Positions 1 through 64,000 of a stretch of DNA of 64,000 bases are shown here, one piece after another. Each line of letters starts with the position of its first letter. The first letter of the stretch is position 1. Location: positions 1 through 64,000 of the forward strand of contig ML976985.1 of assembly GCA_010015675.1 (NCBI GenBank), given 5' to 3'. Under the pieces are notes generated by a model. The model saw nothing but the letters and a program-made list of their open reading frames with translations, made no database searches and was not told where the DNA came from. The position numbers and the translations under genes are program-made. The DNA is from Byssothecium circinans. Lineage: Eukaryota > Ascomycota > Dothideomycetes > Pleosporales > Massarinaceae.

Positions 1-2377
1 GGAAATTTCCAGTCTTGTGTAGCTCTCTTCGCAGTCTGGTCCTGATCGTCGCCAATTGAGAACTTCCAATCCATGGTAGCTCGCTTCTCGATGTTGTCCA
101 TGTCGAAGGTATCTTGCTCTTCGTCCTCCATTTGTGTGTCGCGGAGGAGTTTCTGCATGCGATTTGCCTTCAGCGTTGGAACCTCGTCGAGATCAATATT
201 GGGCACATCGGAGGTCATTGGAGCCGCGAAATCCAGATCAATGACTGTTTCTCGATTGGGGGCACCGGGATTGAAGTCACGGAGGATCAGATCTGATGGG
301 GGTCGGCCATTGCCGCCTTCGTCGAGAGCGCTGTAACGGTAGGGCGTCGAGTTCGGATCGAATAAGCGATTGAGTTTCTTAGCTCCCCGACTGATGCTCT
401 CTTCATGCCATGCCGCCTTCATTTTCTCCCATCGATCATCGTTCTCAGATGGGACGGTCATGCCATTATATGTCTGGCCAGGCGCCGTGAACGGATCAGG
501 AAAGGCGCGGGAGAGTCTGTTCTCAAACTCGTCACTGGTGCTAAAAGTCCAATCATCGTCGTCTTCGTCTGCCTCCGCCAAGGCTTCTGGAGCCTGAGCT
601 CCGTAAGGGTTGAATAGGGAAACACGGGAACCGCCCTCCTGTTCCCACTTGTAGTAGTCCTCCACAAGCTTTACAAGCATAACGGTTGGATACATCTTCG
701 TCGAATTTGCGAGATAGGGATGCTCAAGGATCTCGTCTGGAGTGGGTCGGTTTTCCGGTTCTGGCTGGAACACAAAGGCCAGAAAGTCCTTCAGGTCCTG
801 TGAAAACTCATCGCCTTCCAACACAGGAACTCCAGCATTGGGCAGATCGAAGGCCTGCACCCTAGAATGTGGTGGCGATCCAGTAGCCATCTCGTAAACT
901 GTGCATCCGTATGCCCATATATCGACTTCTGAGCCGTAGAGAAGATCGGTATTCGTATCCATGCTGCGGCTTTCTTCAGCCTTGACATATTCCCTCTGCA
1001 GCTCTGGCGCCATCCAGTAGGGCGTGCCGACAATGGTTGACCGTTTTGATTTTGCGGGCTCGAGCATACCTGAGACGCCAAAGTCGCATAGTTGCACGCG
1101 CCCATCCTCGAGAATCAGCACGTTGTTGCACTTGAGATCTCGGTGTAGCACGCCGGCCTCGTGTATATACTTCAGACCCAGCGCGAGTTCGCGCGCAATG
1201 GGTATGATGAACTTCTCGTCCAAGCCCGGGATTTTGGTGCCCAAAGTTGGCTTCATCAGAGTAGAGACGCTGCCGCCACTGGCGTACTCGCTGACAATCC
1301 AGAGTTCGCTATGAACAGGCCGAGCCTCTTCAATAATGTTCACATATGGCCGTGCCCTGCTATCTCCAACTTGCTGAAGTACATTGATCTCTCTCAGCGT
1401 ATCGGAAAGGCCAGTCGTGGTCATCTGCTCGTAATCCTCTTTGTCGATGTCAATGATTTTGATGGCGACCAAACCGCCGGTTTTACGGTTGAGACTGCCT
1501 CACGTTAGCCCTGCCTTACTCTGTCGCCGAATTAGACAAACCCTTTGAACACGCGTCCATAAGTTCCTTTGCCAATTAACTCGTAAAAGTCGTATGGCGG
1601 GGCTTCCTCTCCACTGCGCCTGACCCTCTCAGCCACCAAATTCTGCATATCCTTCGCCTGTTGGATTGCGCGGGCCTTTGTGGCCGTGGCCGGCGGCTGC
1701 AAGCTTAGACGTGAAGGATCCATATCTGCAAGCTTTCGAAGTCTCCTATCCAGCGTGTCGCAGTTCAGCTTGCCGTGATCAGAGGCGACTTCGCTCTCGG
1801 AAGGCGATTCAACGATGGATTTGAGCGGGGGTTCAGCTACACTGTCCCGCCTATCTATACTCGGTGCATGCGGTATTGGCGGTGGGGGACGACTTGGCGG
1901 CGGATACGGAAAGTTTGAAGGGAAAGTGACGGGCTCAGAGACCGAATGAAGGTGCCCTGTACTCGATATCCTGAGCGACTCTCGTGGAAGAAGGTGTTTT
2001 CGGTCGGGAGACGTATATGAGGAGAGTAAAGGAGTGCTTGGTGGCGGGGAGACTGCTCCAAGGTCGAGACAACCCGGCGGGAGGATGATGGGGTTGTTGG
2101 GGTCGATGATTGGCCTGGAAATTGTCGATTTGTCAATGCCCTGTTTACGAGATGTTGAGAATCCTAGGGAGTTTGTCAGCTTCGTAAAAGACAGGCCGCG
2201 ACTTGGCCTTGCCCGCCGTCCGGCAATCGGCTTGGCCGCTGGAGGCGGGGACACCTGGTGGCCACTACCGCTGAGGTCCGCATCTAGCCTCTCCAGATCG
2301 CCGATACTCGTCTTTGATCTTTTGAGGCGCGATTGCATGTACGCCTCACGGAGATTGGGGGCGTCGCGCAGCACCAT
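1..2377 (-). CDS. Ste20/germinal-centre-type Ser/Thr protein kinase, C-terminus off the left edge
   Basis: The ATG is at 2377. A disordered, Pro/Ser-rich N-terminus of about 270 residues precedes the kinase domain. A 47-nt intron (1495-1541, GTTTGT donor, CTAAC branch site) joins the glycine-rich loop GKGTYGRVFKG to LNRKTGGLVAIK, which carries the ATP-binding Lys. Further on are HRDLKCNNVL (catalytic loop), DFGVSG, and GTPYWMAPE with the APE motif, all typical of the Ste20/GCK group. The acidic C-terminal tail is still open at base 1, so the protein runs out of the window. Family members act in polarity, septation and morphogenesis signalling, and which fungal subgroup (Sid1, Nak1/Kic1 or MST-1-like) this is cannot be decided here. 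The long N-terminal extension before the kinase domain is unusual, because many GCKs begin with it. Confidence 0.93.
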
Positions 2378-2955
2378 CGCCGACGATGGACGGTGCGGTG
2401 GTGTGGTGTGGAGTGGACTGAAGACGAAGAAAACGAACTTACAAGTGCGCCGACCGCAAGTGAAGCACGCAAAACAGAGCTCCTAGCGCAATCCGCGGTG
2501 ACGCTCACTCATGACGGCCGTTGGAAGTCGGGTTGTGCCGTTGCCCTCGCGACCAGTCTTCCCTCGCAAACGCTCTTGTGCGGCTCACCGCAGCAGTTCA
2601 ATGTCGCGGTCGCATTCAAACACAGTGATAGCCCGGATACGGATACAGAGCTACGAATTAAGGAGAGCCGTTGAGCAGCAAATGCCGCTGGGTGAGGTGG
2701 TGGTGGGATAAATGCAGGATGCACGATGCATCGCAGGCTGAACAAAGTCGGGACGGCCAAGCTTCTGATTGCGCTAATGCAACCTTAATCCTCTAGGATT
2801 AGCGCAAGACCGCACCAGATTCCTCGCAGGCACGCACGGCCGCCTGACATCATCGGCACGCCACAGGATCCAAGAACCAACATGTTCGACTTTCCATGCC
2901 GGAAGGGCCAGTGTCCTCTTCTACAGTCTGATACCCCACAAGATACATAGCAATC
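2378..2955. promoter_or_regulatory. Divergent intergenic region between the kinase and the Lys/Pro-rich gene
   Basis: This 578-bp spacer lies between two divergently transcribed genes, so it must hold both promoters. I see no convincing coding frame in it and no repeat. Confidence 0.5.
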
Positions 2956-3504
2956 ATGCCCCCCAAAGCACAGGCAGCCAAGAATCAAGCACCGAAGCCA
3001 CAGGCGGTCAAGAAACCGCCACCCAAGCCAGTCCCAGCAGTCAAGAAACAGGCCCCAAAACCGCAACCTGCAAAGAAACCGCTGCCCGCACCCCAGCCTC
3101 CGAAGAAGCAACTGCCCCAGCAACAGAGCTGGCTCACGCGCTACACCAACACGGTTGCATCCGGTGTGGGTAACTTTGGTTCTGCCATTGTCGGCGCGGT
3201 AGGCAATGGCGTGGCAGGCGCTGGCAAGGGAGCAGGTTCAAGGTAAGCAACTTCCCTCTACTTTCGCGGTACAGACGTTGATAGACGTTGAAGTATCGCC
3301 AACACGAGCCGCGGCTGGGGCGATACCATTCGCGATTATGGCAACTCGATCAAAGACGTGACTGGCGCTCCAGGCTCGCGCGGTAGCACGAACAAGAACC
3401 CACTTGGGCTGGCAAGTACTCCGTCGGGAGCGCGTGCCGTAATGTCATCTAGACCAGGTCCAACACCGAGGAAGGGGACTGCAGGGAATCCATTGGGGTT
3501 GTAG
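2956..3504 (+). CDS. Small Lys/Pro/Ala-rich protein with glycine-rich hydrophobic segment
   Basis: There are two exons, 2956-3242 and 3294-3504, with a 51-nt intron (GTAAGC donor, AAG acceptor) that keeps the frame. The product is about 165 aa. The first 55 residues are a low-complexity run of repeated PKPQxxKKP-like units. A Trp/Tyr-containing, glycine- and alanine-rich stretch follows (about residues 57-95) and could insert in or bind a membrane. The second exon encodes a GWGDTIRDYG segment and a basic tail with two NPLGL motifs. I do not recognise a family. The in-frame splice and the biased composition support a real gene. A conserved Pezizomycotina protein of unknown role is the best guess. 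Confidence 0.7.
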
Positions 3505-3729
3505 GGACCAGAAAATCTTGAATAGGGAGAGGAGTCTTTGGTTCGAGTTTAGGTTGGATTGGGATATGCTGTATACTCGGAGTCTACTGGAATATAGTCT
3601 GGCTATTTTAAGCAGTATTGTATAGTACATCAAAGAGGAATCAAAAGGAAATAGTCTCGTAAAATCCTAGAATCCACTCAATGCATGCGTCTCGTATTTC
3701 GAAGGAGTCAATTCGCAAATCTAGATAGG

Positions 3730-6069
3730 CTAAGCAACTTCGAAAGCGGTCAGGTCCCCTGTTGCCATGTCGGGAACTCCAGCGTCCTCCTTTGCCTGCT
3801 GGATCATCGCTTCGACAACGTCGGGCTCGTAGGTCCGCTTCATGACCACTCTCACAAATTCGGACAGGAGATTCAAACCATGATCCCCAATCTCGTCGTC
3901 ACTCATGCGTGCGTACTCCTCATCTCCGGTATATCCCAGCCTCTCAAGCCTCTTCTGGAGCAGGATATCATAAACACCAGCCAGCTTAGCAAGAGTCTCC
4001 CTCCTCATCTTGTTTAGATTGTACCGTGCCCGGACAGCCGGCTCTTCACGCTGCATGTCGACCCAAGCGGCTTGCCTTTGGAGTATGTAGGCAACGTCGT
4101 CGGTTGGGAAGATATGAAGATACCGCCTCATGGCGTGCAGCGCAACTAAGGAGCCAGCAATATCCTCAGTATAGCTAAAACAATGCATCACCAGGTTTGT
4201 CAGCGCAGTCTTGTTCTCTGCCGCCAATCCAGTGCGGAATTGTTCCGAGTCGTGCCTGCTGCGACAAAGGTGCCACCAACTGATTGTCTCGGCCAGAAGT
4301 TGACGCGGCCTAGGGAGTTCAGGATCATCTCGAGTAGACTCATTGCCGAGCGCAAGGCGGAGCATTTTCCAGACGCATCGGATACTGGCCCCGTCAGGAA
4401 ACACTCCGGGAGTATCTTCAGGAACATTGGTGAGAGATTTATACAGTTTCCAAGCTTCAGTGAATTTTCCTTTTCGGCAGGCATTGTTCATGAGGACGTT
4501 CATGAGTGTGCTGTTGGGGAAGGTCTCTGATTCCTTCAACCGTCGCGCCAAATATTCAACATGTTCCCATTGTTCCCTAGCAGCGTGGTGTTGCATAATG
4601 AGGGCAAAGGTGGTGACGTTGGCTTGTGGCACCTTCCTAGCAGCATCACTGTCAAGAACAGGCTCCACGATTGTTGAGTACCTGGAGAATATGATCTCCG
4701 ATGCTGATATCGGCGATTTCCTGTCCGATCGTGCAACCCGTGTCTCTTCAATCATGCGCCAACCAATGTTCTCGGCTTTTGTGACCTGTTGTGCTTCCTG
4801 GGTCCGGAGGAGGGCTCTCAGAAAGAGGTTGAAGTGGGTTGTACCCGGGCGATAGTTTCGGGTGAACATCATATCCAGGATGTTCGCGGCCGCCTGAGGA
4901 GCTATGAACTTGACAGCAGCCTCCATCCAATAGCCAAATACATGGAGGTGATACACAGAGGGCAGGGTTGTAATTGCCTGGAGAGAGAGACTTGTAATCC
5001 TTTCAATGTCGGTTCCTAAACGTGTAAGCAAGTGGAATCTCCTTAGGGTGGCTTCGATATCGTTGGGCGAGGAAGACGCGGCGAGGAAGCCCCCTTTAAT
5101 CATGTCTCGGAAAACCAGCTTCGCATATCGGACGTGTCTGGCTTCCAAAAAACCGACAAACCAAGCGTCATAATGATCCAATGTCAGGCTCTTCAGCATC
5201 AATCGCCGCATGTTGATGTAGATCTTCCAGGCTTCCGCCCGGTGCTGATCAGAGTCGGTATCAGTGTGAACTCGAAAGACGTGCATCATAACGGAGGGGT
5301 TCCAAGTCGGGTACAGTTCGTAAAGCTCCTCCATGACCTCGCGCGCGCGGTCAGCGTTGCCAGCAAGAGCGTAGAGCTTCGCTCCTGTTTCAAGATGCTC
5401 GGGCTTGTAGTCTTGCCGTGCTCCAGGGCCCGCGCTCGCATGATCCGCTTCCCATTCTGCCAGAGCTTGCTCTTCTTCCCCGTCCAGAAACTTTTGCTCC
5501 AAATATGCTGTCCTCGACCCGACAGTAGATGACTTGCCAACCGTTGCCATGTCTTGGTAGAGTGTTGACAAGTTGATCTCTCTCATGTGCGGAGGCAGAC
5601 CAACAAAGTCCTGCGAGGCCCACAGTACATCCCAAGCCCTTTCCGGTATGTCTGATAGCAGACCAGGGACAATATTCTTGGCTGAACAGTATGCTTGCCA
5701 TATCTGAGGGCTCAAGTCTGCTGTTTCGCCTTCGCCTGTGTCGGCGCGCCGCAGCAGATCGTTCAGCTGCTCAATGGCATGACGCTGGTCTGCCGCCCTG
5801 ACAGAATCATTCTTCTCATGTATCGTCACCTTTTGTGTATCCCGTTGTTGTTCGCGTTCGGCGCGGCGTCCATCGTGCTTCACTACGCCTGGCGAGGCGA
5901 CGGGGGCATTGGATGCAGGATATGAGACGTGGAAGCGGCTATGTTGCGTAGGGTTCCAGGATTCGACGTAGGATGGCAATGCTTTCGGAAGTGTATTCAG
6001 TGATCGCGCATGTATGCGTAGGAAACGGAGGGGAGAGTGAACGCGTCGACGGGTAAGGAAAGCGAGCAT
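3730..6069 (-). CDS. Mitochondrial pentatricopeptide-repeat (PPR) protein
   Basis: This is a single intronless 779-aa frame. The N-terminus is rich in Arg, Leu and Ser with no acidic residues in the first 40 positions, as in a mitochondrial targeting peptide. The body is helical with PPR-like units, for example around YAKLVFRDMIKGG, TTHFNLFLRALLR and TEAWKLYKSL. Fungal PPR proteins bind organellar RNA and act in stability, processing or translation of mitochondrial transcripts, and that role is inferred here from the family only. A specific yeast counterpart (AEP, RMD or CBP-type) cannot be assigned from the sequence. It is convergent with the preceding small gene, with about 225 bp between the stops. 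Confidence 0.8.
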   Translation of the reverse strand: MLAFLTRRRVHSPLRFLRIHARSLNTLPKALPSYVESWNPTQHSRFHVSYPASNAPVASPGVVKHDGRRAEREQQRDTQKVTIHEKNDSVRAADQRHAIEQLNDLLRRADTGEGETADLSPQIWQAYCSAKNIVPGLLSDIPERAWDVLWASQDFVGLPPHMREINLSTLYQDMATVGKSSTVGSRTAYLEQKFLDGEEEQALAEWEADHASAGPGARQDYKPEHLETGAKLYALAGNADRAREVMEELYELYPTWNPSVMMHVFRVHTDTDSDQHRAEAWKIYINMRRLMLKSLTLDHYDAWFVGFLEARHVRYAKLVFRDMIKGGFLAASSSPNDIEATLRRFHLLTRLGTDIERITSLSLQAITTLPSVYHLHVFGYWMEAAVKFIAPQAAANILDMMFTRNYRPGTTHFNLFLRALLRTQEAQQVTKAENIGWRMIEETRVARSDRKSPISASEIIFSRYSTIVEPVLDSDAARKVPQANVTTFALIMQHHAAREQWEHVEYLARRLKESETFPNSTLMNVLMNNACRKGKFTEAWKLYKSLTNVPEDTPGVFPDGASIRCVWKMLRLALGNESTRDDPELPRPRQLLAETISWWHLCRSRHDSEQFRTGLAAENKTALTNLVMHCFSYTEDIAGSLVALHAMRRYLHIFPTDDVAYILQRQAAWVDMQREEPAVRARYNLNKMRRETLAKLAGVYDILLQKRLERLGYTGDEEYARMSDDEIGDHGLNLLSEFVRVVMKRTYEPDVVEAMIQQAKEDAGVPDMATGDLTAFEVA

Positions 6070-6696
6070 CAGTAGGTACGGAGGCTCGAGACGCGAGTTG
6101 ACGGCTCTATTGGCGACCAGAGAGATGCCATCTGAGCCTCAAACAGAATATGTACAGATGCAGTGGAGGAATAAAGAATTGTTATCTCCATCGATCGCTG
6201 CCATCGTGAAAAACATGACAGGATTATATCGGCCGTAGTCGGGCCGGATTCTTATCTTATCTAAATCCGAGTCTCCTCCACGTCGGCAACAAGACGCGCC
6301 CCTGGGTCGTACTTTTGGTTAGCGCTTTGGACATTCATCTTTCTGACAAGACATTCTGGGTACGAAATTTGAACCTACCGCGCTGTTCTCTTGGGCTGCC
6401 TCAATAGTAAATCAGGCCTCCACACCCGAATTTAGGTGGCGATACGTTCTTCATATGCGCAGGGCCATGCCGTAACTCACTCGATCCGGAGTTTATCAAT
6501 CTTACCAAATTTTACACATCCAGGTTCAGCGATCTACTTACGAGGGGCCTCGTGATGGTTCCGGGTACTGGCCTGGTCCATGAGAATAGAGAGCTCGTCA
6601 ACTAGGGAAGACTCGGTTTATTGAGCCCTATTTGAGCTTGAACAAGGGCTTCAAATCGCGGGCACAGGTAAGTTTTCATCTACTGAGCGGGACAAC
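6070..6696. other. Intergenic region upstream of the PPR gene
   Basis: This stretch holds the PPR gene promoter. No convincing reading frame, RNA gene or repeat was seen. Confidence 0.4.
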
Positions 6697-7316
6697 ATGG
6701 GCAAGAACAGGTCGAAGATGTCTCAACAAGATCGAAAGGCTTATCAGTCCCTTGCTCGTACTGTTGCGCGCATGTTAGGATGCAAGAAGGTGAGTGCCTG
6801 CATGCTTCATGTGATTCAGTAACAGAAAACTGGCTAATTGGTCAAGTCATTTCCAGATCCAGAGTGTCGGCGGTTGAAAATGCTCGAGATCAGGCTCTTC
6901 CACTCATCAACATTCGCCGAAGAGCCTCATCTATGTGGTGGATGTTAGATTGTAGGCCAATTTAGCCGTCGTCTAGAACAACTTCATCGCACACCCTCAT
7001 TAGTCGATCTCCCAAATAACATCTTCGACTTTGACTATGAACATGTCAAGCTAAGCTTTTCCCCGCAATGCATCCATCTGCCGAACACACAGGTCAACGC
7101 TCGCTAACTATCCATAGGAGGATGTATCTGCGGTGCCTTCTTCCACTTCTAGAACAACACCATGCCCAGAGACTTTCGACAACATACATCCTGTCCATAC
7201 TTCTCCCTTTGGACTTGTCGAGACGGCCTTGTAGTCCCGCAAATTCGCAAAATTCATGACGTGCTGCGTCGGCTATTAGGGTGCGGCTTCGAGCATTGCC
7301 TCAAGGTCCGGGTGTG
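6697..7316 (+). pseudogene. Decayed or multi-exon reading frame of unknown family
   Basis: An ATG at 6697 opens a basic 31-codon frame ending at a good donor (GTGAGT). After a plausible intron ending TTTCCAG, one frame runs from about 6859 to 7316 with protein-like composition (for example CRRLKMLEIRLFHSS, DLPNNIFDFDYEHVKL, VPQIRKIHDVLRRLLGCG). It is broken by only three stops (TAG, TAA, TAG), and all three lie in the same phase. The middle stop could sit in a small intron, since GCTAAC and a TAG acceptor are present. The first exon does not join to this frame in phase. I read it as a relic gene or an unresolved small gene, and I do not recognise the family. Confidence 0.3.
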
Positions 7317-7680
7317 ACGAATATTTGTTTCCTATTTACATGTGTTCTCCTGGTTGGCTCGGGCGCGGAAAAGCAATTATCAGGGGAATTGGACCAAGGA
7401 CTCGCGCCTCTGACTCTCACCCTCTCGAACGGTTAATCTCCCCGCATCGTCTTGTCGACTACAATACGTGAAGGAGAACACCTGGCCATCGCGTTATTAG
7501 CTTGGCTCTGTCTGTATGCTCTCATTGCCAATTATGGGAGATCATCCGCCGCATCTATCCTAGCCACATGGCGCCTGCATCTGGTTTTGGAAATTTCTTT
7601 GGTGGCGGACAAAGCTCGAGCTATTCTTCTTGACTTTTGGGATCGGACAGTCCTTCACTTTTCCACAAATCTTCGACAAG
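7317..7680. promoter_or_regulatory. Upstream region of the GH114 gene, with a possible short upstream ORF
   Basis: This is the 5' region of the secreted GH114 gene. A 21-codon upstream ORF (ATG at 7568, stop near 7633, Gly/Phe/Ser-rich) lies about 50 bp before the main start. If transcribed, it could affect translation. Nothing else was recognised. Confidence 0.35.
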
Positions 7681-8996
7681 ATGGTGGCTTGGATCCTGTG
7701 GGCGGCATTCTTCACCAGCCCTTCCTTGGCGCAAGTGGTCTTTGAACGCGGTCAGAAATGGCAGACCATTCTCACTGGTGTGCCGGATGTGTCGAAAATG
7801 CCTTTGCCACCAACGGACGCCCCAGTGTGGGACATTGATCTATTCGACAACGAGGCCTCCGCCATCGAAACATTGAAGGCGGCTGGCAAGATTGTGATAT
7901 GTTATTTCAGCGCTGGGACACTGGAGGACTGGCGGGATGACGTGAAAGAATTCCCCGCCGCAGATGTCGGGAAAGTCTTGCCGGAGTGGAAAAACGAGAG
8001 ATGGATACGTACAGGAAGCACCGCGATTAGGACCGTGATGGCGAAACGCATCAGGCTGGCTGCCGATAAGGGCTGTGATGCTATTGATCCCGACAATGTT
8101 GGTACGTCATCATCCCCCGGGGACTCGCAATTGACTCTCACAAACAACTTGCTAACTTCTCTAGATGGATACGTAAGTATCAGAAGAATTCTCATCTTTA
8201 TAAATACTGATATATCCTAGCAAAACGACAACGGCTTGAACCTGAAGAGCACCGACGCAATTGACTACATAAAATGGATGCAAAAAGAAGCGGCAAAATA
8301 TGGCATGAAGATTGGTCTCAAAAATGCTCTGGACATTGTAGACACTCTTACCCCGGTCGTCGATTTCGCAGTCAATGAGCAATGCGCACAGCTCAGTGAA
8401 TGCGACCGATATAACAACTTCCTCACAACCAACAAGCCAGTCTTCCATATCGAGTATCCCATCCCACTGAACCCTGGCCAGGCAAATACCACATTCTGCA
8501 GAGGCCCGGGCACCACTGGAATGAGTACAATCCTCAAGAACTTGGCTTTGGACGGACCCGCTGTCTACTGCGATGGCAGTCAAGTCGATACACCGACGAA
8601 AGGTGGTACAAGTCCACCGAGGCCTACACTAACAAGGCCCACCACCAGGCCACCCACTACTACACCGAGACCGCCGACGACCACGCCGAGGCCTCCTACG
8701 ACTACTCCTACAACACGACCTACTCCTACAACCAGACCTACAACAACAACACCCACAGGACCAACTACTTCCAGTCCGAGACCGCCAACGAGTACGCCAG
8801 GTAATCCAGGAGGATGTAAACAGAAACATTGGGATCAGTGCGGAGGGCAAGACTGGAAGGGCTGTACAACTTGCGAGGTATGTCTTTTTAAATAACAAGC
8901 TCAGGTTTGGAAAACCACATGCTAACATATCTGCAAACACAGTCACCGTATCAGTGCAAAGGCGTATCACCGCCGTATTATTACCAGTGTTTGTAA
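7681..8996 (+). CDS. Secreted GH114 endo-alpha-1,4-polygalactosaminidase-like enzyme with C-terminal CBM1
   Basis: The start at 7681 is chosen because it begins a clean signal peptide (MVAWILWAAFFTSPSLAQ). There are four exons: 7681-8101, 8165-8172, 8221-8877 and 8943-8996, giving about 379 aa. The GH114 fold follows the signal peptide (KWQTILTG, VWDIDLFDNEASAIETLKAAGK, CYFSAGTLEDWR, GCDAIDPDN, YGMKIGLKNALDIV). A Thr/Pro-rich linker (about residues 268-341) leads to a fungal cellulose-binding module, with QCGGQDWKGCTTCE joined by splicing to SPYQCKGVSPPYYYQCL. The second exon is only 8 nt. GH114 enzymes are linked to galactosaminogalactan cleavage in fungi, and the CBM1 suggests action on or near plant cellulose. 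Role on natural substrate is inferred. Confidence 0.9.
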
Positions 8997-10030
8997 AATG
9001 GTGTTGCAGTCTTTGGGCACACATCACCGGTACTCGTTCGTTTATAATCTACATTCGTTGCATTCAATATACCCGATTCACCTCTACTGATCTGTGTTAG
9101 TGATCCGTGAGCCTTCCCAGATATATGTGCTGAGTCTCATTCCTTCACTATGACGTACCAACTTGCAGAATCGTAGGAACTATACGACTTCCAATCCCCT
9201 CGGCCATACAATTAACAAGATCGCTTTGGGAAAGTCCGGTGAAGATTACATATAGGTTCGACAAGGCACTGCACATCATGTAGCTCTCGGAGGGGACGGG
9301 CTAATCAGAATGAAACTCCACGGCGCCACTTAATTAAAACGTTGGTCTATGTCACCAAAACCTCTTCGAGTCAGGCACGCGATTGAATCAATTCGCCGCA
9401 AACTAAAAACTTTACCTTATATTTACCTACACCCAACGAAGCCCTTTTAACCTCTTCTTACTCCTACGTAATAGAGCAGGCCTAGCTTTACAATTCTATG
9501 TTTTGTTAAGTAGAGAGTAATTAACGTGTTAGTTATGGTAGGTAGTTTTTAGTGAGATAGTATTATGTGTGCGGGGAATTCTTTCAACCGCGTGTCAGGT
9601 ACTCATGACAACCAACACCGAGAGTAACTCGCAGAATCCGCTTCTGTGACCAATTCGAATAATCATGTACCATACGATCGCCATCTTCTTCGATCAAACA
9701 CGTTCCTATGGTCGACGCTGTTATTCACGGGCAACGATCTTCGACCTGAAAAGGCTCAACTGCTACAGAGCCTGCCCATGACCCGCATCCAGGTGTACGC
9801 TCCCGGAGGGTACGTAGTGATCCTGGAGGAGTGCGCGTGCGTGATACGCGGACGGTAATCTAGGAAATGCATATGTACTTTTGCCACCTGGGTAGGTTAG
9901 TGTAAACGCGGTACCGCCCTTCACCTTGAAACAAGGTAGGCGAATATAAGCTTACCTCTGCCCCGCCATTTCATGTCTATTTAGTTTTGCTTCAGCTTCT
10001 TCATCATACTCACACGTCATTCCACCCATA
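8997..10030. other. Intergenic region containing a MITE
   Basis: Apart from the MITE at 9376-9594, nothing recognisable was found. The reading frame near 9646-9858 has no ATG start and no family signature. The last 100 bp form the GNAT promoter. Confidence 0.4.
9376..9594. mobile_element. MITE copy 1 (TIR element with 5-bp target duplication)
   Basis: The element is 219 bp long. The left end begins CACGCGATTGAA, and the right end read in reverse complement begins CACGCGGTTGAA. The inverted repeats extend imperfectly for about 25 bp through an AATTC core and CCGCA. The element is flanked on both sides by TCAGG (9371-9375 and 9595-9599), a 5-bp target-site duplication. It has no coding capacity. 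A second copy lies at 56156-56381 with a different 5-bp duplication, which confirms the ends. Confidence 0.88.
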
Positions 10031-10765
10031 ATGTCAATCAAGCCCTCTATTACCCTTGTCCCGGTCACTTACGCTGACATCGATGCGCTTGTCCAAATCA
10101 GCGCCGACTCTTTTATTGAGGACGTCCACACGCAGGTCAAATCGCAAGGCCGCAAACCGTTCGACATGGCCGCCTCTGCGCGATCAGACCTGCTGCGCAA
10201 TCTGGGCATTGAACGCTGCGCATACATGAAGGCAGTCGACCAAGATACCGGCGAGATTCTTGGGCATTGTGGCTGGGGGTTTCGGGTCGGAGACAATAGT
10301 CTGGTTCCCAGATCGGATCCAGGGAAACCTCCGGCAGAAGGCTCTTCTGAAGTTGCGCCAGAAATGGAGAAAACGAAGGAAGATAGCATCACACGTCTGA
10401 TGGCTCTAGAAGACACCTCCATGCGCCAATGGATGACATACTTTATGCCCGACCAACACACACGCTGCATGTACATCCTCGGCCTCTCCGTCGCTCCCTC
10501 AGCTCCAGGAAAGGGTGTGGGCAGCGCATTAGCGAAGTGGGGGACGGATGCTGCTGATCGGCTCGGGTTGTTCACGTGGGTGCATTCTTCGGAGGAGGCG
10601 TGGCGGTTCTACGCGAAGCATGGGTTTGAGGTTGTTGGAGAGCTGGATCTGGATCTTGATGAGTGGGCGTTGAGACCGCCGGAGAGAGGGGAGGGAGAGG
10701 AGGAGGCTAAATGGGGGCATTATGTGCTGAGGTATATGAAGCGGCTGCCAGTAGCAGTGGGATGA
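10031..10765 (+). CDS. GNAT-family N-acetyltransferase
   Basis: This is an intronless 244-aa protein. The C-terminal half carries the acetyl-CoA-binding motif A (LGLSVAPSAPGKGVGSALAKWGTDAADRLG), followed by motif B with the usual FYAKHGFEVVGE. A central acidic insertion of about 30 residues (around EKTKEDS) interrupts the fold, as in many fungal GNATs. The acyl acceptor is unknown. Pezizomycotina have many such paralogues, often acting on small molecules. The clear promoter-like sequence and the ATG context (ATAATGT) support the start. Confidence 0.88.
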   Translation: MSIKPSITLVPVTYADIDALVQISADSFIEDVHTQVKSQGRKPFDMAASARSDLLRNLGIERCAYMKAVDQDTGEILGHCGWGFRVGDNSLVPRSDPGKPPAEGSSEVAPEMEKTKEDSITRLMALEDTSMRQWMTYFMPDQHTRCMYILGLSVAPSAPGKGVGSALAKWGTDAADRLGLFTWVHSSEEAWRFYAKHGFEVVGELDLDLDEWALRPPERGEGEEEAKWGHYVLRYMKRLPVAVG

Positions 10766-10769
10766 GAGT

Positions 10770-11404
10770 ATACCATAAGCGGTAATGCCTTCTCCAGGCA
10801 TGAGCGCATGTCGTTCAGTGACAACGTCGAATGCGAGTGGAAGTGGCTCGGGGGTGCAGTTGACTTGGTGTGGGTCGCGGCGAAGCGAATCATTGAATGT
10901 CCGTGTGCAATACTCATTCTTGCAGTAGAAAAGGAATCTCGTCGGCGGATCCCGGCTGTTGCCAGTCTCGACATCGTTTGGAAGGGTACTTCCTGCGACG
11001 CTGACAAGATTGACAGTCGAGAGATAACCGATGAACTGGTCAGACGTTCCCGTCAAAACTGCAGGGTCGTCATGGGCCTGGGATGACCCTCACAGAACCA
11101 CACATCCATCTGTCATTGACTTGACACCCGTGTCTTCGTCTTCGTCGAAATCGCTAGTTGGATCGGATTGCACACCGAGCACGTCATCGGCAAATCCGCG
11201 TAGTAAAGGGTCAATGCTGTCCAGGCCGAGATCTTCGTTGATGTCGCCAACATCTGCATGGTTGGTTATGTCTTTGAGAGCTGGACGTCCGTCGACGCTG
11301 TAGAGATTTGGGAAATGACTCGACGCTTCTGCACCAGGCCAAAAATCAAGCGACACTGCTTGACCCACAATGGTGGAAAGCGTTACCAGACCTTCGACCC
11401 ACAA
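10770..11404 (-). CDS. Tentative gene with an acidic segment and a C2HC finger-like motif
   Basis: One minus-strand phase from about 11404 to 10770 reads as protein, interrupted by a single TGA near 11090. A 40-50-nt intron (GTCAAG donor after DEDEDTG, CCCAG acceptor) would remove the stop and preserve phase. The first part is acidic (VGDINEDLGLDSIDPLLRGF). The second contains CKNEYC, twelve residues, then HQVNC, which matches C-x4-C-x12-H-x3-C spacing of a zinc finger. The 5' exon is unresolved. A candidate start is the ATG at 11933 (a basic frame to 11673), but I could not join it. The 3' end may overlap the GNAT gene. This may be a DNA-binding protein or a relic. Confidence 0.35.
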
Positions 11405-12037
11405 CTATACGAAGGAGATTACTCTACCGATACAGCAGGTGTAAAGTCCGCTGTACCCCTTCCACCGTCTAGACCATACATATCCGAGATCCGTGTCCGA
11501 GCTACAGTGCACCAGTGCTGCCAAGGCGTTCCTCCAGAGGATCTTAAAATAATGAGTTGAAATGCACAGTACATTCCGAGATACGGGCAGTGAACGTGGT
11601 GAAGACGAACGGAGGCTTCGAAGGGGTTTCTTAGGTCATACTGTGTTGAATTTTGGCAAAGCTGGATGTGTATTAGTCGCAGGAAGTTACGAGGGGTGGG
11701 TTGATCGGGACCTCGGTTATTGTGTATAGTGCCCTGTTCATCTCCTGGATACACGTTGCGAAGTATACGTTGCGAAAATCTTTTGATCTTTGATGTCTTC
11801 TAGTATCTATCGTGATCTGGAGTGGTGTTGAAGCGAGGTTGAGTTCTTCACTTGGTTGTACCTGCCGCATTTCACTCGTGGTTGCCGACCGCCGCCGCCG
11901 ATTGGCCGGAGGGACCCCACATCCACTTTCCATTAACGTACGCTCTCTTCGCCTCGACGCTTTTAAACGTGTTCCTCGTTTCCTTAACCTTGTAAATTCT
12001 ATTTCTCTCCACGTCTTTGCTAAGCGGTCATTACATC
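11405..12037. other. Region between the tentative finger gene and the carboxylesterase
   Basis: It may hold unresolved 5' exons of the minus-strand gene and the promoter of the esterase. The minus-strand frames 11419-11754 and 11673-11933 are open but lack family signatures. Confidence 0.3.
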
Positions 12038-13728
12038 ATGACCGGCGATATTCTCAGGCACCCAACTTTGAGATGTGCGCTCCGCGGACGCTCATCGATT
12101 TCGGTTGTCCAATTCAGAAATTTAAAATACGCTTCCATTCCGGGTAGATGGAAAGATTCTATCTTGAACGAAAAGCTAAACGTGGATTCGGAAGGTCTCT
12201 TTAATGCCACAAACTTTGGCCCGTCATGTCCACACAAACGCGGCGCTCAAGAATGGGATCTGACCCTTGTTGGAGATGTCAAAATGCCGCTTGGCGAGGG
12301 TCATGCCGGGGGAAAAGAAGAGATGGACGAATTTGAATGTTTAACCGTCAATATCACAGTACCCAAGTCAGCCATCCAAGGTAGTAAAAAGAAACTACCT
12401 GTCTTCGTCTGGGTTCATGGCGGTGGCTTGAGCATGGGCAGTAACTCCTGGCCTCAATACAATATCGCAAAGTTTGTGGAACGTAGTGTCGAAATCGGAA
12501 AGCCAGTAGTTGGTGTTTCGATCAACTATCGAACTGGTGTCTTGGGGTTCCTCGCGAGTGAAGAGCTCGGTATTGACGGCAATTTCGGATTCAAAGACCA
12601 AGTGCTGGCGTTCAGATGGATCAAAAGACACATTGCGGGATTCGGGGGCAATCCAAGCAATGTGACTGCAGCTGCCGAGTCTGCAGGTGGTATCTCGCTC
12701 TCGGTATTGCTGTGTGCAAATGTGGGTGATGATGGTCTCTTCGACCGAGTGGTCATTATGAGCGGTGAGGCGACTTTGCGAAAGCCGAGAAATAGAGCAT
12801 GGCATGAACAGATGTACCAGGATCAATTGAGGATGCTTGGGCTAGAAAGATTGGGTGTTGATGAGAGAAGAAGAAAGTTGCGAAACATCGATACCGAGGA
12901 ATTGATGAGCAAATTGCCGCTTGCACAGCATTTCTGCGCTTGCGTAGATGGCACTTTTCTGGCTGAGGACGTGAGGTTAGGCACGATGAGTGATGGACGG
13001 CATAAGCAGCACAAACCAATTTGGTGTAAGGAGTTTGTGATCGGGGATACTGCTCACGATGTAAGCTTATCATGTCTTTTCCTGGATATCTGGCTTACTG
13101 AATCCAGGGTACTGTCCTCAAGGGTCGTATTCTGGATAACCCAAATGCTCTCACGCTCCTCCAGTCTCTTTGTGCTAAACATCTTACCACTTCCGAGGCC
13201 TCCGCATTGCTCACCGCTTACAATTTGCACACGCCGCCTACGGAAAAGCAGAAACACAGACTCCTCGTACTAGCGTCAGAACTCCGTTTCTACCTTCCCA
13301 CGATTGCTGCCTACTCTGGGTGGAAATCCTCAACACCATCAAGGGCTTGCCGTCGATATCATTTCCACGTCCCAAATCCAATTGAAGGCCCATTTCTCGG
13401 CCTAGCCTCGCACGAATTCGATATTGCATGTCTTCTTCGGAACTTCGAAAGACATATGGATGAGAAAACGAAGAAAGCGGCAATCGATATGGAAGATCAG
13501 TGGATTCGATTTGCGAACAACGAAGAGTGGTCCAAAGAAGACGAGCTGGTCGTCATCGGGAGCGAGGGCGTGGAGGTGGTAGATGAGAAGGAGTATGATT
13601 TGAAGTTTCGTGACGGAAGGGGGGAAATATTGAAAAGCATTGAAGCGGACAAGCTTTGGAAGATCGCGGACGCATGGCAGGGCGTAAGAAGTGAAGAAAG
13701 ACTTGAGACCGGAAAGGCCAAGATGTGA
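12038..13728 (+). CDS. Type-B carboxylesterase/lipase (alpha/beta hydrolase)
   Basis: There are two exons, 12038-13060 and 13108-13728, about 547 aa. The ATG at 12038 (ATCATGACC) is preferred over an upstream TTG. Family hallmarks are VWVHGGGLSMGS (oxyanion-hole HGGG), INYRTGVLGFLAS, GNFGFKDQVLAFRWIKRHI, FGGNPSNVTAAAESAGG (nucleophile elbow) and SHEFD, near where the catalytic His is expected. No signal peptide is seen, so it is probably intracellular. The elbow reads A-E-S-A-G, whereas the family norm is G-E-S-A-G. The charged C-terminal tail is rich in Glu and Lys. Fungal members hydrolyse diverse esters, including xenobiotics. The substrate is unknown. Confidence 0.9.
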
Positions 13729-13929
13729 GTATGGTAGTCAAGTAGCGGACAGTGCCCATCGCGTTACAATTTGCCTATGACTATTGTGCTGAGCTAAAGG
13801 ATACACTAGTTGAGGAATACATTGATGTCGACTCGGCGTCGGTCATAAATGATGCCAATGCGACCAGAGCCTGCCGAGGTAGCAAGTTGAGTGTGTGCTG
13901 TATGCCAATCTAGCTTCTACGAGCCGTGA

Positions 13930-15361
13930 TTAGAGCTGCTTCGAGGGTTTGCGAGATTTGACCTCGGCCCTCACAGCTTGTTTTTCGAATTCCTCTAGCA
14001 GGCGTTCCACGGCCTGCATTTCTTTCCTCAGATTGGGAATGGTCTCGGCATTGAAGTCAATGAGCGCCAGTTGAGGATGTGACATCTTTTCCATCTCTTC
14101 AATAGTTCTGAGCCAGAGTCTTCCGTGTTCCCAGTCCCGTCGAAGCGAGGTAGTTGCCAAATATGGATTGTAGAAGTCTTTCCAGCCACTTTGGAGCCCG
14201 AGATCTGCCAAAGGGGCAGGTCGCCACGGCTCTCGAATACCTGCTTCGTGATGCTTTAGCTGATCGAGGCGCTTCTGTGCATCTGCAAGATGAAACCCGA
14301 AAAGCGCGCTCTGCATCCACAATTGTGTCGCGAGTCTTGATAATTGCCGAAGCTCAAATCGCATTACATCCTTTTCAGCAGCGTCAGGGGACATTTGATG
14401 AAAGCTGTGTTCCTTCGCGGCGAGCTCTTGCCATACATATTCCAAGTCTTTAACGTACTGCGATCGAATGCGGTTGACATGATCGACCTGTTGTTGCAGA
14501 GCCAATGCACCAGTAACACTCGGGATCTCTTTATATTCGCGGGAGCCTCCATGGATATCAGGACCGTCGACTTGTGATGTGTTGAATCCGACCATATAGG
14601 CGGAAGTGAAGCCTCCAACTGAAGTTTTGGGGTTGCCCGCCGACGATTGTCCTGACGCCAGCCCTGACGCCAACTTGCGCCGCCCATACCGCCATTTAAA
14701 CAACACACGAGCCGGGAACGAAAGGGATTTCATGAATTCTTCGTCTTTGGTGAGTGTATTGCAGGCCGTATCGAAACTGGCGACCTGATGTTGAATGATG
14801 GGCAGTAACAGATCTGATCGCCCGAATTTATCGTAGAGCTGCAAGGATCCCGCCAGACTCGCGCCTATACCACCTGTCACCGCCCCAAAGTAACGCTGCC
14901 ATCCACTCACATCTGGGGCAAAACGTTTCTTCCATAGCGCAGCGAGTATTCCAGTGGAGGCTCCGATAACAACGGCATCATCCATCGTAAGACCTTTACT
15001 CCTCTCCCACAGTTTGAACGGGGTAATTTCGATGCCATCACGCTTGTAAACCTGCTTTCTGACTCCTGTAATTGTCCAGGTCTGGAAGGATATCCACCCA
15101 AGGTAAACACGTTGCAGTACGCGGTCCAGCGAAGAAAGGTTCCAGGCCGATTGCGTCCGATGAGAGAGGAGAGGACGGTTATACCGGCAGCATATGTGCA
15201 ACCGTCCAATGCGTGCATATAGAAAGACGCTTTTGGAGGGAACGGATCTGGTTTTCTGGGGCTGATTGGATGCTGTCCTTCACCTATTCCTCACATTAGC
15301 TTCGCGTGTAATATGAAATGACGCGATGCTTACCCGCAGGTACGAATAATCGGAGCACCAT
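13930..15361 (-). CDS. Conserved-looking membrane protein of unknown function
   Basis: The long third exon has no ATG at its beginning, so I rebuilt the 5' end: exon 1 15334-15361 (MVLRLFVPAG), exon 2 15111-15283, exon 3 13930-15051, with introns of 50 and 59 nt. All phases agree, giving about 440 aa. Hydrophobic glycine/alanine-rich stretches occur around residues 30-50 (ALDGCTYAAGITVLSSLIG), 96-112 (DDAVVIGASTGILAALW) and 123-143 (FGAVTGGIGASLAGSLQLY). The C-terminal half is helical and charged. The pattern is reminiscent of small inner-membrane mitochondrial proteins, but I do not recognise the family. Confidence 0.7.
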
Positions 15362-15727
15362 TGTGCGCACTCTCTGAAGCCGCTTCGTATTTGATTGCTA
15401 CCCAAAACCTTCGGAATGCGCGTCCAGAACGTAACAATCACGGACAAAATTGACGCGCTTTAAGTGTTTCTTCATGGTGGTACAAAATCTCGGAATAGCC
15501 CGCCTCTGAAGCAGGGGTACGCGCCACAGCCATCGCAGGTCCTTTAGGAAGGTTGAAAATGTGCAAAGTGTGTTTGTGTCGTGATGCTGCAGGCCAACGA
15601 TGTGATGTCTGGCGTGGGGCTTAAGGGCACGCTAAGCTGTCAGCAGGCCTGGGATAAACAATCCACAATCCAATCCAAACGCTCTTGTTGGTAAGCCTTA
15701 TTCGCTTACGCACCCACAAATATACCT
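15362..15727. other. Spacer between the membrane-protein gene and the tRNA gene
   Basis: No coding or repeat signal was found. The right end contains a TATATAAA box (15728-15735) about 45 bp before the tRNA. Confidence 0.4.
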
Positions 15728-15735
15728 TATATAAA
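15728..15735 (+). promoter_or_regulatory. TATA-like box upstream of tRNA-Pro
   Basis: TATATAAA lies 45 bp before the tRNA 5' end. It matters here because the internal A box of the tRNA gene is split by an insertion, so upstream TFIIIB binding could help. This is inference from position and sequence only. Confidence 0.4.
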
Positions 15736-15779
15736 TTGATTAAGCCAACGAAAGAGCATAATTCAAACAACAACAGTTC

Positions 15780-15922
15780 GGTCTTGTGGGTAAGTTCGAC
15801 TGATTCATCCAACAGCAGTCAGTAGCTAACATTCCAAAGTCTAGTGGTATGATTCTCGCTTAGGGCCTAGTGTCCATGAGCAACATTGCGAGAGGCCCCG
15901 CGTTCGAATCGCGGCAAGACCC
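15780..15922 (+). tRNA. tRNA-Pro(AGG) with two introns: a 50-nt GT-AG insertion in the D-arm and the standard 37/38 intron
   Basis: The acceptor 5' strand GGTCTTG (15780-15786) pairs 7/7 with CAAGACC (15915-15921), and the discriminator base is C. T8, G9 and G10 (15787-15789) are followed by GTAAGT and a 50-nt insertion (15790-15839) with GCTAAC and a terminal AAG. Removing it gives TGGTCTAGTGGTATGATT, the canonical tRNA-Pro D-arm. The anticodon stem is CTCGC/GCGAG (15855-15859, 15888-15892) with anticodon AGG at 15862-15864. A standard 21-nt intron (15866-15886) follows position 37. The T-arm is CCGCG TTCGAAT CGCGG with a good B box, and a T10 run follows. Every stem is intact, so the gene looks functional if both introns are removed. 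The first intron sits where no nuclear tRNA intron is expected. Confidence 0.93.
15790..15839 (+). other. Spliceosomal-type intron inside the tRNA gene
   Basis: It is 50 nt long with donor GTAAGT, branch site GCTAAC about 10 nt before the acceptor, and acceptor AAG, matching the protein-gene introns of this window. It separates tRNA positions 10 and 11, in the A box. The boundary has a 1-nt ambiguity (G at both ends), and the GT-AG choice is one of the two possibilities. A tRNA splicing endonuclease would need a bulge-helix-bulge or the mature-domain ruler, neither of which fits this site. Confidence 0.8.
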
Positions 15923-15929
15923 ATTCTCC

Positions 15930-15939
15930 TTTTTTTTTT
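15930..15939 (+). terminator. RNA polymerase III terminator
   Basis: A run of ten T starts 8 nt after the tRNA 3' end. It supports Pol III transcription of the interrupted tRNA gene. Confidence 0.85.
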
Positions 15940-16635
15940 CCTCTTCTTTGTTGGCTTTTGTTCTTTCTACTTCTACACTTCTCTTCAGTCGGTACAAATC
16001 ATTCTATATTTAGCAGCATTTTCTCCCACTGAGGAGGCAAACGGGACGATTAGGTAGCCAGAAAACAACCTCTCCTGCCTAAAGTACCATGTAAGGAGCA
16101 TTTGTTGGAGTATAATTGGGAGAGTGTCGACATGAGGCCATGGAGTGGAGATGTCGTAGATGCGCTTGATGCGGGGGATCAAGCTTGCAGCAACAATGAA
16201 AACCCGGACGTGAGAAAAGGTGAGAAGGCCGGACGGTTCTGTGACTTGTGCGTGCGAGGTGAAGGAAAGAGAGTGGAAGTGTGTTGCATAATGGTAAATG
16301 GAAATTCGCGGTACTGGCTTCGGAACTCACGGGTGAGATGGCGATAGGGCGATAGGGCGGCTCTCGCGTCGCAAGAAAAGTAGGAACTAACGCAGCTACC
16401 TAACATCACTCTCAAGACAGTGAGAGCTCGTCTCCTGAATAGTGTAGTAGATGCTGTATCGCCCTTATACAGGTTTTACAGTATCTACAGCAAGAGATAG
16501 TACTTACTTCCTAACCCGTCAGCATCGTGACTCAAATCCAGGCTGCAGCCGGAGCAAGGACCGCCCTTCTCGCATGGCTGTTTCAGCAATGAGAACGGTG
16601 AGAGCACTTGTTCAATTGCTATGGCACCACCTTTT
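15940..16635. other. Spacer between the tRNA and gene A
   Basis: No supported gene was found. Short open frames on both strands lack protein-like signatures. This is a candidate left boundary of the accessory block. Confidence 0.4.
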
Positions 16636-17830
16636 CTACACGGCAACCCAGAACTCGGCCTCCCTCCAAGACTTTCCTTGTCGTAAGTTCTCCGGCAAAG
16701 GCAAGAAGACAATGGCATCCTCGCCATCTACCTCCTGCAGAAGGGCACACGGGCGTTTCTTGTTTGTACAAGTGCCACATGCCATCTCCAAAGAAGCATT
16801 TCCCGAAGGGGCGTACTTGTGGCGATAAGCTTTGAACAAGATGCATGTGTTGTTTGACACGGCCATGCTCTTCCAAGCATTATTCTTTTGCTTGTCAGCG
16901 AAATGCGACCGCAAATTCCCCCACAGGGCCGCCTCTAGCTCGGCAGGTATCTCGGTCGATCTGATAGTCAAGGCAAATCCACTTCCATTACGGGGAACCC
17001 GCAAGGCAATAGGACACCGTCTCACATCTCCGTCTGCTACAGAAATGGCAATCGATGTGGACAGGTTACGCCGGGCTGAAGATTGAGCAGCGTCGAGCTG
17101 AAGCTGTGCCATGCGGGATGCAATCACGGTTGACCGCGATGAACCTCGCCCGGCACCTCGCTGATCTTGAAGGAACGCCGATTCATCCACGGTTGACCGC
17201 AGTAAATCTGGTTCTAACCTTGATCGACCCCCACTTCCACGCTGACGTTGCTCGCCCACAGATGATCGCATGGAGTCTCTCCCATCTTCCCATTCCGGCA
17301 CCGTTCCGTCGCCCTCTGGATCATAGGGCTTCCGTCTTGCCAACCTCTCGCTATTTTGCTGAGCCCCAGGCCGCTTTGTTGGCGTGACAGGCTAGTGAGG
17401 TTAGCGACATCCTTCTTCAACGTATTTCTGGATGTTAATGACTTACTGGCACGGTGAACCGTGTCGTGCGTGTCAAAGAGTGAGGCAAAGTCCGGCTTGA
17501 CGGCAGAGCAGGGTTTTTCGCGAAGGCATTGGCAGGTGGGCGTGACCTCATCCCCGAGAGCCAGGCTTGAACCTTTGACAGCTCTGTCTCCCCGGGGGCC
17601 TCAGCAGGCAGTTCTTTAATGGTTCTCTCTACCGCATCTCTGGCGGCTGTTTCGATTTCCGTCTGTGAGGCCCGGGCGGCATCGTGCTTCTCCATCTCTT
17701 TCTGAGAAGCGGCAAGGCGTTTTTCAGCGCGCGTCACTCGCCGGTCCTCTTTTTCCTGCGCAGTGACGAGGGCAGCAATCCACGGAGGCAATGGTTTGGA
17801 TGGCTGTGGTGACTGTAAGGGCTGTGACAT
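16636..17830 (-). CDS. Gene A: unknown protein with coiled-coil N-terminus and a C-terminal CxxC-x6-C motif
   Basis: There are two exons, 17447-17830 and 16636-17391, with a 55-nt intron (GTAAGT donor, GCTAAC branch site, TAG acceptor), giving about 379 aa. Residues 20-80 are highly charged and helical (EKEDRRVTRAEKRLAASQKE). The middle is Arg/Ser-rich and probably disordered. The last 110 residues look folded and contain MACGTCTNKKRPC, in which C-x2-C-x6-C equals the first half of a Zn2Cys6 cluster. The second half is missing. FLPLPENLRQGKSW follows close to the end. The ATG at 17830 is used because the frame upstream has only a TTG. It is divergent from gene B, with 230 bp between starts. 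No family was recognised. Confidence 0.72.
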
Positions 17831-18060
17831 GGTGGCACAACCGCAGAGGATGATATCTAGCAAGAGACGAAAATGCGGAAAAGGCCTTTTTTGAGAGAGC
17901 TAATATGTGCACCGCTACGAGCAAACAACGCTAGCAACGATCTGGTCTACTCACGAGTTGTGGGGTGGCCCAAACGCAGATGAGGCAGGCGCGACTCCCA
18001 CCAGCCAGTTGAAAATTCCCTTCTTTCCCCATCTTCCTACCAATTCACAATTAAAAAAAA

Positions 18061-20242
18061 ATGTCTTTTTTACGTCGCCGTGACTTCGTTGACATATCCG
18101 ACGATGACTCGCTGGACACGCCCGTGCCAGCAGCCCCTCCGCGACGAAAAACCCTCACCGACCGGGTTATGGATGCCGATTTTGCCTTGAGCCGGCAGCC
18201 GCCTTTCAATGCCAGAGGCGGGAGGAATAACAGGTTTGGAAAGCCTCACCAGTATGATAAGAAACCCACATGGAGAGTGCTCAGAGCTAATTTAGTCAGG
18301 CCATACTGCTCTGATGACGACGACCTCGATAGACGCCCTAGCCGTGGGACGCAGGACCTTGTTCGAAATGCCCCACGGGTAGGGATGCCTCGCTCGCATT
18401 TGGATGCCATGGAGGATAAAGATGCCGCAGAGTTGCAGCCTGCAGATGAAGAGAATGGTCGCCGGCCTCTCCATGATTCATTCTCGAGCAGCTCTCTGTC
18501 TCGTACAGGTAGTGGCCGGTCCAGCGGTCATCAACTTGTTCGTGACAACGAATCAGATGGTCTGGGAGTCCAGTCGAGTGGTCCTCGCCGGTTTGACGGC
18601 GGGAATCATCCACTGGGCGTATTCCAACCACCTAGCAGCCTGCGTTCTCGTGCCAGTGGCGCACAATTGGGCGGTGCTCGCCGGCCCGGTGGTCAGCATC
18701 GTCCAATGGGACCTCCATCTCAGCTTGAGGGACCTATGGATGGCGAGGATGCTGCCGCTGTTATAGAGTCCTCGTACACGGGATTCGGAAACCTGAACAT
18801 GCCGTTGTCACTGCCTACTAGGCCCCCTCCTGGACGTTCAAGCCAGCTCATAGTACGTATCAACTTGCTTGACTTCGAAAAATACTGACTGTCTCCAGGC
18901 TCCTATGCCATCGTCCACTGTCACATTGCCGCAAATCGCGCCAATGCAACTGCCCGATGCCGCCCTGCCAGCAGGATCTGATGTGCCAGCTCAAAGTGGA
19001 GTCGATTTTGTCGAACTTGACGAGGAACCTCCGCCCGTGGTACTGCCGAAGGGTGTCTTCCGTTATGACAAAGCCTGGCAGCAGAATTCGCTCATGGTCG
19101 TGATGCTGGCATGGCAGCATCTGAAGCAGCTGGGACATAAGCTATGCATTGACTTGAGGGAGAGTGACTGGCGTCTTCTGTGCCTTAGTATTCTACACAG
19201 CATGCCGATAGGAGTCAAGCACACTCTGATGCGCGGGTCTGTCGATACGCATTTTCGATCTGACGCCTTCCAGAGTCGCCTGGAAAGACCCACCTCGCGG
19301 CCGAGTCATTGGATGAGGGAGTCGAAGAAAGATGCCCCGATGATTTATGCCATATCATTGACCGACGAAAATGGCCGGTCCCCCACATCAAATGAGCTAC
19401 GCCAAATCATCCCAGTAGCACGTCGGTATGCCCAAGTCGGTCTCGATTTTGTCGACGATGCTGTTGAGATCGACAATATCTTGAGGGAGAACGCAGATAA
19501 ACGGTCAACGAGGGATCACCTCATGGCGGATCTGCCGTTCTTCCTCACTAGGACAGAGAATAATATTCGGAGGCGGGTGCAGGGACGAATTGACACGCTG
19601 CTACGCTTCTGCGATGAACTCGAGCGCCGGCTCAACAAGGTGCCTGTTGAAGCGCAGGATTTGCCATGGTATCGAGCCTTGCTGTATATCGGTTATGCCT
19701 TCAACTTTGCCAATCGCCAGAAGCAGCATGCCAGTGGCTCCACCAACTGGCTGATGCATCTTGTTCACAGCATCTGCTTTTGGCTCTTTGGGGCAAAGTA
19801 CAGCTTGAAGAACTCGCCAATCTGCTTTATGGCCGAGCATGCCGAAGTAAAGGTTGCCGAAACCCTTCTGACTCTTGTCTCGGACAGCTTTGCCAGGTCC
19901 GGTGGTGGGTTTAATATTGCCATGCCTGGACTTAGCAATGCCGGTGCCGACATGACAGACAAGACCACTGACTTCGTCAACAACTTTTGGTCCCAGCGAG
20001 TCGACTTTCGGGTCAAGATGGAGTACTGGAATACCGACGAGGTGAATGCCGAGGTGAAGGCCATCATCGCCTCTGCCGAGCCCGACCAACCTGCTTCATT
20101 GGATGTGCCAAATACCCAGAGGGGACTGTTATCTACTGCCAAGGCCAGGATCGAGACGGTGACTGCCGAAGTCTTTCGGCTCACCAATGCCTTGCTTGCG
20201 GAGGATGCGGAGGTCGTACGCGAGCTCAAGAGCTTGGAGTAA
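18061..20242 (+). CDS. Gene B: unknown 711-aa protein
   Basis: There are two exons, 18061-18852 and 18899-20242, with a 46-nt intron in phase 0. The ATG is preceded by an A-rich leader. Residues 1-300 are disordered, rich in Arg, Ser, Pro and Gly, with an acidic start (DISDDDSLD). From about residue 305 a globular, helical region follows (GVFRYDKAWQQNSLMVVML, DLPFFLTRTENNIRRRVQGR, WLMHLVHSICFWLFGAKY). It contains one hydrophobic stretch around residue 520 that is probably buried rather than membrane-spanning. I recognise no catalytic or binding motif. Shared style with genes A, C and D (GCC-rich Ala codons, disordered arms) and the common promoter with A suggest one functional or mobile unit. 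Confidence 0.75.
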
Positions 20243-21933
20243 GCGCCGCCAGGGGTTGATGAGGAGGGTTTGCATGTGCACTATCGCCGGGAACCTAGTT
20301 GAGGGTGCTGGCCAGACGGTGCGCCTCTTTGGGAACATCGGTTGATACCAGATTATGAAGTACATTGTGGCAGATTGCTGGAGCCAGTGACTGTGCTCTT
20401 TCGTACTTCAAATTTGCACTTTGCAGGTAGTTAATCCAATTTTATCTCGTCATCTTGGCTCTCTCTTGTAAAGTTACATCGTTCAAAAATTAAGTGAGAG
20501 TATTTATGACGTATTCAAAGCAGTGCCTACTCGATTAGGACGTTTCAGTACTCAAGAAGAGTCGCATCCAGAATGTTGCATGAGGCTTCCCGTAAGGTAG
20601 ACGGTGGCCTTCGCTGGGTAAGATCTGGGTCTCGCTCGACATTGACGTTTGGCAAGAAGGCCGAACTGAAGTCCTCTTCAGACGAAACTATAACTACCAG
20701 TCAGCCATTGTTTCATTCCACGTAGGTACCACCTTACCGTATAGCCAGCGAAGAGCCCGGTAGCGGCAGAGCTCAAGTACAAGGCAACATGACGTACGAA
20801 TCAAATCAGACTTTGAATCAGAGGCTGCAGTCTCCTCAGTCGCTTCTAATTTGCGACTCTTATCTAGATCGTCAAAGTTTAAGCAGGCTCTGTAGCTTAT
20901 ATTCAAGAGAATGCGCAGCGGCAACAACAGTGTCATCAGGCGTCGGGCCCGCGGATCTCTCGGGTGTGTACTAGCACTTTTTTTTTTAAATCAGGACTGA
21001 GCCGCCGAGGCAATCGATGAGACAGACAGCAGTCTCGACATTGTGCATGGTTTTATTAATGAAGATAAGAATTCGGAATTGAGAGGTGATGTGGACGAGA
21101 AATGCTCTTATGTGGTTACATATAATTTGCGCTTATTTAGTCACACGATAAACGCGTATATGGAGATATGAACGTAACGGCTCTGCACTTCTCTGTTCTA
21201 GAGCAAGGTAGCTCATAGCTTGACTTAGGAAGACAAATCACCAGCCTTCTATGACGCTCACAACAATTAGGGCTAGGAAGTAAGTCTAATGGCTAAGAAG
21301 GTTAAGTATTATCATGACAGACCCACCAGGCGGGATTCAAAAAATCCAAACGTGCTCTATGCATCCCGGTTCTCACCAATTAGTGATAGAGTGCCATACA
21401 AATTACTGAGCATGTACGTGATAAACTCTTTTCTGAATTTCGCCCATTGTATAGTACTGTAACTGCAATTGCTTGTGTGCAGAGGACGACTTAACTAATA
21501 CCCCTTTGTAAATATGTACATTTGCAAGTTACAAGTCTTGTAAACACTTCAACGGGCCGAAACTTGGAGAGCTATATCCCGTAGTGAAACTTTATCTCAT
21601 AAATCAGAAGCTCCGTCCTTGATTGGTTGATTAATGTAGCTAATGGTGAATGGTGGTGGCTAGTGGTGGCTAGTGTCACTAGCCCACTTCATTGTTGGGT
21701 TCCCCTTTACACGCAATTGCTAGTTCAAGACTTATTGCCCTAGTATACTGTAAGGTATGTACTTCTCACCAACCCAACAAAAAGGCCTCGTTATGGACCT
21801 TTAAAGAAGAGCGCGTTCGTTCTACGAACGCGAATACCTGACCTGAAACAAACGGAGGTACCTAGGGAATGGGATCACACAGTATGTTGGAGAAGGAAGG
21901 TCTTGCACGTTTTATCAGCATCGGCAGCTCTAA
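20243..21933. other. Long AT-rich spacer between genes B and C
   Basis: These 1.7 kb show no supported gene. They contain a T/A homopolymer near 20980, short direct repeats of TGGTGGCTAG around 21652-21675 and a perfect hairpin at 21812-21832. The composition differs from the flanking coding DNA. Confidence 0.45.
21812..21832. repeat. Perfect 9-bp inverted repeat with 3-nt loop
   Basis: CGCGTTCGT, a TCT loop and ACGAACGCG form a perfect stem about 100 bp past the stop of gene C (minus strand). It could be a transcript hairpin, a protein-binding palindrome or an element end. Confidence 0.6.
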
Positions 21934-23447
21934 TTACTCGCCAGATATAAATTTCTTCAGCGTATCTATTGTGGCAAGATGGTCCATGGCAAGCACCCCC
22001 CTCTTCTGCAGCGTCAGGCACCTCTCCATCCAGAGGTTGCGACTTTGTTCCATTCCAGTCAGGGATAAGGCACTCTTCTCCAAAAGCTTATCCTTCCCTT
22101 CGATAATGGCATGCATGCACTTATTGTTGTCCGCCACGGCCCGTTCCTTGGCATATACGTACAGCACATATCGGGTAAGAGCGAGATAGTCACCCGGCAC
22201 ATCCTTTCGGAAAGCATCCAGAGCCCCAACAGCGTCGACCTCTTCTAGAACTTGGCGAAGATGGTTCAAGGCACCGTTTCCAATCGCGTCTAGCATTGCG
22301 TCAATGGCATTGATGGCATCGTCGACTTTCACGGTGTTGTCTTCTGTCAGCCACGGCGCTACTCTGTCATAGAATTCCACCCTTTTGGCAAGGCCATCGA
22401 GGTCACCGGCGTCCTTCCACAGCTGCTCCACGGCTTTACCCCGCGAAGAAGCTGCTGCCAGATTCTCAAGGCTCCCGCAATCCTTCAGCAACTTACGCAC
22501 GGATATATCCCGCGAGCAAACTGCTTCAAGATATCCAATTTCACCGGCATCTTCCAAGAGCGCATCCAAGCGCTTATCCACGGCGGGATCCCGCGAACAA
22601 GCTGCTTGTATTGCCTCCAAGCCTCCAGCCTCTGTCCACACCTGATTCACGGCCAATCCCCGCGAACAGGCTGCTTTCAGTTGTTCCATGCCACCAGCCT
22701 CCTTCAGCGAGGCCTCGAGATCCTTGAATGCCACTGCCATCGCCCTCAAGCCCTGTGTGCCTGCCAATGTCTTCAGGTCTTTGGCACTGGCTGCCTCGTG
22801 GTGCTCGTTATGGGCATCGGCACCCTCGATGACTGAGGCCAGCTCATTGAGAGCTTCTCGCAAATCGGTAGTGACGCGAGTGGCAGTAGGGGCATCGTTT
22901 TTGACGGCAGTGTGTCTGTCGGCAAGGGCATCGTACTCGAAGTCACGGGCCTGGAGTTGCTGCTGTAAGGCTACATCAAGTAGTCAGCATGCTTATTCTT
23001 GAATATGCAAGGGAAGGGCATGAGCTATTCCATACTTACAGGCATTGTGGCTTTCGGCATTCTGGAGCTGTGCTGACAGGTAGTCAGCATCTGGATGGGT
23101 TCCCAATAGTTCGCAGGTGACTTACATCTCAGGCAATCGGCTTCCAGCTGCAGGTCGGTCACCTGCTTGGCAAGGGCTTTCTTCTCTTTGGCATGGGCTA
23201 GCAGGACGCTGTTCCTCTTGGCTTGACGCACAAGAGGGTAGGCATCGTCCTCGCACTCCAGCTGATCCCTTTCGAGAATCAAGGCATCCAGATTCTCCCG
23301 GGCAGCAACGAGCTCTTCGGCAGTCTCTTCATCCTCGATGAAGTCGAGTACGTTGAATTCGGCATATGCGACAGCCCTAGCAAAGTCCAGCGACTCTTTG
23401 CTTCGGATGATTTCGCTGGTGACGATCGCTCGGCGTTCTTCGCCCAT
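21934..23447 (-). CDS. Gene C: coiled-coil protein with a novel 23-residue Cys-Ser-Arg tandem repeat
   Basis: There are three exons, 23126-23447, 23040-23072 (33 nt) and 21934-22970. The introns are 53 and 69 nt, both with GTAAGT donors and CAG or TAG acceptors. The total is 463 aa with all phases agreeing. Residues 1-150 form a charged coiled coil (EELVAARENLDALILERDQLE, LQNAESHNASLQQQLQ). About residues 205-310 hold four to five copies of a 23-27-residue unit of the form xEAGGLExLxAACSRxxAVxxLW. The C-terminus is helical. The repeat also shows at DNA level as a recurring CCCGCGAACAAGCTGCTT-like word. No known repeat family fits. It is divergent from the GST-like fragment. Confidence 0.75.
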
Positions 23448-23700
23448 TGTGATAGGAGCGGCAAAAAAGAAGAGATTGGTAAAGTAGAGGTATGACCAGG
23501 CAGAAGATCGTCGTGGTGAGTGGTGGTGGGTGGTGAGAGTACGCGCGTGGGTCGCGCCTTCCTCGACAAGCGTCAACCGGCAACTGCCATTTTACAACAT
23601 TGAAGACAATTGAGTTCTTGGCACCTGTTTGCAGATTGTTCTCCTCGCTTGTCAATGTATCGCAGTGACCATACCTCTGAACCCATTGTCTTCGCCCTCT
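23448..23700. other. Spacer upstream of gene C
   Basis: This holds the promoter of gene C and the broken start of the GST-like fragment. Nothing else was recognised. Confidence 0.35.
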
Positions 23701-24116
23701 GGCAAGATACCCTCTTTCGAAACACCTGGCTTCTGCCTTGGTGAAGTACCAACTATCGCATACTTTGCGGCGGAGTCTGGGCCTCGCAAGGAGCAATACT
23801 TCGGACGCACACCCGAAGAACGCGCACTCGTACAGATGTGGACCAGCTTCGCCGAATCTAAGATCTTCGCAATGGCATCGCCTATTCCAGGCCTGCAAAA
23901 ATACAATGCGGAGGTAGAGAAGGAGAAGCATTTTCGCCATGCCTTCGATCGCCTGTTAGCTAAGGAAAAAAAGCAGAGTTGGTAAGGAAGGATGAGTTCA
24001 GTCTGGTGAATTTGAGTGTTGCGTCGACGTTATACTCGCCGTTGAAGTTCTTCATGGATCCAAAGTACAGAAAGAGCTTTCCGAAGACAATGGAGTGGTT
24101 CGAGAGCACCTATTGA
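23701..24116 (+). pseudogene. Broken eEF1B-gamma/GST-like fragment
   Basis: The frame reads KIPSFETP, then TIAYFAAESGPRKEQYFGRTPEERALVQMW, which closely resembles the GST domain of translation elongation factor 1B-gamma. It ends at TAA near 23983, just after an A7 run. In the shifted phase the missing end continues (DEFSLVNLSVASTLYSPLKFF, PKTMEWFESTY) to TGA at 24114-24116. A single-base length change in the A-run therefore separates two halves of one domain. No proper start, N-terminal thioredoxin-like half or C-terminal EF1G domain is present. It is probably a truncated duplicate, though a sequencing error in the homopolymer cannot be excluded. Confidence 0.7.
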
Positions 24117-25041
24117 TTTTTGTGAGGAAGGACCAAAAGTTGATGGGAGTGACTAGGTGCCTCCGTCCATGCTAGTGGAGTTGAAGTAGGCTCTCGCGAG
24201 GCAGTCCAGATCGAGAGTTGTGTATATGAGGGCGTATGTAGTCTGTGTCTGCCAGAGTCGTAGCACATTGTTGTTGTAGACATGGTGAGCATAGTGTTCT
24301 AAACTCAACATGCTAGTATATGCATTATTAGATATTCTGACCCTGCTTTGCCCGCCACCTCCTCTCTGCATTCCCTTCAATCTAGTTCCTCCGTTCTTTC
24401 GTATCAGTCGTATGCTCATCGCCTAATAGTCCAAACAGTATAATAATCCAAGCTGAAGAGGGCGATTGAGGTGGGCAATGTGATGAGACAAAACTACGGA
24501 AAGCGTACGCCGGAGTATCACACTTAGTATACAATAGTGAAGGTCGTAGCAGAACAGCTCTACCTGCTTCAAAGCACCTCTCCACCCATCATCACTCTGC
24601 ATAAATTTGCATGCCCTCGTGCTAACTCACGGTTCTATAGGAGGAGACCAGCCAACAATAGAGCTACCTAGGTCTAGGAAATTCATTTCTACAATACAAC
24701 CTTAACTCCCGCCCTCTAATCATTAGGGCAAAATATGCAAGGTGCCCTCCACATACCTAAGGATATTAAATTTTTGAGTTTAAGAAAGCTCATCCAAATG
24801 TACAACGGCTAGCTATATAAGTCTCAAAGCATAAAGAGATAATGAGTGTTGTATTCTTCAAAGTCTTAAGCACTGGACATGGTGCAATTCGCAAACTGAC
24901 AGTGTGCTCTCCTCAGACTCCCTTCACGTGGCAGATCCTATTCTGTTCGTGACTCTCTGTAGTTAGCGCTTTGGTTGGCGCACCATAAACGAAGGTAGGC
25001 GAGATCGCGGTCTCGAGGTTATTTAAAGCGGTGACGCGAGA
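24117..25041. other. AT-rich spacer before gene D
   Basis: These 925 bp have no supported gene, with several A/T-rich patches around 24720-24860. The start of gene D is preceded by CGCGAGA. Confidence 0.4.
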
Positions 25042-26255
25042 ATGAGGGCGCGTGGCAGCGGCGGTCCTTCTAGTAAGCCTGCAGAGACAGTGCCCAAAGG
25101 CAAGGTTGCCGGTAGCGGTGACACTTCTGCGAAGGTTGCCACGCCACAGAAGACTGCCGCCAGCGGTGCCTCTTCTACTGATGCAGCAGCCAGGCACCGG
25201 GGCATGTTCTCTATCTTTGCTGGGCAGGTGCCAGCCAAGGAGGATGCCACCAAGGGAGTGCGTGAGGGTGTGCAGAACCTGAACGTCGCCGAGTCGAAGT
25301 GGCCCACCCCCACCCACCAGCGATTGCGCCTGCCACTGGAGGTGAAGGTGTATGCCCGCCCCACCTCAAATGTCGTCTATGCCCGCCCTTCTGGCCTTCT
25401 TCTGGCGGGCGGCAATGACCCCCGAAGCCGTGCCGAGAAGGTGGCAGCGGTCTTGGAGATGCCGCAAGAAGATCTTCCCGATGAGTGGCCAAGATCTGCC
25501 GGCGACTTTAGTGAAGCCTGGCATAGCAATGGTGAGCATCTCTTCTGCTGCCCTAGTTTGCTTGCTGACAGTGAATGGCAGACAAATTGAGCTATGCCGA
25601 TGGGGACGGCATCCTTGACCCCAGCCATACCGGAGGCGACGCAAAGCATAATTTTTACTGTTGCTATGCCAATGCCCTCACCAAGAAAGGATGCGACAAG
25701 GGCATCAATTGCCGTGGCCGCCACAAGGACCTCACAGTCCGGAAGATGGCCAAAATCTGCAAGCAAGGCAAGGTCAAGTTCCTGCGCGATTATGCCGCGT
25801 GTGACGAGGCCCGGTCGCATGCCAACCGCGTCAAGAACAACGACGGCCCAGGTCTGCCTCTTTCGCCTTTGCCGCCCGTCACCGATGCCGACAAAGCCAA
25901 GCTGAAGGCCTGGCGAGAGCATCAGGCCGAGTGCATGAAGACGCGCAACCAGATTGCCGCCCGTACTGTCAATGCCACTCGCGGAAATGCCACTCGCGGA
26001 ACTGCCACTCGAGGCGGTTATCGAGGTGGCCATGGGTCTCAGATGGGGCGTCCCAACCCCAATTTCCAAACAGTTTTGCCAGGTGTTGTCAAGTCGGATG
26101 CCGAGTATCGTAGGAGTGCCTAGCAGTCTGCCACTGGCAACAATAAGAAGGTTGACTTGGACACTGAGTTCGTGCCGAAGAAGAAGAAGGTGGAGGCGCC
26201 CTCGGGCGAATATAAGCCGCCCACCGCCGAGGAGTGTGATGATCTGTCGGATTAG
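25042..26255 (+). CDS. Gene D: CCCH-type zinc-finger protein with an in-frame TAG near its end
   Basis: There are two exons, 25042-25531 and from 25582 on, with a 50-nt intron (GTGAGC donor, CAG acceptor). The first exon is Ala/Ser/Lys-rich and disordered. The second carries CYANALTKKGCDKGINCRGRH, with C-x9-C-x5-C-x3-H spacing, a CCCH finger that usually binds RNA. RG repeats follow (NATRGNATRGTATRGGYRGG), as in RNA-binding proteins. A TAG at 26121-26123 stops the frame, yet the same frame stays coding for 43 more codons to TAG at 26253-26255. That extension contains PKKKKVE, a likely nuclear localisation signal. Either the TAG is a C-to-T mutation of CAG, or an unrecognised intron (ending CCTAG) removes it. 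Confidence 0.68.
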
Positions 26256-27432
26256 GTGGTGGGTGGTGCCTTTGGACTTGTCGATCGTCTGGTTGGGTAG
26301 CTTGGCGGTTTGCGGTAAGCATACTCACTCATTGTAGCTCAAACAACTTGCCGGATCTCGGTATGCTTGTGAGAAATACCACGATCAAGTCATAAACAAT
26401 AGAAATTCTACATGTCTTTGTAGCGTATTTCTAGACCGTGTGTCTAGTAAGTGAACATGTAACTGACTGATAGATGTTTGCGCAAGCATGAGACAAGCGG
26501 CGGTTCCGAATCGAATTCTCCACTCGAACTGCACTCTGGCCTGTTTGAGAAGGCAACGGCTGGCTGGTAACCAAGTGCGGTCGAGCATAATGGGACATGG
26601 AGGCGAGAAGAGCGATCCAACAATGGCAGCGACCAGTTCCAAACTTCTGGTATCATATCGGTGCCTGTTGAGGGGCTTCGGAGGGTTTCGGAAGAGCGGC
26701 GGTGACGGATGAACGGTTGAGGTCTAACAGCATGTGCCGGTGCTGTGCGATAGGTCTGAAATCGAGTTTTCCGGGAGGTGCGATTGTGAAGGTCAATACA
26801 TGACATGTTCCTCGGCTGCTCACGCTTCGGCGTGGAGACCTGTAATTCTCATTCATAATTCGCGGCATGATGCATTGGCCCCAACGATCATTATTCAAGG
26901 CGTCGTGATGGCGAGCTCATGGGTAAAACAAAATTTTGGGCAAGGAGGGGATTTGCTGAGGTGCATTGAGATGGATCGTTCCAAGGTTTGTCGTTGAGGT
27001 GGAGCGCTTGGCGGGCCAACACGTGGTTGAGCTTTATTTGCATGCGACCACCCTGTGGTAGTAAGCCGAGAAGAATAACAGTAGTGATTCTGTGTTAAGA
27101 TCTCTACTATGAATGCTGTAGAACGCTTGGGTACGGTTTACAGAATACAGTTTCGACGTCAAAGGTAGGGAATTTGTAGACTTAGGGCGGGGAAACATCC
27201 CAGAAGGATAACAGGCACTGCATGGTGGGAGCATCACTACACGCCACGAGCCAAGTATCTTCTATCAAGTGCAGAGCAGAAAAGACAAAATGTGAGAAAT
27301 CCAAAGTGGTATTGAATGCATGCGCGCCAACCATGCTGTCTAAGGTGGGATCGATAAAAATCCAGTCATAACTCCAACCAAAATGCCGCAAATATGTACA
27401 AAGAACCAGGGTATACACAAGAAAAGCAAAAA
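26256..27432. other. Spacer between gene D and the GH16 tail relic
   Basis: These 1.2 kb show no supported gene. Short frames on both strands lack signatures. This may be the right boundary of the accessory block. Confidence 0.4.
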
Positions 27433-27716
27433 TCAACCTCCCTCGCCTCGCCCGCTTAAGCTAAGTGCATGTGCTGGCCCGCCTCCTGCGGTGCAGGCTA
27501 TCGTGCCTCTTGTGGTGCGATCCACCGGGAGCACGTACACCTTCCCATCACCACCAACGACGGGCTGGCATCTAGCAGCGTTCTTTGAAGGATAGGGAGG
27601 AAAGTTGGGCTCCGCGGTAATCTTCCCAGTCAGTCTTCTAGGCCAAGCAAATCCACCACCCATTCCACCAGTCTCCTTGCCGAGAACTGCCAGTCTGGTG
27701 ACCTTGAAGCTCTAAG
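27433..27716 (-). repeat. Degraded second copy of the GH16 C-terminal tail
   Basis: Directly after the GH16 stop, a minus-strand frame reads LGKETGGMGGGFAWPRRLTGK. This matches VSGKPTGGMRGGFAWPSGQSG inside the GH16 tail, and the DNA agrees as well (27640-27700 against 27820-27880). The frame continues open to 27433. It is a tandem duplication of tail sequence now cut off by a stop and a frame change. Confidence 0.65.
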
Positions 27717-29041
27717 CTAGAAGACGGTACTCTTCCTATTGTCAGAAGGGGTAGTCAGGGGCTTGGGTTCGGCCGTGGTAGCTCGTCTGTTCGCGGCAGG
27801 CTGCCCACTTTGACCAGAAGGCCAAGCAAATCCACCACGCATTCCACCAGTCGGCTTGCCGGAAACTGCATATTTGGTGAGCCGACCGCCCGAAGCTTGA
27901 AGGCCGGTAGGCTTCACAGGAGGGGGGATGGGCAGGGGCTTGACCGAGACGGCTGGTTTGTTCGCGGCAGGGGTGGTGGGTTTCGTGGCGTTAGCAGGAG
28001 AAGTAGGCTTGGACGCGAGATCCGACGTGGATGGCTTGGGAGCAGCACCACCACCGCCATTCTGGTAGACCTTTAGAGCATTGATGTTCCAGTAGGCGTT
28101 GGTAAAAGCGGACGGGTTGTTCTGGACGAAAGCGTTGCATGTGGCAGCCTTGGACTTGCAGGTCGAGGTGCTCCAAGTATTGCCGGCCCAGTCACCGCAG
28201 AAAGTCGTGTCAAACACAATCTGCTGGTTTTTGAAGAACTTGTCGATGTTGCAGGCCGACTTTTCCCACTTCGCGCCCGGCTGGCCCCAAGATGAAGGGT
28301 TGGGAGAACCACCAAGCGCATCCTTGGGCACACTGCCACGGGGGAAGAAGAAGATCTGAATGTGGTCGCTAGTCCACTCTGTTGCGTAGACACCACCGCC
28401 CTTGTTGTTCAGAGGCGCACCATAGCTCTTTGTGTCTTTCGAGGACAGACCGCATCCTGCGTTCGCGTCCTGGCCAGCCGCCTTGACATCGCAATTCGGG
28501 GTCTTTATGGTGCTGCTGTAGGCAGTGCTGTTCTGCCCAATGCTGCAACCGGGGCTAGTGTGGAGCGCGAAAGCGTTTGTTGCCTGCTCGTGGACACCCT
28601 CAAGGATATCAATCTCACCAGACGTTGGCCAGTCGGGACCGACTGTCCAGAAGCTGAGGAGGCGTTAGCGCGAGATCGATAACAGCAGTGAAGTACGTAC
28701 GCAGGCCAAGTGCCGCAGCCGAAAGGCATGTGCTGAACGTCTATGATGATAAGACCCTTGTTGTAGATCTTCTTGCTCGTGAGACGAATGCTGGCCCTTC
28801 CAGCTGGGTCCTGGCTCTTGGTATCAACACCCCACGAGGCCTTCGCCGTGGTGTTGAGCAGATTCAAGCTCTTGGCTGTGGCCTGGTCGACATATTTGAC
28901 GAAGCCGTTAGTCGGATCAGGGGCAGTGAAGAACTCGAAGTTGGAGAAGAAGTCATTGGACATGTAATCGTCCTGGAGCACGTAGGCAGCTAGTGCGGTA
29001 GACGCAAAGGCCGAAGCGGAGACAAGAGTCGAGAAATGCAT
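27717..29041 (-). CDS. Secreted GH16 endo-1,3(4)-beta-glucanase-like enzyme
   Basis: There are two exons, 28701-29041 and 27717-28653, with a 47-nt intron (GTACGT donor, GCTAAC branch site), giving 425 aa. The start begins a signal peptide (MHFSTLVSASAFASTALAAY). The catalytic motif GEIDILEGVH contains the nucleophile and acid/base Glu of GH16 (E-x-D-x-x-E). Other family marks are NDFFSNFEFFTAPDPTNGFVKY, GLIIIDVQHMPFGCGTWPA, FWTVGPDWP and FDTTFCGDWAGN. After about residue 320 comes a low-complexity Pro/Thr/Lys tail with a GGMRGGFAWP motif, which is unusual for the family. Likely substrates are mixed-linked or beta-1,3 glucans of the wall. Confidence 0.93.
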
Positions 29042-29066
29042 CTTCAAGATGAGTAAGGAATGATGT

Positions 29067-29179
29067 GCGTGGAAGACAAGAATGACTGGAGAAGGAAAAG
29101 AGCGTGGAAGACAAGAATGACTGGAGAAGGAAGGAAAAGAGCGTGGAAGACAAGAATGACTGGAGAAGGAAGGAAGGGA
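29067..29179. repeat. Three-copy tandem repeat in the GH16 promoter or leader
   Basis: Three head-to-tail units of 35, 39 and 39 bp each begin GCGTGGAAGACAAG and continue through ACTGGAGAAGG. Length differs by an AAGG insertion. The array begins 26 bp upstream of the GH16 start codon, so it probably lies in the leader or core promoter. Confidence 0.85.
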
Positions 29180-30563
29180 GTGTGGAGCTGCAGACTGTGG
29201 AATGGATCTCTGAAAAGCGGGATGGGACAAGTGTAGATATAGGGCCCAAGGCCTGCGTGGGTGTTATTGAAGAACGTCCGAGGGATTCATACCAGCACAT
29301 ATGCTCGAGCCGCCTTCCCAATGCGATCCAGGGTCTGCTTTCACGCCCAGCCTACAGCTCCCGGTTGATGGGTGACATGTCTACTCAAGCTTTGTTCCGA
29401 GCACCGGACGAAGCCACACTATCCACGGCATGGGTAGATATCCGCATTCATCACCGGCCTTGCTCGTTTGAAGGAAAGAGGCAGCCAGCCACTGGCAAGC
29501 CCGTACGCTGTGCTGCCTCTGGACGGTAAAGAACATGCACATGGTGGTGTTGTTTCAAGGACATTTGGTAGGCCCGGTGATGGCTGCCCTGCCGCTGTCA
29601 GTCTGGATGGCGGCATCAGCGTGTGAAACGACTAGTGATGGGATACATAGAACGGTGCCTGATGATCGAGCCGACTTGGGCATCTGGTTCGCTGGAGGCG
29701 GAATGAAACGATGTTTTGGACTCGTTTCGGCTCGCGGCTGTCAATGCTGGCGCCGAATAGATGAGTAATGCCGAGTTTTGTAAACGCTCTGACCAGTAGC
29801 ACGCCGCAGTGACTGTACGCCGAGCTGCCGGCCCCCACCCACTCTATCCCCATCACCAGCGCCCGCACAGTCGATGAGAAAATTGCAGGCACAGACTCTA
29901 CTCAACCACAACACCTCTCATACATGTGCGCGCCATCCCATCGCGCCATCCCATCAATCGCGCCACGTGTCTCTCCCCGTCTCTCCCAGATAGTACCTTG
30001 GCTTCTCATGATCAAAATCCAATAATTCACCCTTCGCGGGCGCACCGCCTCCATTACACCAAACACTCCTGCGGACTTGTCAACTAATTCGCAACCGTAG
30101 AGCTTGGGCTTCCCAGCGACCAAGTAGGCCATAAGAAGCTTCCAATAGACATGCCTGTCTCACATCTTGTTCCGTGCAAGCAAATGATCCGTTTCCTTTC
30201 TAACGGCCCGGTTCTCGGCCAAGCCCTGGAGAGCATGAGCGAATGCTCAATCTAGCTTACACAATGAAATGCCGTATTCTGTTTGAAACGCATGCACCGT
30301 TGCAAGCGATCTAGAAACAAGCTCGCATCTGGGCGGAGTCTATGGTAGTTTCAAGACTTGATCTTCATGCGCTGTCATCTTGAAAATAGGTGGTTCCATT
30401 AGCCAGGTTTGCCGTCATTTCAAGCTCATGCTAGTGACCCTGCAGGATGGTTTAGTTGATGATACCATGGTAGCGCCCGGCATAGACCGCAAGCGATGAG
30501 GACCGGGTGTCCGCGCCGCCGATGTTGCTGATGCTGCTATCGTGCACGACATAATCACGATAC
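29180..30563. other. Non-coding interval
   Basis: No supported gene, RNA or repeat was found in these 1.4 kb. Frames seen on either strand lack ATG starts or signatures. Confidence 0.4.
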
Positions 30564-30981
30564 ATGGCCAAAATCTTCAACATCACTTTGCGTAGTCGGA
30601 TGTCTGCGCATAATGATCCTGTTTTAAAGTGTCAACGAACTCCGGTTAGGAAACCTCCCTTCAGGCGTTCAGGCGCACAGCCACTGTCCGTCTTGTTCAC
30701 ATCGTAAGTTATTATCGTATCGACGGACTTCGGATCGAACCGTTCTCTAACTTTATTTCAGCACTTGCGGGTTCGTCATGGAGCGCTTTCGTTCCGTCGG
30801 ATATTTTTGTGAGGAGTGTAGCCTACTGTATATGGTGAATGGTGCGTCGGGTCCACTTTATTGCGACTGCACATGTCGTTTGAGTGAGAAACAGCAATCG
30901 TCTATTGATGAAGCTACAAATACAACAGAGCGTCTAAGTAACACCAGACTCACACACGGCTTTTGGAATGGTTTCCGCTGA
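30564..30981 (+). CDS. Small Cys-rich protein of unknown function
   Basis: Two exons, 30564-30703 and 30762-30981, are joined by a textbook 58-nt intron (GTAAGT donor, CTAAC branch site, TTTCAG acceptor). Together they make a 119-aa frame with no stop. The N-terminus is basic. The core reads STCGFVMERFRSVGYFCEEC, then 13 residues, then LYCDCTC, with Cys arrangements (CxxC and CxCxC) that could bind zinc. No signal peptide is evident. The conserved-looking motif next to the splice junction supports a real gene. I do not recognise the family. Confidence 0.6.
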
Positions 30982-31635
30982 TTCACCGTCTCAGCAACGC
31001 TTCAGGAGTCAATTACCCGCCTTACCGAGTTCACCGACTGTACAACTGGTACTGGAGAAATCCTCCGCTGCTGTATGACTCCAATAATTTCCGTCGACAT
31101 CACGGTAATGTCGTGAATACGGCTAGTTAGATATGACCTCTCTTTGCACAGCATGAGCAACAGCCTCATCATCATTGCCGTCGCCATAATTCACTGAAAC
31201 TGGTCATTCCGCCCCACCACCATCATCACCTTCCCCTGAACCTTGAACTCTATCTGTCCCAATCTGACAATATGCAGCAAGATTTACCTTCTCACCGCAT
31301 TAGCGACGGCAACGTACCACCATCGGACCATTGCATCCATGTTCTCACCAGCTTCAGTGCAATCATGGGGCACACCTTCCGTAGTCCAGTGGGAATCCAT
31401 AAAGACGTAGACGTAGACCCCGTAATACTCATCCAAGGGAGGTACAACGCCCAGTACTTCACTTAGAAGACGAGCTGTTACCATCTCAAGAGTGAGGTTG
31501 CGTAGCTTGCGACCAACACCTGACAATCTGCAATCGTTGAACATCGAAGGACAAACTTTTACCTGCCCAATAGCTAGCTACTTATGCTATTATGAGAATC
31601 TAAATCATCTGGTATGTATGGGGTATATACTGCGA
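30982..31635. other. Spacer before ERG10 with a short minus-strand ORF
   Basis: A minus-strand ATG frame (31544 to 31284, 86 aa) contains LLSEVLGVVPPLDEYYG. It resembles SEVLDTVSPLDKFY in another short minus-strand frame at 40921-40679. Both may be relics of one unknown family. Otherwise nothing was found. Confidence 0.35.
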
Positions 31636-33036
<1,401 letters not shown>

Positions 33037-33432
33037 GTTGAAAGTCTGCAGCTTGGGCTTGCGGAGAAGGAGGAGAATTGAAACCAAAAGCCAGAGGTGA
33101 AGGTTTTGTGCTCTGGACTCTTGAAGGAGCGAGAAGCATGAGCGAGGGGCGTAATGGCTCCGATTGGTCGGCGATTAGTTATTGTTCACCGCCCGACGCA
33201 CGAGATACTCGACTCTCCTCGTTAGGTATTGGGTAACGAATTGCTAGAATATACACATATAAAACTTACGATAGTACTCCCTTGTAGCTGAAAGTACCAT
33301 AATATAACGTGACCGTTCTTGTTGCCGGGCCGGTGAAATGTATCACCGCGCCGGGCGCTAGGGCTGCATTTTCTGGATAGCTTCGCGCAGCTTGGTGACG
33401 CTCTACTCCACTGCCCTGCACCAATCGTTGAG
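33037..33432. promoter_or_regulatory. Divergent promoter of ERG10 and SNU114
   Basis: This 396-bp spacer between two head-to-head housekeeping genes shows no coding signal. Confidence 0.55.
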
Positions 33433-36400
33433 ATGGACGACTTATATGACGAGTATGTACCCCCGTTGCAGTCGTATACAAGCTCGATATTGACTTTTTC
33501 AGGTTCGGTAATTTTATCGGCGAAGCCGAGAGCGACGACGATGTCCAGTCCACCGGCGACGCAGCGGACGCCTACGTGCTCGACGATGAGGCTGAGGAAG
33601 AGGAGGCACACGACCAACAGCTCATGGAAGTGGATGAGGGGCCCTCGAATGCTGTGATCCTACACGAAGACAAGCAATACTACCCCTCCGCGTCCGACGT
33701 GTACGGTCCCGATGTCGAGGTGCTGGTGGAAGAGGAGGACGCGCAGGAGCTGTCGAAACCCATAATTGAGCCCGTTGTACAGAAGAAGTTCACCATTTCA
33801 GAGTCGGATCTGCCGCCCGTACACTTCTCGCGCCAGCTTATGACGGATCTGATGAACTACCCCAACCAAATACGAAATGTCGCAATTGCAGGCCATCTGC
33901 ATCACGGAAAGACAGCGTTCATGGATATGCTGGTGATGGAGACACATGATATCCAGCATCGTCTAGATTCCAAGAGGGGGAAGAAGCGCGAAGAGCAGCT
34001 ACGATATACGGACGTGCACACGGTCGAGCGCGAACGAGGGCTTTCGATAAAGGCAGCACCCATGACTCTAGTCCTGCAGAACACATCACAGAAGTCGCAC
34101 CTAATAAACATTATCGATACACCTGGGCATGTCAATTTTGCTGATGAGGTAGCCGCATCGTTGCGGTTGGTTGACGGGGTGGTGCTGGTAGTGGACGTAG
34201 TCGAGGGCGTGCAGATCACTACGGAGCTAGCCATCAAACATGCAATCTTGGAAGACCTTCCCCTGACGCTGGTCATCAACAAGATGGACCGTCTGATCCT
34301 CGAACTCAAGCTTCCACCGCGCGATGCCTATTTCAAGATAAAGCACGTAATCGAAGAGGTCAACACGGTTATCGAGAACACCATCCCGGGCAAGGGCGAG
34401 AGACGGCGTGTAAGCCCTGAAAAAGGCAACGTCGCTTTTGCTTGTACGAGCATGAGATGGTGCTTCACTCTGCAGTCCTTCGCAAAGATGTACGCCGAGT
34501 TTTACCCTGGACCTGCAAAAGCGCCCGGTTTTGGAAAGCCGACGAAGAACTTTGACGTCGACAAATTCGCTGTCCGTTTGTGGGGAGACATCTTCTACAA
34601 TCCGTCGAGCCGCAAATTCAGCCGCAAAGGACAGGAAGAGGCGTCCCAGCGGTCCTTCGTGCACTGGATTCTGGAGCCCATTTACAAGCTCTATGCGCAC
34701 ACGCTCAGCGAGAGTGCCGAAGATTTGAAGGATACGCTTGACCAGCTGGGTATCCGCCTCAAGCCTTCAGAGTACAAGACGGATGCCAAGGAACTGATGA
34801 GGCTTGTTTGCCAGCAATATTTTGGTCCCTCGACCGGCTTTGTGGACATGCTGGTCCAGCACGTGCCATCGCCAATCGACGGTGCCAAGAGGCTGCTCGA
34901 GAAGCACTACACTGGACCCTTGGACAGCAAGACTGCCGAGTCTATGGGGAAGTGCGACCAGGACGGGCCGTTGGTCGTACATGTTACGAAGCTCTTCAAT
35001 ACATCAGACGCCAAGTCATTCCACTGCTTAGGGCGAGTGCTGAGTGGTGTCGCCAAAGCCGGTACCTCAGTGCGGGTACTCGGTGAAGGCTATACGATCG
35101 AAGATGAAGAAGACATGGTGGTTGCAACAGTAGCAGACACATGGATCGCCGAATCAAGGTACAACGTTTGGACAAGCGGTGTACCAGCAGGAAATTGGGT
35201 TTTGCTCGGTGGCGTTGACAACTCTATTGTCAAGACCGCCACCATCGTAGCTCATAAGTTGCCGGACGATGAAGACGCATACATCTTCCGTCCGATCCGT
35301 CACTTCTTCGAGTCCGTCTTCAAGGTTGCGGTCGAGCCTATCAATCCCTCCGAACTCCCCAAGATGCTTGACGGACTCCGCAAGATCAACAAGTCGTATC
35401 CCCTCATCACCACCAAAGTCGAAGAGTCGGGCGAACACGTTATTCTTGGCACTGGTGAGCTGTACATGGACTGCGTGCTGCATGATCTCCGACGATTATA
35501 CGCAGATATGGAGATCAAGATTTCAGATCCTGTAACCCGCTTCTGTGAGACAGTCGAGGAGATGTCCGCCATCAAGTGCTACGCTCTCACACCCAACAAG
35601 AAGAACAAGATTACAATGGTTGCAGAACAGCTTGAGTCGGGTATTGCGGAAGACATTGAGTCTAATAGAGTCAACATCAAGGACCCTGTCCGTGTAGTGG
35701 GCAAGTTCTTCGAGGAGAACTACGGCTACGATCTCCTTGCCTCGCGAAACATATGGGCATTCGGTCCCGACGAAATGGGCCCAAACATCCTGCAAAATGA
35801 CACACTCCCCTCGGAAGTCGACACGAAAACTCTGCGCTCCGTTCGGGACACTATCCGTCAAGGATTCAGCTGGGCAACGCGCGAAGGACCGCTCTGCGAA
35901 GAGCCCATCCGCAATACCAAGTTCCGAATCACTGATGTGGAGCTTGCATCCGAAGCTATATTCCGCGGCGGCGGCCAGATCATTCCTACCAGCCGGCGAG
36001 CGTGCTACTCCAGTTTCCTGATGGCGAGTCCCCGGTTAATGGAGCCCGTTTACAGTTGCCGTATGATTGGGCCCGCCGACACGAAGGGCAGTCTATATAC
36101 GGTCCTTTCGAAGCGCCGCGGTCACGTCCTCTCCGATGAATCCATCGCCGGTACCCCTCTCTACAACGTCCACGGTCTCATCCCTGTCATTGACTCCTTT
36201 GGTTTCGAGACCGATCTGAGGGTACGTATATCCTTTTACAAAACGCATTCCTAAACATAAGATGATGTACTAACTTCAAAGTAGATCCATACACAAGGTC
36301 AGGTTTCGCTCTCGCTCGCCTTCGAGAAATGGCAGATCGTGCCCGGTGATCCGCTCGACAAGGAGATCAAATTGCGCCCGCTTGAACCAGCTGATGCGCG

Positions 36401-36536
36401 CGCGACGGCCCGCGATTTCGTGCTAAAGACGAGGAGGAGAAAGGGGTTGGCTGAGGACATTTCAATTGGGAAATTCTTAGAGCCGGAGCTATTTAGGAGT
36501 CTGAGGGAGAGTGGGGTTTTGGATGGAAGTTCGTAG
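33433..36536 (+). CDS. SNU114: U5 snRNP GTPase Snu114/EFTUD2
   Basis: There are three exons, 33433-33452, 33503-36221 and 36285-36536, giving 996 aa. The 7-residue first exon (MDDLYDE) and acidic N-terminus are typical of Snu114. GTPase motifs are AGHLHHGKT (P-loop, about residue 137), DTPGHVNF (G3) and NKMDRL (G4). EF2-like domains follow, and the end reads GDPLDKEIKLRPLEPADARATARDFVLKTRRRKGL. The protein regulates Brr2-driven spliceosome activation and disassembly. The introns are 50 and 63 nt. Length and domain order match the family, and nothing is missing. Confidence 0.97.
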
Positions 36537-36997
36537 ATGCCGGTGGCAGGGACAGGCAAAGATTGAGGCCTCAGCAAGGTCCGAGTCGTCGGATGCATCA
36601 TAACTTGGCCTAAAGCGCGTGCAGCAGGACTGAAAGCAAGGACCGGGAGGAGTAGTGGCGCGAAATGATGAAATATACCCATTTGAGACGACATTGCGCT
36701 TTTTGGTCTTTGGAAGTAACTACTATCGCATTGCTATGGTATGAACTACTTTTCGAAACGTCTCTCACCACTCCTTAGATTGGACAATTTATACACACTT
36801 CACACCTCCAAATACCCTTCACTTCCCCAAACACGACACACCCTCATCACCTCCATATACCTGCCTGATCTCCGAGAAACCACCGTTAGAATCTCTGAGA
36901 AATCCGTCGCCCATGTATAATTCCAAATCCTCTCACAACATGTTCCGTCACCTCCACATTGCACCTCATTCATCTTGCAACAGATACCGACTTTTTC
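36537..36997. other. Convergent 3' region between SNU114 and the MutL gene
   Basis: This 460-bp spacer receives both 3' ends. No gene was seen. Confidence 0.45.
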
Positions 36998-39900
36998 TCA
37001 GAAATCCAGCAGCATATCATCATCCTCGATTTCATCATCGTATTCACCCGCGTTCGCCAGTGGAACTTGAGGCCCAGCGGTCCCTTGGCTCGCGTCTATC
37101 ATCCCCAAATTGAGGAACTCTGAGAAGTCATCTGCGTTCTCCTTCGAACTCGCCGTAAGGTTGGAATCAACAGTCATCTGCAACAGCTCGGAGTCGATAG
37201 CCTCTCCGAACCCATCTGGGCTTTCCTCTCGAGCATTGGAAGCACCATTAACGCTCGTGAAATTAGCTTGCTGGGACTGGTGTGTAGGGTCATGCGACAC
37301 AGAGGGCGTGGGACTGGATGCCGTTCTCACTTGCTGCGTCCACGCATTCACGTACTGGAGTCCATCCAGATCTGCGTCGACGATTTCTCGCTCATTCAGC
37401 TTATTCAGCGCATTGCGTATTCCGTCCATGACCTCACCCTCAGTATCAGCGCAATCCTCACGTTCGTATATGCCGTCTAACATCCGCACAACACTTGCCG
37501 TCCACGACGCCAACGTGACTTCCGTTATCGATCCGCCGAAAGCCTCAAATGGAAACTCAGAGGAGGCATATCCCCATTCAAGACTGTTTCCCAGTGCCGC
37601 ATCCATATTAATCTTGCTCATGCGATCAACAAAGCCGCCGATGCCGAGGCTGATGTACAGATCGAGGTTGTGAGTGCGGTATTCCTGTGGCACTTGCTCG
37701 AGCCGTAGTCTAGATGATCGCATTCGCCGCATAGCGTCCGAAGTTTGGCGATGAGGAGGTAGGTGCAGAGGCTTATCATGCCGTGGCGTAATTCGTGTAC
37801 GTGTCCGAATTGGTGACTCAAGTAGAGGCTCCCCGGTTTCTTCACGGTCCTTGTAGGCTTGCAATTGTGCAGCTATCTGCCTAGTTGTCTTAGAGGTAGG
37901 CGACATGCCTCGATCGTTGTTTGATTGCGTAGATGGCATGAACTGAGCTTGCGACACATGATGAGGGCCTGAGAACGATCCTGCAGAATTAGGTTGAGGC
38001 TGGGTTTCCCTCTCGGCGTACTTGCGTAGCTGTTTAGTAATACCGGAAGGGTCAAGGCTAGAACTGCATTGGGTGTTGAATCGGCCTGATTGTCGAGGAG
38101 CGTCCAAGGATGATGCACGCGAGTACGACTCATGATGAGCAATATGCTGACTTGGGCGAGGGAAACTGCGCTCCCCATTGGCTGCTATACCAGCCATTTC
38201 GCCGTGAAATTCTCCTAACCGACCATTGATGGGTGTGAAAGAAGATGGTCCAGGCAGTAGCTCAGCTAAAGAACGCTCTTGACGTTGAGGTCTCTCCTTA
38301 CCAAAGAAGTTGCGGATATCGGTGTTGTTCTTTGAATGGAGCTCTTCATCTCGAGGGAACATAGACACTTCAGGACCGCGTGCCCGCTTTGGTTTTCGTT
38401 GATGGGTCCGCTGAGAGGGCACAAGCCTACGCATGGGTTGGCCAAACCAGTCAGTATCTGGTTGCTCAGGTCTTGATGGTTTAGAGCGACTATTCCGACG
38501 CGGCTGCTTGTGCTGGGTGCGACATGGAGCAGGTGACGAAGGATATATCGTATCCGCAAGTCTATTTTGGACATTTCTTGCGCTTGTGAAGGATTCGAAA
38601 GGAGTGGATATACTAGCCTTTGGTGTTGAAGGGGCTGAGACGTGAACTACGGCATCTGAAGGGAATGCACAGGATCCTCGAACTAGCGGTAGTTCAGTAC
38701 CGGATTTAGACGGCTCAGTGAAACTGCTGTCAATAGGGAGCATCTTACTAGCTGGAGGCGACAGTTGCTGCATGCTACCGTAGGGCTTATCGTCGAACGA
38801 AGACCGCAATATGGGCGACTTGGAGCATGTCTGTGGTGTCAAGGGTGGCTGTAATGGTGGTTGGTGATAGCTTGCAGCAGGTGTGGGCGACCTTGACGCT
38901 AGATTGGGATCACCATGAGCTTTCGCAGGAGTCATCAACTGTGCATTGTTGATGGGCTTCTTCGTCCTTGTATTCATCATTGCAATAGTCCACGGGTTGG
39001 AAATGGTAGCAGCTCGGCGTCCTTCCTCTTCTTCGACTTCGGCGGCTTGATTTTCATCGACAAACTGTAGATCCTCTTCATCGATACCGTACATGCTGGA
39101 CCTCCATAGTCGCTGCCCTTTGCGAGACTCTGGGGTATCTTTTGCGTCATCGTCGCTTGATACAGCGTCTTCGTGAACCATGATCGGCGTCTTGGAACGG
39201 GTGGCAATATCTTCATAGCTATGTACACCTAGACGTTGAGTAGACATTGACGGTTCTGATTCTTCAGCAATGTCGCCGACTTTGACTAGCGCCTCCGGGT
39301 AGTAAGATGCGAAGAGCTTGTCGACAATTGCAATGACTAGACACTCATCCTCAAATAGCACATTGTCCTTTGCGGGCTCAATGTTCGGATCGTAGCTGTC
39401 GGGCGGGCAGGTGATGTTCAAGCAGAAGAAAGGTTCTCTCACTGATCCTAGCCTCGGACTACACTTGCAAAGTCTCTCCTTGAACGTAGTTACAATCTTC
39501 TTTGGTGTTCCGCGTGCCGTTGAAACAGGCCTTGCATCGACAGAGACAAAACCTCCTTGATTCGCGATCTTCGATCCAATTGCGTCTGGCTTTGGGAGGT
39601 AAGCGTGCACTTCGAAGCCGTCACTCTCCATGGCTGTCCAGTCACACTGCAGGGAGCAATCTTTGTTGATAACTTTGAGAACGGCATCTTCTACGTTGGC
39701 GTCTTTCTTAGGAGCGTACATAAAGTCGCCCTTATTCGACTTGGCCTTCAAGACGCGAAGGCTGAAGCGAACTGTGGGTCTTGCGAGGGCGTAAGCCTGA
39801 ACCATTCGGCGGACCTTAGTGAGACATTTTGCTGAGTTCTTGAGCGCGGCTTGCTTTCGGACAGGCTGATACTTGAAGAGGTCGGTAACCTTGACGGTGC

Positions 39901-40503
39901 TGCCTACTGGGGCGGATGTACGTTCGGTACTCGAAATGGTCAGTCTCGATTATGTTCTCGCCAAAACTAAGCGATATGTACTCACTACTCAAGCTCACCA
40001 CTCCTTCCAAACTTCATCTTGACAGCGACAGGCTCACCCTCGACCCTTGTCGCGACCTCCAGCGCCCCACTCATTTCAGCCGTGCTTGCAAGTGCTTCAC
40101 CCCTGAACCCCAGCCATTTTCCACATACCTCCTTCAAGTCTTCAAAGTCCCGGATCTTGCTTGTACAGTATCGACGACATAGCAGTGGTCGATCTTCCTG
40201 CGGGATACCGTGGCCCGTGTCTTTGACCTGAATGGAGTCAACAGTGTTGAAAGTGATGTCTACGAAGATGGCAGCTGCTCGTGCGTCGAGGGCATTGTCA
40301 ATGAGCTCTTTAACCACCGAGCTGGGATCTATGAGAACCTGGCTAGATCCTAGTTGTCTCACTGTTGTTGGTGAGAGAGTTGCGATGCCGGGGAGAGTGA
40401 CGGCAGCATCGTTTGCACCCTCTGCCATTCTCACGATAGGAACGGGCGGATCGATAAAGACGATGTTGAGGGAGAAAGAAAAGTCAAGGGGCTTGACGCT
40501 CAT
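36998..40503 (-). CDS. MutL-family mismatch-repair ATPase (MLH2/PMS1-type, no endonuclease motif)
   Basis: There are two exons, 39989-40503 and 36998-39944. The 44-nt intron is inferred from phase (weak donor GTAGTG), and the sum gives 1153 aa. A second Met at 40428 may be the true start. GHKL ATPase motifs are VVKELIDNALDARA, VKDTGHGI and WLGFRGEALAS, followed by KYCTSK-like RRYCTSK and RPVSTARGTPKK near a conserved C-terminal ATPase edge. The remaining 700 residues are largely disordered, then a helical dimerisation-like end. I find no DQHAxxE endonuclease motif, which argues for an MLH2 (human PMS1) type accessory subunit that pairs with Mlh1 and against a catalytic PMS1. Confidence 0.85.
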
Positions 40504-41030
40504 GGTGCGCGACTACCTCACTCGTGCCTGCCCTCTTCACCATCCCATCTAGGAAAGCACCCGACATCTGCAACCGCGTCATCACGTGACTGTCGATTTA
40601 CCTAATATCTGGAAGTCTTGCAACAGTTTTGATGGGAACAGGTAGCCCAGACATTGTCTGCTTGTTCTTGTTGTACATTCAGAGGGTCTGATTGCGCGCT
40701 TCGCCCAAGAAGTAGATACAAATGAGCCTTAGTCGGGGATCTCCAGATGTCACTATAGACAAACTATAACCTAGAAGGAATAGTGGAGAAGATTCTCTGT
40801 AAAACTTGTCCAACGGAGATACAGTATCCAGCACTTCACTTACAGGACGTACTCCTACCGTTTTGAGAGCAAGCGTCTGATGCGTCATCGCAAAGATGCT
40901 CGCAATGTGACCAATCAGCATTCAACCGGCTTGCGCAGGCGGCAGGCCTCAGCCTCATAGATAAAGGCGAGGACTCGCATGCACAACTGCTTCGTCCTTG
41001 CCGAGTTTCCGTCTTTCCAACCTCTTAAAC
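40504..41030. other. Spacer between the MutL and Ada-like genes
   Basis: These 527 bp hold both promoters. A short minus-strand frame (40921-40679) shares a motif with one at 31544-31284. Confidence 0.4.
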
Positions 41031-41849
41031 ATGTCCTTCATAACAGATGCCGCTCGCTGGCGCGCACTCAGCACCCGCGACGCCACCGCCAATGATCACT
41101 TTGTTTACATCGTGAAATCCACACGAATATACTGTCGACCGACTTGTCCAGCCCGACTCGCCCGGCGCGCCAACATCGGCTTCTGCAACACACCTGCGCA
41201 AGCTGAAGCCGCAGGCTATCGTGCTTGCAAGCGGTGTAAGCCCGATGTGAAGTCCACCGAAGATCCTCAAGAGAAGGCTGTTGCAAAGGCGTGTACACTG
41301 ATCGCGGAAGCGGTATCGAATGGAGGAGTAAACGGCAGTTTGAGGCTGCAGGACCTTGCGAGGGGTGTTGGGTTGACTCCACGGTACTTCCATAAGATAT
41401 TCAAAGACAAAAAGGGAATGACGCCAAAGGAGTATGCAAAGGCAAAGATGAATGAGAGTAGGGACGGATTGGCCGCTGCGCCGCACGATACCATGGTGGA
41501 TCTGAACTCTTTCAACCTCGCCGCATTCGACTTCAATGACTTGGTCAACTTCGATCTGGAAGAGCCCCTGCCAATGGAAGAACCGTTACCCACAATGGAC
41601 TCGCTTCCGGGCATGTTCGGGATCGAGATCGATGCGAATGTCCAGGGAACTGCACCCGCTCTGGGAACATTCGACCCGAATGTCGTAGACGCTGGGCTCC
41701 TAGACGTCGACAAAGTCTCAAAATGTATTGAATCCGAGACAGCGCTGATGGCAACAACGGCTGCGTTCGAATTGGACGCTGCTCTGGTTCTCAACTCCGA
41801 GACTCTGTCGGACTTGAACCAAGGGATGTACAAAGACATATTCATGTAG
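41031..41849 (+). CDS. Ada-like zinc domain plus AraC-type HTH protein
   Basis: The protein is 272 aa with no introns. Residues 1-75 match the N-terminal domain of bacterial Ada: Cys35, Cys39, Cys66 and Cys69 have exactly the 4-27-3 spacing of the Ada zinc ligands (C38, C42, C69, C72), within YCRPTCPARLARRANIGFC and ACKRCKP. An AraC-type helix-turn-helix follows (LRLQDLARGVGLTPRYFHKIFKDKKGMTPKEY). The C-terminal 120 residues are acidic and Leu/Met-rich, like an activation region. The Ada O6-methylguanine transferase domain is absent. By family it may sense methyl-phosphotriesters in DNA and switch on alkylation defence. A bacterial origin in fungi is plausible. Confidence 0.9.
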   Translation: MSFITDAARWRALSTRDATANDHFVYIVKSTRIYCRPTCPARLARRANIGFCNTPAQAEAAGYRACKRCKPDVKSTEDPQEKAVAKACTLIAEAVSNGGVNGSLRLQDLARGVGLTPRYFHKIFKDKKGMTPKEYAKAKMNESRDGLAAAPHDTMVDLNSFNLAAFDFNDLVNFDLEEPLPMEEPLPTMDSLPGMFGIEIDANVQGTAPALGTFDPNVVDAGLLDVDKVSKCIESETALMATTAAFELDAALVLNSETLSDLNQGMYKDIFM

Positions 41850-41939
41850 AAAGGCAGCTTCATGTATTCGAATGCAATTCTACCTGTTCGCGATCAGCCT
41901 TAACGGTGTACCAATACAAGCTAGTCCTTCGAACGCTCG

Positions 41940-43457
41940 TCATGCCCATGCACCCACAAGTGCCATTAGTGCAGCGCCCCCTACCACGCTTCCACATGCT
42001 TGTAGGCGCCTCTTCCCCTTCAGTGTCACGTAACTAGCATCGCTCAAAAAGTCCTCCGCTAGTAATTCGACTAGACCTGCAAAGAGCAAAAGCCCACTGG
42101 ATATGGCGTTCATAAAGCCAACTGTGAGCAAGCCGGCCTGACTGGCAGGGTCATATAAGTTATGAATTCCCAAACCAATGGCCTGTCCGATAGGTGTAGT
42201 AGTTCCATATGCCAGCGCCATTAGCCAAGGCCTTATAGAGCCGGGTGGGAAGCGGACAGCGCTTATGCGGGAGCCAAGAGCGAACCCTTCAAAGGTCTGG
42301 TGGAACGATATGGCGACTAGTAGCACGATGAAAGAAGTCCCCGTCGCGACGGAGAGAGCCATGCCAATGAAGACACTGTGAAACAAAATGCCAGCTTCTA
42401 AAAGTAAACACTGCAGTAGGAGCTTCTTGTGTTGCGCCTCAGTCATCTCAGGTGCCGGCTCTGCCTCGTGTGATGAAGCATGGCGGACGTCCTTGCGGGC
42501 GGAGGGCCGTGCAAGAAGACGGGACTCGTCCTCGGAATCGTTGGAACGTCGCGGACCAAGCTCTTCCGGATCTATATCGAGATCGGAGTCTGCATCGTCA
42601 TCGACGTCTTCGTATGCACTATTAGGGCCTTCACTTGCATTCTGTGTGACACTGTTGGGTGAGGTAACGCCGATTGAAGGCGATGTACCAGCCATCAGAT
42701 TGTCCGATGATGCTGGCATCTCATGAAGCACAATGTTTGGGACATGCCCATTCGCGCGGAACCTTCCGAAGCTGTTCGTTCGCCTGTGTCCGGGCCGCTC
42801 GTGAGCAGCATGATCGTGATCTTGTCCACCGAAGCCTTCATAATCATGAACGTGTCCTGCCCCTTTCGATGCAAAGAACATCTCGATGCCCACGACAACG
42901 AAGACGGCCACCATCGCTATCAAGCCGGGCATGGCTGAGTAGCCTTTATTCCAAAATCGCGGCAAGCAGGGATCGGTGAGAGATTGAAAGGCAGTTGGAA
43001 GCAGGTGCACGAAGGCCGTTGCAATGAGCACGCCGGTTCCGAAATGGCGACTCAGGAATAGGAACTGGTGCGGTACAGGCAGTCGGGGGAATCGTTTGAC
43101 GATAATGGGGAACGAGCATGCTGGCGTCGGTAATCAGCTGTGCCCGGCGATGAGTGACTAACTCGGCATTCAGGGAATACTGACCTCCAGTACTCAGAGC
43201 CAGTATCAGAACCAATGCAAAGATGTGTGCTGGCGTGTTGTAATGCCCTCTGCCACCTTTCGTTCCGCACTCGGGCTTCTCATGTTGTTGACGGCGGAGG
43301 AGTTCGGCGCGCAGCAAATGTGTTGGGATGTCGAGCCAGTCCAGGCCTGAGACAGCATCAGTCATGATTGCGATGGCGACGGCAGCAGTGCGAGGACGGC
43401 GGGAGCTCACTGACCTGTGTCTGTGCTAGCGTCTGCGTTTCGGGCGGCGTCCGTCAT
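41940..43457 (-). CDS. ZIP-family zinc transporter
   Basis: There are three exons, 43415-43457, 43185-43346 and 41940-43120, giving 461 aa with all phases agreeing. The first exon (MTDAARNADASTDTG) was recovered by splicing. Eight hydrophobic segments are visible. TM4 contains HSVFIGMALSV and TM5 HQTFEGFALGSR, the metal-binding His pair of ZIP carriers. A long cytosolic loop between TM3 and TM4 is His/Asp-rich (QDHDHAAHERPGH), as in zinc sensors of the Zrt type. Plasma-membrane zinc uptake is the likely role. It is convergent with the Ada-like gene, with about 90 bp between stops. Confidence 0.94.
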
Positions 43458-44549
43458 TGTTGTTTGCGCAGGGCGGGAGTCTTTGGAAGGCGAAGGGGGC
43501 GTCACCAGATAAGAACGGGGTTTCCTCTCTCCCACTACAACGTCATTCCGAGACGTCTAGTCATGATGGCGACGAGGTCAGGCCTGCACCACTGAATTGT
43601 GGTGAGTTTATCGAAGCATTTCCCGCTCACTTTTCCACCGTTTCCGTTGCCAAATCCGGTTGCTCTGCCAAGTCGCCAAAGCTGTCCCGCATCATCCGCC
43701 CGTGTCCACCCCTGCCGCATCGTGGCGCTGATATCTTTAGAACTCGAATCCGCCAACAGGGGCACTAGAAACAAAGGAACAATGGGCAATACCGTCCTCA
43801 ACACATTCCCGCTGTGCTGTAGAGGAAGAAGCTCGACCTGGACTTGACGCTCTAGTATTGAGGAGGGGAAAAGAACCAGCGTGTCGCTCATGCCCGCAGC
43901 GACCTCGTAACGCCATCTCACCTACCCACTGATAATCCGGACGTCTCGTCAGATGGACCATCTACCACTGTGCACCCAACATGGCCTTGCGTGATCAGTC
44001 ATCTCCCCTCGTCGCCATCTGAGAACCAAACAGCACATCTCCTGGATCGTCGCTGATAGTCCGGGGACAAAGCTATTTTGAGTACAACACCGCACCGTTC
44101 CGTATGGGGAAGTCACTATACATATAGCCCCAATTCCCTTCCCGTGCTTCTGAAACCCTTCCATCTCCTCGAAGAAAGAAGAAAGCGAAGTCGGCAGCAC
44201 AAGTAGGTAATTCTCTGATGTTCGATACCTCTGAAGCAAAGGCTAACGTTGGCAGGCGACCCCTGACTTCGAGCCTAAGACCAATCAGGACCTCGTATAG
44301 TCACGAGACCTTGGAACCCTCCAGCAGCCCCCAGTCGCACTCTAGCGTTGCTGTGGCACCAGCGTGCTGGGAAGCGGCAAACCCAGCATCGTCGGCCTCA
44401 AGATGGTGGCGAGGATTTCTCGATTAGGAAGTTTTTGCCTGATCGCCTTTTGCAATACTTTCCAGGGCATAGCCTTCTAGGCTACACACCACCGACTCCT
44501 CGGGACCTGGCACACAAAACGTCTGCCCGCGAAGTGTGGGGACGGCCCG
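43458..44549. other. Divergent intergenic region between the ZIP gene and the transcription-factor-like gene
   Basis: These 1.1 kb hold both promoters. No supported gene was found. The minus-strand frames at 43535-43921 and 43949-44239 lack signatures. Confidence 0.4.
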
Positions 44550-46812
44550 ATGGAGATGCAGCGGGACTTGTACACAGGCAGGCAGTCGACCTCACCACCC
44601 ATCGTGCCCGCCCAGCAGGAATTCCTTTTCGTCGACAATGCCAAAGCCAAGAGCTCGCGGCAGGGACGTCGAAATGCTCGCTCTTTTGTGATGCAAAAGG
44701 CGAGGAAGGAAAACCCATGGTCTACCAGCAGACGCTCGGCCGTGAAGCAGAGGAGAAGCCCCGAGGGTAAAAGCCCTGGTACCAGCACGCCTGATCTTTC
44801 GCACACCCCTACCACGGCTACCCCCAGCCCCCGGCTTGCCCAGGTGGAGACGGGCTATATCCCTTTCGTGAATCCAAATGGCGTGTTGGTCATCAAGCAA
44901 GAGCTATGCTCGGACTGTCAGTTTTTCAGGTGTCAAACCGGCCAACATCTGTGTCCAAGATGTCTGATGATGCGAACTGAATCGTATCGGGATCATTTGG
45001 ATAACAACCACTTCGACCCGCTTGGTACGACTGCTGTTGATACAAATGGGCCGGTGTCGATGCTGTTGAAACATTGTAAGTGCAAAAGCCACCCATCTCC
45101 AGCCTTTACTTCAGTCGCTAGGCAAGACGGACTCCATCTCCGAGTGAATACTCCACCTGGTTGTATTCTATTACCCGAAGTCACCTCTAGATACAAGAAT
45201 TGTGCCTCCTTTCCGAGCTAATTTTCCTTCAGTTATGTCCCATATGGCTCCAGCTGCGATAGCTGTTGACATTCGGAACAGATCCGATCTGATGAGATCA
45301 CAGTGGTTTGGAACCGCGATGAGCAACACGGCTTTCATGCATAGTCTATTGAGTACCGCCGCACTGCATCAGTTTTACTGTGGTCGAGGTTCGCTTGCGC
45401 TTGACGACATATTGTACCATCGGATGAAAGCTGGCGAAGCCATTAACTCTGCATTGACTAGCTCGAACTGCAATGAAGGCATATCAGACGCCAACATCGG
45501 CGCGGTCTTCAATCTTGTGACACTCGAAGAGACTCTTAAACACATCGCTCCAAACCTCTGCAAAGATGAGCAGACCGATCAGCGTCGAGTCCATTACGAA
45601 GGGCTGCGTCTGATGATACGAATGCGTGGTGGCCTGTTAGCGCTTGGTTCGAATCGGATCCTACAGGCTTTCATACTTTGGTAAGTACATCTACGGCCCC
45701 TGCCGATATAGTATGGCACCTTTCGTGTAGCATCCAACACAGCGCGCTGATTGATATAGGCACGCTACTGCCCATGCAATGGCTACTTTCGAGCTTCCAT
45801 ACCTCTCTACGGACGATTTGCTCAGTGTAGCGTTCAATCCTCGTCACCCGCCTGGCTATCGACCGAACATCTCGCAACATATGCTTGGCTGCTGCAAGGT
45901 AGCTCAAGTAAGAGAAACACTTACGACAATCGCCGAATCCGTCCTCATCCTCATCGCCGATCTGAACTCTCTGTTTGACGATGCACGGAGTCTTATCGAT
46001 CCAGTCGACATCCAGAATTACGCTTGCGTTTTGGCATGCATGCTAATGCAGTGGCACCGAGAAAACGAGAACATAATCCACCCTCTAGAGGATGCACTTT
46101 GCGTCGCTCTTCTAATATTTACTGTCCGCACAACTGAGGCTTTTAGAGCACAGCCTGACAACCACCCATTCCACAACGCTGCGATTAAGAAGCTCGAGAA
46201 AGCACTCAAAGCAACAAGTCGATCTCAATGGCAATCGTGCCCCGACCTTCTCATCTACATCCTCGCAATCGGAACAATATCAGCTGGGGACTCTAGTGTG
46301 AGCTCGTGGTTCGCACACCAAGCTTCCCTGGCTTGTTCGGAATACGGCATACATGACGGGGACGCATTGCTTGATCGACTGCACTCGTGCGGCTGGGTTC
46401 GCTTTGAGTTAGATGAAGCTGCGCGTCATCTGTGGGGAAAAATCATTGATCTAAGGTCAGAGAGCCAAATATATCTACCGACTCACTCGTTTACTTATAC
46501 TTGAGTATCCGCAATAGGCTCGAGCCATCTTTCAACGAGTTTGACTCGGTTGGCCCTTTGCAAGTCCAGGTCGGGTCGCCTGACTTCACTGATTGGCAGA
46601 ACATCGACTGGTTCACGTTGGCTTCTTCGGATCTTGAGGATGCTACGCTGAGCGAACATTCGGGATCTCCGCTTATGGGGGATGCCGGGAACATATCCGA
46701 TTTGGGTCCCGGTCATGTGAGTGGAGTGCCCCTTCAAAGACGATTGATTTTACCAATGCAGTCTGACAATATACAGAAATTGCCCCATAACAGTCCTTTC
46801 CGCATGCGATAA
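44550..46812 (+). CDS. Fungal transcription-factor-like protein (Fungal_trans_2-type, no Zn2Cys6)
   Basis: The exons are 44550-45075, 45191-45680, 45760-46455 and 46518-46812, about 668 aa. The last join (GATCTAAG to CTCGAG, 62-nt intron) moves past an apparent TGA at 46502. A further optional 45-nt intron, which is in frame, could shorten the end. The N-terminus has FLFVDNAKAKSSRQGRRNARSF and a basic run, followed by a Cys-rich stretch (CSDCQFFRCQ, CPRCLMM). The middle matches the helical domain of fungal regulators (FMHSLLSTAALHQFYCG, RVHYEGLRLMIRMRGG). The end is acidic and hydrophobic like an activation domain. Family members are often listed as tachykinin-like. Role unknown. Confidence 0.82.
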
Positions 46813-47052
46813 GCTGGGGAAGTGGTGTTGGAAGCCCACTAACTCCATCCTATTGCCATCGCTATCTATCCGACAAGTTACCGAAACGCAGAGGCTACAA
46901 TACCACGCGTTCCACGTAAACGCAATTGTTCACGAGTTTTCGACGGATACAGAATATTTGACTGAGATTGCTGGGAAGACCCATCCATTATACAAGTCTA
47001 TCGAATCAGGCTCACAGTGGACTCACCATCATATCACTATGGAAGGCTCTGA
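46813..47052. other. Short convergent spacer
   Basis: Nothing was recognised in this 240-bp interval. Confidence 0.4.
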
Positions 47053-48054
47053 TTACTTCTCGACTTCCTCCTGCTCTTCGGTACTCCCTACCTTGTGCAG
47101 TGGTGCATCTAGACCGCCTTCTTTCAATGCGCTTTCCGTCGCCTTCGCTTCCACCTCTGCAGCCTCAATTTCCTTGCATCTCTGAACCAAATCGCTAATG
47201 TGCGCGTCACCACTCTCCTGGCTTAACCCCAACAACGCCTCCTCCAACTGGAACAAGTATTCTCTGTTCTCTCCACTGGGACCTCGACTCCGGAGTATGT
47301 GCCTCGCCAACTGATCTGGATCCTGCGGGCCTAGAAACTGCGGGTTCTCGGGTAGACCGATGTACACGAGGCATTTTATAGGTTTGGACGCCGATGCGGG
47401 TTGGAAGGGGGTAAACTGGATGCTGTACCCATTGATCTCGCGGATATCGAGGTATTCGCGAACTTCGCGGACGTGGGAAGCGGGAATGTGGTATGCGGCA
47501 CCCCAGACGCGTTCGGCCGAATCGTGCTGGGCTAGATGAGCAGGAGGAAAGGGATAGAGAGTGGTAATGGCAGCATACATGGTCTGTCAGTGTTTCCCAG
47601 TGGGCGTGGTCAATGAGTGTTGCTACACGGCCGGGTGCTTCGGGTGTGCCGCGGTGGTCTTCGCTATTTCGGTCATCAGAGTCTCAGGAACATGTGGTGG
47701 AGAAAGATTGATATACCTAGCCTGATTGTATACTTAGCTATCATATCTCCGTTTCTTTTTGATCACGCAGCTCTTCATACCTGCCAGAACCTTCTCACGT
47801 AGCCTTCTATGTACCCGGGAATACGCTGGTCTAGAGACTCAGTACTTTCGTTCGTAGTTCGTAGTTCGTACGGATTGAAGTAAAGAAAGTACATACCAAA
47901 GTGTGGCGGAGGCTTCCATATGAGGCTCCTTGAATTTTCATAAGTCTACATTCCGGTCCTGTTAACCCAGCGGTGAAGGTACACACCCATAGCCAAAGAG
48001 CCAGAAGTCGTCATTCTTGCCAAAGTCTTCTATTTGTTTTTCGTGGTCCGTCAT
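47053..48054 (-). CDS. ChaC-type gamma-glutamylcyclotransferase (glutathione-specific)
   Basis: There are six exons: 47987-48054, 47897-47928, 47781-47830, 47717-47721, 47579-47663 and 47053-47526. The total of 714 nt gives 237 aa in one frame. The fourth exon is only 5 nt (GCTAG) and supplies part of RFWQASEDHRGTPEAPGR. The ChaC signatures are WLFGYGSLIWKPP (substrate loop), KPPPHFDQRIPGYIEGY, WGAAYHIPASH and VYIGLPENPQFLGP. It cleaves cytosolic glutathione to 5-oxoproline and Cys-Gly. A Glu/Ala/Lys C-terminal tail extends past the fold. Divergence from the upstream gene is not shared, since the neighbour COQ6 runs on the same strand. Confidence 0.9.
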
Positions 48055-48337
48055 GTCTAAAGAGAAGTTTGTTTGGAGAAACAAGAGATTTCTCGAATAG
48101 TAAGGGCCCGGAGGTTGCTTTCGTTGGTATGGTGAAAGGAACGTAGGATTATGTACAAGACAGACGATGTATGGAGGGGTAGCTCTGAACTATCATGGTG
48201 GGGCAGTCGCGAGAAAGCACGCGACTAAGACGCCATCGCGTGGTGCTCCTGCATTCTTGCACAAAAGAGTTAACGAGTTCGAGTTGCTTTCATTTGCAGG
48301 CTCGAAAATACCTACTATATATATGTACAAGTATACC

Positions 48338-49879
48338 TTACACGCCCCCCGCCGCTCTACCCATGAAAAAGCCCTTCAAAGGCCCCATGGCATCCACGGC
48401 TTTCAACCCTAGGCTCCGTATACCGACCAAGGCCCCAGAGTCTACACTGTACAGCCGATGCAGTTTATCACACACTCCTAGCATAGCGTTGTTCTCCGCG
48501 TATCTCTCGCTGTTATAACTCTCCAGTGCCAAGGTACTTCCAATATCCTGACCAGTGGATACAGCATGCGATATGGTCCGAACCAGTGCCGCAGCATCTC
48601 CCTGACCCTGGTTGAGACCCTGTCCCGCCAATGGGTGAATTGTGTGTGCAGCGTCACCGACAAGGGCAACCCGTTCGCCTGTATAAGTATCTGCGTGGCG
48701 CATGCGAAGGGGAAAGGAGGCTACGGTGCCATTTTGTACGGAGGTGACGCGCTGGGGTATTGAGCGCTCGTTCACGAAGGTGTGCTTCCCTCGCCAGGCG
48801 ATTTCTTCCTCTTGGCCCGAGGGTAGGGAGTGTAGGTATTCGAGATCTGTAGGTGATAGCCTGAAGCCGGCGTTCACCATTGCTACGAAATCCTTGGGGG
48901 AAAGCGACTTCAACTTTGCTGCGCGCTCGGGTGTTGTACTCCATACTAGCGTAGCCATGTTTCCTGGGAGCGGGAGCATGGCAATTGGTCCTGTGGGAAG
49001 GAACCGTTGGTATGCAATCTTGTGATCCAGTCCACCCCAGCCTGGTCCCGTCAGTTTGAGACTCGCGACAACACCATGCCGATTGTAATCAAAGCCGCGA
49101 GATGGTATGCCGGCGAAGGTACGGACAGGACTGTTGGCTCCGTCCGCACCCACCAACAACCTAGCTGCCAGTGTCTTGCCATTTGACAGCGTGAGGACTG
49201 GCCATGATGAAAGGTCTAGTTGCTCCGTATCTGCACCTAGGTCTATTGAATCTACTTTGGTCGAAGAGAATATGTCGACGCCTCCCAGTTCCTCCAGCCG
49301 TGACAACAGAGTTGTGACAGTGTTCACGTTCTCGATCATGTACGCGATTGTTGTAGGTTGAGTTGGTTTACGAGATGTGAACAGGGAGCGGGCTGTGTCC
49401 CAGTCGAAGGATATACGTGCGTCGGATACGCCGTCCCATACCTGCATTTCCTGGTAGGGTTGGATTCGAGATGTGTTTGCGTGACGCCACGCTCCAATGT
49501 CTGCAGTCTTGTAAGCTCTCCTCCGCCATTGCGTCTCAAAACTGGAAGGCAGACCTTGCAGGTTCTTGACAGAAGCTGGCGTAAGAGAGCTACATCTGTT
49601 CGAAAAACTCTCCAAGCTCGCATCCTTCTGTAATCGGTTCTTTTGCAAATCCTGGCCCTCTATGAGGGCGACTCTCAGACCACTTGTAATCGGTGAAGCT
49701 TTCAAGCCAGCCAAAAGACTCAGGCCCGCCGGCCCCCCTCCAACGCAGACCACATCGAAAATATCGGGCGACTGGGTTGTGCTCGAAGCAAACCTCCGCG
49801 GGCCAGGCAGCTGTAATTGAGCAGCGCGTCGTCTTGAGCCGAGAGCCCGTCGCGCTCCCAATGGTAGTCGAGGCAGCAT
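48338..49879 (-). CDS. COQ6: COQ6 flavin-dependent ubiquinone biosynthesis monooxygenase
   Basis: This is an intronless 513-aa protein. The start at 49879 (MLPRLPLGARRALGSRRRAA) gives an Arg-rich mitochondrial presequence. The upstream extension lacks ATG. The FAD Rossmann motif VVCVGGGPAGLSLL lies near residue 43, a second FAD motif LLVGADGANSPVR is mid-protein, and GDAAHTIHPLAGQGLNQG near the end binds the flavin ribityl. The C5-hydroxylation step of coenzyme Q synthesis at the inner mitochondrial membrane is the family role. Length matches the family. Confidence 0.95.
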   Translation of the reverse strand: MLPRLPLGARRALGSRRRAAQLQLPGPRRFASSTTQSPDIFDVVCVGGGPAGLSLLAGLKASPITSGLRVALIEGQDLQKNRLQKDASLESFSNRCSSLTPASVKNLQGLPSSFETQWRRRAYKTADIGAWRHANTSRIQPYQEMQVWDGVSDARISFDWDTARSLFTSRKPTQPTTIAYMIENVNTVTTLLSRLEELGGVDIFSSTKVDSIDLGADTEQLDLSSWPVLTLSNGKTLAARLLVGADGANSPVRTFAGIPSRGFDYNRHGVVASLKLTGPGWGGLDHKIAYQRFLPTGPIAMLPLPGNMATLVWSTTPERAAKLKSLSPKDFVAMVNAGFRLSPTDLEYLHSLPSGQEEEIAWRGKHTFVNERSIPQRVTSVQNGTVASFPLRMRHADTYTGERVALVGDAAHTIHPLAGQGLNQGQGDAAALVRTISHAVSTGQDIGSTLALESYNSERYAENNAMLGVCDKLHRLYSVDSGALVGIRSLGLKAVDAMGPLKGFFMGRAAGGV

Positions 49880-50573
49880 CAAGAGCCCGGATAACAGAGT
49901 CGCATGAGGGGAAAGGCAAATTAATGGCAGCACACGTCTGGTTCTGCCGCATCAAGGCGAATCACATCTGGATCGCCATTACTGCACAGGCCTCCGACCT
50001 CCGATATGTGCTAAACTCTTCTAGGTAAGCGCACTTGGCCCAAGCTCCTTCTCTTTCATCTCTCCGGATGCCATAAATGCCGCCACATTTCTACCACTCC
50101 TAGCCATTGTAATGCTGAATGAGGCTCCGAATAAGTTGTATCCTCACTGACCTCAGCCCTTACCGTTCTGTTGTGCAAGCCATTGTCGAGGGAGCAGGAA
50201 TCCAATGCACCGGTCATTGATCATGACCAAACTTTGGAAGACTAATAAATGAACTACTCTTCTTACCCAGGCAACCAGCACAAGTGAGCACTCAGTGACT
50301 TCCTAATACTAAGATATGACGAGCTAAATTCCCACAGTGTAACAATTCCGCTCCTCTCCCTCCACACAGATGCATGTCAATGGAAATGCTTTGCAAATGG
50401 AAGCCATACATGTCCTGCTGGTCTGTCTGCCCGGTCCAAGCGTGCTCCAGACAATAGCACTGATGGGTTCTCTCATATGCATCGGTAAGCTCAAGTCTCC
50501 GCTCTGGAACCTCTCCTCTCTCACAGCTCTTCGTGGCTTCCCCCCATGATTCACGGTCAACCAACTGTGCGGC
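49880..50573. promoter_or_regulatory. Divergent region between COQ6 and the disordered protein gene
   Basis: These 694 bp hold two promoters, with no other signal. Confidence 0.4.
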
Positions 50574-52162
50574 ATGATCCGTATACCTCTCCTCCCGACG
50601 GGTGACCGTCCTATCTTCAATATGTCCACCAAAACCACCGAGACGGGGCCAGCGTCATCCACCGACAACTTGACGACAGCTCGAGGGAGCGCTTCTCCTA
50701 CCTCTATGCAACAGCTCGACCCAGCTGTCCCAAAAAGAAGACGCAGTAGTTTGGCTTTCTGGGGACATCATTCATCACACGAGGGTGTTGATGAAAGTGG
50801 TCAGCCGCTCGCCAGATCCCTGCGAAGACAATCCTCCCTTTTCACCGGGTTCAGCTTTTCAACTCGAAAGAGTTCACGGAGGTTCGAAAAGATGCCTGTG
50901 AGAGACGATGATCCCCCGCAACAACCCACAGCTCAGAGGAAGTCATCGTTTTCCCAGTTGAAGGACTTACTCGTCCCAAATAAACGCAAGGATTCTGGTA
51001 CGTCACTAACTATCCTGATGGAGCTATGTTTAACTGTTCAGGAGCTTCTACATCCCCGGTCGAGCCTCGTGAAATCGCCCCCGAAATTCTCAAAAACCCA
51101 CACGAACATGGCGAGGTGACGTATTACAACTCGGCTCTTAATATGCCGAGAGGAAACAGCCTACGATTCCAGAATGGAAGTCCCTACAATGACGACTTCG
51201 CAGGCCCCAGCAACTACTTCCGGGGCCGACCTTATGAGGACCGGCCTCGTGCAGTAATCTCACAGAGCATCTACTCGACCAAGAAGAACCAGTGGGTCCC
51301 TAAGTGTGCAGTGCCTGCGTTAGAGACGAATACTGAGCCTGGAGCCGATGACAACCAACGGTCGACAGGCTTGTCATATCGTAGCCCTACTAATGCTGCG
51401 CGGCAACACTCGACACCGTTCTTTCAAGTTGGAAGATCCCGCAGCCACAAGCAGTTGAATGGTACCGCCCTGCGTAGCAGCCAGAACGAGCACGAGAATC
51501 AGAACGGCGGTAGAATTGCACGCAGAGTCTCAGTGGCCAGGTCGATCTTCTCTCCAAGGCGCTTCAGAGCTAGTACAGCTCCCTATGGAACGGATCCGTA
51601 TCACCGGTTGGCTTCTATCGAAGAGTTGGGAGTCCTTCCGGTGATCGAAGAACCGATGGAGAGTGAGGTTGACGTCCCGCATCCGACCTTCGTCTTTCCC
51701 ACTGGCACTGCTGGCAGTCCTTCCTCATCTACACTTGCGATTCGTACAAGATCGTTACCAGACAGCGCCCATGCTTCGTCACGGACAGTTGATACCATCG
51801 CGCAATACCCGCCATCCAACACCAACCCGATGAACAGCAACCCTGCCCTGATACCTTGTCCGCCGTCCCCAGAACTTAGCCCAACAAAGACTACACCTTC
51901 CGTGTCGCATTCAACTTTGAACCTCCCAGCATCGGCAATCGATACCACGCTCTCCAATCCCCCGTTGCGAACACCATCCGCATCTGATACTGCCGATTCG
52001 CCAGCTCGATTTCGGAGAAATAGGGATCACCTAGCTTTCACGATAAGAAGCGTCGATGAAGACTCAGAGGACAACGAAGAGCTAGAGTTGACGCGTATGG
52101 ATGGCGCTGACAATGCAGGATTGACACGCCCGGGTATCAATGGCGAAGGGAAATCGGGATAG
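50574..52162 (+). CDS. Intrinsically disordered Ser/Pro-rich protein
   Basis: There are two exons, 50574-50997 and 51042-52162, with a 44-nt intron (GTACGT donor, TTCAG acceptor) in phase. The ATG at 50622 (AATATGTCC) is an equally good start. The product is about 500-515 aa. Nearly all of it is low complexity, with basic Ser-rich clusters that look like kinase sites (RRRSSLAFW, RRQSSLF, RKSSRRFE, RRVSVARSIFSPRRF) and an acidic end (SVDEDSEDNEELE). No domain or signal was recognised. Regulation by phosphorylation or a scaffold role is only a guess. Confidence 0.75.
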
Positions 52163-53126
52163 GAGGCACGCTTTGGGCTGGTAGACAAGCCAGTTGTTGA
52201 GGACACTGGTCGGAGCGGGGGCATCTCAAAGCCACGGGACAGGGACTTACAAGAGAAGTATTGAGGTGAAGTATTGGTTTATTGCGCAGTTTTATCAAGT
52301 CTTCACTAGGCCTGTTACGTTAGAGTGTCGTTTTTTGACCATCATTCGTCTATTTTATTCAACTTCCACCACTCATTCCTATCCCACCGCATATATTGGA
52401 GGGCCTGGGTCCTTACTATATTTGAGCAATTATAGTCCTTCAATTCGGCGTCATCCAAAATCGTCCACATATCATGTCGGTTGCGTGACCCTTGTCTGCC
52501 GAAACCTCCGGCCCCGGTCGTGCCCGATCCACCATCGGTGCACCATCGGTGAACACCCTTCGGTTTAGGATGGGGCAACGGTTCCAGGGATGGCAGGTGT
52601 CCGGCGCACATACATTCGGGGTCCGCAAAGTATCTACGCCGTACAAGGAAGGCGTGTATCACACAGTGCCACTGCAGTGCTACAAGGGATGGAGCCTCAA
52701 CCTCTGGATTTGCAGTGACGGACAAGGCAACATCAACGTCGTCACAAATAGGAACACAATTGACAAAGACAGGGATTCGCCTTCATGCAGCCAAGGCCTG
52801 ATGCCAATTCGATTACAGCCACTGCGGCTACGTAAAGCGCCATGTCGACGCAGTGCTTTTGCCTCAAAACTATACCGATTATAGATCTCAGATCCATCCT
52901 GCTCGCTCGCTCGTATGCCAGTCCTTCCATTAAAATCAAATAGATGCCAAGTAGATTAGAGCCGCCGTATGTGTGCCGATGCAAGAAAAGGAGTGACAGG
53001 ACCCGTGGGTATTATGCGCCAGAGAACGTGGAAAGGAGTGATATGCCGCTGCAAATACCGGACGCTATGCATTGCTAAATTCAAAAGACGAGGATGTGTG
53101 TAGATGGGTGGATGCAGGCTTAGATT
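52163..53126. other. Convergent spacer
   Basis: No supported gene was found in these 964 bp. A short direct duplication of CACCATCGGTG lies near 52530-52552. Frames on both strands lack family signatures. Confidence 0.4.
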
Positions 53127-53817
53127 TCAGAGGAGAGCGAATCCGGCGAAGGCGCTGATGAGGGTAATGGCCATGCCGTAGGTGGCTCCCACGGTGGAAA
53201 AGGTAGACGCAGCATTGCCCTGGGGGCTGCCTGTGGCCTCGCCGAAGGCGGGGGCAAGCGATGTAGTATCTGAACTGCCTGGGGTCTTCGCAGGTGTGGA
53301 GGATGAGCTCGAGGCGGTCGCGTTGCCCTTGAATGGTTCCGCGGCACCGCATGGGTGGTTAGCACTGGTCGAGGTCAGTGGCTATTCAGGAAACCTTGAC
53401 GGGGGAAATCTGGAACTCACCGGCACTTATCAGCGCACGTATTGTCGTTACATGCCTTTACACATTGATTTCCGGCCTCTTGGCATTGGAAGAAGGGCAT
53501 AGTCTGGGTGTACATGGTGACGTTTGGAGAAACGTTGTTATCGCAGACGCAAGAATAGGACAGGTCGCTCTGTTGGCAATCGTTCTTGATTGTCTTGGAG
53601 GACTTTACGCCCGGTTGTTGAAGGCAAATCAGCGGGCACTGTGTCTTTTGCATCTGGCACCAGTACTCTTGAGAGAAGTCAGCTTTGGTCGTAGCATGGT
53701 CAAAGATGTTGTACCTCGCGTTGACTTGGGCACACTGTTGGGGTCGATTGAGTACTGCTGCTGAGCTCCCGAAAAGCCAGCCATGGCAAGAAGACCAAAG
53801 GCAATGGTGGAACGCAT
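53127..53817 (-). CDS. GPI-anchored Cys-rich cell-wall protein (DUF7707-type)
   Basis: There are three exons, 53715-53817, 53421-53667 and 53127-53364, giving 195 aa. The signal peptide MRSTIAFGLLAMAGFSGAQ is followed by a domain with about twelve Cys (YWCQMQKTQCPLICLQQPG, CVCDNNVSPN, FFQCQEAGNQCVKACNDNTC). This domain is typical of the fungal family often shown as DUF7707. A Ser/Thr/Ala linker and a hydrophobic end (MAITLISAFAGFALL) form a GPI-anchor signal. Such proteins sit at the cell wall or plasma membrane. Introns are 47 and 56 nt. Confidence 0.9.
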
Positions 53818-54411
53818 GGCGACGGGTGGGACGGAGTGGTCTTGCGAGATGAAGGTGCTCTTTAAAAAGGTCAGCTCGTTTTTGCGTAAAAGGAAATTAT
53901 CGCGGCAAGTTATTGGACGTTGCCGGGGAAAGCAGGAATGGACGGATGGACTCACTGTTCGGTTCGGAATGAGATGAGACGGGTGGTATTACAAGAGATA
54001 TACGAGCAGGTAGCGAGAGTCCAGTGAAGAGCAACGCAACGGTGTATATATCTGAAAAGGCGAGGGTTTCAGACACTGCTTGTTTCTCCCAAAGTGAATG
54101 TGGGTGCAAGGGAGGGAAGAAGTCCCGTCTCTCGAGCGGGGCTTGCGGTTGATAAAGAAGGGAGCTGTCTACGCACCTACCCACCAGCAGCAAGCATGGA
54201 CCATTTTAATGGTCTAGTCTCGGGACGCGGCCAGGTATGTCCCCAGCCACTTGTCTTCTGCTGGGCGCCGGCGGAGAATCAGCTTCGCTGTTTCGATTCC
54301 GGCATGACGGCCCCGGCAATGGGGGAGGTGTGCTGCGTGCATGTCCAGCTTCGATCGAGAGCCCAACAGCGGCGGATTCTGTGACTCTCTCGGAAAACGG
54401 TCCAAAAATTA
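53818..54411. other. Upstream region of the GPI protein gene
   Basis: It contains the promoter and nothing else recognised. Confidence 0.4.
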
Positions 54412-54587
54412 TGCAGGGATGCAGTTCACAGACCGGCCGCGGCGTGCCCCGTTCGCTGTCTTAGCCACTCGTCTCTGACATCCCAGCCGCAATAATGCAG
54501 GTTTGCAGGGTAGTGGCCGCGGCGGCGCGGCATGGCGCCCGATCTTCTCGTTTCAATATCACAAGCCATCGTCCACCTCAACCTAGT
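54412..54587. repeat. Duplicated segment, copy A
   Basis: This shares about 170 bp with 57648-57978: ATGCAGGGATG, CAGTTCACAGAC, CCCCGTTCGCTG against TCCCGTTCGCTG, CCCAGCCGCAATAATGCAGG, GCAGGGTAGTGGCCGCGG and CTCGTTTCAATATCACAA. Both lie in the same orientation and flank the pseudogene region. Confidence 0.8.
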
Positions 54588-55584
54588 CGACCTTCTTGGG
54601 GAATGCTAGAGCCTCCATACTGAACGTGACAAGTTCACGGCTGGCAGCGGGATGCGCTAGCAGATATGAGGTGGCGACGTGCAGACTTTGTTCCACTTCC
54701 AACTCGGATTCAGTCGTGTGGCCGCATTGCTGTCGCGCTCGAGCAAGGCGCCACTGGGAGAGTTACAATCGGTGCGCCTGAGAGGTAAGAGAAAGTTATC
54801 ACCCAGAGGCAACCTCGAAAAGTGCGATTGACTGGTCCTTTCGGTAAGGCCCATGCGATTGCGATGCTAATAGTGTCGTTAGACCACAATATAGCACGTT
54901 GGGGGCAGCTTAGGGCGTAGCCGGCATATGGTGAAAGTGGAGACGCAGTCGACGTTACCATGGTAGTGGGGGGTTGGTAATGCCTGTATGCGGTACACTG
55001 GTATTGTTGACATTGGGTGAGATATCGTTCACACGACCTTAACGTCCCACCGCCTTTCTCTTTTTGTTAGCAGAGTCTTTCGAGCCATTGAGGGATGATA
55101 TCTTAGCATTGTCCCTTCGTGGGCATCAAGTGCGATATCCGACATCATGAACTTTTCTAAGTGTTCCGTCTTGGTGAATCAGTACGCCCTCCTGAGGAGA
55201 ATCCAGTCATCCTTCTTCCGACACCGCGTCAAGGCGGCCGATTTTCTCTCTGTGCTTCGTGGTTACCGATTCGATCCCGGGTAGCCAACGGCCCAATGTG
55301 ACCCGAAGGGTAGAGGAGCGAAGAATTGTAATTGGATGCGAATTTCCAAATGTTCTTGGTGGCACGGAAGTCTGTCGTTGTTGCCGTTCTAGACGATAGT
55401 GTTGTCACGAGCATAACTGAGTGCGCGCCTTCTCCATCTACCACCACCTCGGATGGCACATGCCGTCACCTTTACTAAAGGTCACAGGCGCCTTCCTCAA
55501 CCACAAACCCCTCAACTTACCTCGCTCTCATCCGCTCCTGACTCCTCACTCACTCCCTACTCACTCTACCCTTTAGTTAACATC
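54588..55584. other. Spacer before the pseudogene
   Basis: No supported gene was found. One minus-strand ATG frame (54961-54710, 83 aa, hydrophobic) could be coding but has no signature. Confidence 0.35.
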
Positions 55585-57660
55585 ATGGCAACTGAAGCTA
55601 CAGAACCTGTACACTCTCGTATTGGGCCACGCGGAACAAAACCAGACAATCCTACCTCCAAAGTATACTCGCAGCGTAAGCTTCTTCTCTATTACACCTT
55701 TTTGTAATTAGCTAACGAGGGGGCAGAGTATATTGACCATGCAGCCGGCGAATTCGCCTCTATGGGCCGAGACCTTACCTTCCCTTCGCGATTTCCCACA
55801 TTTACAGATCTTCGAAGAGCTCTCAGCACAAAACGTAACGGTTTCTGGTACGGGCTGTGCTACTATCCCAGTGGACTGAACGTTCCTTGGTCCAAGATGG
55901 AGAAAGATACACTGAATTGTGTTGCAAACAATATGTTGCAACTTCAACCCAATCTCGTATCTGGTCCACCTACTGTTGTGGGGGGGGGACTCTGCGTATC
56001 TCCATCAACAAGCTTCTCAGCTCCTCGATCAGCAACGTCGCTCAGACCAACAACCAGAAAGTAAGTCAGTTTACTTCGTGTTGTGCATTTATACTAAAAC
56101 TCTGCAGTACGGGCAGCGTCTGGAGCTCTTCGTGAAATACGCTTCGTCACGCGCCCATGCGATTAAAACAATTCGCTGCACACCAAAACACTTCAGCTCA
56201 TATTTGCCTACACCCAACTAAGCCCTTTTAACCTCTTCTTACTACTACGTAAAAGACCAGGCCTAGCTTTACAATTTTATATTTTGTTAAAGTTAAAGGA
56301 GAGTAATTAACGTGTTAGGTATTGTAGGCAGTCTTTAGTGGGAGAAGTATTATGTGTGCGGGGAATTCTTTCAACCGCGTGGCGCCTTACGTACAAGAAC
56401 AAAAGAGGTGTTGTTGACCATTTTCGGGGACAATTAGGCAACGCCAGTTTCAGTTTCGTACCCTTCATGAAGCCTACACAGGAGTTTCGCGACGCGGTTG
56501 CACTCCAGATCGGTAATGCTTTCTGGACACTGAGTGCCATCGTCGTCCGAGACAAAGAGGGTATGAGGCGTCTGTATGAAGAGCTTTCAGACGACGAGGG
56601 AGATCAGGTGTCATCGGACCCTGGACAAGGTCGGTCCTGCTTTGGTCTTTGCGAGGCAGTTATTTCTAATACTCAAGCAGGTAGTAGCGTCTCAAATCAC
56701 CTCCCAAGCACGACCAGCGGCGCCATCGAACATCAGAGGAAGAGAAAACAAAGCTCACTTGCGGGAGAAGATGCGGGAAGAGACAGCCAACGTCATGCGC
56801 CTAGGCTCCGTCTACGACTGAACACCATCCAACCATCATCAGGTCAAGAAAGTCAGAATGGAGAAGTTCGGGACAAAGCGCGAGTATCCCGAGAGGAGAG
56901 AGCACCGCGTTCTAACATCCCAACGCCATCGACAAACCTCCAAGAGCGCCCCGCAGCTCCCAAATGCATATTTGGACAAGAATCACCTTGCATCTATCGA
57001 TTCGTCATGAATTGATATGAATTTCGTGTTCTACAGCTCCCTGTATTTGTCGAAACTAGAGGCATTCAAATTCTCATCCAGGAAAAGACTGGAACTACGC
57101 CCAAGCAGCTCAACCAGTGGCTCACCGAAAACTACAAAGGTGAAACGACGATGCGGGCCGGGGCTGAGCTAATCGAGGGGTTTTCCGCTGATGCACTCCA
57201 CCGCCTTGCAACGGATTTCTGCGTAGAGCTTCGGTGTTTCGAGGAATTTGTCGCTGTCCTTGGCGACCCATGGGCATACTCCAATGCGACATGCATGCTC
57301 CAGAACTGCTGCTCTCTTGAGGTTAACCTAGACCTTGACAATTCTGCATCAATCGAACGTGTGAAGGAGCACATGTTACAGCACCCAGATTCCTGGCAGT
57401 GCCTCGAATGCGGCTCCTTGTGTGAGAATAAGGAGACATTAGAGATCCACCGCCAACTACCTCACGACTTATCCTTCCAGCGATTGCGAAAAAGACAATT
57501 CAGCATATTAGCGCTAATGCATCTCATCCGGACTTGGTTCACGAACACGACTAGGAAAAGCTTTCCTATTAGTGTACGGAGTATATACGGCGAGCATTCC
57601 CACGGTGTGGTGGTGTGCCGCGTGCATCTGAAGGCAGGCAATAATCATGCAGGGATGTAG
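55585..57660 (+). pseudogene. Broken gene of unknown family with a C2H2-like motif, disrupted by a G-run frameshift and a MITE
   Basis: The ATG at 55585 begins MATEATEPVHSRIGPRG. A good 51-nt intron (55676-55726) leads to EFASMGRDLTFPSRF and FWYGLCYYPSGLNVPW. At a G9 run near 55980 the natural phase is lost by one base. In the other phase it continues as LRISINKLLSSSISN to a GTAAGT intron ending CTCTGCAG. The next exon (VRAASGALREIRFVT) is interrupted at 56151 by MITE copy 2. Beyond it the frame goes on as RLTYKNKRGVVDHFRGQ and stays open, except for a TGA at 57013, to 57660. That last part holds CLECGSLCENKETLEIHRQLPH, a C2H2-like finger. Loss of function seems likely. Confidence 0.68.
56156..56381. 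mobile_element. MITE copy 2, inserted in a coding exon
   Basis: The element is 226 bp and homologous to 9376-9594 over its whole length (shared words include CCTAGCTTTACAATT, GAGTAATTAACGTGTTAG and GCGGGGAATTCTTTCAA). It is flanked by GCGCC on both sides (56151-56155 and 56382-56386). The left end reads CATGCGATTAAAAC where copy 1 has CACGCGATTGAATC, consistent with C-to-T decay. It lies within an exon of the pseudogene. Confidence 0.9.
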
Positions 57661-57978
57661 TTCACAGACTCTCGCGGGGCTGCAAAAGCCGGCAGTAGCA
57701 CCCGTGTTAAAGTCCCCGCCAGAAGTCTGGCAGAGCTATGCAGACCATTATTCATATATAAATTAGTTTCTACCCTAGTGCCGACTGTCTCTGCTCCATG
57801 AGAGACAGACCAGCCGCTGCGTGTCCCGTTCGCTGAATTGTCCACTTGTGAGGGCGTGTTAGTGTCTCCGACACCCCAGCCGCAATAATGCAGGGTTTGC
57901 AGGGTAGTGGCCGCGGGGTGGCGTCCGATCTCCTCGTTTCAATATCACAAAGCCATCCTTTCACCACCTCAACCGCAC
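57648..57978. repeat. Duplicated segment, copy B, with a 140-bp insertion
   Basis: This matches 54412-54587, but between ACAGAC and a second ACAGAC it holds about 140 extra bases, starting TCTCGCGGGG and ending CATGAGAG. The direct ACAGAC repeats could be a target duplication of an insertion or the footprint of a deletion in copy A. It lies in the promoter of the PX gene. Confidence 0.75.
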
Positions 57979-58109
57979 TAAATTATCCTGCTGCATGCCG
58001 CCGGCGCTGCACCACCTCCATATCGATAACACTCCTCTAAACCCCGTTCTATATCTTCTTGCTTAATCCGATTGTGCCCCGCTGCACGCGCCGCCACTCG
58101 GCTAGATGG

Positions 58110-58864
58110 ATGGAGTCTGCGCGCTCTGAAGCTGTCAACCGCCGCACCACATCCCCAGACTCCGAAGATGGGGGCAAAGACGCCACTGCTCGCCCAGAGC
58201 GCAACTCCCTGATCCCGCCGTACTGGCAGAGGCAGGAGCGCAATGGGTCGCGCCTCAGCTGCCAGTCCGTTGAGAATGGCGCTCGGCCGACTCCCATACG
58301 CCTTGAAGATCACACCGACGAGGGCTCGGAGTCGCTGAACGCCCTCTGGGCCAAACATGTAAGGATTGACGATTACGTGATTGTGGGGAACAGCACTGCG
58401 CCCGCGTTTGGGGCGGCATATGTGGTTTTCAATGTAACTGTCGAAACACTGGATGTAAGTATGCAGGTCTCATCCTTAGTTCCGACTCGACTGACCCAGT
58501 GTTAAGGGAGGTCCTATGAAGATTATCAAAAGGTACTCTGAATTTGATGACCTCCGCGAGAAGCTGGTCAAGAGCTTCCCCCACGCAGCAGCTTCCATGC
58601 CACCGCTGCCTCCAAAATCCGTCGTCTGTAAGTCACACCACCCCACTTGCCGGATCCGCACATTTCCGATATTGACTGTGCATAGCTCGCTTTCGTCCCA
58701 GGTTTCTCGAAAGACGAAGGGTTGGCCTTGCTTATTTCTTGAAGTACGTTGATCTCGTGCACCCAGATGCGCTAGCGAATATCGTTCTGACTATTTTTAG
58801 TTGCGTCTTGTTGAACCCAGAGTTCGCCGGATCACCCGTCCTCAAAGAGTTTCTCTTCTCGTAA
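58110..58864 (+). CDS. PX-domain phosphoinositide-binding protein (Ypt35-like)
   Basis: There are four exons, 58110-58454, 58507-58627, 58686-58743 and 58801-58864, giving 195 aa. The ATG at 58110 is the first in frame. A disordered N-terminus of about 75 residues precedes the PX domain. The PX marks are KRYSEFDDLREKL, PPLPPKSVVSRFRPRFLERRRVGLAYFL and LNPEFAGSPVLKEFLF. The KRYSEF basic residue and the PPLPPK loop bind PI3P. Size and layout match the yeast endosomal protein Ypt35. Introns are 52, 58 and 57 nt. Confidence 0.9.
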
Positions 58865-59397
58865 CATGATTATATCTGCATATATTGAATCAGGCCTACG
58901 GAGGGTGGGTTTTGGTACCTACATAATGTCTAATACCAGAACCTGTACAACTCACCCCCGAATGTGAACATAGCTACCATATCACCATGTCCTGAAAAGC
59001 TTCCCACAGTAGGCGTGACGTCTCACTATCTCAACGACAATTGGACGTTCAGGCAGGTAGTAGTGCAAGGATTGGCCAGCAGTAACCTGTGGCGTTGAGC
59101 TATTCACATGAATTTCCGCTTTTTCCTCTATCTTATTGGCCAGGTTTTGTCCAGAGTGCGATTATTTTCTTGGGAACAGCATATTCACACTCCCAACGAG
59201 GAATTGCACAATATCTATACAAAACAGAGCTCATACTGTGCGCGCATTGGAATGTCCCGCTCTGCTACATAGAGTCCGCGGGACGTCCACCAGAACCCCT
59301 AGCAGCTCCGTTTTCCAGCAGTGCAACAGCCCCCTCGCGACTATCCAAAATGAATGCCACCCTCCAAGCTCAATAACACGTACAATGAACCAGCGCG
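58865..59397. other. Spacer between the PX and SAS4 genes
   Basis: These 533 bp contain the SAS4 promoter and leader. No supported gene was found. Confidence 0.4.
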
Positions 59398-61063
59398 ATG
59401 CTCAAAGCAATGGCCAATCTCATCCGGCCAGCTACTGAGCGGCGAGTGCAGAGGCACAATAAGTCGCGATCCCCGCCCGCAGCAGCAGCAGCAGCTTCAA
59501 CAGGCACCGACTCGGCCCACCGCCAGCTCGAACGCTCGACGCAGCCCCCAATACAGGATTCCATTGCAGTCGCAACGCGCCGAACAGCACGAAGCACGCC
59601 GCGCATCTCACTCCACGACAGGATAGCAGAGGAGACGCCTGCCACTCCTGCCGTCTCCTCGCGCAAGCGTCCCGCGTCTGCGCTCGCCGACGACGCGACT
59701 ACGGATGCAAGACCACCGGTGAAGGTCACGGTCACACAACCACATGGCGAGCTTCTCCGCATCACAAATGGGGTACCGAAACATCTCGGAATTGGCGCCG
59801 ATGAGATTCCGTCAGCCAGATCAACGCCTAGTGCCAGCAGCGGAGCTGGTCTCTCTGTACCGGTGCAGACCCCCCAAGCGCAGCAGCCAGGCAGTGCCAA
59901 TTCAGACAAGAGGAGTCTGAGAAGCCAAGATGGAAGCTCTAGGCTTAAGAGCGACCTGTCTACCTATTTCACAAACTATGACGAGATCATGGATGGGGTA
60001 GAGAAGACCTCTGGTACGTTTCATGGAGCTTCAATGCGGGAGACTGCTAACGCTGAGGCAGACTTCCTCAACATCGACACTCCCATATACCTCGTAGACG
60101 AGCCGATCAAGTCCCTAAGAAGATCGCAAGACCTTCCCATGCCCGAAGCTGCGCGCAAATCAGCTAGTCCCTCACGGTCGCGAAAAGCACGAGCTCAAAC
60201 CCCGACCCGCAAGCCCTCCAATGCCATGTTACTTCCGCCCTCACAATCCTCTACCTCCTTTCAAGAGATCGACTACTCCACGATAACCAACATCATCAAA
60301 ACCGACACCGACGATGATCCTCTCGCGGACCCGGTCTACTTCGCACAGCACCGACGAGCTGAGCGGAAGGAGAAGCAGCTCCGGAATATAGAAAAGGAGC
60401 GAGCTCAGCATGAGAAAGGTCAGCTGGAGAAGTTGCTGGATGGTCTGCAGGGACCTGACTGGCTCAAGACCATGGGCATAACGGGAGTGACGGACGGAGA
60501 GAAGGTGAAGTGGGAGCCGAAGAGGGACTACTTCATCAAGGAAGTCGAAACGCTGATGGAGAAGTTCCGGCGGTGGAAGGAACAAGAGAAGCGGGTGAGG
60601 GCGGGTAAGGAGGCTGCGGTGGCTAAAGAGGAGTCTGAAGAAGATGACTCAGAGTCAGGTACGTACGAAGTGATCAGATGAATGCTCAAATACCGACTAA
60701 CACCATCCAGAACCTGACGCCAACAAGCCCAATGGCAAACAGTCCGCAGTCTCACCTCACAGCAAAGCTCCCTCGCCGCCCAAACCTCGAAGACCACCTC
60801 GACCGCATGGATTTCTCCTCCCCATCCTCACCCCGGTGCCAACGACTCCCTTTCAGTCCTTCTATTCAAAACCACATCTTCGAGCAGCTGCATTGGGAAA
60901 GCATAGACATGGACGCAACGCAAGTGCGTTTGGTCAACCAATACCAGAGTGGGAAGCACATGACTTTGAACTGCCGGAGGACTTTGTTACGCCCGAGTTT
61001 TTGAGGGATAACGCGAGGAAAAGAAGACGACGGAAGAGGGAGAGTATCAGCGGTCCTCTGTAG
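59398..61063 (+). CDS. SAS4: SAS-complex subunit 4-like protein
   Basis: There are two exons, 59398-60658 and 60711-61063, giving 537 aa. The region around residues 300-400 has the Sas4 domain: DPLADPVYFAQHRRAERKEK, QLRNIEKERAQHEKGQLEKL, GPDWLKTMGITGVTDGEK and KRDYFIKEVETLMEKFRRW. The N-terminal 180 residues are disordered. The C-terminal exon is basic and ends RKRRRRKRESISGPL. Sas4 holds the MYST acetyltransferase Sas2 in the SAS complex that acetylates H4K16. In filamentous fungi this link is inferred. The intron has 52 nt. Confidence 0.88.
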
Positions 61064-61590
61064 GCCATTGCATGCTCGCTCGTTGGACTCATACCGTCTC
61101 TTTTTACATTCGCTCTGTGCATACCCTGTATATTGGGAAAGGCATTTTCCAGACTAGTGCTCTCTAAAGAGCTGGGCTCCGCATTCGGAGGAGCTTGTGT
61201 ATGTCTACCTCACCCAGGGCGTTCTGTGTATTATAGATCTTCAGCACAAACCAGTTGAACGTTGAAATGAATTATATCTCATCGCATTCAGCAGTCTTCT
61301 AATCTTACTCCCGTGTATGGGTGATACAGCACTTCACAGCCCCTTGTGAATCTCATACACTCTTCTCGCCCTTGGTCCGAAGCTCGAAGGGCCATTTCAA
61401 CCTGCGGCTATCACTCGCCATGTCTACAGCCCTTTCGTGGCTCGGGTGCTCAGGTCAAAGTCATACTACTAACTAGCAAGCCGTTTATCTCTCTTCCTGT
61501 AGACTCAGCCTTTCACCCAATTTTATAGAGTGTACCCCATCGATTTCCATAAAAGTGCTTTCATGCCAACGCCCACGCATCCGCTTCACT
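61064..61590. other. Convergent spacer
   Basis: No supported gene was found. It receives the 3' ends of SAS4 and the small minus-strand gene. Confidence 0.4.
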
Positions 61591-61941
61591 TCACCCCCAA
61601 ACCGCCTTCTCAACCGCCTGCCTCGCCTCTACTAATCCGCCCCCTAGCTCTCCCTTCTTATGCGCCTCCTTGACCGCATAGTGCAATTCCATAAGATCCT
61701 TTGCACGCCTGAGATCGGGATCTTGGTCGTCTGCCTTCTCAGGGGCTTCGTGGGGGTTCAAAGGAGAATTTGGACGAGCGGAAACGAGGGCTAGCGCCGC
61801 GGTGGGATCCTATTGTTCCATGTTAGACGGGACTGTTGCTTGGAGGGAGAGGGACGGCAGACGTACACAGACGCGCAATGAGACGAGGTCGGAGAGGATT
61901 TCTGCGACGTGCAAGGTTGGGTGGGCGACTTCTTTCGCCAT
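61591..61941 (-). CDS. Small helical protein of unknown function
   Basis: There are two exons, 61867-61941 and 61591-61809, with a 57-nt intron (GTACGT donor, AATAG acceptor) in phase 0, giving 97 aa. The product begins MAKEVAHPTLHVAEILSDLV and continues helical and charged (DLRRAKDLMELHYAVKEAHK). No signal or membrane segment is present. The spliced frame and even codon use suggest a real conserved small protein, but I do not recognise it. It is divergent from the FAHD1-like gene with 260 bp between starts. Confidence 0.65.
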
Positions 61942-62202
61942 ATTGTCCCTTTTTTCGTGGCTTTCTTCGTCCCGTTTCCTCGGTGCTACAATGGTCGAAG
62001 TGGGATGGATGATGTTCGAAATGCAAGAGCCGGGGTGAGGGAAGCTCTGACCAACTATAATCCCCACAGCGCGTTCGGCGCTAAGGCAGGATAAACGCGG
62101 CAATTGAGGCTCAAATAATACTAACCTCGCTTCTTCACTTCAGAGTCTTGGACGTTCTTTTTTCCCTGCTCGCTCTGTACATAGGTGTACTTATTGGAAG
62201 AG

Positions 62203-63309
62203 ATGGCGAGTCTCCAGTCGCTCAGGGCGAATTGCCGCAAGGTACGTGGATTTCATTGAACAATATGCCCTGGTGAGGTAGTGGCCATGTGAAAATTGTA
62301 GTGATGGAATGAGGATCAGAAAAGAGAGTTGAGAGTCAATTGGGTGCCATTGGGACATTTCTTGGATGCGGAAAGATATGTTTCTTACCGGAGATTTTGT
62401 GCTATCATGGTCATTAATACATAGACAGGTCATGTGCATAGGCCGGAACTATGCGTAAGAAACAGCAACGCCCAAATATGGAGCGTACGCCATCTAACTC
62501 GGAGATAGCGACCATATTAAGGAGCTGAACAGTGCCCGCCCAAAGCAACCCTTCTTCTTCCTCAAGCCCCCATCGTCAATCCTGCTCCCGGGAACCGGGC
62601 CCGTTCTACGTCCGCGAGGCGTGACCGTGCACTACGAAGTCGAACTCGGACTCATCATGGGAAAGCAAGTGCGGGATCTACATCCTGAGGACACAAAAGG
62701 AGCTCTAGATGCGATTGAAGGTATGATGTATTACATGCTCTGACTTCGAAAACGCCAACAAACTGTTCCATGCATTCCCGAAATCTCGTTGAAAACCGCA
62801 GACTAACTTTTGATGTAAGGATATCTGCTCGCCGTTGATATGACTGCCCGAAATGTCCAAGACGAAGCGAAGAGGAAAGGGCTGCCGTGGGTAAGATTGC
62901 CACTGTACGAACTGCCCATGAGACACGCTAACCTCGTATCTCAACCTCGTAGTCAATTGCAAAGGGTTTTGATACATTCATGCCCATTAGCAACATCATC
63001 CCCAAAGCACGCATCCCTGACCCCCAGAAGGCTCACTTGTGGCTCTCAGTCAACAACGAAGTGAAACAGTCTGATAACACAGAACTGATGCTCTTCCGGA
63101 TCCCAAGACAGCTGAGTGACATTAGTCGAGTGATGACACTCGAGAAGGGCGACATCGTCCTCACAGGCACGCCAAAAGGTGTGGGGCCTGTGAAGACGGG
63201 AGACGTTATGCGGGCGGGCTTGAAGGTAGACGGTGAAGATATTGGAGAAGCGAGTATCGAGGTACCGGTAGTGGATCGTGAAGGATTGTATGAATTTAAG
63301 GAAACTTGA
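62203..63309 (+). CDS. Fumarylacetoacetate hydrolase family protein (FAHD1-like)
   Basis: There are five exons: 62203-62241, 62429-62454, 62509-62720, 62820-62890 and 62953-63309, giving 234 aa. Family marks are VMCIGRNYADHIKELNSA, RPKQPFFFLKPPSSILLPG, VHYEVELGLIMGK (metal-binding Glu pair), GYLLAVDMTARNVQDEAKRKGLPW, AKGFDTFMPIS and GDIVLTGTPKGVGPV. By family it is an acylpyruvase or oxaloacetate decarboxylase, probably mitochondrial or cytosolic. The first intron is long (187 nt). The length fits FAHD1 exactly. Confidence 0.93.
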
Positions 63310-63426
63310 CTGGACTGCCATCCGGGGAGCAAATCAAACGCCCAGTCTTGTGTCAGCATTTGGGTACACTGCCAATGGTCCGAAAAGCAGAATTGTCCTC
63401 GAATTCCAGCTTTTTTATTGAAAATA

Positions 63427-64000
63427 TCAAAAATTCTGATCCGGTTTATCCATTTCATGTGTTGGTGATGCTACTGTCGATGCTGAATCAGTTGCTGGTG
63501 CCTGTCGCGGCGGCGTAGCTTCCTTTCGGGCCATAGACATCTGCTTGACCGTGCTTCTACGTAGACTTAGCGACATGAATTCGCCCTTCGGGTTGCGGCG
63601 TGTGGCTCTCTGCGAGATTTGGTTTGACACATTGGGTGGGCCTTGACGTGGTTTCTCACGACCAGGTTGTTTTTGCCGCGCATTTGACTTTGCAGGAGCA
63701 CGTTGCTTTTTTCGCGGATTCGACTTCGCAGGGGCAGGTCGCACTGGGGCTTTCCCATGAGGTTCGCTGGACTTGGCTGGTTCAACACGCTGGGTCGCTT
63801 GCAACGCTGAGCTCATCATTGCCTTTGTTCCTACATTCTGAGTGGCCGGACGTTTGCTCTGATTGTAGTCTTCCTGTGACTGCATCATTCGGCGTAGCCG
63901 TTCAGCCTCTGAATCAAGAGACATCTTCTGCTTCTTCCTAGGACTGGACATCTCGTCGAGATAGTCTGTCGCTACTGAACTCAAGTCACGCTCATCAACA
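63427..64000 (-). CDS. C-terminal part of a basic, disordered protein (runs off the right edge)
   Basis: A minus-strand frame open from base 64000 to the stop at 63427 encodes at least 190 aa. It is rich in Lys, Arg, Gln, Pro and Ser. It contains SSPRKKQKMSLDSEAERLRR and two related basic units (PAPAKSNPRKKQR, APAKSNARQKQP) repeated 13 residues apart. There is no ATG start in the window, so the gene begins further right. A nuclear location is likely. No family was recognised. Confidence 0.65.
   Translation of the reverse strand, partial: VDERDLSSVATDYLDEMSSPRKKQKMSLDSEAERLRRMMQSQEDYNQSKRPATQNVGTKAMMSSALQATQRVEPAKSSEPHGKAPVRPAPAKSNPRKKQRAPAKSNARQKQPGREKPRQGPPNVSNQISQRATRRNPKGEFMSLSLRRSTVKQMSMARKEATPPRQAPATDSASTVASPTHEMDKPDQNF

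Follow-up and report, generated by a model that had tools for sequence, protein, structure and literature searches.

U2-type spliceosomal introns probably occupy a large minority of the nuclear tRNA genes of Byssothecium circinans (Pleosporales), including the tRNA-Pro(AGG) gene of the window, which is the analysed stretch of 64,000 nucleotides on contig C9 of the assembly (48.4 Mb, 109 contigs). The inserts, their splice signals, the restored cloverleaves, the conserved exons and the downstream T runs are present in the DNA. The probability that spliceosomal removal of the inserts yields working tRNAs, whichever polymerase makes the precursor, was estimated to be about 0.85. With good but lower confidence, the spliceosome is proposed to be an obligatory tRNA maturation enzyme, needed by about one third of the tRNA genes seen (19 interrupted vs 34 uninterrupted) and by all tRNA-Lys and tRNA-Asn genes found, the B box being taken over by those introns that cut this promoter element. 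If true, these genes would be useless without the spliceosome and translation would depend directly on the machinery of pre-mRNA splicing and on its action upon Pol III transcripts.

The following features were assigned to the tRNA-Pro(AGG) gene of the window:

15728-15736, plus strand: TATA-like element TATATAAAT, 7/7 to TATATAA; the mature 5' end lies 52 nt downstream
15780-15922, plus strand: whole tRNA-Pro(AGG) gene (sequence reading)
15780-15789, plus strand: exon 1 GGTCTTGTGG, tRNA positions 1-10 (ARAGORN after excision)
15790-15839, plus strand: 50-nt spliceosomal-type intron between tRNA positions 10 and 11, missing from the paralogue on contig C28; its excision gives a cloverleaf
15790-15795, plus strand: 5' splice site GTAAGT of the 50-nt intron (motif scoring)
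15826-15830, plus strand: CTAAC branch site; its A at 15829, 10 nt from the 3' end of the intron, is the presumed branch point
15837-15839, plus strand: 3' splice site AAG of the 50-nt intron (motif scoring)
15840-15865, plus strand: second exon piece, tRNA positions 11-37 (rest of the D arm, 5' half of the anticodon arm, anticodon AGG)
15866-15886, plus strand: ordinary 37/38 tRNA intron, 21 nt (ARAGORN on the excised sequence), 19/21 identical with the C28 paralogue
15887-15922, plus strand: third exon piece, tRNA positions 38-73 (ARAGORN after excision)
15930-15939, plus strand: T10 run, probable RNA polymerase III terminator

The sequence-only reading of this locus had described a tRNA-Pro(AGG) with a standard 37/38 intron and a T10 run, and both are as claimed, ARAGORN finding the tRNA and the 21-nt intron post-excision. 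The letters at 15790-15839 also agree with the reported 50-nt insert between positions 10 and 11 carrying GTAAGT, GCTAAC and AG. That removal of the insert gives a proper tRNA was confirmed: tRNA-Pro(agg) was called by ARAGORN once exactly those 50 nt were cut, and a full cloverleaf, the anticodon AGG and a Pol III-type terminator were then all present. No tRNA was detected by ARAGORN in the unexcised 15780-15922 (in bacterial mode, and on the locus also with the standard code allowing introns of up to 300 nt), nor by Rfam at the gathering threshold on the unexcised locus or at E ≤ 1 on 15600-16100. The insert junction may shift by one base, as the insert ends with G and exon base 10 is G; GT...AG ends are obtained only in the placement of the first reading.

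In a motif-blind excision scan (20-140 nt) at this gene, four excisions restored a good cloverleaf and the one with full splice signals was 15790-15839. The control scan of the whole window on both strands covered 364 T-arm-like sites and 3588 excisions carrying GT/GC, AG and CTRAY, resulting in a single match, tRNA-Pro(AGG). The 50-nt insert is single copy in the genome at ≤3 mismatches. Its AAG end is an exception among the 20 inserts described below, the other 19 of which end with YAG.

To this gene 18 more tRNA genes with like inserts at various tRNA positions can be added, which supports the earlier view of a spliceosomal-type intron in a tRNA gene. The tRNA loci were gathered from Rfam matches to tRNA, from a pattern of B box and T run and from searches with spliced sequences, by script and partly by eye; 63 of the 1497 Rfam candidates were scored and the B-box pattern matches were listed through contig C40. 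Among the matches listed, at least 19 tRNA genes carry 20 inserts of 48-64 nt outside the anticodon loop, situated in the acceptor stem, D arm, variable arm or T arm. A separate 37/38 intron was found in 14 of the 19 genes. At least 34 distinct uninterrupted cloverleaf loci passed the same scorer, with pseudogene-like, unresolved and low-scoring loci left out of this number. An assembly or sequencing artefact at the window locus has a negligible probability, considering the twenty inserts with precise splice signals across many contigs. The interrupted genes and their insert sites are:

Pro-AGG (window): after nt 10
Pro-CGG: after nt 3
Thr-CGT: after nt 3
Arg-ACG: after nt 4
Arg-CCT: D loop
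Arg-CCG: D loop
Ala-CGC: D loop
Val-CAC: D loop
Thr-AGT: D loop
Arg-TCT: two inserts, in the D loop and after the D stem
Ser-GCT: variable arm
Asn-GTT, two genes: T stem
Lys-CTT, two genes (a, b): T stem
His-GTG: T stem
Thr-TGT: T stem
Lys-CTT-c (third Lys-CTT): T loop
Lys-TTT: T loop

In the case of tRNA-Arg(TCT) (L101, C18:86500-87200), two spliceosomal-type introns and a 37/38 intron are present in one gene, so that a single tRNA would be joined from four pieces.

The cloverleaf was restored by excision in 19/19 interrupted genes with either ARAGORN or a custom cloverleaf scorer. In the first set, a tRNA was called by ARAGORN post-excision in 15/15 genes, with the expected isotype in 13/15 (Pro-CGG and Arg-TCT were called as Phe and SeC, respectively). 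The restored cloverleaves of Arg-TCT, Asn-b, Lys-c and Thr-AGT were determined with the custom scorer, and the restored tRNA of Lys-TTT was determined with ARAGORN, the custom scorer returning nothing. Of the 19 unexcised genes, ARAGORN missed 14 altogether and gave 4 a wrong isotype, and for Thr-AGT it called the right isotype but misplaced the intron; when longer introns were allowed, one Lys-CTT gene was called Lys with a single 80-nt intron. GT-AG-interrupted tRNA genes are thus missed or misread by tRNA finders.

No plain cloverleaf was seen at 67 loci, and the motif-blind scan, with excisions of 20-140 nt, was extended to 48 of them. A rescuing excision was found in 14 of the 48. In 12 of the 14 it was situated outside the anticodon-loop intron, and exactly one rescuing solution per locus had full splice signals. 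The rescuing excisions of L032 and L102 had no splice signals, were both inside the anticodon-loop intron and were not counted. The 19 loci left out were eight repeats of the same places (L005, L010, L043, L074, L076, L081, L089, L090), the U6/rRNA loci L041, L042 and L062, the chance pattern matches L004, L006 and L008, and the weak tRNA-like loci L039, L049, L053, L055 and L060. Some cases may have been missed, since the scan was restricted to the sequence upstream of TTCRA T loops close to the centre of each locus, with about 200 s per locus. Three interrupted genes (L054, L072, L101) failed the motif-blind scan and were added by reading; L116, L117 and L118 came from the spliced-sequence search and L119 from a separate search.

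Several other loci were observed during the survey. Four dispersed tRNA-like loci of about 81 nt (L048, L049, L053 and L055 at C22:601128, C18:721612, C13:318886 and C2:1722567, respectively) are mutually alike (GGTGGGATGGCTYAGT...) and may be a tRNA-derived SINE or a mobile pseudogene family; three more Rfam matches of about 81 nt are situated at C20:654169, C20:597918 and C44:42821. The B-box loci L069, L099 and L107 (C2, C17 and C25), in which no tRNA was called, have a common AAGGGCTGCCG word and T runs, and possibly represent another Pol III RNA or SINE family. L070 (C4:184026) and L102 (C18:252286) are Trp-like with an unusual anticodon region, ARAGORN calling one of them Gly(tcc) and the other Trp(cca). 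L115 (C40:94000-94700, minus strand) is a possible tRNA gene with the acceptor arms GGGCACA/TGTGCCC about 200 bases apart, from which one or two excisions gave no tRNA. L062 (C62:1580-1733) is a strongly A+T-shifted 5.8S rRNA copy, the shift of which looks like a product of RIP, and the ribosomal locus found in the assembly looks heavily mutated.

All 20 inserts have GT/GC...AG ends and a CTNAY motif with its A at 9-12 nt from the 3' end (19 computed, Lys-TTT by eye). The donors are GTAAGT in 8/20, other GT sequences in 10/20 (GTAAGC, GTTAGT, GTAGGT, GTATGT, GTACGT, GTGAGC) and GC in 2/20 (GCAAGT, GCACGT). Strict CTRAY was detected in 18/19 inserts, Arg-ACG having CTCAT, and the Lys-TTT insert has CTGAC with its A 12 nt from the end (by eye). 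Among shuffled inserts, 7/380,000 passed the same signal test, which was written after the inserts had been seen. In size and signals the tRNA inserts resemble 12 protein-gene intron candidates of the window, as had been claimed earlier for the signals. These candidates of 43-79 nt were picked by reading frame with no branch filter and have reading-frame evidence only; 8/12 hold a CTNAY whose A is 9-13 nt before the end, and in the other four no CTNAY is so placed. In the Snu114 gene, the short first intron, as defined by the protein, reads GTATGT...TTGAC...CAG (by eye). Snu114, the core U5 snRNP GTPase of the spliceosome, is encoded at 33450-36254 of the window; its frame matches a B. circinans protein with 100% identity across 97% of the query, and the next matches are from Massarina and Periconia. 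In the available part of a Fusarium survey, the introns resemble the tRNA inserts in size and signals and CTCAT is listed as a branch variant (PMC5677156).

The inserts could also be ectopic tRNA introns cut by the tRNA splicing endonuclease, as in Cyanidioschyzon and archaea, the GT-AG look being coincidental. Ectopic introns of the D, T, variable and acceptor regions are described for archaea and partly for C. merolae and nucleomorphs in the accessible sections of PMC3978253 and PMC4090602, and many ectopic introns of Guillardia theta have no defined bulge-helix-bulge (PMC3978253, accessible sections). This explanation is nevertheless very improbable, as the GT/GC...CTNAY...AG signals present in 20/20 inserts are so rare in shuffled sequences. 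In addition, with the strict bulge-helix-bulge (two 3-nt bulges, 4-bp helix), 0/19 inserts reached 7/7 pairs at any equivalent junction, and identity as bulge-helix-bulge introns was rejected. All 20 inserts are situated elsewhere than position 37/38, the site of tRNA endonuclease introns. An introner origin was rejected as well, due to the single-copy state of the window insert at ≤3 mismatches and the local alignments of 19 inserts with the splice ends removed, in which no pair scored above shuffles.

In the spliceosomal reading the interrupted genes would give working tRNAs. An alternative is that they are dead tRNA genes into which introns were inserted, for example by reverse splicing, while intact copies do the work. 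The sequence-only reading had suggested a check of other tRNA-Pro(AGG) copies. An AGG paralogue without the 50-nt insert is present at C28:152044-152136, and the window gene itself may therefore be dispensable; the idea that it is a dead copy was weakened by the Asn and Lys genes, all of which were found interrupted, and by its differences from the paralogue. The two genes are identical at 66/72 positions, and of the six differences, four make up two compensated base pairs, located in the acceptor and T stems, and the other two are in loops (pairing by eye). Besides these two genes, tRNA-Pro(TGG) was found twice and tRNA-Pro(CGG) once, and the CGG gene is itself interrupted at another site. 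Intact genes were found also for Arg-ACG (L026), Thr-AGT (L013) and His-GTG (L011), which together with Pro-AGG favour the dead-copy explanation. In the parts available of PMC4090602 and PMC3978253, D- and T-arm insertions of eukaryotic tRNA genes are mostly held to be pseudogenes, with nucleomorph and red-algal exceptions, and they occur mostly in one of many synonymous genes (PMC4090602).

In the case of tRNA-Lys and tRNA-Asn, 4/4 and 2/2 genes found, respectively, were interrupted, and no uninterrupted gene was detected among the Rfam, B-box and spliced-sequence matches listed. Intact Lys or Asn genes may have been missed, since the survey scored a part of the Rfam candidates. A search with eight fungal tRNA sequences for missing isoacceptors matched one Gln gene only; this search is insensitive, as its Lys-TTT query missed the Lys-TTT gene found by another route. 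An initiator-Met anticodon-arm word had 0 matches. If the assembly and the survey are complete for Lys and Asn, their introns must be removed, because there is no translation without these tRNAs.

The conservation of the mature parts was compared in six pairs, all of which are reported here, and the lowest values were those of the window gene given above and of Lys-CTT-a vs Lys-CTT-c (66/73, 7 differences). The two tRNA-Asn genes share the intron site and their mature parts are 74/74 identical, whereas their introns match in 36/59 columns (0.61 vs a shuffled mean of 0.54, 95% level 0.60). The mature parts of Lys-CTT a and b are 73/73 identical, with 38/54 matching columns in the spliceosomal introns (0.70 vs a shuffled mean of 0.58, 95% level 0.64) and 30/32 alike in the 37/38 introns. 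The paired Asn and Lys a/b introns thus align somewhat better than shuffles. The interrupted and intact copies of Arg-ACG are 72/72 identical. Those of Thr-AGT are 71/72 identical and differ at the last base, which fits a dead copy. The exon identity could partly reflect gene conversion, provided that the conversion ended at the introns. That the mature parts are identical while the introns have diverged, and that all Lys and Asn genes found are interrupted, points to working tRNAs matured by the spliceosome. Considering also the splice signals kept in 20/20 inserts and the cloverleaf restored in 19/19 genes, the dead-copy explanation is improbable. A search for orthologues with exact exon words gave 0 matches among the contigs of IMG/VR and GTDB, where records of this or very near genomes may be excluded.

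The spliceosome normally works on capped Pol II transcripts, and Pol II read-through transcripts over the tRNA loci are the main alternative source of the precursor, a variant within the spliceosomal explanation rather than opposed to it. TATA-like words (≥5/7) were found 35-55 nt upstream in 14/18 interrupted genes examined and 34-60 nt upstream of 25/34 uninterrupted tRNA genes, both being raw counts with no chance control. In Arg-TCT and one Asn gene the best TATA-like word is further upstream, the other Asn gene has a 4/7 word, and in Thr-AGT 16 nt of upstream sequence were covered. Such words alone cannot tell the polymerases apart. In contrast, a T run (≥5) starts within 40 nt downstream of the 3' end in 18/18 genes examined, which argues for Pol III. 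T-run avoidance inside the inserts was rejected as a proof of Pol III: 0 T5 runs vs 1.04 expected and 3 T4 runs vs 4.2 expected are not significant.

The internal promoters also speak against the Pol II variant. In 16/18 genes the score of the genomic A box is no lower than that of the mature box, the exceptions being the window gene and Arg-CCT (6 vs 7), and the same holds for the B box in 17/18, with the exception of Lys-CTT-c (8 vs 9). The box is completed by the first or last G of the intron in several D-loop and T-stem cases (by eye). In the window gene, the insert was rightly said to split the A box and the donor region to rebuild it in part (TGGGTAAGTTCG, 6/8 vs 7/8 for the mature box); the box is nearly rebuilt also at the acceptor side, where AAG is followed by TCTAGTGG (by eye). 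The B box is cut by the intron in two genes, tRNA-Lys(TTT) and Lys-CTT-c, and both introns hold a B-box-like word: GGTTCGAATCA (9/10, shuffle P 0.001) and AGTTCGAATCA (8/10, shuffle P 0.0245), respectively, with P values uncorrected for the 20 introns tested. The Thr-TGT intron also has a B-box-like word (P 0.001) though its B box needs none, and in the other 17 introns none was detected at P < 0.05. The two tRNA-Lys introns, in L119 (C2:1118740-1118940) and L117 (C24:209190-209440), share the T-loop site between TTCG and A and each carry a B-box-like word, as if the promoter element had been moved into the intron. Moreover, in fission yeast the U6 RNA is made by Pol III and has an mRNA-type intron that is spliced, according to the available text of PMC10484740. 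Read-through by Pol II is unlikely, although rated somewhat above the other alternatives.

From the sequence we infer Pol III transcription, spliceosomal removal, the order of the steps and the function of the mature tRNAs, and the simplest account is as follows. The whole interrupted gene, with the TATA-like word upstream and the T run downstream, would be transcribed by RNA polymerase III. The spliceosome would recognise GTAAGT, the CTAAC branch site and AG and remove the intron of 48-64 nt, allowing the tRNA to fold. The separate 37/38 intron, where present, would then be removed by the tRNA splicing endonuclease and the ends would be trimmed by RNase P and tRNase Z. GT-AG introns in the only copies found of essential tRNAs would, if true, overturn the separation of two splicing systems and demonstrate a large-scale action of the spliceosome on transcripts of Pol III. 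It would also become possible to test intron gain and its limits in genes with nearly every base structurally constrained.

Canonical 37/38 tRNA introns are removed by the Sen endonuclease. They are present in addition to the inserts in 14/19 interrupted genes of B. circinans, but at another position than the inserts and with no splice-site consensus. Fungal introner elements would be a route to gaining many spliceosomal introns. They are near-identical copies, whereas among 19 inserts of B. circinans no two exceed shuffles in similarity and that of the window is unique in the genome. Spliceosomal introns occur also in the nuclear rDNA of some ascomycetes. These are likewise mRNA-type introns in a fungal non-coding RNA gene, but in genes transcribed by Pol I; one such 18S case stands among the references in the available part of PMC11782384.

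According to the accessible text of a review, tRNA splicing is independent of the spliceosome (PMC13149111). Breaks outside 37/38, in the D, T, variable and acceptor regions and sometimes several per gene, are found as in B. circinans also in C. merolae, cryptophyte nucleomorphs and crenarchaea, as far as the available sections of PMC3978253 and PMC4090602 describe them. The ectopic introns of C. merolae and archaea are tied there to the bulge-helix-bulge and the tRNA endonuclease, whereas the inserts of B. circinans have no strict bulge-helix-bulge. The introns of the Guillardia theta nucleomorph have a length of 3-24 nt in the same sources, in contrast to the inserts of 48-64 nt with GT/GC-AG ends and a branch motif (PMC3978253, PMC4090602).

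One of the closest known systems is the U6 snRNA gene. The U6 gene found in B. circinans has no intron; at C14:277621-277936 (L041/L042) an intact U6 is followed after about 150 bases by a truncated U6 copy in inverted orientation on the opposite strand, and a U6 intron in this species was rejected. Introns of mRNA type occur in U6 of fission yeast and of other fungi, and their insertion has been ascribed to reverse splicing. The S. pombe U6 gene likewise has a spliceosomal intron in a Pol III-transcribed non-coding RNA gene (PMC10484740, available part). However, the host RNA in that case is a part of the spliceosome, whereas in B. circinans a large number of tRNA genes serve as hosts and the introns occupy many different sites. 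No published report of spliceosomal introns in tRNA genes was found in a literature search of mostly open-access texts, partly as excerpts and with preprints outside its scope. A spliceosomal intron in a Pol III gene was already known from U6, but the spread of such introns over tRNA genes is, as far as this search reached, new here.
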